Source: Thraustochytrium sp. TN22
Taxonomy: Eukaryota; Sar; Bigyra; Thraustochytrida; Thraustochytriidae
NCBI GenBank assembly: GCA_013306675.1
Contig: JABLUY010000073.1
Location: forward strand, 62,001 to 126,000
Direction of reading: 5' to 3'
Length of the DNA stretch: 64,000 nucleotides
The notes under the pieces were generated by a model. The model saw nothing but the letters and a program-made list of their open reading frames with translations, did not search any database and had not been told where the DNA came from. This document shows, one piece after another, positions 1 through 64,000 of the stretch. Both the position numbers and the translations under genes were made by a program. Numbering within the stretch: position 1 is the stretch's first letter; every line of letters begins with the position of its first letter.

Positions 1-899
1 GAGGTCCAGAACGGGTCGATGTGGTACTCGCTGGTAGGCATGGCCAGCATGTTGACGCGCACGGTCGCGTTCCCCGAGGTGGTGGCCTGCGATAGGATGA
101 AGGCGTCAACCTCGCGCTGCACGGTCAAGAAGCCTGACATGAGGTACTGCTTCGCGTACTCCGTCTGGCCGCGGTCCAGGTCGTTCGTGGCCGTGGTGAG
201 CCGCGGCGAGGCGTACGGCACATTGAGCTTGGTCCCGCCTGTGTAGGTGGCTGTCCTGTTGACCCGGATCGTGTAGGCCCAGTTCGGGCCAGCTGACGTA
301 AAGACCACGGCCATGCCCACCCTGGGGCGCGCGGTCGTGCCGTAGGCGGCGTCCTGCACGTAGCTCTCTAGGTCCGCGCTGTCGTGGATGAGGTCTTGTA
401 CGACGTCAAAGCGATCCTGGGCGGCCAGCACCGGGTTGCGCGCCTCCCAGAAGCTGCGAAAGTCGGTGGCCGCCTGCGCCTGGGTGGCATTATCGGCGTC
501 GTTCGGGATGACTACGAAGCGGTTTGACTGGCACAGGCTGCCAAGCCCGCTCGTGAAGATGGCCGCAAGCTCGGCCGGCTCGCTGTCCGCGATGAGGTCC
601 GGGTGGCACGTGTACGCCATGTTGGACATGCCGTGTGAGATGAAGGGCACGAGCTGCGCCACGTACCATCCCGGTGACAAGAACTCAGTCGTGCTCGGCA
701 CCTGCAGCGTCTCGTTCACGTAGACGCCGGACGGCAGCACCTCCGGGTCGGTGATGGACTTGATGCCCACCAGCGCGAACATGAGCAGCAGCGGTATCGC
801 CACCTCCGCCAGGAGCCGCATCGGCTGCCGCGCTTTGATGAGCACCACCATGCGCAGCTGCGCTGCCAGCTGCGCCCCGAAGCTCGCACCGCGCGCCAT
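1..899 (-). CDS. ABCA-family full transporter, N-terminal part (cut by window edge)
   Basis: This is the first 299 residues of a full-size ABCA-type ABC transporter; the rest lies outside the window. The ATG chosen (codon 897-899) gives an N-terminus starting MARGASFGAQLAAQLRMVVL, aligned with the other two ABCA genes here. A first membrane segment (residues about 26-45, around IPLLLMFALVGIKSI) is followed by a large extracellular loop with conserved blocks such as TEFLSPGWYVAQL and MSGFLTVQREVDAFIL. It is closer to the neighbour at 1838-7738 than to the one at 9084-14768. ABCA proteins move lipids across or onto membranes; the substrate cannot be told from sequence. It is the most downstream member of a minus-strand head-to-tail array, so it probably arose by tandem duplication. 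Confidence 0.9.
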   Translation of the reverse strand, partial: MARGASFGAQLAAQLRMVVLIKARQPMRLLAEVAIPLLLMFALVGIKSITDPEVLPSGVYVNETLQVPSTTEFLSPGWYVAQLVPFISHGMSNMAYTCHPDLIADSEPAELAAIFTSGLGSLCQSNRFVVIPNDADNATQAQAATDFRSFWEARNPVLAAQDRFDVVQDLIHDSADLESYVQDAAYGTTARPRVGMAVVFTSAGPNWAYTIRVNRTATYTGGTKLNVPYASPRLTTATNDLDRGQTEYAKQYLMSGFLTVQREVDAFILSQATTSGNATVRVNMLAMPTSEYHIDPFWT

Positions 900-1837
900 C
901 TTGCCCCCTTCCTCGCCCTCCCTCGCTGCCACGCCGCCACGCGCCGCCGCGCCCGTTCTGGGACTGCCGCCACGACCTCCGAGTCGCCAGGTCCCAACTT
1001 GTCCTGTTACTAGTAGTGCAGCATTGCTGCGACCACATGAGCAAGCCTGGGTGTGGCCGTCTGTCCCGGCGCGTGCAGCGAGCGCGCAGCGCGCTCGGCG
1101 CTGGCAGAGCGGCGAGGCGCGTGGCGCGCGAGCGGCGCGGGCCGCCGTCCACGGTCCAGCGCAGACCGCGCAGAGCAGGCCGCGCGGCGCACTTCGCCGG
1201 TCTGCGGATCGTTGGGTCCGCCCTGATGATGGGCGCGGGACGAGCAGGGAGGCACCGGCGAGTCTGCGAGACTGCGATTGCGATGCGGTGCACGCGCTGC
1301 CGTCATGCCAGTGCAGTGCACGTGGCCGGAGCGCCGGGCGGGAAGTACACCGGGTGGCGGGCGGGCTGGCCCGGCCGTGTCCGGACCGGCCGAGGTGGGA
1401 GCTCGGCCGCGGCGATACAGGCGAGCGAGCCAGAGGTCGGCGCGGTGGACACAAGCGTGGACCGTCTTTGGTCGGCCAGGGGGTAACCCTTAGCACTGCG
1501 AGATGATCGAGATCGCGGAAAGGCTCCGAGTCGTGCATTGACAGTGGGATGTGGATACGCGCGGTTGTGCATGTGCTTGATGCGCAGTATTCGCTGCGCT
1601 GAAAACAAGACGTGTTCACGGCTGGCCCTCGCGTCAGCCGGCTTGCGCTCGCCGCCAAGCCAAGCTAGCTCTCGCGTCAGCTTGCGCGTGTCCCGGCACC
1701 GGCGGCAGCCATGCTTCGCCCAAGGAGTGCTGCACTTCAACTTCGTACTACCTACCTGCCATCCCGCCATGGTAAGATGTTTTCTCTCGCCACTTCGCGC
1801 GTTCGTAAGATGTTTTCTCTCTGGCTGGATGGTTAGG
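900..1837. other. Intergenic spacer between ABCA genes
   Basis: This holds the upstream region of the truncated ABCA gene and the 3' flank of the next. Several frames stay open in both directions, but they are arginine, alanine and serine rich and share no motif with known families, as expected of random GC-rich DNA. I see no RNA gene or clear promoter motif. Confidence 0.6.
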
Positions 1838-4800
1838 TTATGACTCATCCCGGCCGTCGACCAAGGCTTGGCGCGCGGCAAAGGTGTTGAAGATGTGCTC
1901 GAGCGAGGTGACCGAGAGGCTGTAGCCCTCGATGCCAGCCTCTTCGCGGGCGCCTTCGATGATGCCGAACATGTCCGAGAGGCGCAGCTCGTCGCGAGAG
2001 GGAAGGTTGATGCGGAGGCGGAGGCCGACGCGCTCCAGCAGCTTGTGACCGGGAAAGCGCTCGTCGAGAATCGTGACGAGGCGCTGGTAGGCGCGCTCGA
2101 CCAGAAGCCACTCGCCCAGGTTCTCGGCATGAATGGCGCCGCGGCCGACGGTGAGCTGCTGAAGGAGCGCCGCAGCACTGCCGTTTTCGCGAAAGCTGTT
2201 CTCGTAGAGGTCCCTGGCGCCAGCGCGCGTGACCGCCTCAAGGACGGCGTCGCGCGAAAGCGTGGCGCCAGGCTCGACGCCCAGGTCGCTGCGCAGCACA
2301 TCCGCAATGTTTTCCTCCGTGGGCACGCGCAGGTTCACCTCGAGCTGGAAGCCCTGGCCGTAGCGCGTCTTGAGACGGTGTGCCGTGCCCAGACACCGCA
2401 GGCGGCCGTCCACCATGATGGCGATGCGCGACGAGACCGCCTCGGCCTCCTCCATCGAGTGGGTAGTCAGCAGCACCGAGGTGCGCTTCGAGAGCCGTGA
2501 GACCACCTCCAGCAGGAAGCGGCGCGCCGCAGGGTCGACGCCGGCGCTCGGCTCGTCCAGCATCACGATCGCCGGCGTGCCGAGGCTGGCGATGGCCACG
2601 CTCAGCTTGCGCTTGTTGCCGCCCGAGTAGCTCATGGACAGCTTGTCGGCGTGCAGCGAGAGGTTCATCTCGCGCAGCGTGCTGTCGATGAGCGGCCGGA
2701 GGACGTCGTCCGGAATACCCTTGACGCGGCCGTAGAACTGCAGGTGCTCACGGCCCGTGAGACGGTCGAAGAGGGCGTCGAACTGCGGGCAGTAGCCGAT
2801 GGACTGCTGCGCGGCGACGGTGTCGCTAACAATGTCATGGCCGTTGATGCAGATCAAACCCGACGACGGCGGGTGCTCGCCAGATATCATCTGCATGGTG
2901 GTGGACTTGCCGGCGCCGTTGATGCCGAGGAGGCCAAAGCACTCGTGGCGGCGGATGCCGAAGCTGACGTCCTTGACGGCGACCTTGTCCGGGGTAATGG
3001 CCGTGCCCGGGTAAACCTTGCGCGCGTGCTGGAGGACGACGACGTTGTCCGCGTCGGAGCTAGACGTAGCTCTGCCCAGATCAAGCGGCTCAACGCGCTC
3101 GCGCTCGGCCAGCACGTCCTCGTCCTCCTCCTCGTCGCCGTGCAAGTTGGCGCCCTCGGCCGGACCCTTGGGCTCGGGCCGGTGCGCCGACGCACGAGGC
3201 GCGCGGCAAGGGGCGCAGGGCGCCGTGAGGCACTTGCGCAGGCAGCCCTGGCGGCCACAGCCCATGCCGCCCGGGCAGCACAGGCCGTTGCGGAACTGCG
3301 ACTGAAGCACGACGAGCAGGGCGGTGTAGGCGAAGCACTCGATAGCGAGATAGGCGACGTCGAGGCCAGCGACCTCGACGCTGAGCACGCCGTAGGAGAC
3401 CGGGTTGCTGGGGTCGCCGCCGCGGTCCTCGGAGTTGAGCAGATAGTTGATGATCTGCTGGTTGGCAATGTTGAGCAGGCCGTGCGCAAAGCAGAAGGAA
3501 GGCAACAGGCGGTAGATGTACATGAGGCTGTCGTTGGTCTCGTAGGTGGTCTCGATGAAGGACATGATGAAGGCGATGATGACCAGCACCATGCCGCCGA
3601 GCAGGTTGATGAGGATCATGCCAAACTGCGAGAACTTGCTGCTCTCGAAGAGAAAGGTGCAGCAGTACGTGAAGCTCGTCACGGCCATGCCATAGAGGAT
3701 GAAGATGAGCGCCACGGCGCCGAACTCTTCCTTGAAGGCTTCCACGTCAAAGGCGAAGAGGAGAATCCAGGCCAGCACCATGGGCACCAGGTAGGTGCAA
3801 ACGTCAAAGATCCAGTTGGCCGTCCAGTACGCAAGCGGCTTGATGCCGTTGAGCAGCTGCTGGTGCCAGCTGCGCTGCTCCTTCTCGCGCACGATGAAGA
3901 CCGCGAAGCCGGACGGAACAAAGGAGAAGGCGATGGCGAAGGCGAGGGCCGAGGTAAAGGCAGAGAAGCCTGCGATGATCTCTTCTTCCGCCTTGGTGCT
4001 GGGCAGCGGCTCATTGGTGACAGCGATGGTGTCCTCGGCGGCGGCTGTGGCGCCCTCCGCCCTGATGCGCTTGAGCAGCGCCTCGTTGGCGCGGTTCATC
4101 ATGAGCGGCGCGGCGTGAATGCCGGTGTAGTTGTACACGACGGTGTACTCGGTCTCGAGCGTGTCGAGCGGTGCGACCGGCGCGGGCCCGTAGACCTCGT
4201 CCGGCACGAGGCCGAAGAGCAGACCACCGTAGCGTGAGGCGGCGTGGGCGTCGCGAGTGTCAAGGAGGTCCTCCGAAAAGGCCGCCGTGGAGGCGTTGTA
4301 CTCGCTGCCCGCCGCGCAGGGCGCCGCCACGGAGTCGCCAAAGAAGGCCGAGACATCAACGTTCGCGCCGAAGATGTATGCAAGGTAGGCGCGGAGAGCG
4401 TCGTTGAGTTCGGTCGGCCTGCAGTACGTCGTCGTGGGACCAATGTCAGCCAGGGCGTCGTCGCGGTCAATGCGTGGCAAGGAGACGTCGGCCATCCAGG
4501 CGCGCGTGGCGTTGTCTGAGATGGACCCCCCCTCGCCTAGGTTGAAGGGCACCGGGTTGTCGAGACCATCGTTGTAGCCGTCCGTCGTCCCGCTGAGCGT
4601 GTAGGCCTCGGACCGCTCGCTGAAGCTGAGGCTGGTCGCGAGCAGGCCGAGCACAAGAAAGATGACCGGGATGAGGAGCTGGCAGCACCAGGCGCTGCGG
4701 TCGCGACGTACGTAGTGGAAACGCTTGAGCAGAATGGCCTTGATGTGCACCGCACTCGAGGACGCGCGTTGCGCCTGGAGCGCGCGCTTCTCCGGTTCCA

Positions 4801-7738
4801 CCTCCAGCATGAGGTCCTCGCCGCTCACGGCGCCGGTCTCCGCATCCTGCTTGCTTACGGGTGCGACGGAGGACCCGGCGTCGGCATCGCTGCTGGGAGG
4901 GGCGGCGGGGGCGGGGGTAGCGTCCTTGGCATCCATGAGCAGACCCGCGCCGTCGGTAACCAGGTCAGACTCGCCGGCGGAGTCTTGTGCATTGGCAGGA
5001 GAGGAGCCGCTCTCGAGGGTGTTGGAGAGGCGCGATGTGCCGCGCTCGAAGACATTGACCGTGCCCTCGGCCACGCGCAAGAACACGTTCTCCAGACTCG
5101 TCACGGAGATGCCCACGTTGACGATGCCCAGTCGGTCCGCGTTACGCTCCAGCTCCGCCAGCATGGCCTGGAACTTGGGCGACGCGCGCAGCGGCAGCTG
5201 CAACATGATCTCCGTGCCCACGTCCGAGAGCACCGCAGCCTCCTCGACGTGGCGCTGCACGATGCCGATGACCTCGCTGCGGTTCGCGTCCACGCCGTCG
5301 TCCGCCTTCTCGATGGTCATTTGGTAGCCGACGCCGAAGATCTTCTTCAGGTACAGGCTGGTGCCGATGCAGCGCAGCTTGCCCTCGCTCATGATGGCGA
5401 TGCGATCGCCCAGCAGGTCGGCCTCGTCCATGTAGTGCGTGGTCAAAATCACCGTGCGGCCCTCGCGGTGGCGCTCGATGGTCTTCCAGGTGAAGGTGCG
5501 GCTGTACGGGTCCTGGCCGCTGGTGGGCTCGTCCAGGATGACGAGCTTGCTGTCGCCCAGGAGCGCCAGGCCGAGGTGCAGCTTGCGCTTCATGCCGCCC
5601 GAGAGGCTCTTGGACAGGGTGTTGGTCTTGGGCGTGAGGCCAACCTCGGCGATCATCTCCCGAATGGCCTCCTCGCTCTTGGCTGCCGGCACGCCCTTGA
5701 TGCCAGCGTAGACGCGGAAGTGCTCGAGAACCGTGAGGTTGTTGAAGAGGATGTTCTGCTGCGGGCAGACGCCGAGCGAGCGGCGGATGGCGCTCATGTT
5801 ACTGCTGATGGGCTGGCCGTAGACGTAGGCCTGGCCTGCTGAGGACGGGATGACGCCCGTGAGCAGGTTGGACAGCGTGGTCTTGCCGGCGCCGTTGTGG
5901 CCGAGGAGCGCCAAGATCTGGCCCTCGTAGATGGTGAAGGAGACGTCGTCGACGGCGTGGACCGGGCCACGGTCCGTCTTGAAGGTCTTCGAGAGGTCGC
6001 CGATCATGACGCAGCGGCGGGCGGCGCGCAGGTCATTGAGCGTCTTGGGCACAGGCTCAAAGTTGGCGTTTTCGTCGGCGATGAGCGCATTTTCGACCTC
6101 GGCCTGCCGCTCGACAGCCAGACGGTAGGTGTTGCCGTCCACGAAGTCGTCGCCCTCCTCGCAAAAGAGGCAGCCACACATGCAGCACCACCAGCACTTG
6201 ATACGCGAGGCGCCGCCGACCGAGGGCAGGCAGGCATCGAGCCAGAGCGCCAGCAAGGTGTAGAGGAAGCAGTCGAAGACGAGCATGGAGATGCAGCTCA
6301 TGAGCGTGTAGCCATTGCTGGCGGACTTGGACGCGTTGTCCCAGGTGAGCGGCACGAGGCCGCCCTCGTACTCGACAAAGGGCAGCGTGCCAAGCGAGAG
6401 CGCGGCGGACGGGATGAGGCTGACGAGCAGCTGCGGCCCCACGGGCGAGGTGGCGTCGTTGAGCGGCGTTGCGAGGAAGTAGCCCACAAAGTACACGAGC
6501 ACGCCAACGACGATGGCCAGCGTGGTTCGCTGGAACATGGAGGCGATAAAGAGACCGAAAGATAGCGTGGCCAGCAGGTACAGCCACAGGTACACAAAGA
6601 CCACCCCGGTGTCCGCCAGGGAGAAGACGTTGATGGTGGTAACGCCGGTCAGAATAGCGGCCAGCAGCGTGAAGAAGACCATGTAGTAGGTGACCCAGGC
6701 CAGCAGATAGGCGTGCGGGCTGAGGCCCATGATGAACATGAGCTCGCGCAAGCGCGTCTCCTTGAGGCTGACGAGCTCCATGATGATCATGGCAAGCGGG
6801 TAGAGCAGTGCCAGCACGAGGAAGAGCGCAAAGGTCGTGCCGGCCGAGGCCCAGAATGGGTCGATGTTGTACTCGCTCGTGGGCATGGCCAGCAGGTTTA
6901 CGGTCACCGTCGCGTTGCCCGAGGTGGTGGCCTGCGACAGGATGAAGGCGTCCACCTCGCGCTGCACGGTCAGGAAGCCCGACATGAGATATTGAATTGT
7001 GTGGTCGGTCTGGCCGCGCTCCAGGTCGTCTGTGCTGATGGCCTGCCGCGGCCTTGCGTACGGAACGTTCTGACTGGGCGCGCCGCCGCCGTAGTTGGCT
7101 GTCCGGTTGACGCGGATCGTGTAGGCCCATTCTGGCCCGCCAGACGTGAAGACCACGGCCACGCCCAGCCGCGGCATGTCCGGCGTGCCGTAGTTGGCGT
7201 CCTTTACGTAGCTGTTCAGCTCTTCGTTGTCCGCAATCATCTCGTCCACATCGTCAAAGCGACCCTGCAGGCTGAGGATCGGGTTGCGCTCCTCCCAGAA
7301 GGCGCGAAAGTCCGCGGCTACCTGCACCTGCGCCGCATCGTCGGCGTCGTTCGGGATCACCACGAAGCGATTCGTCTGGCACAGGCTGCCGAGTCCGCTC
7401 GTGAAGATCGCCGCCAGCTCCGCCGTCTCGCTCTCCGTGATCAGGTCCCGGTCGCACGTGTACGCGATGTTGGAAAGGCCATGGGAGATGAAGGGCAGCA
7501 GCTGCGCCACGTACCAGCCGGGCGAAAGGAATTCCGTCGTCGTCGGCACTTGCTGCGTTTCATTCGTGTAGAAGCCCGCCTCCTGCACCTCCGGGTCCGA
7601 GATCGACTTGACGCCCACCAGCCCAAACGTCAGCAGCAGCGGGATGAAGACCTCCGCGAAAAGTCGCCCCGGCTGTCGCAGCTTGATGAGCACCACCATG
7701 CGCAGCTGCGACAGCACCTGCAGCCCGAAGCGCCCCAT
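1838..7738 (-). CDS. Full-size ABCA-family lipid-type ABC transporter
   Basis: A 1,966-aa intact ABCA transporter with the order TMD1-NBD1-TMD2-NBD2. A first membrane helix (about residues 27-45) precedes a large extracellular domain, then a cluster of helices at about 310-520. NBD1 has Walker A GHNGAGKT at 613, signature LSGGM at 712 and Walker B LVILDEPTS at 732. A charged linker follows, then the second membrane half. NBD2 has Walker A GINGAGKS at 1605, the ABCA-type signature YSGGNKRKL at 1704 and LDEPSAGVDP. All catalytic motifs are present, so it should be active; by family it would export or flip lipids at the plasma membrane or an organelle, substrate unknown. The open frame runs 25 codons further upstream to a GTG, but MGRFGLQVLSQLRMVV matches the paralogues, so the ATG at 7738 was used. 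There is no intron. Confidence 0.95.
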   Translation of the reverse strand: MGRFGLQVLSQLRMVVLIKLRQPGRLFAEVFIPLLLTFGLVGVKSISDPEVQEAGFYTNETQQVPTTTEFLSPGWYVAQLLPFISHGLSNIAYTCDRDLITESETAELAAIFTSGLGSLCQTNRFVVIPNDADDAAQVQVAADFRAFWEERNPILSLQGRFDDVDEMIADNEELNSYVKDANYGTPDMPRLGVAVVFTSGGPEWAYTIRVNRTANYGGGAPSQNVPYARPRQAISTDDLERGQTDHTIQYLMSGFLTVQREVDAFILSQATTSGNATVTVNLLAMPTSEYNIDPFWASAGTTFALFLVLALLYPLAMIIMELVSLKETRLRELMFIMGLSPHAYLLAWVTYYMVFFTLLAAILTGVTTINVFSLADTGVVFVYLWLYLLATLSFGLFIASMFQRTTLAIVVGVLVYFVGYFLATPLNDATSPVGPQLLVSLIPSAALSLGTLPFVEYEGGLVPLTWDNASKSASNGYTLMSCISMLVFDCFLYTLLALWLDACLPSVGGASRIKCWWCCMCGCLFCEEGDDFVDGNTYRLAVERQAEVENALIADENANFEPVPKTLNDLRAARRCVMIGDLSKTFKTDRGPVHAVDDVSFTIYEGQILALLGHNGAGKTTLSNLLTGVIPSSAGQAYVYGQPISSNMSAIRRSLGVCPQQNILFNNLTVLEHFRVYAGIKGVPAAKSEEAIREMIAEVGLTPKTNTLSKSLSGGMKRKLHLGLALLGDSKLVILDEPTSGQDPYSRTFTWKTIERHREGRTVILTTHYMDEADLLGDRIAIMSEGKLRCIGTSLYLKKIFGVGYQMTIEKADDGVDANRSEVIGIVQRHVEEAAVLSDVGTEIMLQLPLRASPKFQAMLAELERNADRLGIVNVGISVTSLENVFLRVAEGTVNVFERGTSRLSNTLESGSSPANAQDSAGESDLVTDGAGLLMDAKDATPAPAAPPSSDADAGSSVAPVSKQDAETGAVSGEDLMLEVEPEKRALQAQRASSSAVHIKAILLKRFHYVRRDRSAWCCQLLIPVIFLVLGLLATSLSFSERSEAYTLSGTTDGYNDGLDNPVPFNLGEGGSISDNATRAWMADVSLPRIDRDDALADIGPTTTYCRPTELNDALRAYLAYIFGANVDVSAFFGDSVAAPCAAGSEYNASTAAFSEDLLDTRDAHAASRYGGLLFGLVPDEVYGPAPVAPLDTLETEYTVVYNYTGIHAAPLMMNRANEALLKRIRAEGATAAAEDTIAVTNEPLPSTKAEEEIIAGFSAFTSALAFAIAFSFVPSGFAVFIVREKEQRSWHQQLLNGIKPLAYWTANWIFDVCTYLVPMVLAWILLFAFDVEAFKEEFGAVALIFILYGMAVTSFTYCCTFLFESSKFSQFGMILINLLGGMVLVIIAFIMSFIETTYETNDSLMYIYRLLPSFCFAHGLLNIANQQIINYLLNSEDRGGDPSNPVSYGVLSVEVAGLDVAYLAIECFAYTALLVVLQSQFRNGLCCPGGMGCGRQGCLRKCLTAPCAPCRAPRASAHRPEPKGPAEGANLHGDEEEDEDVLAERERVEPLDLGRATSSSDADNVVVLQHARKVYPGTAITPDKVAVKDVSFGIRRHECFGLLGINGAGKSTTMQMISGEHPPSSGLICINGHDIVSDTVAAQQSIGYCPQFDALFDRLTGREHLQFYGRVKGIPDDVLRPLIDSTLREMNLSLHADKLSMSYSGGNKRKLSVAIASLGTPAIVMLDEPSAGVDPAARRFLLEVVSRLSKRTSVLLTTHSMEEAEAVSSRIAIMVDGRLRCLGTAHRLKTRYGQGFQLEVNLRVPTEENIADVLRSDLGVEPGATLSRDAVLEAVTRAGARDLYENSFRENGSAAALLQQLTVGRGAIHAENLGEWLLVERAYQRLVTILDERFPGHKLLERVGLRLRINLPSRDELRLSDMFGIIEGAREEAGIEGYSLSVTSLEHIFNTFAARQALVDGRDES

Positions 7739-7925
7739 GGTTGCGACCCACTTAGGACACGCCCCGCGGGTCCCGTTGGACAGATGTGCAGATTTGAAGG
7801 CGAGCGTATGCACGGGGGGACCGACGGATGCTCTTGCGAGCTTCGCGACCGCGCCGAGCGAGCTTCGCGCCCGCGCCGAGCGAGCTCAGGCTTGCAAGCT
7901 TGCGCAAGCTCGGGCGGCCGCTCTA

Positions 7926-7947
7926 GCGAGCGAGCGAGCGAGCGAGC
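7926..7947. repeat. GCGA tetranucleotide microsatellite
   Basis: About five and a half perfect copies of GCGA, in the 5' flank of the ABCA gene that ends at 7738. Confidence 0.9.
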
Positions 7948-8374
7948 AAGCACGGCCACTGCAGGGACGCGCGCGTGATCCGTTCAAACTGGCAGCCTGA
8001 AACGAGGTCGCGCGCCGCTTGCGCGCCGCTCACGCGCGCACGAAGCGGGCGCGCACGCACACGCGTCGCTGCGCGCCGCCGCCTGCCGCCCCTGCTCCCG
8101 CGGCGCGTGCGCACGCGCCTCGCCGGGACGCGGCAAAAGCCGCCGGGCGCCGGCCGGCCTTGTCTGCTTTTCGTTCTGCGCGTCTCCAAGTCGCTGAGCG
8201 CCGGTCCTGCCAGGCAGCCGCTACCAGGTTCCGCAGGTCCCGGCACCTCTCTCCTCCGCTCTCGTCGGCCGCGGCCTCGCTCCCTTGCCAGCGCCTTCGC
8301 CGCGCCGCCGCGAGCGTCGCCTCGATCGGGGTCTGGCCGCCGCGCCGCGGCTGTCGCGCGCCGCGCCGCGGTTT

Positions 8375-8398
8375 GAATTCGAATTCGAATTCGAATTC
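8375..8398. repeat. Four perfect tandem GAATTC palindromes
   Basis: Four uninterrupted copies of the 6-bp palindrome GAATTC sit in otherwise very GC-rich spacer DNA. Every register is self-complementary, so the tract could form a small cruciform or bind a dimeric factor. It may equally be a chance microsatellite. Confidence 0.95.
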
Positions 8399-9083
8399 TG
8401 CTCCTCATCACGGTCAGAGCGGCCGGAGCGAACGAACTCCCAGTCCCAGTTCAAGCACCGCGCGCTTGGGCTCGCGCAGCGGCTCAGGCTCACTCACAGT
8501 CATCAGATCAGGCTCGGCAGCCGGCTAGCGCTGCGCTGCGTGCGCAGGCGGCTGGCTTGTGATGCGCGGTACGGTTGCGATCTTTGCTTCGCCTGCCCGG
8601 CTGGCTGGCCGGCACTGGATGGGCAGCAGCTTCTTCGGAAGCTTCAAGAGCCTGCAAGTGCCGTGGGCTGTGAACCTGCGGTGGTAGTCCGCCCCGTGCA
8701 GTGGGGGCCTGCGCGCGCGCTGCGTTCTGCTTTCGGCTCGCGTGCATTGCGCACTGCGCAGCCCAGGTTGGATGCGCGGTGGCGTCTTCACTCTTCACCT
8801 GCGATGCGCTGCGATGCTAGCATAGGCTGGGACGGTCTGGCGACGGACACAATGCAGGCGGAGCGACCATGCAGGCAGGCCTCGGAGGGGGGGGGCGTGG
8901 TGCTGGACACAACAAGTACGAGTGGAAGATCAGATTCTGGACCGATAATTCCTGCCAGTGGCCTACGCAGCTAACTTAAAAATTTTGTCATGCATGACTC
9001 GGCCATGGCCACGGCCACGGACGGCGGCCCCGGCTACGCTGCCACTTGGCCTGGCTGGCAGCGACTGGCAGCGACTGGCATGA

Positions 9084-12000
9084 CTACACGCTCGCGTCGG
9101 TGAGGGCTTGGCGCGCCGCAAAGGTGTTGAAGATGTGCTCGAGCGAGGTGACCGAGAGGCTGTAGCCCTCGATGCCAGCCTCGTCGCGGGCGCGCTCAAT
9201 GATGCCGAACATGTCAGAGAGGCGCATGTCGTCCCGGGAGGGCAAGTTGAAGCGCAAGCGAAGGCCGACACGCTCGAGCAGCTTGTGGCCAGGAAAGCGC
9301 GAGTCGAGAATGGAGACGAGACGCTCAAAGGCACGCTCCACCAGAAGCCACTCGCCCAGGTTTTCTGACTGAACGGCGCCCCGGCCCGCCGTGAGGTGCT
9401 GCAGGAGCGCCGCGGCGCTGCCGGTCTCGCGGAAGCTGTTCTCGTAGAGGTCCTGAGCTCCGGCGCGCGTGACCGCCTCGAAGACAGCGTCGCGCGTCAG
9501 CATCGTGCTGGGCTGCACGCCGAGCTCCTCCAAGGAGTCCGCTACCTCGTCCTCCGTGGGCACGCGCAGGTTCACCTCGAGCTGGAAGCCCTGGCCGTAG
9601 CGCGTCTTGAGACGGTGCGCCGTGCCCAGACACCGCAGGCGGCCGTCCACCATGATGGCGATGCGCGACGAGACCGCCTCGGCCTCCTCCATCGAGTGGG
9701 TCGTCAGCAGCACCGAGGTGCGCTTCGAGAGCCGCGAGACCACCTCCAGCAGGAAGCGGCGCGCCGCAGGGTCGACGCCGGCGCTCGGCTCGTCTAGCAT
9801 CACGATCGCCGGCGTGCCGAGGCTGGCGATGGCCACGCTCAGCTTGCGCTTGTTGCCGCCCGAGTAGCTCATGGACAGCTTGTCGGCGTGCAGCGAGAGG
9901 TTCATCTCGCGCAGCGTGCTGTCGATGAGCGGGCCGAGGGCGTCGTCCGGGATGCCCTTGACGCGGCCGTAGAACTGCAGGTGCTCGCGGCCCGTGAGGC
10001 GGTCGAAGAGAGCGTCGAACTGTGGGCAGTAGCCGATGGACTGTTGCGCCGCTACGGTGTCGGTGACGATGTTGTGGCCGTCAATGTAAATGAGGCCCGA
10101 CGTGGGCGGATGCTCGCCGGAGATCATCTGCATGGTGGTGGACTTGCCGGCGCCGTTGATGCCGAGGAGGCCAAAGCACTCGTGGCGGCGGATGCCGAAG
10201 CTGACGTCCTTGACGGCGACCTTATCGGGCGTGAGCGAAGTGCCCGGGTAGACCTTGCGCGCGTGCTGGAGAACGACAACGTTCTCGTCATTGCCGGCCT
10301 CGGTGTCGCCGGGCTGGGTCGCGTGGCCCTCGCTGAGCAGCAGCGGCTCAACGCGCTCGCGCTCCGCCAGCACGTCCTCGTCCTCGAGGCTGTCGCCGTA
10401 GGCCTGGGGCCCAGCAGGATCGCCAGCGGGCTTGGGCGCATCCTTGATGCGGGTACGAGGCCGGCCGCACGAGGGCAGGCAGCGGCTGAAGTTGCCGAGG
10501 CAGAGGCCGTTACGAAAGCGCGTCTGTAGCAGGACGAGCAGCAGCGTGTAGGCGACGCACTCGACGCCTAGGTAGAGCGCGTCGTAGCCCGCGATCTTGA
10601 GACTGAGCGCCTGGTAGTCGATCGGGTTGTTCGGGTCGCCACCGAGCTCGGCCGTGTTGAACTGGTAGTTGAGGATGTCAAGGCTTGCGACGTTGAGGAG
10701 GCCGTGGGCGAAGCAGAACGTGGGCAGAAGGCGGTAGAGGAACATCATGCTCTCGTTGACCTCGTAGGTGGTGTCGATGTAGCTCATGATGGAGGCCACC
10801 AGGTTGAGAACCATGCCGCCGAGCAGGTTGATGAGGATCATGCCGAATTGCGAGAACTTGCTGTTGTCAAAGAGGAAGGTGCAGCAGTATGTGAAGCTCG
10901 TCACAGCCACGCCGTAGAGCAAGAACAGCAGCACGACGGCACCAAAGTTGTTCTTGATCGCCGTCACGTCAAAGGCGTAGATGAGCGCCCACGTGACAAA
11001 CATCACCGCCAGGTATGTGAAGAAGTCAAAGACCCAGTTGGCCGTCCAGTACGCGAAGGGTTTGATGCCGTTGAGCAGCTGTTGATGCCAGCTGCGCTGC
11101 TCCTTCTCGCGCACGATAAAGACCGCGTAGTACGAGGGTACAAAGGAAAAAGCGATGGCGAAGTTGAGCGAGACCGTGAGCCCGGAGATGGCGTCGTAGA
11201 TTTGCGAGTTGAACTTGGTGTTTGGCAGCACGTAGTTCGCCGTGGCGATCGTAGCCGTCGTTGACCCAGTCGCCCCGCGCAGCAGCGCCTCGTTGGCGCG
11301 GTTCATCATGAAGGGCGCCGCGTGCGTGCCCGTGTAGTTGTACACGACGGTGTACTCGGCTTCGATGGGATCGCCGCTCGACGCCGCCGACCCGTACACC
11401 TCGTCCGGCACCACGCCAAAGAGCAGGCCGCCGTAGCGCGAGCCGGCCGCGTCCGTGCGCGTCGCAAGCAGGTCCTCGGAGAAAGCCAGCGTCGTCTCAT
11501 TGTACGCGCTGGCTGCCGTGCAAGAGGCCGGCACGGCGCCGCCGTAAAAGGTCTCCAGGAGCGCCGGCGTGAGCTCGAGGCTCAGGAGCCCCGACAGCGC
11601 GCTCGCCACGTTCTGATCCAGCTCCGCCGGCCTGCAATAGGTGGCCGTCGCACCAATGTCCGCAAACCCGTGGCTGCGGTCGATCTCGCGCACATCCACG
11701 TCGTCCATCCAGGCTTGCGTCGCATTGGGCGAGAGCGAGGCGCCAGCGCCCAGGTTGAAGGGCACCGGCGTGTCGGCGCCTGGGTTCCAGGCGGCCATGT
11801 TGGCGTCGAACCAGATGGCCTCCGGGTCGAAGTCGAAGCTGAGCTGCATCACCAACAGGCCGACGAGCAAAAAGATGAGTGGGATGAGCAGCTGGCAGCA
11901 CCACGCCGTGCGGTCACGCCGCGCGTAGCGCAGACGCTTGAGCAGAATCGCGCGCATGTGCACGGTGTCGGACGCGGCGCGCTGCGCGGCCAACGCGCGC

Positions 12001-14768
12001 TGCTCCGCGGTCAGCGCCGTCGCCTCCCCGTCCGCGTGGCCCCCATCGGCGAGCTGCTCCAAGGCCGGCCCCGAGAGATGCGAGGCGGCGCGCTCGAAGA
12101 CATTGGCCGCGCCCTCGGCCACGCGCAGAAACACGTTCTCCAGACTCGTCACGGAGATGCCCACGTTGACGATGCCCAGTCGGTCCGCGCTACGCTCCAG
12201 CTCCGCCAGCATGGCCTGGAACTTGGGCGACGCGCGCAGCGGCAGCTGCAACATGATCTCCGTGCCCACGTCCGAGAGCACCTCGGCCGCCTGCACATGA
12301 CGCTGCACGATGCCGATGACCTCGCTGCGGTTCGCATCCACGCCGTCGTCCGCCTTCTCGATGGTCATCTGGTAGCCGACGCCGAAGATCTTCTTCAGGT
12401 ACAGGCTGGTGCCGATGCAGCGCAGCTTGCCCTCGCTCATGATGGCGATGCGATCGCCCAGCAGGTCGGCCTCGTCCATGTAGTGCGTGGTCAAAATCAC
12501 CGTGCGGCCTTCGCGGTGGCGCTCGATGGTCTTCCAGGTGAAGGTGCGGCTGTACGGGTCCTGGCCGCTGGTGGGCTCGTCCAGGATGACGAGCTTGCTG
12601 TCGCCCAGGAGCGCCAGGCCGAGGTGCAGCTTGCGCTTCATGCCGCCCGAGAGGCTCTTGGACAGGGTGTTGGTCTTGGGTGCCAGGCCGACTTCGGCGA
12701 TCATCTCTCGAATGGCCTCCTCGCGTTTGGCCGCCGGTACGCCCTTGATGCCAGCGTAGATGCGAAAGTGCTCCTTGACCGTGAGGTTCGGGAAGAGGAT
12801 GTTCTGCTGCGGGCAGACGCCGAGCGAGCGGCGAATGGCGCTCATGTTGCTGCTGATGGGCTGGCCGTACACGTAGGCACGGCCTGCTGAAGACGGGATG
12901 ACGCCCGTGAGCAGGTTGGACAGCGTGGTCTTGCCGGCGCCGTTGTGGCCGAGGAGCGCCAAGATCTGGCCCTCGTAGATGGTGAAGGAGACGTCGTCGA
13001 CGGCGTGGACCGGGCCATGGTCGGTCTTGAAGGTCTTCGAGAGGTCGCCGATCATGACGCAGCGGCCCTCTGCGCGCAGGTCATTGAGCACCTTGGGCAC
13101 GGGCTCAAAGTTGGCGGCTTCGTCCGCCACGAGAGCGGCCTCGACCTCCGCCTGGCGCTGGACGGCGTGCTGGTAGCGTTGCGGGGTCTCGGCGCCGGCC
13201 GGCGGCCAGAAGCAGCCGCACAGGCACGGCCAGAACCACTTGATACGCGCCGCACCAGACGAGGTGCGGATCGCCGCGTCCAAGTAGAGCGACAGGAGCG
13301 TGTAGAGGAAGCAATCCAGGACGAGCATGCTGATGCAATTGCCCATGGTGTAGCTATCAGTGCTGGACTCGCGAAAGTTGCCCCACGTGAGCGGCACCTG
13401 ACCGCCCTCGTACTCGCCCAGGCTGATGGTGCCAAGGGAAAAGGCGGCGGACGGGATGAGGCTGACGAGGATTTGCGGGCCAAGCGGTGAGGTGGCGTCC
13501 GAGAGCGTGGACGCGACGATGTACCCTGCAAAGCTGATGAGCAGCGCCACGATGATGGCCAGCGTCGTGCGCTCAAAGATGGACGCCACGAAGAGCCCAA
13601 ACGCCAACGTCGCCAGCATGTAGAGCCAGATGTAGACGAAGATGACGCCCGTCTCCGCGAGCAGAAAGATGTTGATGGTCGTGATGCCCGTGAGCACGGC
13701 CGCTACGATGGTGAAGAAGCTCGCGTAAAAGAGCGCCCAGGCCAGCTGGTACGCGTGCGGGCTCAGGCCCATGATGAACATGAGCTCGCGCGTGCGCGTC
13801 TCTTTGAGGCTCACGAGCTCGAGAACCAGCATGGCCAGCGGATATAGCAGCGCCAGCACGAGGAAGATGGCGAAAGACGAGCCAGCGGCCGTCCAGAACG
13901 GGTCGATCTGGTACGCCGGCGTCGGCATGGCCAGCAGGTTGACGCGCACCGTCGCGTTTGCGGTTCCGGTTGCTTGCGCCAGGATGAAGGAGTCCACCTC
14001 GCGCTGCACGGTGAGGAAGCCTGACATGAGGTAGCTCGCCGTGTGCGTCGTCGTGCTGCGCCGCAGGTCGTCCGTCGGGTCGGTGTCCGCCAACGGTACG
14101 TTGTCCGTCCCACTTTCCGTGGACACCGTGCTGTTGACGCGGATCTGGTACGACCAATTCGGCGCGCCCGACGAGAACACCACGGCGAGCGAGATGCGCG
14201 GCTTGGCCTCCGTGTTGTAATCGTCGGCGCCCACGTAGTCCCGAAGGGCGGCGTTGTCTGCGACCAGGCCGTCCACTTCATCGAAGCGGCCCTGCTCCGC
14301 AAGCACCGGGTTGCGCGCCTCCCAGAACGCCCGAAAGTCCGCGGCCACCGCCGCTTGCTCCGCCTGGTCGGCGTCCTCCGGAATGACCAGGAACTTGGGC
14401 GTCTCGCAGATGGTCTCGAGGCCGTCCGTGAACGCTGCCAGCAGCGTCTCCGTGTCGGCATTCAGCAGGTCATCCTCCGAACACTGGTACGCAAGGTTGG
14501 CCATGCCGCGGGAGTAGAACGACCCGAAATTCGCCACGTACCAGCCTGGCGACAGGAGCTCCGTCGTGTCTGGCACGGTCTGCGCTTCGTCGGTGTACAT
14601 GGCCACAGCGCTCTCCTCCACGTCCACGATGGTCTTGATAGCCACCATGGCCAGCATCATCACCACTGGCACCACGACTTCCCCGAGGAACCGCACAGGT
14701 TGCCGCCGTTTGGTCAGCACCACCAAGCGCGCCACTGCGGCCAGCTGGCCGCCGAAGGTCGCTGTCAT
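9084..14768 (-). CDS. Full-size ABCA-family ABC transporter (paralogue)
   Basis: A 1,894-aa intact ABCA transporter, tandem paralogue of the 1838-7738 gene. The ATG at 14768 (MTATFGGQLAAVARLVVLTK) aligns with its relatives; the frame extends 79 codons upstream only to a non-ATG codon. NBD1 Walker A GHNGAGKT is at residue 607 and NBD2 Walker A GINGAGKS at 1536; both signatures (LSGGM, YSGGN) and Walker B motifs are intact. The linker after NBD1 is shorter than in the paralogue. The NBDs are nearly identical to those of the neighbour, while the first extracellular domain and linkers differ clearly. By family it moves lipids or lipid-like compounds across a membrane; the diverged extracellular loops suggest a different substrate. 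There is no intron. Confidence 0.95.
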   Translation of the reverse strand: MTATFGGQLAAVARLVVLTKRRQPVRFLGEVVVPVVMMLAMVAIKTIVDVEESAVAMYTDEAQTVPDTTELLSPGWYVANFGSFYSRGMANLAYQCSEDDLLNADTETLLAAFTDGLETICETPKFLVIPEDADQAEQAAVAADFRAFWEARNPVLAEQGRFDEVDGLVADNAALRDYVGADDYNTEAKPRISLAVVFSSGAPNWSYQIRVNSTVSTESGTDNVPLADTDPTDDLRRSTTTHTASYLMSGFLTVQREVDSFILAQATGTANATVRVNLLAMPTPAYQIDPFWTAAGSSFAIFLVLALLYPLAMLVLELVSLKETRTRELMFIMGLSPHAYQLAWALFYASFFTIVAAVLTGITTINIFLLAETGVIFVYIWLYMLATLAFGLFVASIFERTTLAIIVALLISFAGYIVASTLSDATSPLGPQILVSLIPSAAFSLGTISLGEYEGGQVPLTWGNFRESSTDSYTMGNCISMLVLDCFLYTLLSLYLDAAIRTSSGAARIKWFWPCLCGCFWPPAGAETPQRYQHAVQRQAEVEAALVADEAANFEPVPKVLNDLRAEGRCVMIGDLSKTFKTDHGPVHAVDDVSFTIYEGQILALLGHNGAGKTTLSNLLTGVIPSSAGRAYVYGQPISSNMSAIRRSLGVCPQQNILFPNLTVKEHFRIYAGIKGVPAAKREEAIREMIAEVGLAPKTNTLSKSLSGGMKRKLHLGLALLGDSKLVILDEPTSGQDPYSRTFTWKTIERHREGRTVILTTHYMDEADLLGDRIAIMSEGKLRCIGTSLYLKKIFGVGYQMTIEKADDGVDANRSEVIGIVQRHVQAAEVLSDVGTEIMLQLPLRASPKFQAMLAELERSADRLGIVNVGISVTSLENVFLRVAEGAANVFERAASHLSGPALEQLADGGHADGEATALTAEQRALAAQRAASDTVHMRAILLKRLRYARRDRTAWCCQLLIPLIFLLVGLLVMQLSFDFDPEAIWFDANMAAWNPGADTPVPFNLGAGASLSPNATQAWMDDVDVREIDRSHGFADIGATATYCRPAELDQNVASALSGLLSLELTPALLETFYGGAVPASCTAASAYNETTLAFSEDLLATRTDAAGSRYGGLLFGVVPDEVYGSAASSGDPIEAEYTVVYNYTGTHAAPFMMNRANEALLRGATGSTTATIATANYVLPNTKFNSQIYDAISGLTVSLNFAIAFSFVPSYYAVFIVREKEQRSWHQQLLNGIKPFAYWTANWVFDFFTYLAVMFVTWALIYAFDVTAIKNNFGAVVLLFLLYGVAVTSFTYCCTFLFDNSKFSQFGMILINLLGGMVLNLVASIMSYIDTTYEVNESMMFLYRLLPTFCFAHGLLNVASLDILNYQFNTAELGGDPNNPIDYQALSLKIAGYDALYLGVECVAYTLLLVLLQTRFRNGLCLGNFSRCLPSCGRPRTRIKDAPKPAGDPAGPQAYGDSLEDEDVLAERERVEPLLLSEGHATQPGDTEAGNDENVVVLQHARKVYPGTSLTPDKVAVKDVSFGIRRHECFGLLGINGAGKSTTMQMISGEHPPTSGLIYIDGHNIVTDTVAAQQSIGYCPQFDALFDRLTGREHLQFYGRVKGIPDDALGPLIDSTLREMNLSLHADKLSMSYSGGNKRKLSVAIASLGTPAIVMLDEPSAGVDPAARRFLLEVVSRLSKRTSVLLTTHSMEEAEAVSSRIAIMVDGRLRCLGTAHRLKTRYGQGFQLEVNLRVPTEDEVADSLEELGVQPSTMLTRDAVFEAVTRAGAQDLYENSFRETGSAAALLQHLTAGRGAVQSENLGEWLLVERAFERLVSILDSRFPGHKLLERVGLRLRFNLPSRDDMRLSDMFGIIERARDEAGIEGYSLSVTSLEHIFNTFAARQALTDASV

Positions 14769-15230
14769 GATGACTTCTGACCGAGGACGCAAGGAACAAC
14801 GCGAGGGGCGACGCGGTGCGGCCCACTGAAATCGCGGCTCGCCGCCGCTGCGATGCGTTGTAAGATTGGTGCACTGCCGCCGCGGCAGTGCCACGGCGGC
14901 CAGGGTCTCTACGTATGACACAGGCTTGTCTCGTGTGCGCGCGACATCAGACACCCGAATCTCTCGCACGGTCGTACAAAATGCACAAAAAGGCTGCACA
15001 AGCAAGAGACCAGCCAGGCCAGCGCGGTGCTCACTGCCAGCCTGCGGCCGCTCAGGCTGGCGGGCGGGGGGGGAGGGGGAGTTACGGAAGCTTGTCCGTC
15101 AACGAGCCAGCCGGTGTCCTGGGCCATCATGGTTGTTTGTGTCGTGTCGCACAGTGCTGGGCATTGCTGGACGATCGACGACCGCACCGTGGCCCCAAGG
15201 AGTCTTCAAGACCCAAGGGCGAGCAAGCGA

Positions 15231-15278
15231 GGGCGCAAGCGAACTAGGGCGCAAGCGAGCTAGGGCGCAAGCGAGCAA
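15231..15278. repeat. 16-bp tandem repeat, three copies
   Basis: Three copies of a 16-bp unit beginning GGGCGCAAGCGA, each ending in CTA or CAA with one or two changes, preceded and followed by degenerate partial copies. Confidence 0.85.
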
Positions 15279-16005
15279 GGGCGAGCGATGCATGTCACGG
15301 TGGCGCAGGCTCAAACGTTACGTTACGTCAAGCGGGCCCTCCTGCAGCAGGGCCGACGAACACTGCCAGCGTAACCACAGGAGTAGTGTCACACAGGTAA
15401 GGTCACAGGCGGCGACCCGGCCCCGGGCCGGCCTGCAGTTTGCAGCGGAACCAGCGCGCCCCAGCTAGCTTGCCGTCCAGCCGCCCGCGCGGGGCCGCGC
15501 GGGCCGCGGCTCCAAGTTCGCATGCATCATCGCCCCTCCGACCGGCTTGCGCAAAACCTGCCATGGTGATTGCATCACCTGGTTGGTACCCTACCAGGTA
15601 CCGGCCTATGGTGCAGAGTCTGCAGGGGCAGAGAGGCTCGGCCGCGGACCGATTCGCCATCGATAAGCACTCGGCGCTGGTTTATTGCGAGGGGGGAGGG
15701 GCGCTGGACGCTGGCCGTCGTGGCGGCGTGGCCACGAGCAAGGTCGTGGCAGATGTGTGCGGGAGGGAGGCGCCGCGCGGTGCAGCGTGCAAATCGGCAG
15801 GACTACGACTTGCGCCACTTCTTTGCTGCATGAGGCACGCACACCACTGTATGCAGTGCAGCGCAGCGCGCGAATCGGCATCGGCAGAACCAAGACTTAT
15901 GCCCCGTGCTCTTGATGATGACGGCCGGCTTGTGCAATCCGTCCGACACGTGGAGGTTGGAGCAGCAAGCAGGACCATGGCTTGCTTGTACTGTACCACC
16001 TGCTC

Positions 16006-16052
16006 ATAGACTTGTTCACGTCTTGCTCATAGACTTACTCATAGACTTGCTC
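16006..16052. repeat. Short repeat GCTCATAGACTT-type
   Basis: Three copies of a CTCATAGACTT unit with related shorter pieces between them, in the probable 3' untranslated region of the oxidoreductase gene. Confidence 0.7.
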
Positions 16053-16076
16053 AGGTCTTCGCGCGTTACTTTCTTC

Positions 16077-16082
16077 TTTATT
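16077..16082 (-). terminator. Poly(A) signal-like AATAAA
   Basis: On the minus strand AATAAA lies one base after the stop codon of the oxidoreductase gene (stop 16084-16086). Its position is unusually close to the stop, so a role as cleavage signal is plausible but unproven. Confidence 0.4.
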
Positions 16083-16083
16083 G

Positions 16084-17139
16084 TTACTTGGAAGCGGGGT
16101 GCTCGCCGTGGAGGTCGATGATAATGCGGCCGGTGTTGGAGCCGTCGAAGAGCTTGAGCAAGGCGCGCGGCGTCTCCTCCAGGCCGACAATGACGTCCTC
16201 CTTGTACTTGAGCTTGCCCTCGTCGAGGTACTTGGCGAGCTCGCGATTCGCCTCGGCCCACTGCTGCATGTAGTTCATGACGATGAAGCCCTCCATCTTG
16301 ACGCTAAACTTGATGAGACGGAAGAGGTTGCACGGGCCGGGGCGCGGCTTCTCGTCGTTGTAGCCGGCGATGGCGCCGCAGAGCACAATGCGTGCCTTGA
16401 AGTTGACGTGGTTGATGACGGCCTCGAGCTGGTCGAAGCCGACGTTGTCGTAGAAGACGTCGACGCCGTCAGGCACGGCATCGGCCAGGTCGCTGGCAAA
16501 GTCCTTGCCGTCGTTCTTCTTGTAGTCCACAGCCACGTCGACGCCGAGCTCGTCCTTGAGCCACTGGCACTTGTCCGGGCCGCCGGCGATGCCCACGACG
16601 CGGCACTTGTAGACGTGCTTGGCAATCTGGCACGCCGCGCTGCCCGTGGCACCGGCTGCGCCGCTCACCACCACCGTCTCGCCCTCCTTGGGCTGGCCAA
16701 TCTCGCGCAGGCCAAAGTACGCGGTCAGGCCCGTCGTGCCCAGCGCCCCCAGGTGCACGCTCAAAGGGTGGCCCTTGGCCGTCTCCGGGTCGATCTTGCG
16801 CACCATCTGGGCCGACGACACGCCGTACTCGCGCATGCCCAGACGGCCGAGGATGAAGTCGCCCTCGCTCAGGCCCTCGGCGCGCGACGCCTCCACGACG
16901 CCCAGCCCCGTCGCCGCCATCACGTCGCCCACCTCCACGGCCTTGACGTAGCTCTTACCCGCGTTCATCATGCCGCGCAGCGCCGGGTCCAGCGTCAGGA
17001 ACATCGTCTTGAACAGCACCTCGCCCTCCTTGAGGTCATCCGCGCTCGGCCGCTCCGCCTCCCCGTACACCAGGTCCTCGCCCGGCACGGGCTTGCCCGT
17101 TGGCCGCTTCGCCAGCCGCACCACGTGCTGCGTCGCCAT
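16084..17139 (-). CDS. Zinc-independent MDR oxidoreductase (PTGR/LTB4DH-like)
   Basis: A 351-aa NADP-dependent medium-chain reductase of the prostaglandin reductase/leukotriene B4 12-hydroxydehydrogenase type, usually about 330-350 aa. The N-terminal GroES-like half begins MATQHVVRLAKRPTGKPVPG; the Rossmann half carries VVVSGAAGATGSAACQIAK at about 153-171, followed by VVGIAGGPDKCQWLKDELGV. Zinc ligands are absent, as normal for this subfamily. By family it reduces the alkenal or enone double bond of reactive carbonyls using NADPH; the substrate is inferred only. The frame stays open 98 codons upstream through a low-complexity AEQS-rich stretch; the ATG at 17139 gives the family N-terminus. 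A second copy lies upstream at 18136-19203, pointing to tandem duplication. Confidence 0.9.
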   Translation of the reverse strand: MATQHVVRLAKRPTGKPVPGEDLVYGEAERPSADDLKEGEVLFKTMFLTLDPALRGMMNAGKSYVKAVEVGDVMAATGLGVVEASRAEGLSEGDFILGRLGMREYGVSSAQMVRKIDPETAKGHPLSVHLGALGTTGLTAYFGLREIGQPKEGETVVVSGAAGATGSAACQIAKHVYKCRVVGIAGGPDKCQWLKDELGVDVAVDYKKNDGKDFASDLADAVPDGVDVFYDNVGFDQLEAVINHVNFKARIVLCGAIAGYNDEKPRPGPCNLFRLIKFSVKMEGFIVMNYMQQWAEANRELAKYLDEGKLKYKEDVIVGLEETPRALLKLFDGSNTGRIIIDLHGEHPASK

Positions 17140-18135
17140 CCTCTTCGCGCTGCTCTGCTCTGCGCTGCGCTGCTCTGCTCTGCTCTGCTCTGCGCGCCGC
17201 TGCTGCTCGTCGCTTGCGCCTCGGGCTCGGTTCTTGGTTTGCCTTCTGCGGTCACGGCGGCGGTGGCGACGCGGGTTTGTGCTCGCCTGCGAGCGGCGGC
17301 GTGGCTTCTGAAGATCGAGGTCGATCGATGATCGGACCGCCTCGTTAGTATGCACGGTCGACAGCCTGATCAGCGAGAGCAGCGCGTCGCAGTGGCGGAG
17401 AGGAGTGAGGCGCAGCAGGCAGGCAGGCCGCACTGGCAGGCAGGCAGGCAGGACCTCCGACTCGCCTCACATCACGATGGCATCATGATCTTGACTGGCC
17501 AGGAGCAATGACTCGGAGAGGCAGATCAGATCGTCAGCCCAGGGGATGGACTCGGAGGCAGGCAGTCAGAAGGGAGTCACTGAGTCAGGACTCAAGGCAC
17601 GGGCGAGCTCTCGCGCTTCGCCGAGAGGTAGAGAGGCAGGCAAGCTCGGCCTTGGCATCGTTGTTAGTTTGCAAAGTCGCGCCGACAGCGGCGGGGGCCG
17701 GGGCGGCGGATCAGGAGAGAGAGCCCGACTTCCGACTGCAGCGAGGCACCCGGCACTGGTGGCCCGTGGTGGGTGCGTTGCTGACTCAAGAAGGATGACG
17801 CGCATGGCATGGGACGAACTTCAACTTGGCAGCGGCGCGCTGCAGGTCCGCGGACCGAGGTCGGTCTTACTTGACAGTGTCTGCAAACGAACGGCAACGT
17901 GGCGCCACTGGCAGTGCAGTGCCAATGCCTGGCAGTGCAGTGCCAATGCCGGCGCAGTGCCGCCAGTGCCTGACTCACCAAGGCACTGTGGCTTCTTACT
18001 GGTCAGCCAATCACTTGCGCGTCGTAGTAGCTTGGCTTGACACTTCGCGGCCTCGCTCCTCGTCATCCTTGGTCACCGTAGCGGCGCAGGTCTCACTTCA
18101 CCAAAAGCTTGTCACAAGTCTAACTACTTTTAGAA
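17140..18135. other. Intergenic spacer between the two oxidoreductases
   Basis: About 1 kb with no accepted gene. The part next to the downstream ATG (17140-17205) is a TGCTC/TGCGC repeat tract, probably in the 5' untranslated region. GGCAG repeats occur near 17420-17450, and a duplicated 21-mer is listed separately. Confidence 0.6.
17910..17951. repeat. 21-bp tandem duplication
   Basis: Two adjacent copies of a unit starting GGCAGTGCAGTGCCAATGCC, identical except for the last base, followed by a related GCAGTGCC piece. Confidence 0.9.
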
Positions 18136-19203
18136 TCACAGGCGCGCACGAGGAGTGGCAGCAGCGCTGTTGTGGATGTCGATAATTAGACGGCCGCGGT
18201 TGCCGCCGTACTCGCCAAAGAGCTTGAGGAGGGCGCGAGGCGCCTCGGCGAGACCGGGGATGACCTCCTCCTTGTACTTGATCTTGCCCTCCTTCAGCCA
18301 CTTGCTGATCTCGCGCTTGGCCTCAGGGAAGCGCTTCACGTAATTGAGGACGATAAAGCCCTCCATGCGCGAGCTGGTGGAGATGAGGTTGAGGTAGGCG
18401 GAGGGGCCCGGGCGCAGGGACTCGTCGTTGTAGCCTGCGATGGCGCCGCAGAGCACGACGCGCGCCTGAAAGTTGAGCTGCTTGAGCGTCTCGTTGAGGA
18501 TGAAGCCGCCGACGTTGTCAAAGAAGACGTCGACGCCCTTGGGGCAGGCCTTGCGCAGGTCGCGCTTGAAGCTGCGGCCCTCGTCCTTGCGGTAGTCAAT
18601 GGCCTCATCGACGCCGAGCTCGTCCTTGAGCCACTGGCACTTGTCCTCACCACCGGCGATGCCCACGACGCGGCAGCCATAGACGTGCTTGGCGATCTGC
18701 GCCACCATGCTGCCGGTGGCGCCGGCCGCCGCGCTCACCACGACCGTATCGGTGGGCTTGGGCAGGCCCACCTCGACGAGACCAAAGTACGCCGTGAGGC
18801 CCGTGCCGCCAAGGGCGCCGAGGTGGATGCTGGGCGACTGGCCTTCGACCGCCTCGATCTTCTCCAGCTTCTTGCCGGCCGCCACGCCGTACTCGCACCA
18901 GCCCAGCTCATGCGCACAGTCCACCCAGTCGCCCACGCGCAGCGCAGGGTCACGCGAGGCCTCCACGACGCCCACGCTGCTGCCGCGCATCACTGCGCCC
19001 AGCTCCACCGGCGGGATGTAGCTCTTTTGGTCGCGCATCCACCCGCGCATCGCCGGGTCCAGCGTCAGGAACACGTTCTTCACCAGCACCTCGCCCTCCT
19101 TGAGGTCCTCCGCGCGCGGCTTGGCCGCCTCCTGGTACACCAGGTGCTCGCCCGGCACCGGCATGCCCATCGGCCGCTTCTCCAGCCGCACCACGTGCTG
19201 CAT
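18136..19203 (-). CDS. Zinc-independent MDR oxidoreductase (PTGR/LTB4DH-like), paralogue
   Basis: A 355-aa paralogue of the gene at 16084-17139, with the same layout: N-terminus MQHVVRLEKRPMGMPVPGEH, cofactor motif VVVSAAAGATGSMVAQIAK at about 152-170, then VVGIAGGEDKCQWLKDELGV and GFILNETLKQLNFQARVVLC. It would be a cytosolic NADPH-dependent reductase of enones or alkenals by family. The two proteins differ in many surface positions and at the C-terminus (this one ends in an alanine/arginine-rich tail), so the duplication is not recent. The ATG at 19203 was chosen because it starts the family domain; 20 further upstream codons are open without homology. It is transcribed away from the SH3-IQ gene across a 569-bp divergent spacer. 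Confidence 0.9.
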   Translation of the reverse strand: MQHVVRLEKRPMGMPVPGEHLVYQEAAKPRAEDLKEGEVLVKNVFLTLDPAMRGWMRDQKSYIPPVELGAVMRGSSVGVVEASRDPALRVGDWVDCAHELGWCEYGVAAGKKLEKIEAVEGQSPSIHLGALGGTGLTAYFGLVEVGLPKPTDTVVVSAAAGATGSMVAQIAKHVYGCRVVGIAGGEDKCQWLKDELGVDEAIDYRKDEGRSFKRDLRKACPKGVDVFFDNVGGFILNETLKQLNFQARVVLCGAIAGYNDESLRPGPSAYLNLISTSSRMEGFIVLNYVKRFPEAKREISKWLKEGKIKYKEEVIPGLAEAPRALLKLFGEYGGNRGRLIIDIHNSAAATPRARL

Positions 19204-19772
19204 CCTGCCTCTGAGCCGTGCCGCGCCGCGCCGCGCCGTGCAACGCCACGCTCCAGCAAGCAAGCTCTGCCGACCTCTTTTGCTGCCGCGAGGCGCGATG
19301 CGTGCCTGCGATGCGGATGAACGACTGATCGATCAATTGGGTCTGCCGCCGACCTTGACTTATGAGAGAGAGTCCTGCGTGCAGCATGGCACTGCACGCC
19401 ACCAAGGGCCACTCCAGGATCGGACCGCGCTGCTTCCGAGCGCAAACCCCGGCTTTCATGCGCCTTCCCACCTCTCGGCGGCGTCGGCGCCACGCTCCGT
19501 CGCGCCGCGCTTCCAGTGCGCTGTCCTCCGCCGCCTGCCGCGCACATGGGCCGCCTCGCAGCCCGGCCCGGGGCGCTCCGGCCGCGAGCCCGGCGCATTG
19601 ATCGGCCGTCCGCGCTCCAGGGCCGCTCGGATGCGCTCTGAGGTCAACGGCTCGGCGGCTGAGGCTCGCAGCAGGACGCCGAGTCCGCCGAGCTGTGCGC
19701 GGCGCGCGAGGACGGCGCCCAAGACGAGCAGCGGAGCGGGGTCGCAAGGGCGGCGGAGAAAATTCTGTAACC
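19204..19772. promoter_or_regulatory. Divergent intergenic region, likely bidirectional promoter
   Basis: 569 bp separate the start codons of the minus-strand oxidoreductase and the plus-strand SH3-IQ gene, so both promoters must lie here. I see no TATA-like element in a convincing place; the region is GC-rich with a GATCGATC-type motif near 19328. The regulatory role is inferred from gene orientation only. Confidence 0.45.
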
Positions 19773-21767
19773 ATGGCGGGCCGCGAGCAGCCGGCGCGGC
19801 GCGAGCAGCTGCCGCGCGCCAAGGCCATGGACCCGTTCCCTGCCGCCGTGGACGAGGTCGTGCGCGCCGTGGAGGCCAAGTACCTGGCCAAGACGCAGCG
19901 CGAGGCCGAGGAGCGCAGCGCAAGGCAGGAGGCGGAGCGAGCCTTTCAGGAGCGAGTCAAAGCATACCTAGAACCCGATGCGGAGGAGGCCGCGGCAGAG
20001 GCCGCGGCGGCAGAGCGCAGCAAGCCGTGGTGGCGCAGGAGCGAGCAGGGCCACGAGGAGAGCCACGGCAGAAACGAGCCAAGCGCAGAGGAGATCAGGG
20101 GTGAGCTCAGGCGCGAGCGAGCGCGCAGAGAGTACGAGCGCAAGCGGCGGCGAAGGGAGCGCGGCCAGCAGGCTCCCGCTGCGGCGCAAAGGAGGCCACC
20201 TTCGCCCTTGCACCAGAGCCGGAGCCGCGCCCGGCTCGACCAGGCGCGTAAGCGCGACATGCAATTCGAGCTGAGCGCTCGCAAGCTGATTGGATCGCCC
20301 AAAAGCCAAAGCGGCCGCAGCCTGCGTCCGGGGGAGCAGGTCAATACGGAACCAACGTTTGTGCGCGCCATGCACCCGCTTGAGGCCGCAGAGGCGCTGG
20401 ACCTCAGCTTCGAGCGGGGCGACATTATTCTCGTCATGCGCGAGGGCGAGGACGGCTGGAACTACGGAAGGAATTTGACCACGCAGGCTAAGGGCTACTT
20501 CCCGCTCAACTTCGTCTCTGCGTGCCAGCCGCCCGAGGAAGAAGCCGCCGCGGAGGCGAACCTCTTGAGAGCGGGCGAGGCCGCAGCAGACCGTGCGGTC
20601 GCCTTGAGCCCCAGACTGACCGCTGTGGCAAGCACGCGGCGCGTACGCTCGATGAAAAGTACCGAGGCCAAGACCAAGACCAAGACCAAGACCAAGACCG
20701 AGGTCGAGGTCGAGGAGGCCGAGGAGGCCGCGACGCGCGTGCAGGCGGCCAGGCGGGGTGTCGTGGTCCGCAGGCAGCGCGCTGCGGAGTCGCAGGCGGC
20801 AACGGGTATTCAGTCGGCGTGGCGCCAACATCGCGTGGCATCGCGCGACCACGCGGCTGTCAAGCTGCAGGCCGCACGACGTGGCGTCCTGGCCCGCAGA
20901 AGACGCGCAGAGGAGTCGCAGGCGGCGTCGGGCATCCAGCTAGCGTGGCGCCAGCGTCGCAGGGCATCGCACGCGAGGGACGAGAACCACGCAGCCGTCA
21001 GAGTCCAGGCCGCACGTCGGGGAGTCGTGGCCCGCCGCGAGCAAGCCGCTCGAGCCAAGGCCGCCCTTAATATCCAAGGTGCGTGGCGGCACCATCACCC
21101 GCTCCAAGATGCACCGCGAAAGCGCGCGTCGAGCCCTGCTCGACTCGCGGGCAACCGCGATTTTGCAGCCGTCAAGCTACAGGCTGCGCGGCGAGGCGTG
21201 GTGGCCCGCAGGCTTCGCCAGGCGCAGGTCGAGGCCGCGTCGGAAATTCAATCAACCTGGCGCAGCAGGCGCCAGTCGCGCAAGGTGACCAAGGCGGCAC
21301 ACAGCATCCAGTCCGCGTGGCGCGACAAGCACCATCGCAAGCACAACCGACGCAGGTCGTCGCCCCCACGGCTCGGCGAGGACCACGCCGCGACGCGACT
21401 GCAAGCTGCGAGGCGGGGCGTGCTGGCGCGCAGGGAGCTTCAACGAGCCAAGAGCCGGCGTACCTCGGCAAGTGAGCGGTCGCTCCGGAGCAACGACGCA
21501 ACTGCGCAGGAGACGCCAGGCCTCCAGCGGGACCACGAGTGGGACGACGAGGTGGAGGATGAGCTTGCGCTTGTGGACGAGAGCGTTCTCTCGGACGCGC
21601 AGCGTGCCAATGCGTGCTCGGCGACGTCGAGTCATGCGTTCTTGCCCGGCGTTGACGTCCCGGTGGTGGATGACTTTGTGAGCGAAGCCTACGCAAGCAG
21701 CAGGAGCAGCGGCAATAGTAGCAGCGGCAGTGAGTCAAGCTCTGGGCGCCTGGAAGACACCAAGTAA
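19773..21767 (+). CDS. SH3 domain protein with about ten IQ-like repeats
   Basis: A 664-aa protein starting at an ATG in good context (ACCATGG). Residues about 30-160 are highly charged and probably coiled (RREQ/EAEE-rich). An SH3 domain lies at about 196-248 (ALDLSFERGDIILVMREGED, then DGWNYGR and GYFPLNFV). After a KTKTKT stretch and acidic linker, residues about 320-555 carry ten IQ-type motifs that largely alternate between VQAARRGVVxRR and IQSAWRxxR forms. The C-terminus is acidic and serine-rich. IQ motifs bind calmodulin or light chains, SH3 domains bind proline motifs; together they suggest a Ca2+-regulated cytoskeletal scaffold. No named orthologue was recognised. It converges with a CaMK-like kinase only 93 bp downstream, which may be coincidental. 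Confidence 0.8.
   Translation: MAGREQPARREQLPRAKAMDPFPAAVDEVVRAVEAKYLAKTQREAEERSARQEAERAFQERVKAYLEPDAEEAAAEAAAAERSKPWWRRSEQGHEESHGRNEPSAEEIRGELRRERARREYERKRRRRERGQQAPAAAQRRPPSPLHQSRSRARLDQARKRDMQFELSARKLIGSPKSQSGRSLRPGEQVNTEPTFVRAMHPLEAAEALDLSFERGDIILVMREGEDGWNYGRNLTTQAKGYFPLNFVSACQPPEEEAAAEANLLRAGEAAADRAVALSPRLTAVASTRRVRSMKSTEAKTKTKTKTKTEVEVEEAEEAATRVQAARRGVVVRRQRAAESQAATGIQSAWRQHRVASRDHAAVKLQAARRGVLARRRRAEESQAASGIQLAWRQRRRASHARDENHAAVRVQAARRGVVARREQAARAKAALNIQGAWRHHHPLQDAPRKRASSPARLAGNRDFAAVKLQAARRGVVARRLRQAQVEAASEIQSTWRSRRQSRKVTKAAHSIQSAWRDKHHRKHNRRRSSPPRLGEDHAATRLQAARRGVLARRELQRAKSRRTSASERSLRSNDATAQETPGLQRDHEWDDEVEDELALVDESVLSDAQRANACSATSSHAFLPGVDVPVVDDFVSEAYASSRSSGNSSSGSESSSGRLEDTK
20670..20699 (+). 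repeat. AAGACC hexanucleotide repeat, coding
   Basis: Five perfect copies of AAGACC encode alternating Lys-Thr between the SH3 domain and the IQ array of the gene at 19773. Being in frame, copy-number change would only alter linker length. Confidence 0.9.
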
Positions 21768-21860
21768 GTAAGGACAAGCTGCAGCTTCTTCCTGCTACCT
21801 GAAAGCAAAGATGTATTGCTCTTATCTTCTTTACTTCTTGTGTCAACAACTCGAAAGAAG

Positions 21861-23198
21861 CTACGATGCCTGCTGGTCAGTGTCCACGAGTTCCTTGGCC
21901 TCCCCCTCCGTAATGTCTCTTGGACTCTCTGACGGCTCGTCTCGCGGTGAGACCTGCGCTTCAGCGTGCTCCTTCGAGTCGTCGGCGTCAGGGACCTTCG
22001 TATCGGCCGTCGCCGAGGCTGCGGCAGAGTTCTCCGCCTCCATGCGCTCGTTGCGAGCGGTCTTGCTCTCCTCGACCTCGCCAGGCGTGTCTGCCTTTGC
22101 TTCGGCATTGGCGTCGGCATCGCCGGCGGCGGCTGGGTCCGGGTTGGCCTTCGCCGCGAGCGCCGCGGCAAAAGCGCCTGCCGCGCCGCCCTCGCCGTGG
22201 GCGCCGAGCAGCTTGCCGAATTGCGTCACAGCCTTCACGCGCAGCACAGCGCGCTTGAACTTGCGGCGCTGCACCTCGGCAATACCCTCGATGACATGCT
22301 TGCCGAAGTTGACCTTGCTCTGGGCATCCGGGTTGGCTACCCAGGGCTCCTCGAGCACCTGCTTGGCGCTGAGGCGCTTGTCCTGGTCCAGCACGAGGAG
22401 CTTGCGCACAACATCCTTGGCGGCGTCGGAGACCTCGTCCCAATAAGGCGAATCGAACTCGTACTTGCCTTCCTTGATCGCGCGGAAGAGCTCCTGTTGG
22501 TCGTCCGAGTAAAACGGCGGGTACCCGCAGAGCATGATGTAGAGAATGACGCCCAGCGCCCAGGTGTCCACCTTGGTGCCGTACTTGACGCCGCGCAAAA
22601 TCTCGGGCGCCACGTAGCCTGGCGTGCCACACGGGTCACTCAACGGCTTGTCCGTCTTGAAGCCCGAGATATCCTTGGCGAGGCCGAAGTCCGTCAGCTT
22701 GATGTTGGCGTCTGTCGCGTTCGACTCGTAGATCAGGTTCTCCGGCTTGATGTCACGGTGTACAATGCCCTGGTCCTCGAGGTACGCCAGGCCTCGCGCC
22801 ACCTGCCGCACGGCGTGTGCCGCCTCCACCTCGTTGTAGTAGTTCTTCGCCACGATCTGGTCGAACACCTCGCCGCCGCGGACGAGCTCCAACACCAAGT
22901 AGAAGAAGTCCGCCTCGTCGAAGAACTCGAGCAGCCGCACGCAGTTGGCGTGGTCCAGCTTCTGCATGATGGTCACCTCCTCCTTGAGCAGCGGAATCTC
23001 GTCCTCTGGAATCTTGGACTTGTCGATTGCCTTGATGGCAACAACCTTCGGAATCGGAAAGCCATTTTCCGTCGTGCGCCCTTCCTCGAGCAGCTCGGCC
23101 TCGTACACGGTGGCGAAGGACCCCTGTCCGATGGAGTCCTTCAGCTTGTAGAAGGTCTTCATCTGCAGGGCCTTGCCCTTACTCGCGCCGCCTCCCAT
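21861..23198 (-). CDS. CaMK-family Ser/Thr protein kinase, probably myristoylated
   Basis: A 445-aa kinase with a complete catalytic domain (about 16-290): glycine loop SIGQGSFATV at 22-31, VAIK lysine at 56, HRDIKPEN at 147-154, DFG at 170-172, APE-type VAPEI at 196-200. The sequence YGTKVDTWALGVILYIMLCG and the basic helix at 310-328 (RRKFKRAVLRVKAVTQF) are typical of calmodulin-dependent kinases and look like an autoinhibitory, calmodulin-binding segment. The start MGGGASKGK fits the N-myristoylation consensus (Gly2, Ser6), suggesting membrane attachment. The last 110 residues are Ala/Glu/Asp-rich and disordered. By family it phosphorylates Ser/Thr in response to Ca2+/calmodulin. Its 5' end and upstream DNA were duplicated just upstream (24035-24424). 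Confidence 0.93.
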   Translation of the reverse strand: MGGGASKGKALQMKTFYKLKDSIGQGSFATVYEAELLEEGRTTENGFPIPKVVAIKAIDKSKIPEDEIPLLKEEVTIMQKLDHANCVRLLEFFDEADFFYLVLELVRGGEVFDQIVAKNYYNEVEAAHAVRQVARGLAYLEDQGIVHRDIKPENLIYESNATDANIKLTDFGLAKDISGFKTDKPLSDPCGTPGYVAPEILRGVKYGTKVDTWALGVILYIMLCGYPPFYSDDQQELFRAIKEGKYEFDSPYWDEVSDAAKDVVRKLLVLDQDKRLSAKQVLEEPWVANPDAQSKVNFGKHVIEGIAEVQRRKFKRAVLRVKAVTQFGKLLGAHGEGGAAGAFAAALAAKANPDPAAAGDADANAEAKADTPGEVEESKTARNERMEAENSAAASATADTKVPDADDSKEHAEAQVSPRDEPSESPRDITEGEAKELVDTDQQAS

Positions 23199-23524
23199 CT
23201 TGCCGTGCGACTAGCGCGCCGTGCGCGCGACTACTGTGCCGTACCGTGCAACGCGCTACGTGCTCCAAGCAAGCACCTCCCGCGCTTGGGCCCGGCTCGC
23301 TCGCGCGGCGACAGGCCGCGCACTGCCTCGCCCTCGCGTCGGCCCTGGCTTGTGCGTGCGTGTTTCCAGTCACTGTCCGCGCCGCATCGCCCCCTGCTCC
23401 CGCACCATCGAGCGGTTAAGGCGTGCCACGTTCGAGTCCATTGCCGCCGGTCCTGTCCTGTACACGCCTCCGCGCCCGAGGCGAGGGCCGCGCCACTGCA
23501 CAGTTTTGGTAAAGGTAGAAACTC

Positions 23525-23864
23525 AGTCTCGCTCTTCGGCTGTAACGGAGCCATAGACGTACGCCACGCCACATCCCGGGCAAGACACGAAAACCATCAT
23601 CTCCGCTGCTTGGCCTTGCCAGGGCTGTGCAGCCGTGTGCGGCCGTGCGCAGCCGTGCGCAGCCGTCCTTCGCCTCCGCGCTGTCGCCCGTGCGGACTCG
23701 GACTCGGCCTTGGACTCCCAGCGCCTCACCGGATCTGTCCCGATTCCTGGGACCCTTCGTAGGAGCTCGGCTTGGCGTGCGAACCTCTTGCCACACATTT
23801 CATGCGCGGCTCAGGGCGCCTCAATCCGACGCTTTCGCTCTTGCCGTCCGTAAAAGGTTTGTAA
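23525..23864. repeat. Upstream copy 1 of a near-identical 340-bp duplicated segment
   Basis: This segment upstream of the intact kinase matches 24691-25030 at constant offset with only two base differences that I can see. It is the core of a larger duplicated block (about 23199-24126 against 24425-25205), which has indels outside the core. Confidence 0.9.
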
Positions 23865-24034
23865 AGGCGAAGATTTTTGCGACTTGAGGCAGAGCTAACG
23901 TTATCGAATTGGTCTCGATTTGATGTGTGCCTCACGATCAGCAGATCGCGACCACCAGGTTCGCGCGATGAAGATGTTGGTGACGCCAAAAAGGGACTTC
24001 GGCCTCAGTCACCCAATGGACGTGTTATCACCCG

Positions 24035-24424
24035 TTATATGCTTCTCCACCAGAAGAGGAGGAAGGCGATGGCGCGCGAGTGCGTTGTTGCTGGCGGGGC
24101 GGAGGTTTTCGGGGCGAGTACTAAGTAGAAGAAGTCCGCCTCGTCGAAGAACTCGAGCACCCGCAAGCTGAAGAGGTCCTGCTTCTGCGCCTCCTCCTTG
24201 AGCAGCGGAATCTCGTCCTCTGGAATCTTGGACTTGTCGATTGCCTGGATGGCAACAAGCTCCGGAATCGGAAAGCCATTTTCCGTCGTGCGCCCTTTCT
24301 CGCGCAGCTTGGCCAAGTGCAAGGTGAAGAAGGACCCCTGTCGTCCTACGGACTTCGTCAGCTTGTAGAAGGTCTTGAAGGTCTTCATCTGCGGGGCCTT
24401 GCCCTTACTCGCGCCGCCTCCCAT
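24035..24424 (-). pseudogene. Truncated, altered duplicate of the CaMK-like kinase N-terminus
   Basis: The first 99 codons copy the N-terminus of the kinase at 21861-23198 (MGGGASKGK start, ENGFPIP, AIDKSKIPEDEIPLLKEE, LEFFDEADFFYLVL), then the match ends and the frame closes after 31 unrelated codons. The 129-aa product lacks the catalytic loop, DFG and the whole C-lobe. The glycine loop is changed (GRQGSFFTL instead of GQGSFATV) and small in-frame insertions and deletions are present (a KTF duplication, and the MQKLDHANCVRL stretch replaced). It cannot be an active kinase. It could be dead, or a short expressed myristoylated fragment, since the frame and the myristoylation signal survive. 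It arose with the duplicated upstream block. Confidence 0.85.
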
Positions 24425-24690
24425 CTTGCCGTGCGGCGAGCACGCCGTGCGCGCGACTACCGCGTCGTGCCGTGCAACGCGCTACGTGCTCCAAGCAAGC
24501 ACCTCGCGCGCTTGGGCCCGGTTCGCTCGCGCGGCGGCAGGCCGCGCCTGGCTTGTGCGTGCGTGTTTCCAGTCTGAGTCACTGTCCGCGCCGCATCGCT
24601 CCGCTTCCGCACGAGCGAGCGGCGCGCCACGTTCGAGCCCACTGCCGGTCCTGTCCTGTGGTAAAGTGTGGTAAAGGCAAACTCACTGTC

Positions 24691-25030
24691 AGTCTCGCTC
24701 TTCGGCTGTAACGGAGCCATAGACGTACGCCACGCCACACCCCGGGCAAGACACGAAAACCATCATCTCCGCTGCTTGGCCTTGCCAGGGCTGTGCAGCC
24801 GTGTGCGGCCGTGCGCAGCCGTGCGCAGCCGTCCTTCGCCTCCGCGCTGTCGCCCGTGCGGACTCGGACTCGGCCTTGGACTCCCAGCGCCTCACCGGAT
24901 CTGTCCCGATTCCTGGGACCCTTCGTAGGAGCTCGGCTTGGCGTGCGAACCTCTTGCCACACATTTCATACGCGGCTCAGGGCGCCTCAATCCGACGCTT
25001 TCGCTCTTGCCGTCCGTAAAAGGTTTGTAA
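24691..25030. repeat. Upstream copy 2 of a near-identical 340-bp duplicated segment
   Basis: Partner of 23525-23864, upstream of the truncated kinase copy. It differs at two positions by eye and has no indel, far more similar than the adjoining kinase coding halves. Confidence 0.9.
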
Positions 25031-25145
25031 GTTAAAGGCGAAGATTTTTGCGATACGCGACTTGAGGCAGAGCTAACGTTATCGAAGTGGTCTCGATTTG
25101 ATGTGTGCTTCACGATCAGCAGATCGCGATCAACAGGTGCGCGCG

Positions 25146-26216
25146 ATGAAGAGGAGGAAGGCGAAGACGCGCGAGCGCGTTGTTGCTGGCGGGCCGAAGG
25201 TGTCGCAGGCTAAGGCGACCACTCGCGCGCCTCTTGCTTCAAAGAAGGCGCGCATACGTGCGGATAAGCGCGGCGACGAGGAGGACAAGCCCAGGCAGCC
25301 GAGCTCCGCACAGAAGTTGGACGCGACGGAGCACAAGCGTTAAATTAAATCAGAGGCAGGGTCGCAACAACCCTCTTGCGAAGTCCTCGACGTTCAAATC
25401 TCAGGAGCCCGCTCGTAGACCGACCGAGGAACGCTACGGCGCAGACATCTTCTGTGGGCATTCGGAGCTCCGCAACAAGACGTGGCACAAGTGCTCCCGC
25501 AATGCGCACGCGGGCTCTCTCCCAGTCCACAACCTTTGCGCCCAAGAGGCCGGTCTCCCTGAGGAGACCTTTGACTGCGAAGCCTTTATCCGCGGCTTTT
25601 GGCACGAGAAAGGATTCTTCGAGAACCTGCTCATCTCGAAGAAGGGCGACCAGCCTCCGCTCTGGGAGCTGGAAAAGTGCGGCGAACTGGGAAAGAGCGG
25701 CGCACCTGGGCCCGTCCACGCTATTGCCGGCGACCAAGTCGAGAGTTCGTCTGACAGCGGTTGCGAAAATGGCGACGATGAGGATGGCGACGATGATGGC
25801 GCCCGACGTGCCAAGTATGCCTGTCCGCGATGGTTCAAAACCCGCTCGCCGATACGCCGTCGCCCAGATTCGAGATACCATGAGCCGCAACCGGGAAAGT
25901 CACCGCAAGGAAGTACGACATCAAGCTGGAAGTGCACAAGCCTAAAACGCATGGCTTCCGGCTCTCGTGCAGGTTCATCCATCCCGTGGTCTTGCCCTAC
26001 GAAGTCGTGCTGGGCTCAACTCGGGCCGTTTCTGTGCGTGCCGACCATATGCGTTGGCCGCTCTCCTTCACGGAGGCTTCGCGCTTCGTGCTCCTGCAGC
26101 GGCGCACTTGCGTGTGCCTCCACGCCCTGTCGCGCCAGCGCACGGCGCGGGCTCGCCGATTGTTGATTCTTGAAAGTTTCTCCCCCCTCTTCGCTCTTCG
26201 GCGACCTCGGAGTTGA
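25146..26216 (+). pseudogene. Decayed or multi-exon orphan coding region
   Basis: Protein-like sequence runs along the plus strand but not in one frame. It begins at ATG 25146 with a lysine/arginine-rich stretch (MKRRKAKTRERVVAGG) resembling a nuclear N-terminus. It then continues in another frame with a Cys/His-containing part (GADIFCGHSELRNKTWHKC, then VHNLCAQEAGLPEETFDCEA, then FWHEKGFFENLLISKKGDQP) and an acidic stretch. It ends in a third frame with KYDIKLEVHKPKTHGFRLSC and FIHPVVLPYEVVLGSTR. No good splice sites were found, so decay is likelier than introns. I recognise no family; the spacing of Cys and His suggests a metal-binding fold. The beginning overlaps the distal part of the kinase-upstream duplication, whose other copy (near 24050-24120) shows the same start of sequence. 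Confidence 0.45.
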
Positions 26217-26795
26217 TTACGATCTGTCTCTGCACTGCCGTGCTGCCTCTGCCTTCGGGCAGGACTCGGAGTCGCTCCAAACCCGCTCTGCAGGCCTCTC
26301 AGGCTGCACTGCAGCGCCGCCCGGCCCGCGGCGCGCGCGGAGGAGCGGCGCGCGGGCAGGCGCGCTCGGCGCAGCGCGGCCGCGGCGGCCCGGGCGCTCG
26401 CTCGCGCGCGGCGCAGCGCGGCGCGGCGCGCGGCGCAGGCCCGCGGGCTCGAGCCCTTTCCCCGCATCCCGCCCTCCCTCCATCCCGCCGCGCCCGCTCC
26501 CGCCCGCCCGCCCGCGCGCGCGCGTCGGCGGCGAAGCGCGAGAGCAGGCGAGCGAGCGGCCGCCCGCCCGCCCGGCCCCGGCCGCGGCCGCGGCCGCGAG
26601 GCGAGGCGAGGCGAGGCGAGGCGAGGCGAGGCAAGGCGAAGCGCGGCTGGCGCTGGCGGCGGACGACGAGCAGCGCGCGTACGAGCTCGTGCAGGACCGC
26701 AGGGAGCAGACCGCGGCCCCGGGGAAGAAAGGCGCGAGGGCTCGAGAGCAGCCGCCGGCGAGCGCACGCGCGGCAGCGGGCGGGTCGAGGAAGCG
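26217..26795 (+). promoter_or_regulatory. 5' region of the Mei2-like gene
   Basis: 579 bp of extremely GC-rich DNA directly upstream of the Mei2-like ATG, dominated by GCGC-rich runs and a GAGGC repeat. Promoter and 5' untranslated region must lie here by position; no specific element is recognised. Confidence 0.4.
26598..26637. repeat. GAGGC pentanucleotide microsatellite
   Basis: Eight tandem copies of GAGGC (the seventh altered to AAGGC-type) about 160 bp before the Mei2-like start codon. Confidence 0.9.
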
Positions 26796-28138
26796 ATGGA
26801 AGACGAGGGCGTGAGACGGCGACGCGTCCGGTCGTGGGGCGGCTGGGAGCTGGTGAGCTTTGACAATGCGTACGCGTGGACGGACGACTTGCTGGTGGAG
26901 GCGGACGGCGCCGGGTACGCGTGGACCAAGGACGACTCGTTCACGGAGCTGGGCTTGCCGTGCTACATGCGGGCCGGCCTCGAGGAGGCGGAGGCGCACG
27001 CGCTCCTGACCAAACTCGGCATGGTGGTGGCGACAGCGGCGCCCGCGGCGCTGCAGCTGCGGACGCACTCGGTGGAGAGCGGCGGACGCCCGGGGGTGCC
27101 GAGGCAGGTCTCGGCGGGGAGCGGGTCCAAGGCATCGAGCGGACGGCGCGATGGCGTGGAGTCGCGCAGTAGGACGCCGCCCCCGGCGCTCGTCTTGGTC
27201 GAGGCGCAGGAGCTAGAGGGCAGCACGCCTGGCACGCGCATCACGGCGACCAAGGAGCCGGACGAGGAGACGGGCAAGCGAAAGAAGAACATGCACCGCC
27301 TCACGTTCAAGCGGCTGGCGGAGACGAGCTCCAACTCCATCCTGGTGCGAAACAGCGCCTTCGCGGACGAGGCGGACGCCGACGACGACGGCGCACCCTT
27401 TGATCGCGAGATGGCTCTGGACATTATCAAGAGCTACGGCGACCCGCAGCTCGTGCACTTCGGCCTGGACGTCGTGCTGGTTGCCTTTTACGACCAGCGC
27501 GAGACGACGGCCATGATGGAGCTCTTCGCGGGCGACGGCGGCGGCGACGGCGCGGCCGCGGGGCAGGCGACCTTTTGCGTCCCAGGGACTCTGTGGAAGG
27601 GCCCCGACGACGCCGTCTATCGGCAGGACATGCTGGCGGTGCGCGGCGAGCACGGCAACGTGCCCGACAAGGCCGAGGCACTGGCGGCGCTCGGCGCACG
27701 CCGCGACGCGGTCGCTTCCACAGAGCCTGGCGTCGACGGCGAGCTTCTTGTACACTTTCACAAAGTCGGGGACTGCCGCGGCGCCCTGGAGCACGCCGTG
27801 CGCTCTGCGGCCACGCGACACCAGCTCGGGGTCCGCCTCGTGCCGGCGTCCGATGCGCTCAAGCGAAAACACGCTTCACTCTTCAGCTCCATTGGTTGCG
27901 ACGCGCACCTCGGCTTCAAGCCCATCAACTCTCTCGGTGTCGCGCCCGGCGGCGCGCCACTCTTTGAGGAGGCAGCTGCACGCTCGGGCGCCTCGTTGTC
28001 CTCGTCCGCGGCGGCTTCGGCCTCTTTGTCGTCGTCCGCGTCTTCCTCATCGTCACCGCCCATGGGAGCTGTGGTGGCGACGAGTGCCACGGGCCGCTCG
28101 CGGTCCCCAGCGCCCGGGGGCGCGCCGCACCAGCCCTC

Positions 28139-28177
<39 letters not shown>

Positions 28178-29456
28178 ACCTCAGCAGCCACCTCAGCAGC
28201 ACGAGTTTTTGCAGCCGCAACCGCAGCAGGCACTGGCCCAGCACGGCTTGGACCCATACGCGCACCGGGCCGGCGCTCCGCCCATGCGGCGCCTGCCCAA
28301 GAGCCCGTCCTCCGGGGGCGAGTCGGTGGACAGCGGCGAGTCAGCGGCCACATCCGAGACGGCCAACACCTCCGTCCTGGGAGGGCGCGGCGGGCCCGGG
28401 AGCATCAGCGGCCGCAGCAACGGGTCGAGGTCGCGCAACAGCAGGCAAGTGAACGCCCGTGGCACGGGCGCCACGGGCGCCAGCAACGCCGATTTCGGGG
28501 CGCGCGGCGCGGGGTCCGAGGCCGGAGCGCACGCGCGGCGCATGCGAAGCGTCCCACCGAGCGAGCGAGCCGCCGTCGGGCCCAAGAGCCACGACAACGC
28601 CAGCTTTCAGATCGACGTGGCCAAAATCCTCTCCGGAGAGGACACGCGCACCTCGGTCATGGTCAGGAACATCCCCAACAAATACACGCAGCGCATGGTC
28701 CTCGAGGAGGTCGACGAAAGCGGGTTTCAGGGCACCTTCGACTTTTTCTACCTGCCTATTGACTTCCAGGCCGGCTGCAACCTCGGCTATGCCTTTCTCA
28801 ATTTCCACGAGCCCCAGACCATCACGCAGTTCTTCAGCGTCTACAACAAGCGCAAGTGGAACAGGTTCAATAGCGACAAGATCTGCGAGGTCGCTTGGGC
28901 GCGCATCCAAGGCTGCGAGGCGCTCCTGCGTCGTCTCGAGAAATCCTGCGTCATGGACCAGGACCGCGAGTACCAGCCCGTCATGTTCCACCGCGACGGT
29001 TCCGTCATTGAGGACCTCACCACCACTGCAGCCTATTCACGCTCGCGCAATACCCGAAACCGCACGCGTACCACGCGCGGCTCCTCCAGCCGCGGTTCTG
29101 GCGGCGCTGGCTCCTTTGGCGGTGCAGCTGCTGCGTCCAATGGCCGCCCTGGCGGCCCTCCTTCTCATTCGTCTGGCGCGGGATCCACGAGCGCTGTGCG
29201 GGGCGGGTCGCCGCCCGCTTCCGCGGCTGCAGTGGCCTCGTCCTTTCCCGCTGCTCCGCATCCCATGCACAGTATGCCTACCGCGCCTCACCCCATGGCC
29301 CACGTGCAGCCCGCGTACTACGGCACCTACGACTACGCCACACAGCACGCGCCTGCCGCCTATTGGCCTCCTTCGGGCCAGCATCTTGCCCCACATCCTG
29401 GCGGCCATCCCGCCACGCACCCGCACTCCCATCATCAAGGCCATCAGCAGCCCTGA
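26796..29456 (+). CDS. Mei2-like RNA-binding protein
   Basis: An 886-aa protein with the C-terminal Mei2-type RRM at about residues 615-715: TSVMVRNIPNKYTQRMVLEE, then FDFFYLPIDFQAGCNLGYAF, FNSDKICEVAWARIQG. This RRM3 form is diagnostic of the Mei2 family, known from yeast meiotic entry and plant development. A second, weaker RRM-like piece is at about 206-245 (YGDPQLVHFGLDVVLVAFYD). Between them is a disordered Ser/Gly/Pro-rich region with a 12-residue glutamine run; the tail is Gly/Ser then His/Pro-rich. It would bind RNA in nucleus or cytoplasm, perhaps controlling mRNA or noncoding RNA during a developmental switch; that role is inferred from the family. The ATG at 26796 is the first in frame. 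No intron. Confidence 0.92.
28140..28175 (+). repeat. CAG trinucleotide repeat encoding 12 glutamines
   Basis: Twelve pure CAG codons inside the Mei2-like gene, followed by two copies of PPQQ. A pure triplet tract is likely to vary in length between strains. Confidence 0.95.
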
Positions 29457-30058
29457 CGCCGAGAGGGATCTCTTTGCACCTTTTCCTTGCCCAATTTTGG
29501 TTCACGATCTTCTTTGTCAGCTGAGAGAGAGAGAGAGAGAGACGCAGACTGACGTGTCTTGGAGAGAAGGCTCACAGTACCCGCGGTAGCCTGTCGAGAC
29601 CCAACTCGTCTCTCTCCCTCTCTGTCTCTCAAAGTCTTATCTCTCTGTCATCAGGCGGCGTCTCTTTTTCTTTTCCCAAGTGCTTTCTTTCATCGCCAAG
29701 TTGTTCTGGCGTTGTTGTTCTTTCTTTTTTCCCTCGCGTGTATGCAAGTGCGGGTTGCTCATGCCGCGGCTAGGGTTGCGCTGCCGACCGTTTAGAGCAC
29801 GGAGAATCATACGCAAGAAGCAAGCAAGCAAGCAAGCACGGACAATCAACGCTCGCAAGAACGACGCGGCTGCTGGAGCCGCCGCCGCGGCAGGCAGCAA
29901 GCGCAGGCGCCCTTCTCCTGTGCAGTGCTCGCGCGCGCGCGCGCGTGCTGCGAGTCGCGAGCCTCTAGGCTCGCCACGACTGCGCCGCGCAGAGCAGCGT
30001 AGCGCAGGACTAGGGCGGCAGGGCGAACGAAGCACAGGCGGAGAGGAGAGAGAGCAAG
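29457..30058. other. Spacer between Mei2-like and IFT121 genes
   Basis: 602 bp with a GA dinucleotide tract at 29523-29542, CT-rich stretches at 29600-29640, and four CAAG copies at 29821-29836. The 3' part is the IFT121 promoter and leader by position. No gene was seen. Confidence 0.6.
29523..29542. repeat. GA dinucleotide microsatellite
   Basis: Ten perfect GA copies in the probable 3' untranslated region of the Mei2-like gene. Confidence 0.9.
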
Positions 30059-33000
30059 ATGTTCGTCTTCCTGAGCAAGAAAATTGCCATTCCGAACGGG
30101 GCGACGATCCACAGCCTGGCGTGGAACTCGGCGCAGGGATGGATTGCATGCGGCGGCGAGAATGGCCTGCTCAAGGTGCTCAAGCTCGAGGTGAGCGCGG
30201 ACTCCAAGGCGCGCGGCGTGGCGGCGCCGACAAACCTGTCGATGAACCAGTCTTTGGAGGGCCATCAGGGCGGTGTGGTGTGCTGTGTGTGGAACAAGGC
30301 GTACCGCAAGCTGACCACGAGCGACCAGTATGGGCTCATCATAGTGTGGATGCTGCACCGACAGATGTGGTTCGAGGAGATGATCAACAACCGCAACAAG
30401 AGCGTGGTCAAAGACATGCGCTGGACAGCGGACGGCGGGCGCATCTGCATTGGCTATGCGGACGGCGGCGTGATCGCCGGCGGCGTGGATGGCAACCGGC
30501 TGTGGGCCAAGGAGACTGGGCTCAACCTCAAGTTCGTGCAGTGGTCGCCGGAGGGGCGCAACATTCTGTTTGCCACCGAGGAGGCACGTGTGTACGTCTT
30601 CGATCAAAAGGGCAACAAGCTAGGCCGCCTGCCGCTCTTTGTGTCTGCGGAGGACGACGAGGCCGACGCCGCCGACATGGACGCCGATGCCAGTCCAGCG
30701 AACCGCGACGAGGGCATCATCGCGCTGGACTGGTACGATGGGTCGCGCGGCCACGTGGATGAGGACGCCCCGGACCTGATGATCGCCTTTGCGAACGGGC
30801 GCGTGCAGATCACCAAGGGCCTGCCGTCGCTCAAGGTGACCAAGGCAGCGACGGCGGCGGCGGCGGCGGCGGCTTCCTCCTCCTCAAGCAAGACACAGCG
30901 CCAGCGGGAGAGCAAGACAAACGAGGACCGAGACGCGCGCGCCGAGGACGACGGCGCCGCCGAGGCACTGCCAGAGACGTCGCGGCCCATCATCATCGAG
31001 ACCGGGATGCGCCTGAGCAAGGCTGCGTGGAGCGCAGACGGCTCGATCTTGGCCCTGGCCGGGTCGCAAGCACAGAAGCTACCGAACGGAGAGATGCGGC
31101 GCATGTGCATGGTGCAGTTCTACTCGCCGTTCGGCCAGCACCTTCGCACGCTCAAGGTGCCGGGCGGACGCATCTCGGCACTGACGTGGGAGGGCAGCGG
31201 ACTGCGCATCGCGCTGGCCGTGGACTCCTTCATCTACTTCGCCAACATCCGCCAGGACTACCGGTGGAGCTTCTTCGCCAACACGCTGTGTTACGCCTTC
31301 GTGCGGCCGGACCGACGCGACCACTCGGTGGTGTTTTGGGACACGCACGCCGAGGAGAAGCGCATCAAGTACGTGAAGCGGCTCATGAATATTCGCGGCG
31401 CCGGCGAGCACTGCGTGCTCACGTCGCGCGGCACGGGGACCGCGGCGGCCGCCAAGACGGGGGCGCCGCCGATCCGCCAGTACGGCCTCATTCTGTGCAA
31501 CGCGATCGGCACGGCCATTGACTCCAAGGTGATCAGCATCGAGCCAAGCTTCGTGGCCATGACCACGCAGTACGTGGTCGTCGCCAGCGACCGCGCCGTG
31601 TACGCGTGGCAGTATCGGTCAGCGAGCGCGGCGCGTGCGTCGTCGACGTCGACGACGCTGCCGCTGGGCCACAAGCCGCGTGCGGCCGGCGCGGAGAACG
31701 CAGGCAGCAATCAGGAGCTGCAGGAGTCGCTGCTTGACGTTACGAGCACACCGCAGGGTAGCAGCGCGGCGAGCGGCAAGCCGTCCAAGGCCAAGCGCGA
31801 GCGCGTGGTCCACGTGGATCTTGATCCGGCGCGCACATGCGTCACCGGGCTGGCGCTGCTGTCGGACGGTGACAAGCCGAGCGGCAAGAAGGCTGTCGAG
31901 ACGCGCAAGACGCTGCTGGATCTCTTGAGCCGCGAGACGTCGGACCCGATTGCGTGCATCGCGGCGAACGAAAAGTGCCTGGTCGTGGCGCGCGTGTCGG
32001 GCAGCATCCACCGTTACACGCTGCCGCACTTGATGTTGGAAGGCAAAGTGGTGGTGCGGTGCCGGCCGCAGCAGGTGGCACTCAACTGCGACAACACGAA
32101 GCTGTCGGTCATCGACATCAACGGCGTCCTGTCCCTCGTCGACCTGGACAAGACGGGTGATGCCAAGGCTGCGGCCGGCGGCGGCGGCGGCTCCGGCTCA
32201 GCCTCAGGCACGGGCGGGCGCACGCTGGACTTTGAGCGTAAGGACACCTGGGATATGATGTGGGCGACCGACAACCCAGACCTGCTTGCCGTCATGGAGA
32301 AGACGCGTCTGTACGTGTACCGCGGCACGGAGCCTGAGGAGCCTGTGCTGAGCTCCGGGTACCTGTGCAGGCACGAGGACCTGCAGATCAAGGCGGTGAT
32401 GCTGGACGAGATGCTGGCCCAGCCGACTGTGCCGTCGAATGAGGGCATCGTGCAGTTCCCAACCAAGTCGTTGCGCGACGCACGCGAGATGCTTCGCGCT
32501 GAGAGCGTGCAGGAGGTAGCGGACTTCGTCGAGCGCCACCCGCACCCGAAGCTGTGGCGGCTGCTGGCCGAGGCGTCGCTGGAGCAGCTCGACTTTGCGA
32601 CAGCCGAGAAGGCCTTTGTCAAGTGCGCCGACTATCCGGGCATCCAGCTGGTCAAGGCGCTGCGCGTGCTCAATGACAAGGTGAAGCAGCGCGCGCAGGT
32701 GGCCGCGTACTTTGAGCGCTTCGACGAGGCCGAGGCGCTGTATCGCGACATTGACCGCAAGGACCTGGCCATTGACCTGCGCATGATGCTGGGCGACTGG
32801 TTTCGCGTCGTACAGCTCGTGCAGATGGGCGGCAGCGGCGGCGATGATGAGCTGATGCGGCGCGCGTGGCGCGAGATTGGCGACTACTACGCGTCGCGGC
32901 AAAAGTGGAGCAAGGCCGTTCAATACTACGCCTCGGCCAAGGACCCCGAGTCCCTGGTGGAATGCTACTACCTGCTGGAGGAGTACGGCTCGCTGGAGAA

Positions 33001-34126
33001 GCTCGTGCGCATCATTCCGGAGAACTCGCCTGTGCTGCTCAACATCGCGCGCAAGTTCCAGGCCGTGGGCATGTCGCAGGCTGCGTGCACCGCGTACCTC
33101 AAGGCAGGCGACGTCAAGGCTGCCATCGACTGCTGCGTGCTACTCAACCAGTGGGATCAGGCCGTGGAGCTGGCACAGGAGTATGAGTTTCCGCAGATCG
33201 AAGGCCTCCTGGCCAAGTACGCCTCGCACCTTCTGGACAAGGGCCAGAAGCTGCAGGCGATCGAGCTGTACCGTCGCGCGCACAAGAGCACGCAGGCAGC
33301 CAGCCTGCTCGCCAGCCTCGCCCAGGAGGTGGGGCGCACCAAGGTGAACCCTCTGGACGCCAAGAAGCTGCACGTGCTTGCGGCCATGGAGATGGAGGAG
33401 CTGCGCTCGCGCGTGCTGGACACGCAGCTCAAGACCATGGGCCTGACGCAGCAGGACGCGCCCGAGGACGACCCCGATGCGGACTTTGAGCTCGGCACGA
33501 AGCGCATGGGCGGCCGCACGCGCGCCAACATGACCATGACGGCGGCGCAGACCACGGCCGCCACGCTGGAGAGCTTGGTGCAGCACGACGCGGCAACCGG
33601 TGAGAATCGCTCGCTCGACAACGCCTGGAAGGGCGCCGAGGGCTATCACCTCTTCATGCTCGCGCAGCGGCAGCTGTACAGCGGCAAGCTGCAGGATGCC
33701 CTGGTCACGGCCGTGCAGCTGCGCGCGTACGACGACGTGCTCGACCCGCGCGACGTGCACTCGCTCATTGCGCTGACCGCCTACCACAACGAGGCGTGGG
33801 GCCAGTGCTCCAAGGCTTTTGTGGAGCTCGAGTCGCTGCGCTCCTCGGTCTGCTCCTCAGAGGACCGTGACGCTTTTGCGGCGCTCGCGCTACAGATCTT
33901 CACCGCGAACCGCCCAGTCGACCCACCTGAGATCGCCGAGAAGGTGGAGGCCATCGAGCAGGGCCGTGCCAGCAAGAGCCCTGTCTGCATGATGACGGGC
34001 GCCACCATTACCGACGCGGGCGCTGCAGGCCACGTATACAAGTGCCGTCGATGCTCTCGCAAGATGCTCGAGCGGTACCTGCGTGGCTGGAACAACTGCC
34101 CGCTTTGCCACATGATGCTTGCCTGA
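30059..34126 (+). CDS. IFT121: Intraflagellar transport protein 121 (WDR35), IFT-A subunit
   Basis: A 1,355-aa orthologue of IFT121/WDR35. The N-terminus MFVFLSKKIAIPNGATIHSL, then GWIACGGENGLLKVLKLE, NLSMNQSLEGH, KLTTSDQYGLIIVWML and WFEEMINNRNKSVVK, follows the known family sequence closely. Two WD40 propellers fill the N-terminal half, a TPR-like alpha-solenoid the C-terminal half (about 780-1250), and a Cys-rich zinc-binding end closes it (YKCRRCSRKMLERYL, then CPLCHMMLA). It is longer than human WDR35 (about 1,180 aa) through Ala/Ser-rich and acidic insertions in the propellers. IFT-A drives retrograde transport and entry of membrane proteins into cilia, so the organism must build cilia at some stage. 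The ATG at 30059 gives the family start. No intron. Confidence 0.96.
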   Translation: MFVFLSKKIAIPNGATIHSLAWNSAQGWIACGGENGLLKVLKLEVSADSKARGVAAPTNLSMNQSLEGHQGGVVCCVWNKAYRKLTTSDQYGLIIVWMLHRQMWFEEMINNRNKSVVKDMRWTADGGRICIGYADGGVIAGGVDGNRLWAKETGLNLKFVQWSPEGRNILFATEEARVYVFDQKGNKLGRLPLFVSAEDDEADAADMDADASPANRDEGIIALDWYDGSRGHVDEDAPDLMIAFANGRVQITKGLPSLKVTKAATAAAAAAASSSSSKTQRQRESKTNEDRDARAEDDGAAEALPETSRPIIIETGMRLSKAAWSADGSILALAGSQAQKLPNGEMRRMCMVQFYSPFGQHLRTLKVPGGRISALTWEGSGLRIALAVDSFIYFANIRQDYRWSFFANTLCYAFVRPDRRDHSVVFWDTHAEEKRIKYVKRLMNIRGAGEHCVLTSRGTGTAAAAKTGAPPIRQYGLILCNAIGTAIDSKVISIEPSFVAMTTQYVVVASDRAVYAWQYRSASAARASSTSTTLPLGHKPRAAGAENAGSNQELQESLLDVTSTPQGSSAASGKPSKAKRERVVHVDLDPARTCVTGLALLSDGDKPSGKKAVETRKTLLDLLSRETSDPIACIAANEKCLVVARVSGSIHRYTLPHLMLEGKVVVRCRPQQVALNCDNTKLSVIDINGVLSLVDLDKTGDAKAAAGGGGGSGSASGTGGRTLDFERKDTWDMMWATDNPDLLAVMEKTRLYVYRGTEPEEPVLSSGYLCRHEDLQIKAVMLDEMLAQPTVPSNEGIVQFPTKSLRDAREMLRAESVQEVADFVERHPHPKLWRLLAEASLEQLDFATAEKAFVKCADYPGIQLVKALRVLNDKVKQRAQVAAYFERFDEAEALYRDIDRKDLAIDLRMMLGDWFRVVQLVQMGGSGGDDELMRRAWREIGDYYASRQKWSKAVQYYASAKDPESLVECYYLLEEYGSLEKLVRIIPENSPVLLNIARKFQAVGMSQAACTAYLKAGDVKAAIDCCVLLNQWDQAVELAQEYEFPQIEGLLAKYASHLLDKGQKLQAIELYRRAHKSTQAASLLASLAQEVGRTKVNPLDAKKLHVLAAMEMEELRSRVLDTQLKTMGLTQQDAPEDDPDADFELGTKRMGGRTRANMTMTAAQTTAATLESLVQHDAATGENRSLDNAWKGAEGYHLFMLAQRQLYSGKLQDALVTAVQLRAYDDVLDPRDVHSLIALTAYHNEAWGQCSKAFVELESLRSSVCSSEDRDAFAALALQIFTANRPVDPPEIAEKVEAIEQGRASKSPVCMMTGATITDAGAAGHVYKCRRCSRKMLERYLRGWNNCPLCHMMLA

Positions 34127-34277
34127 TGCGTCGGTCATGGAACAGCAAGAGAAGCTTAGGAGAGAACAAATTGCACGAGGTGTTTGTTTGTTTGCTTGCT
34201 TGCTTGCTTGGCTTGATTGCTTGCGTTGCGTTGCTTGCTTGATTGAATGATTGGTTTGGTGGTCACCTCACCTCACC
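34127..34277. repeat. Convergent 151-bp spacer made of simple repeats
   Basis: Between the stop codons of IFT121 and the CFAP65-like gene. It consists largely of GTTT/GCTT repeats (about 34179-34250) and four CACCT copies (about 34263-34285, running into the stop region of the downstream gene). Both 3' untranslated regions must be very short or overlap. Confidence 0.85.
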
Positions 34278-37200
34278 TCACCTCACGTGACCACGAGAAT
34301 CCTCGCGGTACAACATTGTCGTATGTGACACGAGGGAGATCTCGCCGCGTGAAGCCTCCTCAATGAGGTTGAGCAACGTGTTCTCCAGGACGTCGTGCGC
34401 CAGCTGCTGACAGGCAGGATCCTTGAGCGCCTCGATTCGCTGCTGCTCGCGCGCCATTTGCTGCGTCTTGAGTGCGTCGATTGGAGCACTGTGCGCGCGG
34501 AGCCCCTTGGCGGCCAAAAGGTCGATGAAGCGGGGCGCTGGTGCGGTGCGCTGCCCCTCGAGCGCGTCTTGGACGCTCTTGTGCGCAAGTGCCTTGCGCA
34601 GGGTTGAGACGGTGGTCTGGTCAGCGTCCTCATGCTGCTGGTTTGCGCCAGCCGGCGGTGTGAAGAGGTGGCCGAGGCCGGTGCCCAACAAGGCATCGGC
34701 GTCGCGCGCGCTGTGAACCTCGCCGCGGACACGCAGCGAGATGCGCTGCAAGGCGTTCGCCCCCGCGGCCATGCCTGCAGTGGGTGAACGCTGCACCGCG
34801 CTGGCGACCGGGTTCGAGGCTTGCTGCATGCTGACGGTGTTGCTCTGGTCGCTAGTGTCCATGGCGTGGTCGGTGTCATGGCCGTCGTCGTCATCGAGCA
34901 GGAGCACGTGGTCCGAGGACGGGGCGCGGCCCAACGAGCGCATGCGCGCGTCGCGTGCTGCCGTGGACCGGCCCACGACGCTCTGATGCACATGCGGCTG
35001 GCGCTTCTTGCGGTGAAGGTGACGCACGGACGAGGCGCGCGACTCGGTGCGGAAGGGGCTGGGCGGCACGTCCTGGCCGCGCGGGCTGGCCCCGTGAGGA
35101 GTGCCAGCGGCGCCCTCCTCGTCGGCGCTGGCGCCGCTGAGCTGGTCTCGGCTGGAGGCCACGTTGCAGGGTAGGTCGGCGTCCAGCACGAGCGGCATGT
35201 GCGAGGGCGTGGCGACAGTGACCTTGCAGAGCACAAAGTCGCCGGGTGCGACCTCGCCGCGCGCTGGGCGCACGAGAGCCGTGCCGTCAGCCAGCAGCGG
35301 GTGCGTGGCGTCCCAGGCAAAGTTGAGCGTCGAGGCTGTGTGATTGCGCAGAAAGACAATGCGCGAGGCGACCGCGCTGGCAACAAGGTCACCGAAGTCG
35401 AGGACGTCCAGCGAAAAGGACGCGAGCTGACCGGGCTGCGCAAGCACCTGCTGCACCGGCGGCTGCTCGCAGCGGCCAGGCGTGGCAGCGACGTCAGCTG
35501 GATCGAGTGGGTGAAAGCCGCGGGCCTGGAGTGCGACCTCGAGCATCGAGGCGGCGGCCGTCTCGCCGCCGTCCTCGGACTCGGGCCTGGCGCTAGACGC
35601 TGGGCGCACCGCGATGGGCAGCCTGCAGGCGTAGGTCTTGGCCTCGAGCGGCGCAAAGACGAAGGCGAGCTGTGCGCTGCCGCCGCCGCCCGCGATGACG
35701 CCCTCGGGTGTGAGGCAGCGCAGCACGGGAAAGTCAAAGTTGGCGGCGGTCATGGCGCGTAGGGGCGCCTCGTCGACCGTGAAAACAGCGTCAGCCGACC
35801 CGGTGTTGCGCAGCTCCACGTATTGCACAGGCGGGTCACGCTTTCCAATCGGCATCCGCGCGAGAATACAGTCGCGCGCCACTGGGAAGACGCCCGGGAC
35901 GCCGGACGGCAGCGTGCGGCCCTCGAGGCGGACCCGCACCTGCTTGCCGTTCACGAGACCCAGGAGGACCTCAAGGTTGTGAACGCCGCCGTAGTCGAGC
36001 AGGTGGTGACGGTAGGAGACGCGGAGCGTGACGGCCTCGCCGGGGCCAAGCAGGCCTGAGCGCGGCGAAATGTCGAAGACACGGTTGTCGAGAAGAAAGG
36101 CCTGGCGCACCTCGGCCTCGCAGAGGTCGCGCGAGTCGGCCCACGGCTCGACATCGATCTCGGAGTCATTGGGGAACTGGACACCGAACTCGGCCGGCAG
36201 CTTGCCGGCGTTGGTGAGCTGCAGGTGGATGTGCTCCGTGGGCGACATGTGTAGCGCCGGCGTGAAGCGAAAGGTGACAACCTCAAGCATCTCGCGCAGC
36301 TCGTCCTTGCGTGAGCGGCCCATGCCGGGCACCGAGGCGCACTTGACGAACTCGACGTCGGTGTCGGTGACCGGGCTGGCCAGGAGCATGTTGAGTCGGC
36401 GCAGGTCAAGCTGCTTCCAGAGCGCCGCCGGGCTCGCGGTGGAGCGAGCGTCCTGGACCAGGATGCTCGGGTCGGCGGCGGAGCCGGACGCTGCGCAAGT
36501 GGCGCCGGAGCCGGTGTCCTTGCCCTTGTCAAGGCAGGTGCAGACGAGAGTGAAGTCGAAGCTGCCGCACTTGCCGGGCGTGAAGGAGAGCGCGACGGGC
36601 AGCGAGGCGCGCGCCGGAATGGTCATGGCGGCGGGCTCGACCTGCAGATAGTCGGGGCGGTCGCCAAGGATGTCGAACTTGACCTCGACTTCGCACTCGG
36701 CGTGGTTGACGACGCCAACGGTGGCCTTGGAGGAGGCCTGCGCCAAGATCGTTCCAAGGTCGACCTTGGTGGCGTCGAACTGGACGCAGGACGTGGAGCC
36801 GGACGCGTGGATGGACAGCGTACCGCGCGTCTCCTGCGCGATGCCCTGGCGCGGCCAGATGCTGCGCGTGAAGAGAATGCAGTCCATCTCATAGCGGCGC
36901 GGCGCGGTGGGCGCGAACTGCCAGGTGACGAGGGCGCGCTCGTTGCCACGCAGCAGACCGCGCGCCGGCTGCACGGTGAGCACGGAGCGGAAGCGGCGCG
37001 GGATGCGCCACTCAAACTCGAGCGGGACTCGCGCGGTGTTCTTGAGCGCGATCTGGCGCTGCGAGCGCAGTCCGAGACAGGTGGGCTTGATGAAAAGGTC
37101 TTCGGTGGCCGAACCACTCTGAGCGTCGGCGGCCTGGTCGGCGGCCTGTGCGTCGAGCATGGCGATCTCCGGGACGGCACAGAAGCTGGAGAGCGCGAGC

Positions 37201-39668
37201 GTGTGCGTGTTGCTGGCGGCGCCGTTGAGCTTGCACTTGAGCAGGTGGCGGTGCTCACCCGTGCGCGAGGGGACGCTGCGGAGGATGACAATCTGGAAAA
37301 GACCGCGCTCGATCTGGCCGACGCGCGGCATCACGTCGAAGTGCCCGGTGGGGTCGTGGGAGAACTCGAAGCGCACCGGCGTGTCCCCGTTGTTCTCAAT
37401 GATGACAGTCTGCATGGCGCTCTCGCCAAGGTGGCACACCGGGAACTGGATCGGGTGCCAGTAGCTGCCCTTGGCTGCCGCGAGGTCGTCGTGGTTGGCG
37501 CCCGACGCAACGGCCGCCGCTACGGCGGCCGCGGCCGCCGAGGAAGAGGAGGAGGAGGACGCGGACGCGGACGAGGACGAGGAAGAAGCTGCGGCGGCAG
37601 CTGGGGTCGGTGCGATGAAGTTGACCTTGGGCAGAAAGTGCTCAATGCCGGGCTGGAAAGTGTGGCCGAGGAGTCGAACGCTAAGGAACCAGGGCGGCAC
37701 GAATGCGCGGTCCTTGACGAGGCGAAAGGTGCGGTTCGTCTTGAGGTGCACGTAGGCGCTGGCTGTGGCAAAGAAGTAGGCATTGTCGGCGGGCGGACGA
37801 AAGTGCACACGAAATTCGACCGTGCGGCCCGGGCCAATATCCTGTGAGGTCGGGAAGATGGCGAAGGGCGGCACCGCGGCGCCCTCGGCGCGCCAGTTGA
37901 CGGTCCAGCCGCAGGTAACCTTGGCGTGGTGGCGGTTGGTGACGCGCAGCACGCGCTTGTCGGCGTCGGCACGCACCACGGAGCTGGCACCAAAGTCGAT
38001 CTCGTCTGCGTCGAGGCCAACGACGCGCGACGGCAGCGTGGGCCGCGCGAAGAGCTGTTGGCAGACCTCGAGCTGGCCTTTGGAGAAGCTGCCGCTGCAG
38101 GTGACGGTGGCGTCATTTTCCGGGAAGGACGCAACGAGGGCGGCCTCGGTGCGGTCTTCGGCCTCGGACACGTTCTCGTCGAGCAGATCCATGACGCCCT
38201 TGGACGCGGCGGCCGCGGAGTCGAGCTCGCTGCGCAGCTCGCGGTCCTTCTCCACCTCGAGCAAGTGCTCGGGCGTCTCGCGAGCCAGGCCTTCCAGCTC
38301 GCGACGACGGTAGGCGACGAGGTGGCGCAGAAGAAGCGGCTGCGGGCGGTTTGCGCGGCCGTCGATGGTGTCCTCGTAGCAAGTCCCGATGAGGTCGAAG
38401 TAGAGCGGAAGCTGGTCGTGAAGCACGCAAAAGAGCCGGCGGTAGTAGTTGCCCGGGCGGTGCGCACGGAAGCGCACGGTGACGGCCTTGTCAAGCTGTG
38501 CTGGGATCTCGCCCGAGACGGGGTCGACGAACTCGAACTCTCCGTGAGGGTCGGCGAAGAACTGATACCGAACTGGCTTGTCCGAGGCGTTGCGCAGGTG
38601 CAGCGCGCGCGTCGGCGCAGCGTCGGAACCGAGCACGTACTGGCCGAACTGCACGGACTGGGTGGTGGGCACGGACACCTTGGGCCCGACGCAAAGCCCC
38701 ACGCACTCGAGGCGCGCAACGTTACCACCTGGCGTCTCCACGAGGTAGGTGTCACAGGAGAACTGGCCGAGAGACGCAGGCCGGTAGCGCACGCGCAGCG
38801 TGGCGAGTTGGCCGGGCTCGATAAGGTGTGCGTCGGCGCGGACGTCAAAGACCGGGGGCAGGTCGCTCTCGACGCGGCGGATCGCGAAGCGGGCCGGCAC
38901 GAACGACTGGTTGCGCAGCACGATCTCTTTGTCCACGGTGTCTCCTGGTAGCACTTCCCCAAAGTCGATGCGGGTCTCGCTCAGCGCCACGTGCGGGTAC
39001 TTGCCGATGCCGCTCATCTTGAAGACCACCGGGCTGGTGTCCAGGCCGCTCACGTGTAGCAGCGCCTTGCTGACGACAACGCTCGCGTCGATGGGCGCGT
39101 ACGTGGCTCGGAATGTGCTTGTCTCGCCGTCTTTGATATTGCCGGCCGCTGGCTCGATGGCGAAGGGTGCCTCTGCCTCCCAGCGGAAGTCTACAGGGAC
39201 CTGGCCGGTGTTGCGCACCTCGAAGGAGCGTGCCGTGTCCTCGCTGATGGGACAAAAGCCAAAGTCGAGCATCTCCGGCACGCTCACAGACACGTTCGAC
39301 AGGCGCGCGCGCACCGGGATGTAAAAGGTCCATGTGAGCTTCTTGTTGCGCAGCACGAACTCCACGTAGTCATCGTACGGCTCCACGCGCACTGGCCGGA
39401 ACATGACCTGCACAGGAAAGTTCATGCCCGGGCTGAGTGTGATGACCTCGGGGAAATCCATGCTGAAGAAGGACGTCTCTGGCGGCTTGTACTTGACCTT
39501 GATGGTCTCGTTGCCCACGTTTTTGAGCACCAGTGTCTTGCAGAACTCGCCGCCGGGGCTCCACGACCCATTAGGCCACAGCAGCTCGTCGCCGCACTCC
39601 ACGCCGAAGCGCCGCACGCGCTCCTCGCGGTCCAGCACCTCCGGCGCAAGCCGCACCGTGCTTGCCAT
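34278..39668 (-). CDS. CFAP65: CFAP65-like axonemal protein with multiple ASH/MSP domains
   Basis: A 1,796-aa protein resembling CFAP65 (CCDC108; human about 1,900 aa). The N-terminus FGVECGDELLWPNGSWSPGG, then LKNVGNETIKVKYKPPETSF and ITLSPGMNFPVQVMFRP, follows the family pattern. Successive ASPM-SPD2-Hydin/MSP-like Ig domains fill most of the chain, each with an FG or DFG core (LDFGFCPISEDTARSFEVRN, IDFGEVLPGDTVDKEIVLRN, VQFGQYVLGSDAAPTRALHL). A block LPLYFDLIGTCYEDTI is also family-like. A Ser/Ala run lies at about 690-725, and the C-terminal 400 residues are low-complexity before a final helical segment. CFAP65 sits on the central apparatus or axoneme and is needed for flagellar motility. 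It is convergent with IFT121. HYDIN-like relatives were considered, but length and N-terminus favour CFAP65. Confidence 0.82.
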   Translation of the reverse strand: MASTVRLAPEVLDREERVRRFGVECGDELLWPNGSWSPGGEFCKTLVLKNVGNETIKVKYKPPETSFFSMDFPEVITLSPGMNFPVQVMFRPVRVEPYDDYVEFVLRNKKLTWTFYIPVRARLSNVSVSVPEMLDFGFCPISEDTARSFEVRNTGQVPVDFRWEAEAPFAIEPAAGNIKDGETSTFRATYAPIDASVVVSKALLHVSGLDTSPVVFKMSGIGKYPHVALSETRIDFGEVLPGDTVDKEIVLRNQSFVPARFAIRRVESDLPPVFDVRADAHLIEPGQLATLRVRYRPASLGQFSCDTYLVETPGGNVARLECVGLCVGPKVSVPTTQSVQFGQYVLGSDAAPTRALHLRNASDKPVRYQFFADPHGEFEFVDPVSGEIPAQLDKAVTVRFRAHRPGNYYRRLFCVLHDQLPLYFDLIGTCYEDTIDGRANRPQPLLLRHLVAYRRRELEGLARETPEHLLEVEKDRELRSELDSAAAASKGVMDLLDENVSEAEDRTEAALVASFPENDATVTCSGSFSKGQLEVCQQLFARPTLPSRVVGLDADEIDFGASSVVRADADKRVLRVTNRHHAKVTCGWTVNWRAEGAAVPPFAIFPTSQDIGPGRTVEFRVHFRPPADNAYFFATASAYVHLKTNRTFRLVKDRAFVPPWFLSVRLLGHTFQPGIEHFLPKVNFIAPTPAAAAASSSSSSASASSSSSSSAAAAAVAAAVASGANHDDLAAAKGSYWHPIQFPVCHLGESAMQTVIIENNGDTPVRFEFSHDPTGHFDVMPRVGQIERGLFQIVILRSVPSRTGEHRHLLKCKLNGAASNTHTLALSSFCAVPEIAMLDAQAADQAADAQSGSATEDLFIKPTCLGLRSQRQIALKNTARVPLEFEWRIPRRFRSVLTVQPARGLLRGNERALVTWQFAPTAPRRYEMDCILFTRSIWPRQGIAQETRGTLSIHASGSTSCVQFDATKVDLGTILAQASSKATVGVVNHAECEVEVKFDILGDRPDYLQVEPAAMTIPARASLPVALSFTPGKCGSFDFTLVCTCLDKGKDTGSGATCAASGSAADPSILVQDARSTASPAALWKQLDLRRLNMLLASPVTDTDVEFVKCASVPGMGRSRKDELREMLEVVTFRFTPALHMSPTEHIHLQLTNAGKLPAEFGVQFPNDSEIDVEPWADSRDLCEAEVRQAFLLDNRVFDISPRSGLLGPGEAVTLRVSYRHHLLDYGGVHNLEVLLGLVNGKQVRVRLEGRTLPSGVPGVFPVARDCILARMPIGKRDPPVQYVELRNTGSADAVFTVDEAPLRAMTAANFDFPVLRCLTPEGVIAGGGGSAQLAFVFAPLEAKTYACRLPIAVRPASSARPESEDGGETAAASMLEVALQARGFHPLDPADVAATPGRCEQPPVQQVLAQPGQLASFSLDVLDFGDLVASAVASRIVFLRNHTASTLNFAWDATHPLLADGTALVRPARGEVAPGDFVLCKVTVATPSHMPLVLDADLPCNVASSRDQLSGASADEEGAAGTPHGASPRGQDVPPSPFRTESRASSVRHLHRKKRQPHVHQSVVGRSTAARDARMRSLGRAPSSDHVLLLDDDDGHDTDHAMDTSDQSNTVSMQQASNPVASAVQRSPTAGMAAGANALQRISLRVRGEVHSARDADALLGTGLGHLFTPPAGANQQHEDADQTTVSTLRKALAHKSVQDALEGQRTAPAPRFIDLLAAKGLRAHSAPIDALKTQQMAREQQRIEALKDPACQQLAHDVLENTLLNLIEEASRGEISLVSHTTMLYREDSRGHVR

Positions 39669-41448
39669 GCTCCTTGCCTCGCGCGTAGCACAGGTCGCGA
39701 GCCAGCGACGAGAGCGTTGAGAGCGTCAGCGACGCCGCCAGCGAGAGCGTCTGCGCGAGCGAGACGGCTGGGGCTGCCCGCGAAGCGCGACGCGAGAGCG
39801 GGGCCGCCCGCGGAGCGAGACAGACTGCCGGCGCGGGCTCCCAGCGTGCCGCAGCGCCGCGGGACACGATCGATGATGGTGGTCGAGCGATGTCATGTCG
39901 CGGACAACCGTTGAACGGAACCGAGGAAATTCTCGTCTCTCGCGGCGATGGGGGAATGGAGGGTACCGAAGGTGAGGGAAAAAGGTAGGTACGTGGGTGA
40001 AGAAGAGCAAAGGCCAGGATGCGCGTGTCATGCGCGTGTGCAGCGCTGCCAGACGTGAGGGCCAAGAGCACGTGCGGAAAGTCAGCACTGGGTGCGGCGA
40101 GACCTCGAGAAAGAGACTGTCACGTGGACATCCCGCAGACGCGCTGCAGACGCACGTTGTGTAGGTCAGACCTTCGATGCTGGCGGATTATGTATTGCTG
40201 CATCTACGCTTCGGAGCCAATGTTTGTTAATCTCGCCGGGCTGCCGGCGCCAAGGACCTGACGAATTTGGCCATCAGGATGCTCCCTTGGAGGTGCACAT
40301 TCTGCTCGTGTTCGACCAGAGAACTAACCTTGTTGAATTGTTTGCTTATCTTCGTTGCTTTCTTGCGCGTTTGACCTTGACGTGGGGGAGAGAGTTAGTG
40401 AGTATCAGGGCAAAAGAGGGCCCGTAGACTCAGCTCGCAGCGCCCGAGCCGGGCATTGCAGACGAGTTCCCGATGACTGTGCGGCAAGCCACAAGGCGAG
40501 TGAGACGCAGGATACAAGCGGGGCCTTGAATGGGGCGCGTGACCTGCCATAGATACAATGAGTTTGGCTTTGATGGCCTCGGGGTCCTTCTCAATCCTGA
40601 TTTGGCGTGGCCTCTTGTAAGTCTCACCGCACGGAGTCTTTGCGAAAATGCAACGTGCATTCACCGCAAACGCAGGACGTCACATCATATACCGTTCCTT
40701 TAAAACACAAAGCATGCCCTCCCGCACGTGGACCGTGTGCTTCTCCAAGCTCGCCATCAAAGACCTCGACTCCCCTTCCCCACTTGCAAGCCCGACCTTG
40801 ACCCAAGGAGAAGCGCTCGCGCCTCGAACGGCTCAAGCCGCACCACGCTAGAGCGCGGCCCCGCTCGCGGCGTGCGCGCCGGCGGCGGCCTCGATCGCCG
40901 CTCCGCGCCGCAAGGCCATGGCACCCGCTGCCATTCTTCTTTTCAGGATTTGAAGCCTCGATCCTCTGACACGAGTCACTCACAAGCAGTGAGGTTCGCA
41001 AACGGTGGGACGCGTGGCCCACGCGCGGCGACGATGCCCCACCGTTGGCCTGGGTCGCCGGCGCCGTTTCCCCGCGCGCGGGCGCGTCCGGCGCGCCCGA
41101 AGGGGCCAGCGCGGCGGACTCTTCGCCGCGGAGGCTGCCCCCGCCCTCCGCTCCGCGGCCGCGGCCGCCGCCCGAGGCTGCGCGCGGCGGCGCGGCATGG
41201 GCTGGCCTCGCCAGCTGATGGGCATGAGGCCTCGCGCGCATTGAGCAGCAGAACCACAACACGCGGCCGCGCCTGCTCGCGCGCGCGAGAGAGAGAGAGC
41301 TCGCGGCGGCGGCGAGGCGGGCAGGGGCGAGGCGTCGCGCACCCGCGCAGCGGCGGCCCGGGCCGACGCGCGGCGGCGGCAGCAGCGACTCGCGCGGCGA
41401 CGGCGGCGGTGGCACACGGCGCACGTGCAGGCGAGCAACGGCAGCGGC
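39669..41448. other. Divergent spacer, CFAP65-like and PX genes
   Basis: 1.8 kb between two divergently transcribed genes, so it should hold both promoters. 41050-41440 is very GC-rich with GCG-type runs and is probably the leader of the PX gene. A short minus-strand stretch at about 40555-40664 reads like protein (see findings), but no gene could be built. I see no RNA gene. Confidence 0.5.
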
Positions 41449-43557
41449 ATGTCGCTCTCCTCCTCCTCCGGCGTGCAGACGACGACGCGGCTGTCGCTGG
41501 CCGAGCTGAGGCTGCACGGGAGCGGCGGCTGCGACGCCGCTGCGCTGGCCAAGCCGTCAACGTGGACGCGCGAGTTCCGGCGGCAGAGCGTGACGGAAGA
41601 GGACGAGGACGAGGAGCCGGACGAGGAGGAGGAGTTCGACGAGGAAGGAAACGCCGACGAGGAGGTGGACGTGGAGGACGAGGAGGAGGAAGAGGAGGAT
41701 GACGAGGACGAGGACCAGTCGTCGGAGTTCTCGGAGGGCTCCGAGATGGACGCGGGCGACCTGCGGCTGGCGGGCGAGTACGGGCGCGCGCTGCTGGAGC
41801 TGCTCGAGAAGGAGTCGCGGCGCGCGCACATTCTGTCGGGGCTGCTGGACCGCGAGCAAAAGGTGAACCAGGAACTGCTGCGCAAGCAGGAGGACATCTC
41901 GCGGCTGCGGCGTCGCGCGACGCACCAGCAGACACACCTGGAGCACCTGGAGGATCAGGCGCAGGAGCTGGAGCAGTCGCTGCATCAGCAGCGGCAAGCG
42001 GCGCTGGAGGAGAAGCGGCGCCGGCGCGCGCTGGAGCGCGAGATTGAGAAGCTGCGCGACCTGGTGTCGGACCGCAGCGGGGTGTTCGGCGGGGACGTCC
42101 GGCTGATTCAGGAGGACGCTGTGGACGAGGACGAGGACGAGGAGGACGGCAACGGGATCGTGGACGTGGGCCTGCAGACCGGGGCGTCGCTGGACGGCAG
42201 CCTGGGCGGATCGAGCGGCGGGTTCGCGGAAGACCCGAGTCGGGTGCTGCGGCACTCGCCGTGCCAAGAGGTACGCGACGAGCTGCGCAAGCGGTACCTG
42301 GAGGCGGTGTCGCCTCGCACCTCGTTTGAGCAGGAGCAGGAGGTGGAATACGGCGGACTGGTGTGCGAAGAGGACGACCTGGCCCTGCACGGCAAAGCGG
42401 GCGACGTGCGCGTGCTAGCGCAGACGGCGGCCATGGTGGGTCAGCAGATGACCTCGCTCATGGCGAGCCGGCCGGCGCGGCTGCAGGAAGTGGCGGCGGC
42501 GGACACGGAATCGTACGCGTCGGACTACTTTACCTCAACGTCGCAGCTGCCGGACACGGGCTGCCTGGATGAGTCTTCGCTTTGCGGGGACGAGTCGCTC
42601 CTGCCGCCGGACGAGTCTGAGTACGAGGAGGTGCGCGCCATGTACGAGGAGGAGCGTGAGCGGCGGCAGCAGCTGCAGGCAGAGGTGGAGGCGCTCGTGG
42701 AGGAGTGCGAGCTGCAGCGGCAGCGTGCAGAGCGGCGGCGCACGCGCGGGCGCAACAGCGGGCTGTTTGCGGCAAACTTTGGTCTGCAGCGGCAGCAGCT
42801 GGCTGTGCAAGATCGTGAGCAGCACCACCAGCTGAGCCTGCTGGGGACTTCGTCGGACGCCAAGTACACGCTGGCGGTGGATTTCGCGGTACATCGGCTG
42901 AGTGCGGAGCTGGGCTACGCGCAGTCGTCGCGTCGCGCGACGATCGGCAAGTGTGAGATCTTCTCGGCGGGCCTGTCGCGGCGGCGCACACTCGTGCATC
43001 AGCATCGGCGCGAGTGGGCGTTGCTGGAGAGCGTTAAGGAGGTGGCGGCGCCGGCGCCGGCACCGGCACCGATGCCTCCGAAGCTGACAATCTTGCGTGA
43101 GCTGCCACCGGTGGTGCCGCCAGAGAACCAGTTGCCGTTGCATGCTGCTGCGCAGCAGAGGCGGCGTCGCATCCGCGTGACTGCGACGGTACGTTTCGGC
43201 GAGTCGCACACGACGTACATGGCGCAGGTGGAGAACGACCACAACGGGTGGCGCATGGTGCAGACGCGGTACAGCCAGTTCGAAGCGATTTACCGCTGGC
43301 TCGAGGACCATCACGCGGGCGGCCTGCTGCAGGCGGCACCACTGCGTTTCCCGCGCGGCAACGGGTGGTTTACGGCTGGCAGCTCCGTTGACCCGGAGAA
43401 TGTGCGCGAGCGCCGGTCTTGGCTGGAGCACAGCCTCTTGTCTGTGCAGCACCAGGAGCCGGCGCTTGTGGACGTCCTCATGGACCACATTGGCATTTTG
43501 AGTGCACATGCGGACGCAGCGGCAGACTTTTTCAGAGCACGGCCTGAGGTCAAGTGA
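41449..43557 (+). CDS. Acidic coiled-coil protein with C-terminal PX domain
   Basis: A 702-aa protein. After a serine-rich start, residues about 45-95 are almost entirely Glu/Asp. Residues about 125-210 form a coiled coil (leucine/glutamine-rich, QTHLEHLEDQAQELEQSLHQ), and another charged helix lies at about 390-430. The C-terminal 120 residues look like a PX phosphoinositide-binding domain: RIRVTATVRFGESHTTYMAQ, then RYSQFEAIYRWLEDHHAGGL, FPRGNGWF, and RRSWLEHSLLSVQHQEP. PX domains bind PI3P and related lipids on endosomes, so a trafficking or membrane-tethering role is likely. The ATG at 41449 was used; the frame extends eight codons to a GTG. No named orthologue recognised; a kinesin- or sorting-nexin-like partner role is possible. 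Confidence 0.72.
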   Translation: MSLSSSSGVQTTTRLSLAELRLHGSGGCDAAALAKPSTWTREFRRQSVTEEDEDEEPDEEEEFDEEGNADEEVDVEDEEEEEEDDEDEDQSSEFSEGSEMDAGDLRLAGEYGRALLELLEKESRRAHILSGLLDREQKVNQELLRKQEDISRLRRRATHQQTHLEHLEDQAQELEQSLHQQRQAALEEKRRRRALEREIEKLRDLVSDRSGVFGGDVRLIQEDAVDEDEDEEDGNGIVDVGLQTGASLDGSLGGSSGGFAEDPSRVLRHSPCQEVRDELRKRYLEAVSPRTSFEQEQEVEYGGLVCEEDDLALHGKAGDVRVLAQTAAMVGQQMTSLMASRPARLQEVAAADTESYASDYFTSTSQLPDTGCLDESSLCGDESLLPPDESEYEEVRAMYEEERERRQQLQAEVEALVEECELQRQRAERRRTRGRNSGLFAANFGLQRQQLAVQDREQHHQLSLLGTSSDAKYTLAVDFAVHRLSAELGYAQSSRRATIGKCEIFSAGLSRRRTLVHQHRREWALLESVKEVAAPAPAPAPMPPKLTILRELPPVVPPENQLPLHAAAQQRRRRIRVTATVRFGESHTTYMAQVENDHNGWRMVQTRYSQFEAIYRWLEDHHAGGLLQAAPLRFPRGNGWFTAGSSVDPENVRERRSWLEHSLLSVQHQEPALVDVLMDHIGILSAHADAAADFFRARPEVK

Positions 43558-43727
43558 GATGAGATCAGATTGAATCGAATGCATCGAAGGAATGAACGCA
43601 AAGTACATCGTGACTGAGGTTCGATGACGAACGCAAACGAGATGGCGACGCTCGCTTCGTCTTGTCCCTTGGACGTGCGCGCGTTGTGTGTGCGTAGTGC
43701 AGGCGGACACGGCGTCAGACATTCCCG

Positions 43728-43765
<38 letters not shown>

Positions 43766-44049
43766 AAATACGGGCAAAAAAACTCGAACCGAAATTGGCA
43801 GCCAATGGGATGGCATCGAGATTGAACGACTGAATGTTGATATCCCAATCCCATCGCCCTAGACGGAGTTTAATCAGGATAGCCATATTATCCCTAGTAA
43901 ATCGGCTCTCCTGCTTGCGCTCGACTGACCTGTTGCTATCATGATTCTAATCATTTTTGGAACTTTCAACTACTGGGTTTGTATGGAAGCGTAAAGTGTT
44001 GGTCACTTCCGACTGGCCTGTGCGGATGCTGAGGCCAACTTGGGCTGCA
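43558..44049. other. Spacer downstream of PX gene
   Basis: 492 bp with a TGC triplet repeat and AT-richer DNA (about 43860-44000) than its surroundings, next to the transposon remnant. This composition shift may mark one end of the element, but I could not pair terminal repeats. Confidence 0.5.
43731..43765. repeat. TGC trinucleotide microsatellite
   Basis: Nearly twelve pure TGC copies in the probable 3' untranslated region of the PX-domain gene. Confidence 0.95.
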
Positions 44050-45042
44050 TCAAGGGCACGATGGACTCGTGCTGAGGCTGCTGCGAGAGGATCTTGAACT
44101 ATGGCTTGATGGGGTGTCGGTGTAGCTGGCTTGGGCTACGTGGTCGTTCCTGCTCTGCGCTGTAGGGGTACCGGACGAGGCACTGGCGCTGCTCGAATCG
44201 ACATGATCGAGGCAAATGGGCGAAGGTGTTCCGTTGACGTTTGTCTTGCGCTTCTTGAAGCCTTCGTGAGGCTCGACGCGCACGCGCGTGTGCCACTTGG
44301 AAAAGCAGGTTGTGCGTTCATTCTTTCTCATGAACACGTGCAGAGGCACACCGCAGATGGTGCAACGACGGTGCGTTTGCTTGCCGCAGATGACGCAGAG
44401 CCGCTTGGCGGGAATCCTCTTGTTGTTGGCGTTGAAGGATGCCTTTCCCGCTGCCTCTGAGTCATGTTGCAGTGCGGCATCGAGGCGGATGTCGCGGGCT
44501 TGGCCGTGGTTGAAGAACTTCTGCAACTCGGGGGTTCGCTTGCGCTTACCGGCGGTCACGAGGTCCCTCGCCGCTTCCCTGGTGAGCCAAGTGGGCTTGG
44601 GCATGCTTGGCTGCATGTTGAACTCCACCTGCGCCGTATCGAGCTGCCTGCTCCTGTAGACGTGACGGACCATGTCGACAGTGAGGCGGAACGAGACAGT
44701 GCTGAGCGCTTCAGAGCGGTTCACCTTGTCGCGGAGGGCCTTTAGCCCGTCGCTGTCTTCGAGGTTGCTCTTCCTCGCAGCCTGTAAGTAGCGGTAGACC
44801 ACGATGGCGTTGACAACGAGCTGCTTGTACGTGCGCAACGCGATGTTCTGGTCGCAGCTCAGATTCATGCACTGCGTGTTGGTGATCTGCTCCACGTACT
44901 GTGTGCTTCCGTCGACGCCGCCCTTTGCGACGTTGTATAGCTCCTGCGGTAAGCACTTGATGACATGCACGGGCCGCATGGGCCCCTTCAGAGCGACAAG
45001 CTTGCGCATGGCGCGCCACAGCCGGAAGTGCGAGCTCAGCAC
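44050..45042 (-). pseudogene. PiggyBac-like transposase C-terminal part with zinc-binding end
   Basis: A 330-codon open frame. The block VIKCLPQELYNVAKGGVDGS resembles the YNxxMGGVD region of PiggyBac transposases, which carries the last catalytic Asp. It is followed by a helical part (ALRTYKQLVVNAIVVYRYLQ). Near the end CVICGKQTHRRCTICGVPLH and TTCFSKWHT give the Cys/His spacing of the PiggyBac C-terminal zinc-binding domain. The usual first two catalytic Asp residues, which should lie some 100-200 residues earlier, are not seen; a nuclease-like sequence occupies that place. The frame starts at a non-ATG codon and the sequence continues upstream from it, so it is a fragment of a longer protein. 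Confidence 0.65.
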
Positions 45043-45141
45043 CGCCCCCTCCTCCTCGCCGAAGATGGCAGGTGGCTTGGGCGGCGCACCCGCTGTCGAT
45101 GCTCTGGTGCGCCCATGTCGTGAGCTTGTCCGCCCACGGTT

Positions 45142-45513
45142 TCAGAGCGCGCTCCATGGCGAGCCGGGCGTCCGGAGGCACTTCAACGAGGCAGGCGTAC
45201 AAACACGAACTCGTGCTGGCAGCAACGTAGAGCACGTGATCGATTTGGAGGACCACAGCTTGGTGCAAGACTTGCGCGCGGTGCTCGGCAGGTATGGCCT
45301 TCCACCAAGTCTCGTCCCCCACGTGTTCATCTGGGTGCTCACGATACGTGCGTCTACCGCGCCTCCAGGCGCGACGCGCGTCTTGATCTCGAAGCTGCCT
45401 AGTACTGACGATGCGTCGCACTCCGCGCCTGGAAGCCGGACGCGAGCGACTCCATCCGGCGAGACTGCGAGACCCGGAACGGTCTTGTGCTGAATGAGGC
45501 CGACCTCGAACAT
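45142..45513 (-). pseudogene. YqaJ-type PD-(D/E)xK nuclease fragment
   Basis: The stretch FEVGLIQHKTVPGLAVSPDG, followed after about 20 residues by LGSFEIKTRV, has the SPDG...ExK arrangement of YqaJ/lambda-exonuclease-type recombinase nucleases: Asp of SPDG and the Glu and Lys of FEIK. The frame then loses similarity, and the matching continuation appears in another frame at about 45060-45320. In intact proteins this domain degrades or resects DNA ends. It is placed between the acidic N-terminus and the PiggyBac-like block of the transposon remnant. Confidence 0.55.
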
Positions 45514-45916
45514 GCACTCGCACCACGCGTCGGTTCGTCGACCAACGCAAGTATGTCTTCGAAGTCTTGCTGCGCAGCGGCCTCAGCACGAGCATCCTCG
45601 TCGCCAAGCTCCTCTCCTTCTTCGTCTTCGTCCCCTGTGTCCCGCTTGTCCAGGGGCACGAACTCGCTGTCGCTGTCGCTGTCGCTGTCGTCCTCCACGC
45701 GGTGGTTAGGCCTCGCCGATGCCATGATGTCGCAGTGCGGGCCCGACTCCACGTCCAAGCGCTGCGGCAGGGGCGTGCGAGCTGAGAGCAGGCACAAGGC
45801 ACCCGCCAGGGCCGCCTGCAGCCGCGCGCCGCAGCGCCTGCGGCTCCAGCGCGCTCCGCGACGAAGTCGCGCGCGAGCTCCCCCCAAAGCCGCTCTGGGC
45901 GAACTGCCGAGCTCAT

Positions 45917-46315
45917 CTCATCCTAACCACCACGCCTTCGGCCAAAATGAATAGGGGGCAGGAGCCTTGGGTCGCTTCGAGTGGGCCTCTTCAAGCTCGG
46001 CCCCATCGCTGCGTTTTTGATCGAATGCGGAACTAACTTCGCCAGACTCTAGGCCACTTTTTTGGAGCAAATCGGGAGTAAAGTACCCTCTTAATACGCT
46101 TTAGTGCCCCCTGTGCCGGGCGTCACCGAGGGACCCCCGCGTGGTAGGCGGATACGAGTAAGCATAGAGGTGTGATTGGGATATGAATGTATGAATGAAA
46201 GATAAAAGCAAGCAAGCGCAGAGACGGCAGACGAACGCAAACGCCGCCGATACATAGCACAGATAGTTGGAGAAGCGAGAGGGCGACACACTGTCGCTGA
46301 GATCTTCTCTCTCCC

Positions 46316-46355
<40 letters not shown>

Positions 46356-46357
46356 TC
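45917..46357. other. Spacer between transposon remnant and PEX11
   Basis: 441 bp, AT-richer in its first half, ending in a CT tract directly at the PEX11 stop codon. No gene seen. Confidence 0.6.
46319..46351. repeat. CT dinucleotide microsatellite
   Basis: About sixteen CT copies, interrupted upstream, seven bases from the PEX11 stop codon and so within its 3' untranslated region (GA on the transcribed strand). Confidence 0.95.
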
Positions 46358-47881
46358 TCACTGGATGGGAGAGGGAGCGGGCGGCACAAAGGGGGCAGGC
46401 GCGTGCGGGGAGTTGGGCGCGCTGTTAGCGCGAGCCTGCTCCTCAATGCTGTCAGACCGGCGACGCGCGACCTTGTGTTGCTTGGGCTTGGGCACGAACA
46501 TGGGCCAGTTCTTGATGCAACCGAGAATGTTGGCAATGACGCCAAGGGCGCCAACAAGCCAGAGCGGCATGCCGCGAAAGATGCGAAAGTCAAGGCGGTT
46601 GAGCAGGATGCTGAGGTTGCAGAGCGAGGAGATGAGCTCGTGGTGCTGCTCGGTGACGGCGTCCTTGATCTCGGCGAGGCGCGTGCGGCGCTCGTCGCGC
46701 AGCTCGTCCGGGTCGCGAAAGGGCCCGCGGTCGGGCAGACTCCCGACAGAGTCGAAGCGGTCCGAGGCGCGGCGCGTGAGCGCTGGGCGTGCGGAGCTGG
46801 AGGTGCTGGCGGACTCGTCGCTGGAGACGCTGCCGTCCTCGGAGGGGTCGGCGGAGCCGGGCGAAAGCAGGCCCTCGGCGATCCGAATGCGCTCCGCGTA
46901 GCGATCGCGCAGGCGGCGGTCCTCGTCACGCAGACTCTTCACCTGCATGAGGGAGTGGATGATGGCGAAGATGAGGCGGCCGAGCGAGGACCAGTTCTTG
47001 AGGTCCTTCCAGCGATTGACGCGCTCGTCAGCGCGCGCGCGCGCGTCGAGCGACTTGATGTGCTTGCTCTGAAGCTCCATGTAGCGCTCGTAGGACAGCT
47101 TGGAGTGCGCCTCGAAGAGCTTGCGGCGAATCTCGTCCTCACGCGGGTACCGGTTGATGAGGTTGGACTGCGCGGCCCAGACCATGTTGTCGAACATGTA
47201 GTACCAAAACGAAAAGGTGTTCATGAGCACAGCGAGCACGCGCGTGATGCGCGCGTGCAGCTTATGCGGGTGCACGCCGAGGTAGGAGTCGGGCGCCATG
47301 AGCGCGACGCGCGCCTTCTCGTACTCTTTGATCCACTTGCCGAGGCGGAAGACCTTGCGGCCGTTGCTCATGGAGTCCTCGAGCTTCTTCCAGGGCGCCT
47401 CGGGTGAGTCGGTGATGCGCGTGAGGTCGACAAAGGGCTGGCTGCCCCAGAAGAGGGCGGCGTACTGGATGACGGCCGCGGCCTTGTCACGGCCGCTGGA
47501 GCGGCCCAGCAGCACAGACACGCGCGCCACGTAGGTGGCGAGCACGCGCTCGGCGCGCTTGACCGCGCCCACGGCGCCCTTGAGCGGCTTCCCCTCGTCT
47601 ATGGGCATCTGGTACTTGTTGAACTCATAGACGGCCGTGTCCTGGCCGATGGGGTCGGCGCTGCGGATCACGAACTGCAGGTCTTCCGGCTTTTTGAGCG
47701 CCGACCGCATCGGCGACTTGGTCGCCGCGGGCGGGTCCTTCTTCGCCGCGTCCTCGCCGTCCACGGCCTCCTCGTTGATGGTCACGCTCTTGCGCCGCGG
47801 TCCCAGCGACTTGCCCCCATCTTCCTGCGGCGGCGCCACCGCCGCCAGCGCGGCCGTCTCGCCCTCCGCCACGGGCGCCAT
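46358..47881 (-). CDS. PEX11: Peroxisomal membrane division protein PEX11-like
   Basis: A 507-aa PEX11-family protein. The core at about 130-215 has DKAAAVIQYAALFWGSQPFV, SMSNGRKVFRLGKWIKEYEK, then RVLAVLMNTFSFWYYMFDNM: the amphipathic helix and first membrane region typical of PEX11. The C-terminal MPLWLVGALGVIANILGCIK is the second membrane segment before NWPMF. It is about twice the usual 230-260 aa because of a 110-residue charged N-terminal extension and an acidic Ser-rich insert before the last helix. PEX11 bends and elongates the peroxisomal membrane and recruits the fission machinery. The N-terminal RRKSVTI could be a phosphorylation site. ATG at 47881 is the first in frame; no intron. 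Confidence 0.9.
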   Translation of the reverse strand: MAPVAEGETAALAAVAPPQEDGGKSLGPRRKSVTINEEAVDGEDAAKKDPPAATKSPMRSALKKPEDLQFVIRSADPIGQDTAVYEFNKYQMPIDEGKPLKGAVGAVKRAERVLATYVARVSVLLGRSSGRDKAAAVIQYAALFWGSQPFVDLTRITDSPEAPWKKLEDSMSNGRKVFRLGKWIKEYEKARVALMAPDSYLGVHPHKLHARITRVLAVLMNTFSFWYYMFDNMVWAAQSNLINRYPREDEIRRKLFEAHSKLSYERYMELQSKHIKSLDARARADERVNRWKDLKNWSSLGRLIFAIIHSLMQVKSLRDEDRRLRDRYAERIRIAEGLLSPGSADPSEDGSVSSDESASTSSSARPALTRRASDRFDSVGSLPDRGPFRDPDELRDERRTRLAEIKDAVTEQHHELISSLCNLSILLNRLDFRIFRGMPLWLVGALGVIANILGCIKNWPMFVPKPKQHKVARRRSDSIEEQARANSAPNSPHAPAPFVPPAPSPIQ

Positions 47882-48313
47882 CTCTGCGAGCCCCTCGCCG
47901 CTCGCTCCCGCGCTTCCCGCGCTGCTCGCGCTTCCCGCGCTGCTCGCGCCTCCCGCGCTGCTCGCTGCTCGCTGCTCGCTGCTCGCGCCGCCCTTGGGCC
48001 GGACTGGTCCACCACCGCCTCGCGCGCCTCGCGCGCCTCGCCTCGCCGCGCCGCGCCGCGCGGAGGGAGGGAGGCAGCCAGGCCGGCGCGCGCTGCCGAC
48101 GGGCGGGAGGGCGGGCAGCTCGGTGGGCGTGCGACCGCGCGCTTGCTTCGCCAGCCCGCCGGCCCGCCCGCCCGCCGCGCCGCGCCGCGCCGTGCCAGGC
48201 CACCGCGCGCGGCTCGAGCCGTCGCAAGCGCGCGGACGGCCGGCGGGCGGCCGGCTCGCGCCAAGCGGTCCGCTGACGGCCGCGTCTTTTTGCTTGAACG
48301 AACGTTAACTTAC

Positions 48314-48397
48314 TCCAGATCCGTGAGCGTCGTGTTGCCCTCGAGCGCCCTCGTCACGGCGGCCGTGCCCGCGGCGCCGATGTTGTTGCCCCCGAGT
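48314..48397 (-). pseudogene. 84-nt leucine-rich-repeat exon A
   Basis: Exactly 84 nt bounded by a CAG acceptor (48398-48400) and a GTAAGT donor (48308-48313). It encodes one 28-residue RNI-type leucine-rich repeat, LGGNNIGAAGTAAVTRALEG followed by NTTLTDL. Both flanking introns fall in phase 2, so the exon is symmetric and could be skipped or multiplied without a frame change. No downstream exon was found before the PEX11 promoter, so this is likely a gene fragment. Confidence 0.65.
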
Positions 48398-48674
48398 CTG
48401 CTCCCGCGAGAGGCCAAGCAGCCAGTTCGTGTTTTAACGTTAGTTCGTCTCCTACGCGTCGTTCCTCCAAAGTCAAACATTCTTTCAGTCAAGTTCATTC
48501 TTTCAAGTTCTTCACTGCGGCACCCGCCGCATCAACCGCACAGTCCCTACCGCGACCGCCAGCCAGCCAGCGCGTCCGGCCGTCGGGCCTGACCGGCGCG
48601 GTCGCGACGCCGCGCGCCGCTCCGGCGCGGCAGCGGGCCCGCCGCGCTCACGCCCACGCAGACCGCCAACTCAC

Positions 48675-48758
48675 CATAGCCCCGTGACCGTCCTGTTGCC
48701 CTTGAGCGCCTCCGCCAGCGTGAGGGCGCCCGCGTCGTAGATGTTCTTTCGCGACAGG
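48675..48758 (-). pseudogene. 84-nt leucine-rich-repeat exon B
   Basis: Also exactly 84 nt, between a CAG acceptor (48759-48761) and a GTGAGT donor (48669-48674), encoding LSRKNIYDAGALTLAEALKG followed by NRTVTGL in the same phase as exon A. The 277-bp interval to exon A would be an intron. Joining B directly to A produces a TGA at the junction, so this gene is dead, or these two exons are not spliced to each other. Confidence 0.65.
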
Positions 48759-50557
48759 CTGCTCCCGCGAGCGCGGCCCGAGGCCGTCCGTGGTCAGTCA
48801 TCCGCCGCTCGCCGGTCCTGCCTCCCCCTCCTCCTCCGCGCCCGCCTCCCCTCCCTCGCTCGCTCGCTCTCCGCCCGCCTGGCCGCCTGCCTGCCTGGCC
48901 TGGCCGCCCGCCCGCCCCTCGCAGCTGCTGCGCCGCGCAGGCCGCCCGCGCGCGCGCCGCCGCTGCCTGCCGCGCGCCGCCTGCCTGCGCCGCAGCCCTC
49001 GGCCCTGCTGCCTGCCCCTCTGCGAGCCGCCCTCCTGCCCGCCTGCCTGTCCGTGTCTGCCGCAACGCACTCGATCTTGGCCTCGCCGTCCTGGATGGCC
49101 CTCGCGGCCTGGGCCCCCGTGAGGGCATAGTACCAGCCCATGGCGGCCTCCCGGTCGTCCTCGCCGCGCTCGTGCGCGGCTGGCTGCCTGCGTGCGCCGC
49201 TGCGTGCGCGCGCGCGTGGGCTGCGTCGGCGGCGTGCGCCGCGCGTGCGCGCGCGCCGGGCGCCGCGCGTGCGCCGCGCGCCGGGCGCCGCGCGTGCGCC
49301 GTTCGAGTCTGCTGCCGCTCGTGGATGCCGCCGCCGCGCCGACCTGCCCCGTCGGCGCGTGCCGGCGCGCTGCGCGCGAGGGGGGGGAGGAAACGGGAGG
49401 AAGGGCTGCTGCGGCGGCCTTGGCCCGAGCGCGCCGCGCCCGCGCCCTCCCCCGGCCCCGTCACCGCGCGGCCGCGCGGCGCCGCGCGGCGTGCGCAAAG
49501 CGGCAGGTATGGCGCGCACACGTGCGCGCGCTGCCTCTAACCAGGCGCCATGAACAGGGGCGCACGGGCGGCGGCGCGGCGGCCGCGCGCGGCCGCCGGA
49601 GGCCGGGAGGCCGCCGGCCGGGTGGGGCCGCGGGCAGGCCGAGCCGGCTGCGCGCCGCAGACGGCCGGCGGAGGCGCGCGGGGCCGCGATGAGCGGTGCA
49701 CGCGGGAAACTTGCCTGGGCGTCGGGGAACGGGGGTAACCGTGCTGCGTCAGAGCGTCGGGCCTTGTCTGGTGCTGGTCGTGGAGGCTTGTGCTGTGGAC
49801 TTTCTCGGCCCGACTCAGAGATGCTTGTCTCATCGTGATTGGCTTGAGCTCTCGAATGGCTGACGTGTTGCAACGTGACGGATTGAATGCGGGGGGCACC
49901 CCTTAATGTCGTTGGTGGTGCGACGCGCTGTGTCCAAGGAGGAGGCCGTCGTGTCATGCGCTCGCGAATGCGAAAGCAACGGCAAATGGCAATTTTGTAC
50001 CGAACAAAGAGATGAACCTGTTGAGGGAATACTTAAAACCAAGGCTGACCCTTTTCTAATGGTCTCGAAGCCTCGAGACAGCGCGCTCTTGCGGCCACAG
50101 GCACCCTCGTTGGGATCAATCAGGCCATGGAACAAAAGTCAACTCAATATGGTACCTCGCCACTTCTTCTTCGTACGTGTACTCGCCGCTTTGCTGCCCG
50201 CTCGTGTGACCCTTTCAACTTGATTGCTGCGATGCCTCGCTTGCTTTATTTCGGTCAAGACTTCTCCGGTTGGTTGCGAGCCGCGGCCGCGCCACCCACT
50301 CCGTGCACAACGTTGCCCTCCTGCTGTGCCTGATCCTGCCATGCGCCCTCCTGCTGTGCCTGGTTCTGCCACGACCTGCTCCTCTTCATGGTCCGCCATG
50401 GCGCTCTTTGCCGACCTCACAGTCCAGAGCTAGACTCGTCGTTTCTGGTTTGACGAGCGCATGCGTGCCGCAGACCGCCCCGGGAGCGGCTTTCGCGCGC
50501 CGCGCCGCCGTGTGCTTTCCTTGTTGAAACAGAGCCTGTTCTTATAAAATACAAATC

Positions 50558-53296
50558 TCACTCACTGTCAGGCTTGCGGGCGCTCAGGACGCCGCCTTCC
50601 ATGCGCATCACCGGCACGCCCATGATGGACATGAACGACGCGTATTGTGAGAAGCGTGAAGGTGCCTCGCCTGCACCACCACGAGATGACGCGTGCGAAA
50701 GGACCCCATCACAAGTCCCAGAGAGGCCGCCTGCTGCTTGTGAGAAGCGCGGCAGAACACAATCCGGTACCACAGCAACGTCCGCAGCTGCTTGTGCGAG
50801 GTGCGACGATGCTGGATCTGCAGCACCTGAATGGGCGTCAACCCGCGAGGGAGCACCTTCCAAGGGACCGAGGAGGTCTGCAGCTGCTTCACGCAGCTTC
50901 ACCGCGTCCTCGCGCCGCTGCACGGCACGCTCGCGCTCCTCGAGGGCTTGCTCGCGCTGTCTCAGGAGCTGCTCTGCCGTGGACTCAGGCAGCGCCACGT
51001 GCTCTGCGGACACCTCGGTCAGCGTCCCATGGTCGGCGGGAACCTCGGTCTGGGTCCCGCGGTGTACACGCGCCTGTACCAAGCGGCGCTTGTCCGCCTC
51101 GAGCTCTCCGATGCGGGCCTCACACTCGCGCAGCTCGCCCTCCAGATCCCGAACGCGCTGTTCTGCCTGCGCGTGCATCGCACGGACCCCCTCAGCCGCT
51201 CCCGCCTCCACAAGTTGCGCCTCGCAGCTACGCACGCGCTCACTTTGCAGTCGGAGCTCCGCTGAAAGCTTCTTGGCTGACGCGGACGTCGCCTGGAGCT
51301 CACTCTCGAGGGCCGCCACGGACGCCTCGAGCGCCTCGGCGCGCGCCTCGCTGGCGTGCAGCTCTTCACGCAGCGCTGCGGTCTCGCGGGCGAGTCGCTC
51401 GCGCGCCTCGCGCATCAATGCCTCGTGCCGTACCTCCACCTCGCGTGCGCGGGCGTCCATGGCCTCGTGCTCCTCGGTCATGCGCTGACGAAGCGCACCC
51501 AACTCATCGCCCTTGCGCTGCAGAGCATCCTCCAAGCGCGCGTTAACCTCGCCGTCCTCGCGGAGCTGCGCCTCATACTGGCCAAGGCGGCCCTCCGCCG
51601 CCTCCAAGGCCTTGGAACGCTCCTGCAGGCCTCGCCTTGCCTCCCGAAGCCGCGCCTGCAAGTGCTCCGTGTAAAGGTCCTCAATCGCGCTCTTGTCGCT
51701 GTGGCCCTCGCTGCGCGGAGGCGGCGTCGTCAGCGAGGCACGTCGCGACGCCTTGTAGCTGTAGTGGTGTTGACCGTTGTTGTTGTTGTTGCTGCTGGTG
51801 CTGCTGCTACTGGCGAAGCGCGAGGCCCGCGATGCGGGCGGCGACACGAGGTAGACCGGGAGATCGTGTTCGGGTGCATCCGAGAAGCGCAGCTGCTCGC
51901 GTTGTGCCACGACAAGGAGCTTGCGGAAACGGCGGCGCTGCTCCTCCGCCTCGGCGTCGGCGTCGCGCACCTCCATAACCGGGGCGCTCTGGGCGCGCAG
52001 CAGCGCCACCTTGCGCTTGAGCTGCTCGATGACCAACTCAGGCGCCTGCGATTGGTGCCGCGTCGCCTGGATCGGCACGCGCGCCGCCGTGCTCGCAAAG
52101 TGCAGCGTGCGCCGCGACTCCTCCTTGAACTGCCGTGCAGGCGTGATGCAGCAGATCACGCACACCAACGAGTCGCCGCGCAGCGCCGGCTTGAGGATGC
52201 GCGTCAGCTTGCTCGTGCGGAAGCTCACGTGCTGCGCGTTGCCCTCCGCCAGCTTCGCCATGGCCAACGCCAGCGCTAGCAGGCTCTGGTTGATGTTGCG
52301 TGCCTCCGCGATCTGCGATCCGCTCGCCTTGCTCGACCGCATGGACTCACTTCCCGCCAGGTCCACAAAGTTGAGCTGTGCCGACAGCTTCGAGCCGTCC
52401 TCCAAGGATACGCTCGACACGTGCGCCGTCAGGATCGTATGCGCGCGGCTGCTGCGCTCGTTCATGCCCGTTGCGCTCACGTGCCGCATGCGCTCGCCGC
52501 GCTGCAGGACCGCCAGGGCCTCCGCCACGGAGCTGGCCGGTGTCCGGCTCGCCGACAGCGTCACGCCGCCCTTGGCGTTGTCGCGCACCGACACTGGCTG
52601 CGCGCGCGCGCCGCCGCCCGGGCCGCCGCGCGACCCCGGCGACGGCGTCTGCGTCATCGCCGCCGCTCCTCCGCGAAGAGCCCCGCGTTTGGTCGGCGTG
52701 CGAAAGTCCGAGGTCTCCTCGGCCGTTGCCTCGCACAGGAGGTCGCCGATCACCTCGTTGTACACCTCCACGTACGAGAGCGCCACCGAGTACGCGCGCC
52801 GCTCGCGGGCGTTGCGGCGGTCCACCTCCTCGAAGAGCCGCGCCAGCCCAAGTTGGACCGCGCCGCACTCCTCGTCGCGCGCGCCGCGCTCCACACCGCT
52901 CCCGAACATTGTGTATGTCTTGCCGCTGCTCGTCTGCCCGTACACAAGCGCCGTGCCGTGGAAGCCCTCCAGCACGTGCGGCACGAGGTGCGCCACAGTC
53001 TCCTCGAAGACAGCCGCATTGCTGGCGCCGCCGTCGAACACACGGTCGAACTGCCACGTCTTGTCCTCCTTGGTGCAGCTCTCCACAACCGCGCGCCCGT
53101 TCTCTTCGACGCGCCACGGGCTCACCGCCGCCGCCCCGGCCACGGGCCGCACGCGCACGCAGACCTTGATGCGCTGCTGCGCAGCGCCCGCCGGGCCCGC
53201 CTCATCGCCGCCGGACCCAGTTGATGACCGCGACGAGCTCACCGCCGACGCCGTGTCCTCGTACTTGCACTCTTCCTCGTCCTCCTCGCGCGCCAT
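50558..53296 (-). CDS. Kinesin motor protein (kinesin-7/CENP-E-like motor)
   Basis: A 912-aa N-terminal-motor kinesin. The motor (about 40-400) starts IKVCVRVRPVAG; P-loop GQTSSGKTYTMFG is at 120, switch I NERSSRAHTI, switch II DLAGSES at 312, and then NINQSLLALALAMAKL and FRTSKLTRILKPALRGDSLV. The last block and ICCITPA resemble kinesin-7. A long Glu/Arg-rich coiled coil spans about 550-800, and the tail is short and disordered. Motor inserts are present before switch I (TPTKRGALRGGAAAMTQTPS region), near loop 9, in a place usually compact. It would be a plus-end microtubule motor, for mitosis or cilia; the class assignment is tentative. ATG at 53296 is first in frame; no intron. Confidence 0.92.
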   Translation of the reverse strand: MAREEDEEECKYEDTASAVSSSRSSTGSGGDEAGPAGAAQQRIKVCVRVRPVAGAAAVSPWRVEENGRAVVESCTKEDKTWQFDRVFDGGASNAAVFEETVAHLVPHVLEGFHGTALVYGQTSSGKTYTMFGSGVERGARDEECGAVQLGLARLFEEVDRRNARERRAYSVALSYVEVYNEVIGDLLCEATAEETSDFRTPTKRGALRGGAAAMTQTPSPGSRGGPGGGARAQPVSVRDNAKGGVTLSASRTPASSVAEALAVLQRGERMRHVSATGMNERSSRAHTILTAHVSSVSLEDGSKLSAQLNFVDLAGSESMRSSKASGSQIAEARNINQSLLALALAMAKLAEGNAQHVSFRTSKLTRILKPALRGDSLVCVICCITPARQFKEESRRTLHFASTAARVPIQATRHQSQAPELVIEQLKRKVALLRAQSAPVMEVRDADAEAEEQRRRFRKLLVVAQREQLRFSDAPEHDLPVYLVSPPASRASRFASSSSTSSNNNNNGQHHYSYKASRRASLTTPPPRSEGHSDKSAIEDLYTEHLQARLREARRGLQERSKALEAAEGRLGQYEAQLREDGEVNARLEDALQRKGDELGALRQRMTEEHEAMDARAREVEVRHEALMREARERLARETAALREELHASEARAEALEASVAALESELQATSASAKKLSAELRLQSERVRSCEAQLVEAGAAEGVRAMHAQAEQRVRDLEGELRECEARIGELEADKRRLVQARVHRGTQTEVPADHGTLTEVSAEHVALPESTAEQLLRQREQALEERERAVQRREDAVKLREAAADLLGPLEGAPSRVDAHSGAADPASSHLAQAAADVAVVPDCVLPRFSQAAGGLSGTCDGVLSHASSRGGAGEAPSRFSQYASFMSIMGVPVMRMEGGVLSARKPDSE

Positions 53297-53704
53297 CGCG
53301 GCTCTCGCTTACGAGCGAGCGATGCGCAAGAGGCCTGTGTTTGGCGCTGCGGCTGCGCGGCTCTGGGCGCCGCGCGGCGCCGCCACCGAGTTTGAGTTCG
53401 CCGCTGTGAGTCCGGGCTGCCGATCATCATTTTATGCGATGAGCGTTACGAACCGAGAACGTGTGCACCACCTCACTGCACTGACGCTCACTGACGCCGC
53501 TCACTGACGCGGCGGCTTACTGTAAATGCCTAAAAATAAATTACTTGTACTACACTGCGCTGCGGCAGTCTCAGGGGACTTTGCGAGGCCACAGGCACCG
53601 TGACGGGCGCGCACGGGCATTGACAGTTCGTTGCTGGCAGTCCCTCTCGTGCTGGTGCTGTGCCATGCCTGAGGACCAGCAGGGAAGGGAAGTGTGCCAT
53701 GAGG
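53297..53704. other. Spacer upstream of kinesin
   Basis: 408 bp between two minus-strand genes: kinesin promoter and the 3' flank of the UPF0739-like gene. An AT-rich patch lies at 53525-53550; CACTGACGC repeats occur near 53470-53510. No gene. Confidence 0.6.
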
Positions 53705-54543
53705 TCACAGCGCGAGTGACCATGATGTGGCCGTGCGCCGCGACACTTTCCATGCTTCCACGCAGCGCCGTGAGAAGCTCTCGGCGAAGCGAGCGCGATG
53801 CGCGAGGACCGAGCTGCGGATCAACGTCTGGACGTGCAAATCTGCGCCCAGGCCTGCAGGCAGAGAAAAGGACAGCAGCGGGTTCGGGCTGATGGGCGCG
53901 CAGCGCACTTCCCAGAGCTCCAAGGTCTGGCAAGCGTCCGCGCCAGAGGCGCCGCCACTCCCATCTGCGAGGCTATAGACGACCGGGTACTCGAGCAGCC
54001 AGCCGGCAAAGGCCACGAGCTCCTCGCCAGTCCCCAAATCCACGTCGACGAGGCGTGCGCGAGGTCCTGCGTGCCGCAACGCCGCGAGCAGTCGAGCAAG
54101 CTTCGGCTTGAGTCCTGCCGGGGCCTGCTCGTGCAGCGTCGCACTCGCGTCGAGCGCCACGAAGAGCGGCATCTCGCCCGCCCAGAGCCGCGCGCGGAGG
54201 CGGTCCATGTTCACGACAAACACCGAGCCCTCCCCGATCAACCTCACAACGCGCGTCGCCACGCTCCCGTCGAGCTCTTCCACGACGCGCGCTGTGAGCT
54301 CCGCATCCTGCAGCATCTGTCGACCGCGGCCCCGTCAGCCTTGCCCTTCTCCCCTCCGGCGCCCTGCACCGCACGCACCTTGACCGGGAAGTTGGCGTCC
54401 AGGAGCGCGGCCGTGCGCACGCCCTTGGCGCACATCTTCACCGCAGCGCAGGCCTCCTGCGCCTTTGCGAGCGGCCCTTTGACCAGTCTGCGCAGCTTCT
54501 CCTCCTCCTCCCCGTCCTCCCCTTGCCTGCGGTCCTCGTCCAT
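53705..54543 (-). CDS. UPF0739/C1orf74-like protein, two exons
   Basis: Predicted 258-aa protein from exon 1 (54379-54543, 55 codons ending NFPVK) and exon 2 (53705-54316, 203 codons beginning MLQDAELTARVVEELDG), joined in phase 0 across a 62-nt intron (54317-54378). The intron has donor GTGCGT after AAG, a CTGAC branch-point-like motif and a GACAG acceptor. Conserved-looking blocks are VVNMDRLRARLWAGEMPLFV, LVDVDLGTGEELVAFAGWLL followed by EYPVVY, and LLSFSLPAGLG. These and the length (family about 270 aa) recall the UPF0739 (C1orf74) family of unknown function; the assignment is from memory of the motif pattern and not certain. It is divergent from the TBC gene, with 480 bp between starts. 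Confidence 0.6.
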
Positions 54544-54583
54544 GGCGACGGCGCCGAGCGCGACGGCCAGCGCGCGCTGTGCG

Positions 54584-54614
<31 letters not shown>

Positions 54615-55023
54615 GTCGGCGTCAGTCTTGCCGGCATGCCTCGCGCCGACCTCGGAGCGGGCACGCACCCGGGAGCGCGCGTCCAGCAGCGGCCGCGCGC
54701 GCGGCAGCGCCCAGAGCAGCGCGGCAGCGGCCATCGCCTGCCAGCCGGGCGACGGAGCCGCGCGGACCTGGTCTGGCAGCGCCTGTCATCAAGGAGAAGA
54801 TGAAGATGGCGCTGTCGTTGACGCCGATTTTGAACGGCCCACCGCCGCGGCGGCGGCGCGGCAGACGCGCGCGGCGGGCGGCGCGGCGGGCGCGGCGCGG
54901 CGCGGCGCGCGGCGCGGCGGCGCGGCGCGGCGCGGCGCGGCGCGGCGCGGCGCAGCGCGGCGGCGCGGCGGCTGGCTGCGGGCGGCGCGGGCGGGCGGCG
55001 GCGCGGCGCCGGGCGGCGGCGGC
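54544..55023. promoter_or_regulatory. Divergent spacer upstream of the TBC gene
   Basis: 480 bp between divergent starts, presumably with both promoters. Its right part (about 54845-55020) is a run of GCGGCGCGGC-type repeats. The TBC reading frame stays open through all of it, but without an ATG and with only Arg/Ala/Gly composition. Confidence 0.45.
54893..54965. repeat. GGCGC-type pentanucleotide repeat
   Basis: Roughly a dozen imperfect tandem copies of GGCGC just upstream of the TBC protein start codon; likely to be polymorphic and structured. Confidence 0.8.
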
Positions 55024-58000
55024 ATGGAGGCGACGAGCCCGCGCGGCGGCGCGCGCGCGGCAACGGCGCTGCCGCCGCTGGAGCTGCTGTCGCGGCGGCG
55101 GCCGCGGACGGCGGACGGCGGGTCGTCGGCGTCGAGGCCGTCGAGGTCGTCGTCGAGGTCGTCGTCGCCGCGCGAGGGCGACGGGTCGTCCAAGGCCGGC
55201 AGCGGCAGGGGCGCCACGCAGAGCGACAAGGTGCGGAGCGGGAGCAGGATGCTGCGCGGAGGCGCGCACGCGCGCTCGCGCACCGCGGACGCCGAGATGA
55301 TCAGAATGTCGGCGGCGCTCGCTGGCATAGAAGGCGATGGCCTGGCGGACCTGGAGGGCAGTGGGCGCAGCGACGCCAGCACGGAGCACAGCGGCGCGTC
55401 GGGACGGGCCGGGCGCGTGCGGCGCGTCGCCAGCGAGCCGCGCGTCGTGCTCGGGCTGGACCTGACGCAGCGCGGGCTGGCCAAGCTCGAGTCCGACGAG
55501 CAGCAGGTGTTTTTGACGTCCGAGGACGAGGAGAATAGCTCCGAAGCCTCGGAAGGCGGCGGTGGCGGCGGCGGCGGCGGCGGCGGAGGGGGAGGTGGAG
55601 GAGGGGACAATCGCAGCCTCGGTGCCGCGCCGGATGCCGATGCCGAAGGTGAGTCGCTCAGTCCCTTTTCGATGCGCTGGAAAAAGTCCAAGCGCGCGCC
55701 CGCAGCCTCGCGCAAGAAGCGCAGACCACGCCGCGGCAAAAAGGAGGAGGCTGTGCAGCACTCCTACTACATGGACGACAACGGCGAGGTGCGCGACGAG
55801 TACGGCTTCAAAGTTGAAGACTCCGAGCGCAAGATGCTCTGCGCGCCCACGCGCCCAGACACCAACCATGCGCCCGTCCCGCACGAAGCCAAGAAGCGCA
55901 TCCTCAGTCAGGAGGCGCTCAAGCGCCGTCAGCGCCGCGCATGGGCCGAGGTGCTCGATAGCGTCGGGGGCTCCTTTTCCAACATGCCGGCCGGCGCCTT
56001 CCAGCGCTGGCGCAAGTACTACGCCATGGAGCAGTCCGAGGACAGCGCGGACCGCTACCTCTTGCACATCTCGTCCCCGGTGCCAGCCGCCGTGCCTCCG
56101 GACCTGGCCTCGCCCACCTTTCGCCATCGCCGCCAGAACTCCGCCAGCTCCGACTCGCAGGTTAGCCAAGACGGCGACAAGGATAGCCCCAAGCGCGGTG
56201 TGGCCGGCGGCAGCAACGGCAGCAGCAGCGGCGCGCGCTCGCTCAGCTCCTTTGGCTTCCATGTAGAGACTGTTGTGCGTAAGTTGCGCATTCGGAGCCA
56301 CCACCGCAAGCGTCATGACCGTGCCGACGACGGCGGCAGCTTTGGCGAGGACAACACCGGCGAAGCCTCCTCGCCCCACCCGCTCCACGACGATGCAGAG
56401 ACGGAAGAGAAGCACGTGCACCAGCCGCGCCGCGCGAGCCTGCCCCATCCCGTCGCCGAAGCACGCGCGACCGCGGGGAGCAGCGTGCGCCGCACCAGCT
56501 TCCCGCCCCAGACGGACCACTGTGAGTCGGGCGCAGCGTCGCCGCCTCTGCCGCCATTCGACCGCCCCGCGAGCTCCGGCCCGGCGTCCGGCTCCCCAGA
56601 GCCCGTGTCCGGCTCGCAGATTCGCCAGGTCACGAACGCCATCCGGCACTTTGGCATCCCGCCCCGCTTCCGCCGCGAGCTCTGGCTCATGAGCTCCGGC
56701 GCCCTCGAGAAGCAGCGCGACAGCGGGCCCACCGAGCAATACGAGCATCTGGTCGACTGCGCCACCTCAGGCGCCCGCATGCCTGAGATGGCGGAGATCA
56801 TCGAGCGCGACCTGCACCGCACCTTCCCGACGAACTACCACTTTGAGAACGAGGAAGGCATCACGCGCATGCGCCGCGTTCTGCTTGCGTACTCGCTGCG
56901 CAATCGCGCCATCGGATACTGCCAGAGTATGAACTTTTTGGTCGCCGTCCTGCTCCTGCACATGGACGAGAACCTCGCCTTTTGGGTTCTCGCCAGTATT
57001 GTCGAGGACCTCGTCCCGGGCCACTACACAAAGCAGATGACTGGTATGCACGTCGACCAGCGCGTCTTCGAGTCGCTCGTCAAGCAGAAACTGCCCAAGC
57101 TGCACGCGCACCTCGAGGCGCTCGAGTTCCCTCTCGAGTTTGTCACCTACCAGTGGTTCCTCTGCCTTTTTGTCAACTCCCTCCCGCTCGACACCACGTT
57201 GCGCATCTGGGACTGCTTCTTGCACGAGGGCGTCAAGGCGCTCTTCCGGGCGGGTCTCGCCATCCTCATGATTTTGCAAAAGGACATCCTCGCGTGCACC
57301 AGCTTTCAGGAAGTCTACAGCTGCGTTTCGCTCGCCGACAACCTCGAGCTCAAGGCCATGCTCTCCCCGGACCGTGTGCTCAAGCTAGCGTATGACCCCA
57401 TGGTCTTTCGCTCCTTCCCTTCGGCCCGCATCGCGCAGTTGCGCTCTCTCCATCTCCCCGTCGTCATGGACAACCTCGGTCACCAGGCCGAGTGGAACGA
57501 AACGCCCTCCTCCGCGGCCGCGGCCTCCACAGGCAGTCCACGGGCTAGCAAGGCGGATGGCAACACTGCCGCCGCCGCCGCTGCCGCCCCGGGTCTTCTG
57601 CATGTAGAGGAGGAGGGCGAGGAAGACGGCGAGGAAGAAGAGGACCCTGGGGCCGGAGACGAGGAGGAGATGTCCGCCAGCATTACCGGGGCGATGGCGC
57701 AGAGCGGTGCTGCCGCGACGCAAAATGGCGCCGGCCTGGCTGCAGATGGCTTGCATCCAGGGCCGGCGGCCCTCCAAAAGCCCGCTTCACCGGTTCTGGA
57801 TCGTACGTCGTCCTCTTCACCGGCCCGGCCGGCGCCGCTGGTCACGTCCCCAACGCCGGTCTCCCGCATGGCGCATGCCAGCTCTGAGACCGTGCTTCCA
57901 CGCCAGGATAGCATGGACCCTGCCGGCACGCCGCTGCCGGTGCGCAGCTCGCAGTCCACCTCGGGCTCCTTTCGGGATGTGCCATCGCTACGCCGAAAGG

Positions 58001-59139
58001 TGTCTCGGCGGCCGTCCACGTCCTTCAAGTACCAGCTGCGCAAGGAGAGCGATCCACTCGTCACGCTCTCTCAGCTCGGCCTGCACAACTACCCGGGCCA
58101 TCCAAGCCAAGGCCACCGCCCCACGTCCATGAGCCTCACGTCGCCGAGCAGCCCGGACGCCGAGGCAGATCTTTCGCCGCCCGACCTGCAGCGTCGCGCC
58201 ACGGCCGACTCGCTCGCCTCCGCACCGCGCGACGCCAGCGCCAACGCCGCTGCCTCGCACATTGACCTCCTCGTCGCGTCCGCCGCAGCAACGCAGGTCG
58301 ACGAAGTGGGCTCCGACTCGGGCTCCGACGCACGCGACGACAGCTTCGTGGGCTCCATCATCGGGCCCGGCATTTCAGCGGGGCCACCGCGCCCCGCCGC
58401 GCGCTCAGATGCCGCCGAGAGCACCGCCACCGCGGAGGAGGAAGAGAACGACGATGACGACGAGGAGGAGGAGGAGGATGCGGATGACGACGAGGAGGAC
58501 GACCACGTGGACGACGATGCGGGCGTGCCGCGCGAGTTCTCTGAGCTGCTTCCCTCGCTCGCCTATGTCATGTCGGCGAGACAGGTCGACATTGACGAGC
58601 AGGACCTCCCCGGAGCCGCGACGCCTCTCCGCAGGCGCTCGCGCAAGCCTTCGGCGGCAGGTCGACCCTCCGGCCCTCCCTCGACGCCGCAACCGCACCC
58701 GGGACCGCAGAGACAGGCCGCCGACGGCAGCGAGCCCGGCTCTCCTGGTTTTGTCGAGGACCGTCCGGCCACTGCCCCGCTCTTCGCTCGCCGCAGCAAC
58801 GGCAGTAGCAGCAGTAGCACGAGCAGCGGCGGCGCGAGCAGCGACGACCGCGCGGCAGGCCACTGGGTTGGTGACGAGGGTATTCGCGTGCGCAGTGGCA
58901 CTCGCGGCGACGATGAGGGCATTCGCGTCACTGGCACCGCCTCGTCTCCCGGCGAGAGCACCTCGCCGGCGCCGCGTCCGGTGGCGGGGGGCATCGGCGC
59001 GGCGCCGGCCTCGTCCCGGACGTCGACTGCTGCGAGCCCGACAGCGAGTCCTGACCCCGTGTCGGGCGAGGCGACCAAGGACAAGAAGAAGAAGCGCGGC
59101 CTCTTTTCGCGCATCCGCCAGAACCGCAAGTCCTTGTGA
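55024..59139 (+). CDS. TBC-domain Rab GTPase-activating protein
   Basis: A 1,371-aa RabGAP with its TBC domain at about 535-800: FGIPPRFRRELWLMSSGALE, the arginine finger motif IERDLHR (Arg599), the glutamine finger YCQSMN (Gln634), and YQWFLCLFVNSLPLDTTLRI followed by WDCFLHEG. Both catalytic residues are present, so it should accelerate GTP hydrolysis by a Rab. The pattern, including the E-x-GI-x-R-RRVLLAYSLRN stretch, is nearest TBC1D8/TBC1D9-type domains, but the GRAM domains of those proteins are not seen. Long disordered flanks carry a poly-Gly run (about 178-195), acidic tracts and Ser-rich parts; the end is KKKKRGLFSRIRQNRKSL, a basic tail that may contact membranes. ATG at 55024 was chosen; 167 upstream codons are open but start with TTG. 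Confidence 0.92.
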   Translation: MEATSPRGGARAATALPPLELLSRRRPRTADGGSSASRPSRSSSRSSSPREGDGSSKAGSGRGATQSDKVRSGSRMLRGGAHARSRTADAEMIRMSAALAGIEGDGLADLEGSGRSDASTEHSGASGRAGRVRRVASEPRVVLGLDLTQRGLAKLESDEQQVFLTSEDEENSSEASEGGGGGGGGGGGGGGGGGDNRSLGAAPDADAEGESLSPFSMRWKKSKRAPAASRKKRRPRRGKKEEAVQHSYYMDDNGEVRDEYGFKVEDSERKMLCAPTRPDTNHAPVPHEAKKRILSQEALKRRQRRAWAEVLDSVGGSFSNMPAGAFQRWRKYYAMEQSEDSADRYLLHISSPVPAAVPPDLASPTFRHRRQNSASSDSQVSQDGDKDSPKRGVAGGSNGSSSGARSLSSFGFHVETVVRKLRIRSHHRKRHDRADDGGSFGEDNTGEASSPHPLHDDAETEEKHVHQPRRASLPHPVAEARATAGSSVRRTSFPPQTDHCESGAASPPLPPFDRPASSGPASGSPEPVSGSQIRQVTNAIRHFGIPPRFRRELWLMSSGALEKQRDSGPTEQYEHLVDCATSGARMPEMAEIIERDLHRTFPTNYHFENEEGITRMRRVLLAYSLRNRAIGYCQSMNFLVAVLLLHMDENLAFWVLASIVEDLVPGHYTKQMTGMHVDQRVFESLVKQKLPKLHAHLEALEFPLEFVTYQWFLCLFVNSLPLDTTLRIWDCFLHEGVKALFRAGLAILMILQKDILACTSFQEVYSCVSLADNLELKAMLSPDRVLKLAYDPMVFRSFPSARIAQLRSLHLPVVMDNLGHQAEWNETPSSAAAASTGSPRASKADGNTAAAAAAAPGLLHVEEEGEEDGEEEEDPGAGDEEEMSASITGAMAQSGAAATQNGAGLAADGLHPGPAALQKPASPVLDRTSSSSPARPAPLVTSPTPVSRMAHASSETVLPRQDSMDPAGTPLPVRSSQSTSGSFRDVPSLRRKVSRRPSTSFKYQLRKESDPLVTLSQLGLHNYPGHPSQGHRPTSMSLTSPSSPDAEADLSPPDLQRRATADSLASAPRDASANAAASHIDLLVASAAATQVDEVGSDSGSDARDDSFVGSIIGPGISAGPPRPAARSDAAESTATAEEEENDDDDEEEEEDADDDEEDDHVDDDAGVPREFSELLPSLAYVMSARQVDIDEQDLPGAATPLRRRSRKPSAAGRPSGPPSTPQPHPGPQRQAADGSEPGSPGFVEDRPATAPLFARRSNGSSSSSTSSGGASSDDRAAGHWVGDEGIRVRSGTRGDDEGIRVTGTASSPGESTSPAPRPVAGGIGAAPASSRTSTAASPTASPDPVSGEATKDKKKKRGLFSRIRQNRKSL

Positions 59140-59316
59140 AGATGCCGACAATGCGTCAAGTCGGTCGGTTGGGCGGGAGGGAGGGAGGCGATGAGCCCAA
59201 GACATCACACTACACATCGCGTCCCGAAGCGAGATGGCGCAACGCGAGCCTCTCTCCCTCTACGTATAGGATCAAGCACCGTTGTACATCCCCCCCAATT
59301 TGTTTTGAGTTCTCAG

Positions 59317-60738
59317 TTAGTCGTCCTGAATCTTCCACATGGACACGAGATAGTTGGACAGCTGATGGATGTCATTGCGAATCGCCTGCTTCTTGCTCGT
59401 CTCGAGCTCCTGCTGCTGCGTGCGCGCCTGCGACTTGACTTGTCGCAGGTCCTCGGCCAGTCTCCGACGCTGGCCCTTGTGCGCAGCTAGCAGCTTGTGC
59501 CGCGTCTCCTCGGTCTTGCGCAGCACGTCGCGGTACGTCTCGCGGGCACGCTGGGCGGCAGCCAGCTCCTCGTCCACGCTCTGCGACTTGCCCTCCCGCA
59601 CCGGCGATCCGGGCGACTCGGCCTGCTGCAGCGCAAGTGCCGCCTCCGCCGCCACAGTCTCGCGCAGTTCCGACATGGGCCGCAGTCGGTACACCCGACG
59701 GCTCTGCGTCATGCGGAAGGTCAGCTTGCGGTCCGCCAAGTCGCCACCACTGCCGTTCATCGCCAAGAAGTGGTCGATCAGCGGGCTGTGCGCGTACTCC
59801 ATCGTGTCGTGCGTCGTCGACGTCTCCACGTGCACCAGGCTCTGAGCAACGGGCCCCACCTGGTTGAGCTTCTCCTGGAACTGCACCAGTGCCAGGTGTC
59901 CGGCCTCGACCGAAGTCTGCCCTTCCGTGTTGGCCACCACGAGCGCCAGCGGGTCATCCTCCTCCTCCGCCGCGTTCCCGCCCGCAAACATGAGCTTGCG
60001 CATCGAGTTACGCCGCTGCCGCTCCGCGCTCAGCTCGCTCCCCCAGTGCGAGAGGTCCGGCCGCGCCGGCGCCGTCACGCCAAGGATCCAGCCGCCCACG
60101 GTCTGCGCCACGTACGTCTTGAATGCGGCGTCAAAGTGGCCCTTCGATCCCGGATACGCCGCACAGAACGACAGGTACACGCTCTGCGCCACCGCATCGT
60201 GAAAGGTCTTCAAATAACCCTCGCTCGACTTGGAGTGCATGCTCACGCGCAGGTCAAAGTATCGCGTCGCCAGCTCGTCATAGAACCGAGACTTGGCATG
60301 GGCGGCACTCAGGCTGTCCATGACCGCCTCTCGCGCGCGCTGAAGCCGCGGCGCCGCGCGGTCCACGAAGATCCACCAAAAGGCCACCTCCACGAACCGC
60401 TTGCTCACAAGTCGGCTGAATACCTTGCGCCAGCGCGCCTTCGACTTGATCGACGAGAAACGATAGCTGTCAGCTACAGACCCCACCACCACGGCGAAGT
60501 CCACCTTGGCCGGCAGACCCGGGCACACGCAGTCCTCCGCCAGCGCCCACTCCAGCCGCTCGTCCTCCAGCCGCGTCTGCTTGCCGTGGTGCAGCCCCGT
60601 ATGGTGCGTGCGCGTCTGCGGCGTGCGCTCCGACGTCGTCGCCGACTTGCTCTCGTCCACGCCGCCCTCGAGCGCGCCGCTCCCGCTGCCCGCTGCCAGC
60701 TCCGTCACAAAGGTGCCGCCATCATACTCGCGCGACAT
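59317..60738 (-). CDS. FAM227-like FWWh-domain protein
   Basis: A 473-aa protein with the FWWh signature FWWIFVDR at 120-127, which names the FAM227 family. Around it: KARWRKVFSRLVSKRFVEVA before, and FYDELATRYFDLRVSMHSKS, then QSVYLSFCAAYPGSKGHFDA and VGGWILGV after, all matching the helical FAM227 core. The C-terminus (about 370-473) is a coiled coil (RETYRDVLRKTEETRHKLLA, KSQARTQQQELETSKKQAIR). The N-terminal 60 residues are low-complexity. The molecular role of FAM227 is unknown; the family is found mainly in ciliated eukaryotes and is expressed in testis in animals, so a ciliary link is reasonable here. ATG at 60738 was used; the frame continues 58 codons upstream without homology. It is convergent with the TBC gene, 177 bp apart. 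Confidence 0.85.
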   Translation of the reverse strand: MSREYDGGTFVTELAAGSGSGALEGGVDESKSATTSERTPQTRTHHTGLHHGKQTRLEDERLEWALAEDCVCPGLPAKVDFAVVVGSVADSYRFSSIKSKARWRKVFSRLVSKRFVEVAFWWIFVDRAAPRLQRAREAVMDSLSAAHAKSRFYDELATRYFDLRVSMHSKSSEGYLKTFHDAVAQSVYLSFCAAYPGSKGHFDAAFKTYVAQTVGGWILGVTAPARPDLSHWGSELSAERQRRNSMRKLMFAGGNAAEEEDDPLALVVANTEGQTSVEAGHLALVQFQEKLNQVGPVAQSLVHVETSTTHDTMEYAHSPLIDHFLAMNGSGGDLADRKLTFRMTQSRRVYRLRPMSELRETVAAEAALALQQAESPGSPVREGKSQSVDEELAAAQRARETYRDVLRKTEETRHKLLAAHKGQRRRLAEDLRQVKSQARTQQQELETSKKQAIRNDIHQLSNYLVSMWKIQDD

Positions 60739-61651
60739 GCTCGCCCCTTGCCCGCTCGCGGATGGGACCTGAGCGATCTCGCGCCGCCGCTGCGCTTCTC
60801 CGCGCCGCCTGCTGGCCCCAGAGGCAGGCTGGATGGATGCTCGCTGCCTTTGCGAGCGAGCTTGACCCACCACGAGCTTGTGGCAGCGACCTGCCACATG
60901 CCGCGGAACCACGACGTACTATGTTAGTTGGTGCAGTCACTGTGACAAGAATGCGGGTACACACCTGGCTCGGATTTTGCCGCGCTCTCGTGCGAACGGA
61001 ATTCTCTTTCGAGGAAGGCCGAGGAAGGCGACGCCATGCAGTGCCGAACAGTGTCGAGAGGTGCCCAGCATCGGCCGGCGTCACCTCTCACTAGAGTCGG
61101 CGCCGAATTTGACGTGACGCGAAGTTGTGACAAACGACCAGCAGCATACCTGTAAATAACACCGATATTCGCGTTTCGCTTTGCAGTGGAACTCTAGTAG
61201 AAGGGATAACATCCCTGCCAGGGGCTGTGCGTTGCCGCCAGGGTGTAAAAACCATGGCACAGATCACGGACGGCAGAGCGCGGGCGAGCACAATGTTGAA
61301 GGAGAAAGGGGCAAGACATGACGAGGCACGCGCCGGCCTTGAAGAATGAAGGCACACAGCGATGCGCATCTTCTCTGCAAGGAATTGTCGCGAGACTGAA
61401 GACGGTGACGTGGCTCATTCGCATTCGATTGAAAAAAATGTGAAACAAGCTCGCCTCAAGGGCACCGCGCCGGCACTGAACTGCGAGGTGGCCAAGGTGT
61501 CATTTCTCAGATTGCAAGACTTGATTGACCAACAAAAGATAAAACTGAAAAGAGGTTTCGCTCCACGGAGAAAAGCTCCTGGGGCTCGTGATGGTTTGGC
61601 GGGAGGTCCCGTGGTCCGGCTGCTGTAAAGGCTGGCGCACTGCTGGACAAT
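60739..61651. other. Spacer upstream of the FAM227-like gene
   Basis: 913 bp of average composition, less GC-rich than other spacers. Short open frames on both strands show no family features. It should contain the FAM227-like promoter near its left end. No RNA gene seen. Confidence 0.55.
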
Positions 61652-61963
61652 TTAAGGACCAGACCACTTCGGCAGCTGGAGTGGGAACTGTGGCAGCCTG
61701 CGCTCCACAAGGCAGGTCCTGATGGCTGGCAGGACGCGGTCGTCGATACCCTCGTGGCGCAAGGCAGTGGTGATGCGTGGGTGCAGCTGGAACGGGTCGT
61801 CGCCGCGTGCGTACATGGCGATGACCTGTATGAAGTTGTCTGGCAGTGGAGAACCAAAGGCCCTGGGACCACAGAGCGGGACGCCGTGGCGTGCAAACTG
61901 AATCTTGAGCAGGAGGAGACCGACGCTGTACGCGTCGCTCTGCTTTATGTGGCCTCGAGGCAT
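61652..61963 (-). pseudogene. Kinase-like C-lobe fragment
   Basis: A 103-codon frame beginning MPRGHIKQSDAYSVGLLLLK; the SDAYSVGLLL core resembles subdomain IX of protein kinases (SDVYSFGxLL), and the following ITTALRHEGIDDRVLPAIRT could be the C-lobe end. It overlaps the last 19 bases of the 527-aa frame in another frame. The sequence preceding the ATG in the upstream frame (VARSSVVTAVEEVRLVRAAC) has no HRD or DFG motif, so a complete kinase is not present. It may be the rest of the same gene after a frame change or short intron, or an unrelated remnant. Confidence 0.35.
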
Positions 61964-63528
61964 GCAGCTCGCACCAGGCGCACCTCCTCCACCGCAGTCA
62001 CAACGCTCGACCTAGCCACGCCCCCACGTCCATTGCGAAGCAGCTCGTCGACGGTAGCAAGGCCGTCGCGCGCGCTCTGGGCTACAGGGCTCATGTCTGG
62101 GAAGGGGCCAAGCTCGTCGGGGTTCATGGCGCGCAGAAGTTCAGCGTAGCGCTCGGGTGCGTCCAGGGATGCGAGCAGCTGACGGTCGAGCGGCACGCCC
62201 TTGAGCTTTGCGATAAACTCGAGCACAATCCGCTTCGCTCTGATGTTCCGAGGCAGCTCTGACTCAGAGCCGACGAGCTCCAGAAGCCTCTCCTTGGCGT
62301 CGCGTCGTTCTTTGCGCAGCACACTGGTCAACTCGGCCTCAAGTCTGGCAATGGTCGCTTCATCCACCGGCTGCGGCCTGCCGATCTTGAGCTTCCAGGG
62401 CCGCATGTCGAGCATGTGCGGGACTGAGTTGTTCTTGGCGCCCCACCAATGAGAGCGGGGATACTGCGGGTATTCTCCCGTCGCGGGAGACCAGATTTCG
62501 AAGGCGTCGACGCCCGGGATCGTGACGACCACCCGGAGGCCCATGTTCTGTGCGGTGTGAACAACATATCTGGCACGATGCGGCTCCCATGGGTGCACCT
62601 CGATCAGTTCGCCGACACCAGTCCTGACGGACACGTTCACAGGAACAGTCTGGGACGCGACGAGCGCGCGGAGAACCGGAGGCATCCACGACCAGTCTGT
62701 TATCGCGTTGAGGTACTGCTCCGGTGTCGGCCATTGGAAATATGGGCCGGCCCTTGCGCTCATCTGTGTGATGGCGTCGTTGATCCACTCGGCAACCGCA
62801 AGAACCGTGCGCGCCTCTACGCCCGCGGCGAGCATATCGGCCAGCGTCGTGTTGAGGCCCTCGGGGCACATGGGGTCCTGCTCTTCTTTTACGCGTTTGT
62901 TGAGCTGTGCGATCGCGCTGTTGACCTCCTCGAGCAGCTTCTGCAGGTCTTTTTCGAGGGACTCGCGAACCATCTCGGCCACGAGCGGGAGGCTCATCTC
63001 ATAAAAGGCCAGGAAGGCCTCGCCGTCCCTGATGAGAGTGTCGAGTTGAGCCCCGAGATCCACCATGAAGCGCGCCCCCCTGGGGCCGCACTGAACCTCG
63101 CGAATCATCCCGCAGATGGTCAGGGCAAGCGAACTCCAGGTCTTCGGCGCAATGAGGAAGTCAGGAAGCCCCCGTGCGCCGAGCAGACGCACGATATCCA
63201 CAAAAAGGCCGGTGTGCTCTGTGCCTGCGAACTGCAGCAGGTCGGCGTCGATATGCAGTCGGCTGTGGTCTCCAGCGATGCCGGCTCCGTTGATCGGGTT
63301 GAGGTAAGCAACGCCGTTCCGCTCACGCTGGCCGATCGAGCGACTCAGCCCGACGCCCTCGGCCACACATGCAAGGAAGCTCGCACGATCAGCCGGCTGT
63401 GAGGAGCTCACTCTTTCGCTGAAGAGCCTGAACTCGCGCATCGCCTGAGTTTTGGCAAGCGCGATGCGAGTGCGAATGGCATGGGCATTGTTGGGTTCCA
63501 GCTCCGGTTCTTTAGGCCCCCCACCCAT
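61945..63528 (-). CDS. Unrecognised 527-aa protein
   Basis: A long open frame with normal protein composition: MGGGPKEPELEPNNAHAIRT, then ERNGVAYLNPINGAGIAGDH, a helical stretch SLEKDLQKLLEEVNSAIAQL, and Trp-rich blocks (YLNAITDWSWMPPVLRALVA, SHWWGAKNNSVPHMLDMRPW). There is no membrane segment. I recognise no family. The antisense frames lack such composition, which supports this strand. The ATG at 63528 was chosen; the frame extends 12 codons to a GTG. The C-terminus runs into a kinase-like fragment in another frame at 61652-61963, so the true protein could be longer, for example a signalling protein whose kinase-like part is damaged. Confidence 0.6.
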   Translation of the reverse strand: MGGGPKEPELEPNNAHAIRTRIALAKTQAMREFRLFSERVSSSQPADRASFLACVAEGVGLSRSIGQRERNGVAYLNPINGAGIAGDHSRLHIDADLLQFAGTEHTGLFVDIVRLLGARGLPDFLIAPKTWSSLALTICGMIREVQCGPRGARFMVDLGAQLDTLIRDGEAFLAFYEMSLPLVAEMVRESLEKDLQKLLEEVNSAIAQLNKRVKEEQDPMCPEGLNTTLADMLAAGVEARTVLAVAEWINDAITQMSARAGPYFQWPTPEQYLNAITDWSWMPPVLRALVASQTVPVNVSVRTGVGELIEVHPWEPHRARYVVHTAQNMGLRVVVTIPGVDAFEIWSPATGEYPQYPRSHWWGAKNNSVPHMLDMRPWKLKIGRPQPVDEATIARLEAELTSVLRKERRDAKERLLELVGSESELPRNIRAKRIVLEFIAKLKGVPLDRQLLASLDAPERYAELLRAMNPDELGPFPDMSPVAQSARDGLATVDELLRNGRGGVARSSVVTAVEEVRLVRAACLEAT

Positions 63529-64000
63529 TTTCGAAGGCACAGTTGCAGGTCTGCCGCCGCCCACGCCTCGCTCGCGAGCAGCCGCGACGGCAGAGAGCAG
63601 TCCTTAAAATTTCTTAGTGTCGGAGTGAGAGGACAGAGCACCTCGGTCTTCGGTCTCAGCGTGACTAGCATCTACCGTGGCGCCACGGAGCCAAAATTCA
63701 CGTGCACAGATCTTTGCCGGCCCGCTCTCCTCGCTTCCTACAAGGGCGTGCGCTGCACCACAAGAATGAGTGCACGGCCTCCAGAAAAATGTCGTCACCG
63801 TTTCGCAATCGCAACCTGCAGCCGCGCAGCGACGCAACCGCGCTACACCTCTGGCGCGTGCTCTCGACATACATGGCCATGAGGCCACATCCTGCTTGAG
63901 GGAATTGAGCAAAGCATGTTACTTCAAGCCAGTCCAGCGTGATTCGATTTGCGCGGCCCGCCAAATTGCGAAAAGCCAATCCATCGTGATTTGATTTGCG
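63529..64000. other. Right edge spacer
   Basis: 472 bp upstream of the 527-aa gene up to the window edge. It contains a 28-bp imperfect direct repeat at the end; no gene was accepted. Confidence 0.55.
63926..64000. repeat. Imperfect 28-bp direct repeat
   Basis: Copies at 63926-63953 and 63973-64000 agree at 25 of 28 positions and are separated by 19 bp. Each begins AAGCC and ends GATTTGCG. The second copy runs to the edge of the window, so the array may continue outside. Confidence 0.85.

What the first reader, a model, noticed from the sequence alone, without database searches (positions are those of the whole stretch)
44050..45916. YqaJ-type nuclease joined to the C-terminal part of a PiggyBac-like transposase
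Along one strand the order is acidic N-terminus, SPDG...FEIK nuclease core, a helical continuation, then a YNVAKGGVD block and a CxxC...CxxC...CFSKWHT end like PiggyBac. The first catalytic half of the DDE domain is missing and the nuclease sits in its place. A transposon protein pairing an end-resecting nuclease with a transposase tail would be an unusual architecture. The frame changes show this copy is decayed, so intact relatives elsewhere in the genome would be informative.
Basis: partly seen in the sequence, partly recalled or inferred. Interest (0 to 1): 0.75.

Follow-up and report, generated by a model that had tools for sequence, protein, structure and literature searches.

The report
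Transposase with built-in lambda-type exonuclease
The stretch is one of more than a hundred nearly identical shortened copies of a jumping gene whose full-length enzyme looks like a piggyBac-type transposase with a DNA-chewing exonuclease built into its middle, a combination that may change how its DNA breaks are repaired.

The parts
43844..46180 (-). Whole element (2337 bp), internal-deletion derivative; coding strand is minus
   Evidence: Copies start and end sharply here with unrelated flanks; left-end pattern at 133 places, right-end pattern at 120 places with up to 2 mismatches, reversed-pattern controls 0
43840..43843 (.). Left copy of the 4-bp target-site duplication (ATAT)
   Evidence: 43 of 50 distinct copies have identical 4-bp flanks: ATAT 38, CTAT 3, TTAT 1, ATAG 1
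46181..46184 (.). Right copy of the 4-bp target-site duplication (ATAT)
43844..43853 (+). Left terminal inverted repeat CCCAATCCCA
   Evidence: Inverted repeat I9, 14 nt with the duplication included, 93% complementary
46171..46180 (-). Right terminal inverted repeat (TGTGATTGGG on plus)
   Evidence: Inverted repeat I9
45529..45725 (-). Acidic N-terminus (MASARPNHRVEDDSDSDSDS...), frame f1
   Evidence: Found at 118 places; in C394, C109 and C81 it lies in a 998-aa open frame, in phase with the DDE-nuclease match
45528..45529 (-). Junction of the ~1.77-kb internal deletion that removed D1, D2 and the nuclease's first catalytic Glu
   Evidence: C394:153680-153830 diverges exactly here from the derivative and reads ...GSMNEASVASSIRKQAWCECM; the N-terminal match in C394 ends at 152040
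45331..45528 (-). Nuclease core, frame f0 (inner boundary approximate): FEVGLIQ...SPDG (45451-45462)...FEIK (EIK 45382-45390)
   Evidence: Aligned with SPD and E columns that are invariant in relatives
45092..45330 (-). Nuclease continuation, frame f2 (inner boundary approximate): DETWWKAIPAEHRAQVLHQAVVLQIDHVLYV...WAHQSIDS
   Evidence: P0001 alignment to SIDS/SIET; in C394 this frame equals the DDE frame; the derivative is 19 nt shorter between 45528 and 45309
45089..45094 (-). Point where coding passes to the +1 frame (SIDS|GAPP), shared with full-length copies C394, C109, C81
   Evidence: The two frames meet on P0001 residues 188-189 with no gap; coordinates modulo 3; C394 sequence
44050..45141 (-). 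Tail ORF (363 aa): third catalytic Asp of the DDD domain, C-terminal helices, cysteine-rich domain
   Evidence: matched by P0003 residues 706-973
44911..44940 (-). LYNVAKGGVD motif; its D aligns with the column of D752 of P0003 (third catalytic Asp)
   Evidence: Window protein aligned; column invariant in 13 of 13 relatives
44287..44400 (-). Cysteine-rich (zinc) domain LCVICGKQTHRRCTICG...TTCFSKWHT
   Evidence: Aligned with the cysteine-rich end of P0001, whose C and H columns are invariant in A4
43885..43888 (+). ATAT site in the element's own left end, used by further copies as insertion site
   Evidence: Flanks of nested copies in C423, C37, C426, C52 and C429 show the site once in the recipient and twice after insertion

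Best explanation
The window holds a non-autonomous, internally deleted copy of a piggyBac-type DNA transposon whose full-length transposase has a lambda-exonuclease (YqaJ/PD-(D/E)XK) domain inserted between the second and third catalytic aspartates. Shown: element ends, 4-bp duplication, high copy number, deletion junction, full-length relatives in the same genome, conserved order and conserved residues of both active sites in homologues, and a predicted fold of a homologue that matches piggyBac around lambda exonuclease. Inferred: the transposase excises the element as piggyBac does (nick, hairpin on the element ends, 4-nt overhangs on the donor) and integrates at NTAN sites. The built-in 5'-3' exonuclease would resect the 5' ends of the donor break, blocking simple re-ligation and favouring homologous gap repair from a sister, which restores the element (net copy gain) and, when interrupted, yields internally deleted derivatives such as this one. 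I put the architecture at about 0.95 and the resection role at about 0.4.
Against: Pfam sees neither domain in the window's own pieces. Pfam searches of the genome do not list the full-length copies. Four of the 12 long homologues (P0005, P0007, P0019 and P0022, the modelled one) show YqaJ but no DDE match in Pfam. The DDE matches printed stop at profile position 258 or earlier of 349, also with the nuclease cut out of P0003, and a sequence profile of the family finds LHK-Exo (8.1e-6) but no piggyBac chain in the PDB, so the D3 half rests on motif and fold. Target site ATAT/NTAN, not TTAA; 7 of 50 copies have one unequal base in the flanking 4 bp. One long homologue (P0005) has EIET instead of EIKT. 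Nothing here measures nuclease activity or repair outcome.
Confidence: 0.78

Rival explanations
1. The nuclease is active but serves the transposition chemistry itself: trimming or opening hairpin or flap ends of the excised element, or processing target DNA beside the insertion site, since piggyBac's insertion domain lines the target-DNA channel.
For: The nuclease lies between D2 and D3, near the insertion-domain position, which contacts target DNA in piggyBac (PMC7351741 passages; model). Both active sites are conserved together.
Against: piggyBac opens its own hairpins and its donor gap can be repaired without synthesis (PMC7351741 passages); a processive 5'-3' exonuclease would destroy unprotected element ends. 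Element ends here are precise and duplications mostly exact.
Confidence: 0.25
2. The nuclease fold is only a structural or DNA-holding insertion domain without cutting activity.
For: Insertion domains of DDE transposases are generally not catalytic (established knowledge); P0005 lacks the catalytic Lys and P0010 has LPDA for SPDG.
Against: The catalytic Glu, Asp and Glu and two Gln are invariant in 13 of 13 aligned rows with identities to P0003 down to 30%, and Lys is kept in 12 of 13.
Confidence: 0.15
3. The window's subfamily is wholly dead: the shift to the +1 frame before D3 is a fixed lesion, and a different, related transposase in the genome moved the derivatives.
For: In the full-length copies C394, C109 and C81 the tail is in the +1 frame; all 112 scored tails of 135 candidates are 363-aa open frames. 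A diverged relative with D1, D2, nuclease and D3 covered by one stop-free match exists in the genome (C239).
Against: Copies are nearly identical (38 of 48 identical bodies), so movement was very recent; C81, C109 and C394 give equal scores and no stop in 998 aa, unlike old wrecks. A programmed +1 frameshift or a systematic assembly error is not excluded.
Confidence: 0.4
4. The fusion is an artefact of assembly or gene prediction joining two separate genes.
For: Most homologues come from short contigs of unnamed origin.
Against: The same order in 12 long proteins, 30-80% identical to P0003, and DDE plus nuclease in single open frames at four loci of this genome (C81, C109, C394, C239); the model folds as one piggyBac transposase around the nuclease.
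Confidence: 0.02

Closest known systems
piggyBac superfamily transposases (Trichoplusia ni piggyBac, PDB 6x67; piggyBat, 9c0f)
   Different: About 260 residues of lambda-exonuclease domain between D2 and D3; target ATAT/NTAN instead of TTAA; Pfam DDE_Tnp_1_7 matches are weak or absent
Lambda exonuclease / LHK-Exo / YqaJ (PF09588)
   Different: Not a free-standing recombination exonuclease; embedded in a transposase; toroidal assembly not known
KolobokE transposons (PMC9587614, passages read)
   Same: DDE transposase together with a PD-(D/E)XK lambda-exonuclease-like nuclease
   Different: There the nuclease lies downstream of the transposase domain, the superfamily is Kolobok, and ends are 5'-RR; here the nuclease is inside a piggyBac-type domain and ends are 5'-CCC
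ISL2EU transposons (PMC4482050, passages read)
   Same: A DNA transposon that brings a YqaJ exonuclease
   Different: There it is mostly a second, separate ORF beside a transposase of the PIF/Harbinger-ISL2EU-Spy group

Membership tests
piggyBac superfamily | Three catalytic Asp (D268/D346/D447 of piggyBac) | tested here: met
   D1 and D2 in 12 of 12 rows that cover them, D3 in 13 of 13; D1 and D2 read in C394, D3 motif in the window tail. That these columns are piggyBac's three Asp is by motif and fold, not by a printed residue alignment
piggyBac superfamily | piggyBac transposase fold, catalytic plus dimerisation/DNA-binding domain | tested here: met
piggyBac superfamily | C-terminal cysteine-rich zinc domain | tested here: met
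   Invariant C928, C931, C946, C949, C954, H970; of the 8 proteins zf-Tnp_2 appears only below its cut-off, in P0019
piggyBac superfamily | 4-bp target-site duplication | tested here: met
   43 of 50 copies with identical 4-bp flanks; nested insertions show the single site
piggyBac superfamily | Target sequence TTAA | tested here: not met
   ATAT 38, CTAT 3, TTAT 1, ATAG 1 of 43 exact duplications; none TTAA. Hence called a piggyBac-type lineage, not canonical piggyBac
piggyBac superfamily | Seamless, repair-free excision | not testable with these tools
   Needs cells or purified protein
Lambda exonuclease / YqaJ nuclease | PD-(D/E)XK fold of the lambda-exonuclease type | tested here: met
Lambda exonuclease / YqaJ nuclease | Catalytic E, D, E-x-K and Q motifs | tested here: met
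   E522, D557, E575, Q619 13 of 13; K577 12 of 13. The window derivative itself has lost the first Glu by deletion
Lambda exonuclease / YqaJ nuclease | 5'-3' exonuclease activity on duplex DNA | not testable with these tools
   Bench assay needed
[quoted passage not shown]
   Ends 5'-CCC; nuclease between D2 and D3. Feature taken from PMC9587614 passages
ISL2EU | YqaJ protein as a separate second ORF | tested here: not met
   One open frame holds DDE and nuclease; feature from PMC4482050 passages

The most novel reading that the evidence does not exclude
A piggyBac-type lineage of diatoms and other protists has an exonuclease as its insertion domain, so that one polypeptide cuts out the element and then resects the donor break, turning a seamless cut-and-paste system into one that gains copies by homologous gap repair. 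In one subfamily the third catalytic residue is reached only by a programmed +1 frameshift, which would meter the complete enzyme.
Probability: 0.25. Interest if true: 0.85.

Novelty: new variant of a known kind. Interest (0 to 1): 0.68.

Why it matters
It is a transposase with two predicted DNA-cutting centres in one chain, the second placed between the second and third catalytic residues, near where DDE enzymes carry their insertion domains. DDE transposons of other superfamilies have acquired lambda-type exonucleases as neighbours or downstream domains (ISL2EU, KolobokE); for the extra ORFs of the ISL2EU group the function was called unknown (PMC4482050 passage). Here the coupling is within one chain, which makes the question of what a transposon gains from an exonuclease directly testable with one protein and two point mutants. 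It may also explain internally deleted high-copy derivatives, and it would interest users of piggyBac as a tool because it is a natural enzyme that may not excise seamlessly.

Tried and rejected
Direct Pfam scan of the four window frames: no YqaJ or PiggyBac; taken alone this would have refuted the finding, but relatives carry both domains. Pfam searches of the genome found a free-standing YqaJ gene (L001) and three DDE_Tnp_1_7 proteins (L002-L004) that are not this family (L001-L003 scanned, L004 not).

Introns as the cause of the frame changes: rejected. Junction 1 is a deletion breakpoint, junction 2 a net 19-nt loss against C394, and at junction 3 the two frames meet on P0001 residues 188-189, leaving no room for an intron.

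Decay of a single copy: rejected. One of 48 distinct copies has a 4-bp insertion near the left end; the 2390-nt instances are an extra nested left-end piece of 45 bp.

Open-frame figures: one search prints 510 or 551 aa for tails that print as 363; 510 equals 146 + 1 + 363, i.e. it seems to read over the stop before the tail when two matches share a frame. I therefore use open frames only from rows with a single match.

Viral carriers: a scan of viral contigs with P0003 gave 4 pattern matches, none confirmed. Kolobok and ISL2EU membership: rejected, see the membership table. Foldseek's own top 50 lists no piggyBac chain for the P0003 model and only piggyBat for the P0022 model; 6x67 appears in the second look by VIA-align.

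Literature: the words piggyBac and YqaJ occur together in 3 held papers (listing only). Further searches listed 20 of 135, 20 of 66, 2 of 2, 20 of 478, 3 of 3, 11 of 11 and 0 papers; in the titles and abstract beginnings shown none describes this fusion. This covers only the held open-access library. Papers seen: PMC9587614, PMC4482050 and PMC7351741 passages; PMC2533014 abstract and outline; all others search listing only.

The host species was not identified. The only named hits are diatoms (Nitzschia inconspicua, Cyclotella meneghiniana); that the window's host is a relative of these is a guess.

Full report
What is in the window. On the minus strand of 44050-45917 there are four pieces in three frames: an acidic N-terminus, SPDG...FEIK, HRAQVLHQ..., and a 363-aa open frame with YNVAKGGVD and a cysteine-rich end. 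Pfam recognises none of them. They are part of a sharply bounded repeat, 43844-46180, with CCCAATC/GATTGGG ends (10-bp terminal repeat with one mismatch). A DNA search of the own genome lists 63 matches (40 of 104 candidates scored), most of them full-length at about 100% identity. The left-end pattern occurs 133 times and the right-end pattern 120 times with up to 2 mismatches, and not at all reversed. The tail protein was scored at 112 of 135 candidate places, each printed as a 363-aa open frame. The acidic N-terminus is found at 118 places; 112 of them lie in short frames of 172-187 aa (derivative type), the other six are C394, C109, C81, C33, C48 and C150.

Ends and target. In 50 distinct copies with both flanks, 43 have identical 4-bp flanks: ATAT 38, CTAT 3, TTAT 1, ATAG 1; the other 7 differ at one base, and TA at positions 2-3 is constant. 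The rarer sequences recur at both ends of the same copy in five cases, so the four bases are a duplication of the target and not part of the element. Copies inserted in the element's own left end (43885-43888) show the recipient ATAT doubled, for example in C423, C37, C426 and C52. The window copy itself lies beside a PEX11 gene and has four single-base differences not seen in the other copies compared.

Why the frames break. Of 48 distinct copies in the fetched loci, 47 have a body of exactly 2337 nt and one has 4 bp more near its left end; 38 bodies are identical, the others of that length differ by 1-9 substitutions. The breaks are therefore shared. Full-length relatives explain two of three. 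In C394, C109 and C81 the same acidic N-terminus lies in a 998-aa open frame, in phase with a stop-free match to P0003 residues 37-675, i.e. first DDE half plus nuclease. In C33 the same match has one TAG. Two stretches of C394 were read: one shows LVIDDELVGSRAGDV and AADRGYSKK, the first two catalytic Asp; the other shows GSMNEASVASSIRKQAWCECM and joins the derivative exactly at window 45528. The derivative therefore lacks about 1.77 kb (C394 152040-153811) and a further net 19 nt within the nuclease. From 45309 to the left end C394 and the derivative differ by 7 substitutions and no indel in 1466 nt.

The third break remains in full-length copies. In C394, C109 and C81 the tail with the third Asp is in the +1 frame relative to the DDE-nuclease frame (coordinates; C394 sequence). 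Against P0001 the two frames meet at residues 188-189 without gap, so an intron is unlikely. Programmed +1 shift, a fixed lesion and a systematic assembly error are all open.

The family. A search with the read-through found P0001 (E 5.2e-58) and P0002 with PF09588 and PF13843 in one chain. Searches from P0002 and from the alignment of 16 listed 15 and 51 proteins, queries included; the named hosts are the diatoms Nitzschia inconspicua and Cyclotella meneghiniana, most others are unnamed contigs, among them all 12 long proteins used below. From the 57 proteins I aligned the 12 long ones plus P0001; the rest are shorter. The order is D1, D2, nuclease, D3, cysteine-rich domain. Invariant columns include nuclease N521/E522, S555-P556-D557, E575, Q619 and Q623, D752, and cysteines and His of the tail; D215/D216 and D292 are kept in the 12 rows that cover them. 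K577 is kept in 12 of 13 (P0005 has EIET). Among the wider set P0010 has LPDA and P0016 is disrupted after the start of the nuclease. Of 47 members scanned, 21 match PF13843 and 20 PF09588 at E 0.001. Four of the 12 long ones (P0005, P0007, P0019, P0022) match YqaJ only. The DDE matches printed end at profile position 258 or earlier, also when the nuclease is cut out of P0003, and a family profile finds LHK-Exo but no piggyBac chain among PDB sequences; so the third-Asp half is supported by motif and fold, not by sequence profiles. In the window's own genome C239 is matched without stop over P0003 175-761 (covering D1, D2, nuclease and D3) in a 1213-aa frame, and C151 over P0003 440-973 (nuclease through cysteine-rich domain) in a 1227-aa frame. 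These two were not read.

How it may work. piggyBac leaves complementary 4-nt overhangs that can be rejoined without synthesis (same passages). A lambda-type exonuclease degrades the 5' strand of duplex ends (established knowledge of that family). Placed near the insertion domain, which in piggyBac lines the target-DNA channel, it could resect the donor ends, prevent simple rejoining and favour homologous gap repair that restores the element. Interrupted gap repair gives internal deletions, which fits but does not prove the origin of this derivative. Confidence in this role is about 0.4; processing of transposition intermediates (0.25) and an inert domain (0.15) are the main rivals.

What is known. 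[quoted passage not shown] In the listings I saw no held paper describing such a nuclease inside a piggyBac-type domain. Automatic names such as 'YqaJ viral recombinase domain-' and 'PiggyBac transposable element-' are attached to Nitzschia proteins, so parts have been seen by annotation pipelines. I rate it a new variant of a known kind.

Noticed in passing
window 45089-45094; C394, C109, C81: The third catalytic Asp and cysteine-rich domain lie in the +1 frame relative to the DDE-nuclease ORF in full-length copies; programmed frameshift, lesion or assembly error undecided.
   Followed up: partly
window 43885-43888; nested copies in C423, C37, C426, C52, C429; tandem copies in C79: The element inserts repeatedly into one ATAT site that begins at base 42 of its own left end; in C79 three copies follow each other with period 2346.
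   Followed up: partly
P0018, P0021: Extra C-terminal protease-like regions: Peptidase_C48/Ulp1 in P0018 (5e-10), a match to Otubain below its cut-off in P0021 (0.0092).
   Followed up: no
L002 (C398), L003 (C16), L004 (C76): The same genome has other piggyBac-domain proteins; L002 and L003 match DDE_Tnp_1_7 over the whole profile with no YqaJ; L004 was not scanned further.
   Followed up: partly
L001 (C78:69347-69727): A free-standing YqaJ gene (1.8e-21) of the SPDG...VEIKCP type, not part of this family.
   Followed up: no
L065 (C174), window-equivalent 44526-44622: One copy has eight clustered substitutions within 97 bp in an otherwise nearly identical body, perhaps a conversion tract or an assembly fault.
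   Followed up: no
window 46358-48304 minus: PEX11 peroxisome gene immediately beside the insertion (PF05648, 1.2e-23).
   Followed up: no
C48:80553-80738: A diverged relative (76% over the acidic N-terminus) in a 625-aa open frame, possibly another subfamily.
   Followed up: no
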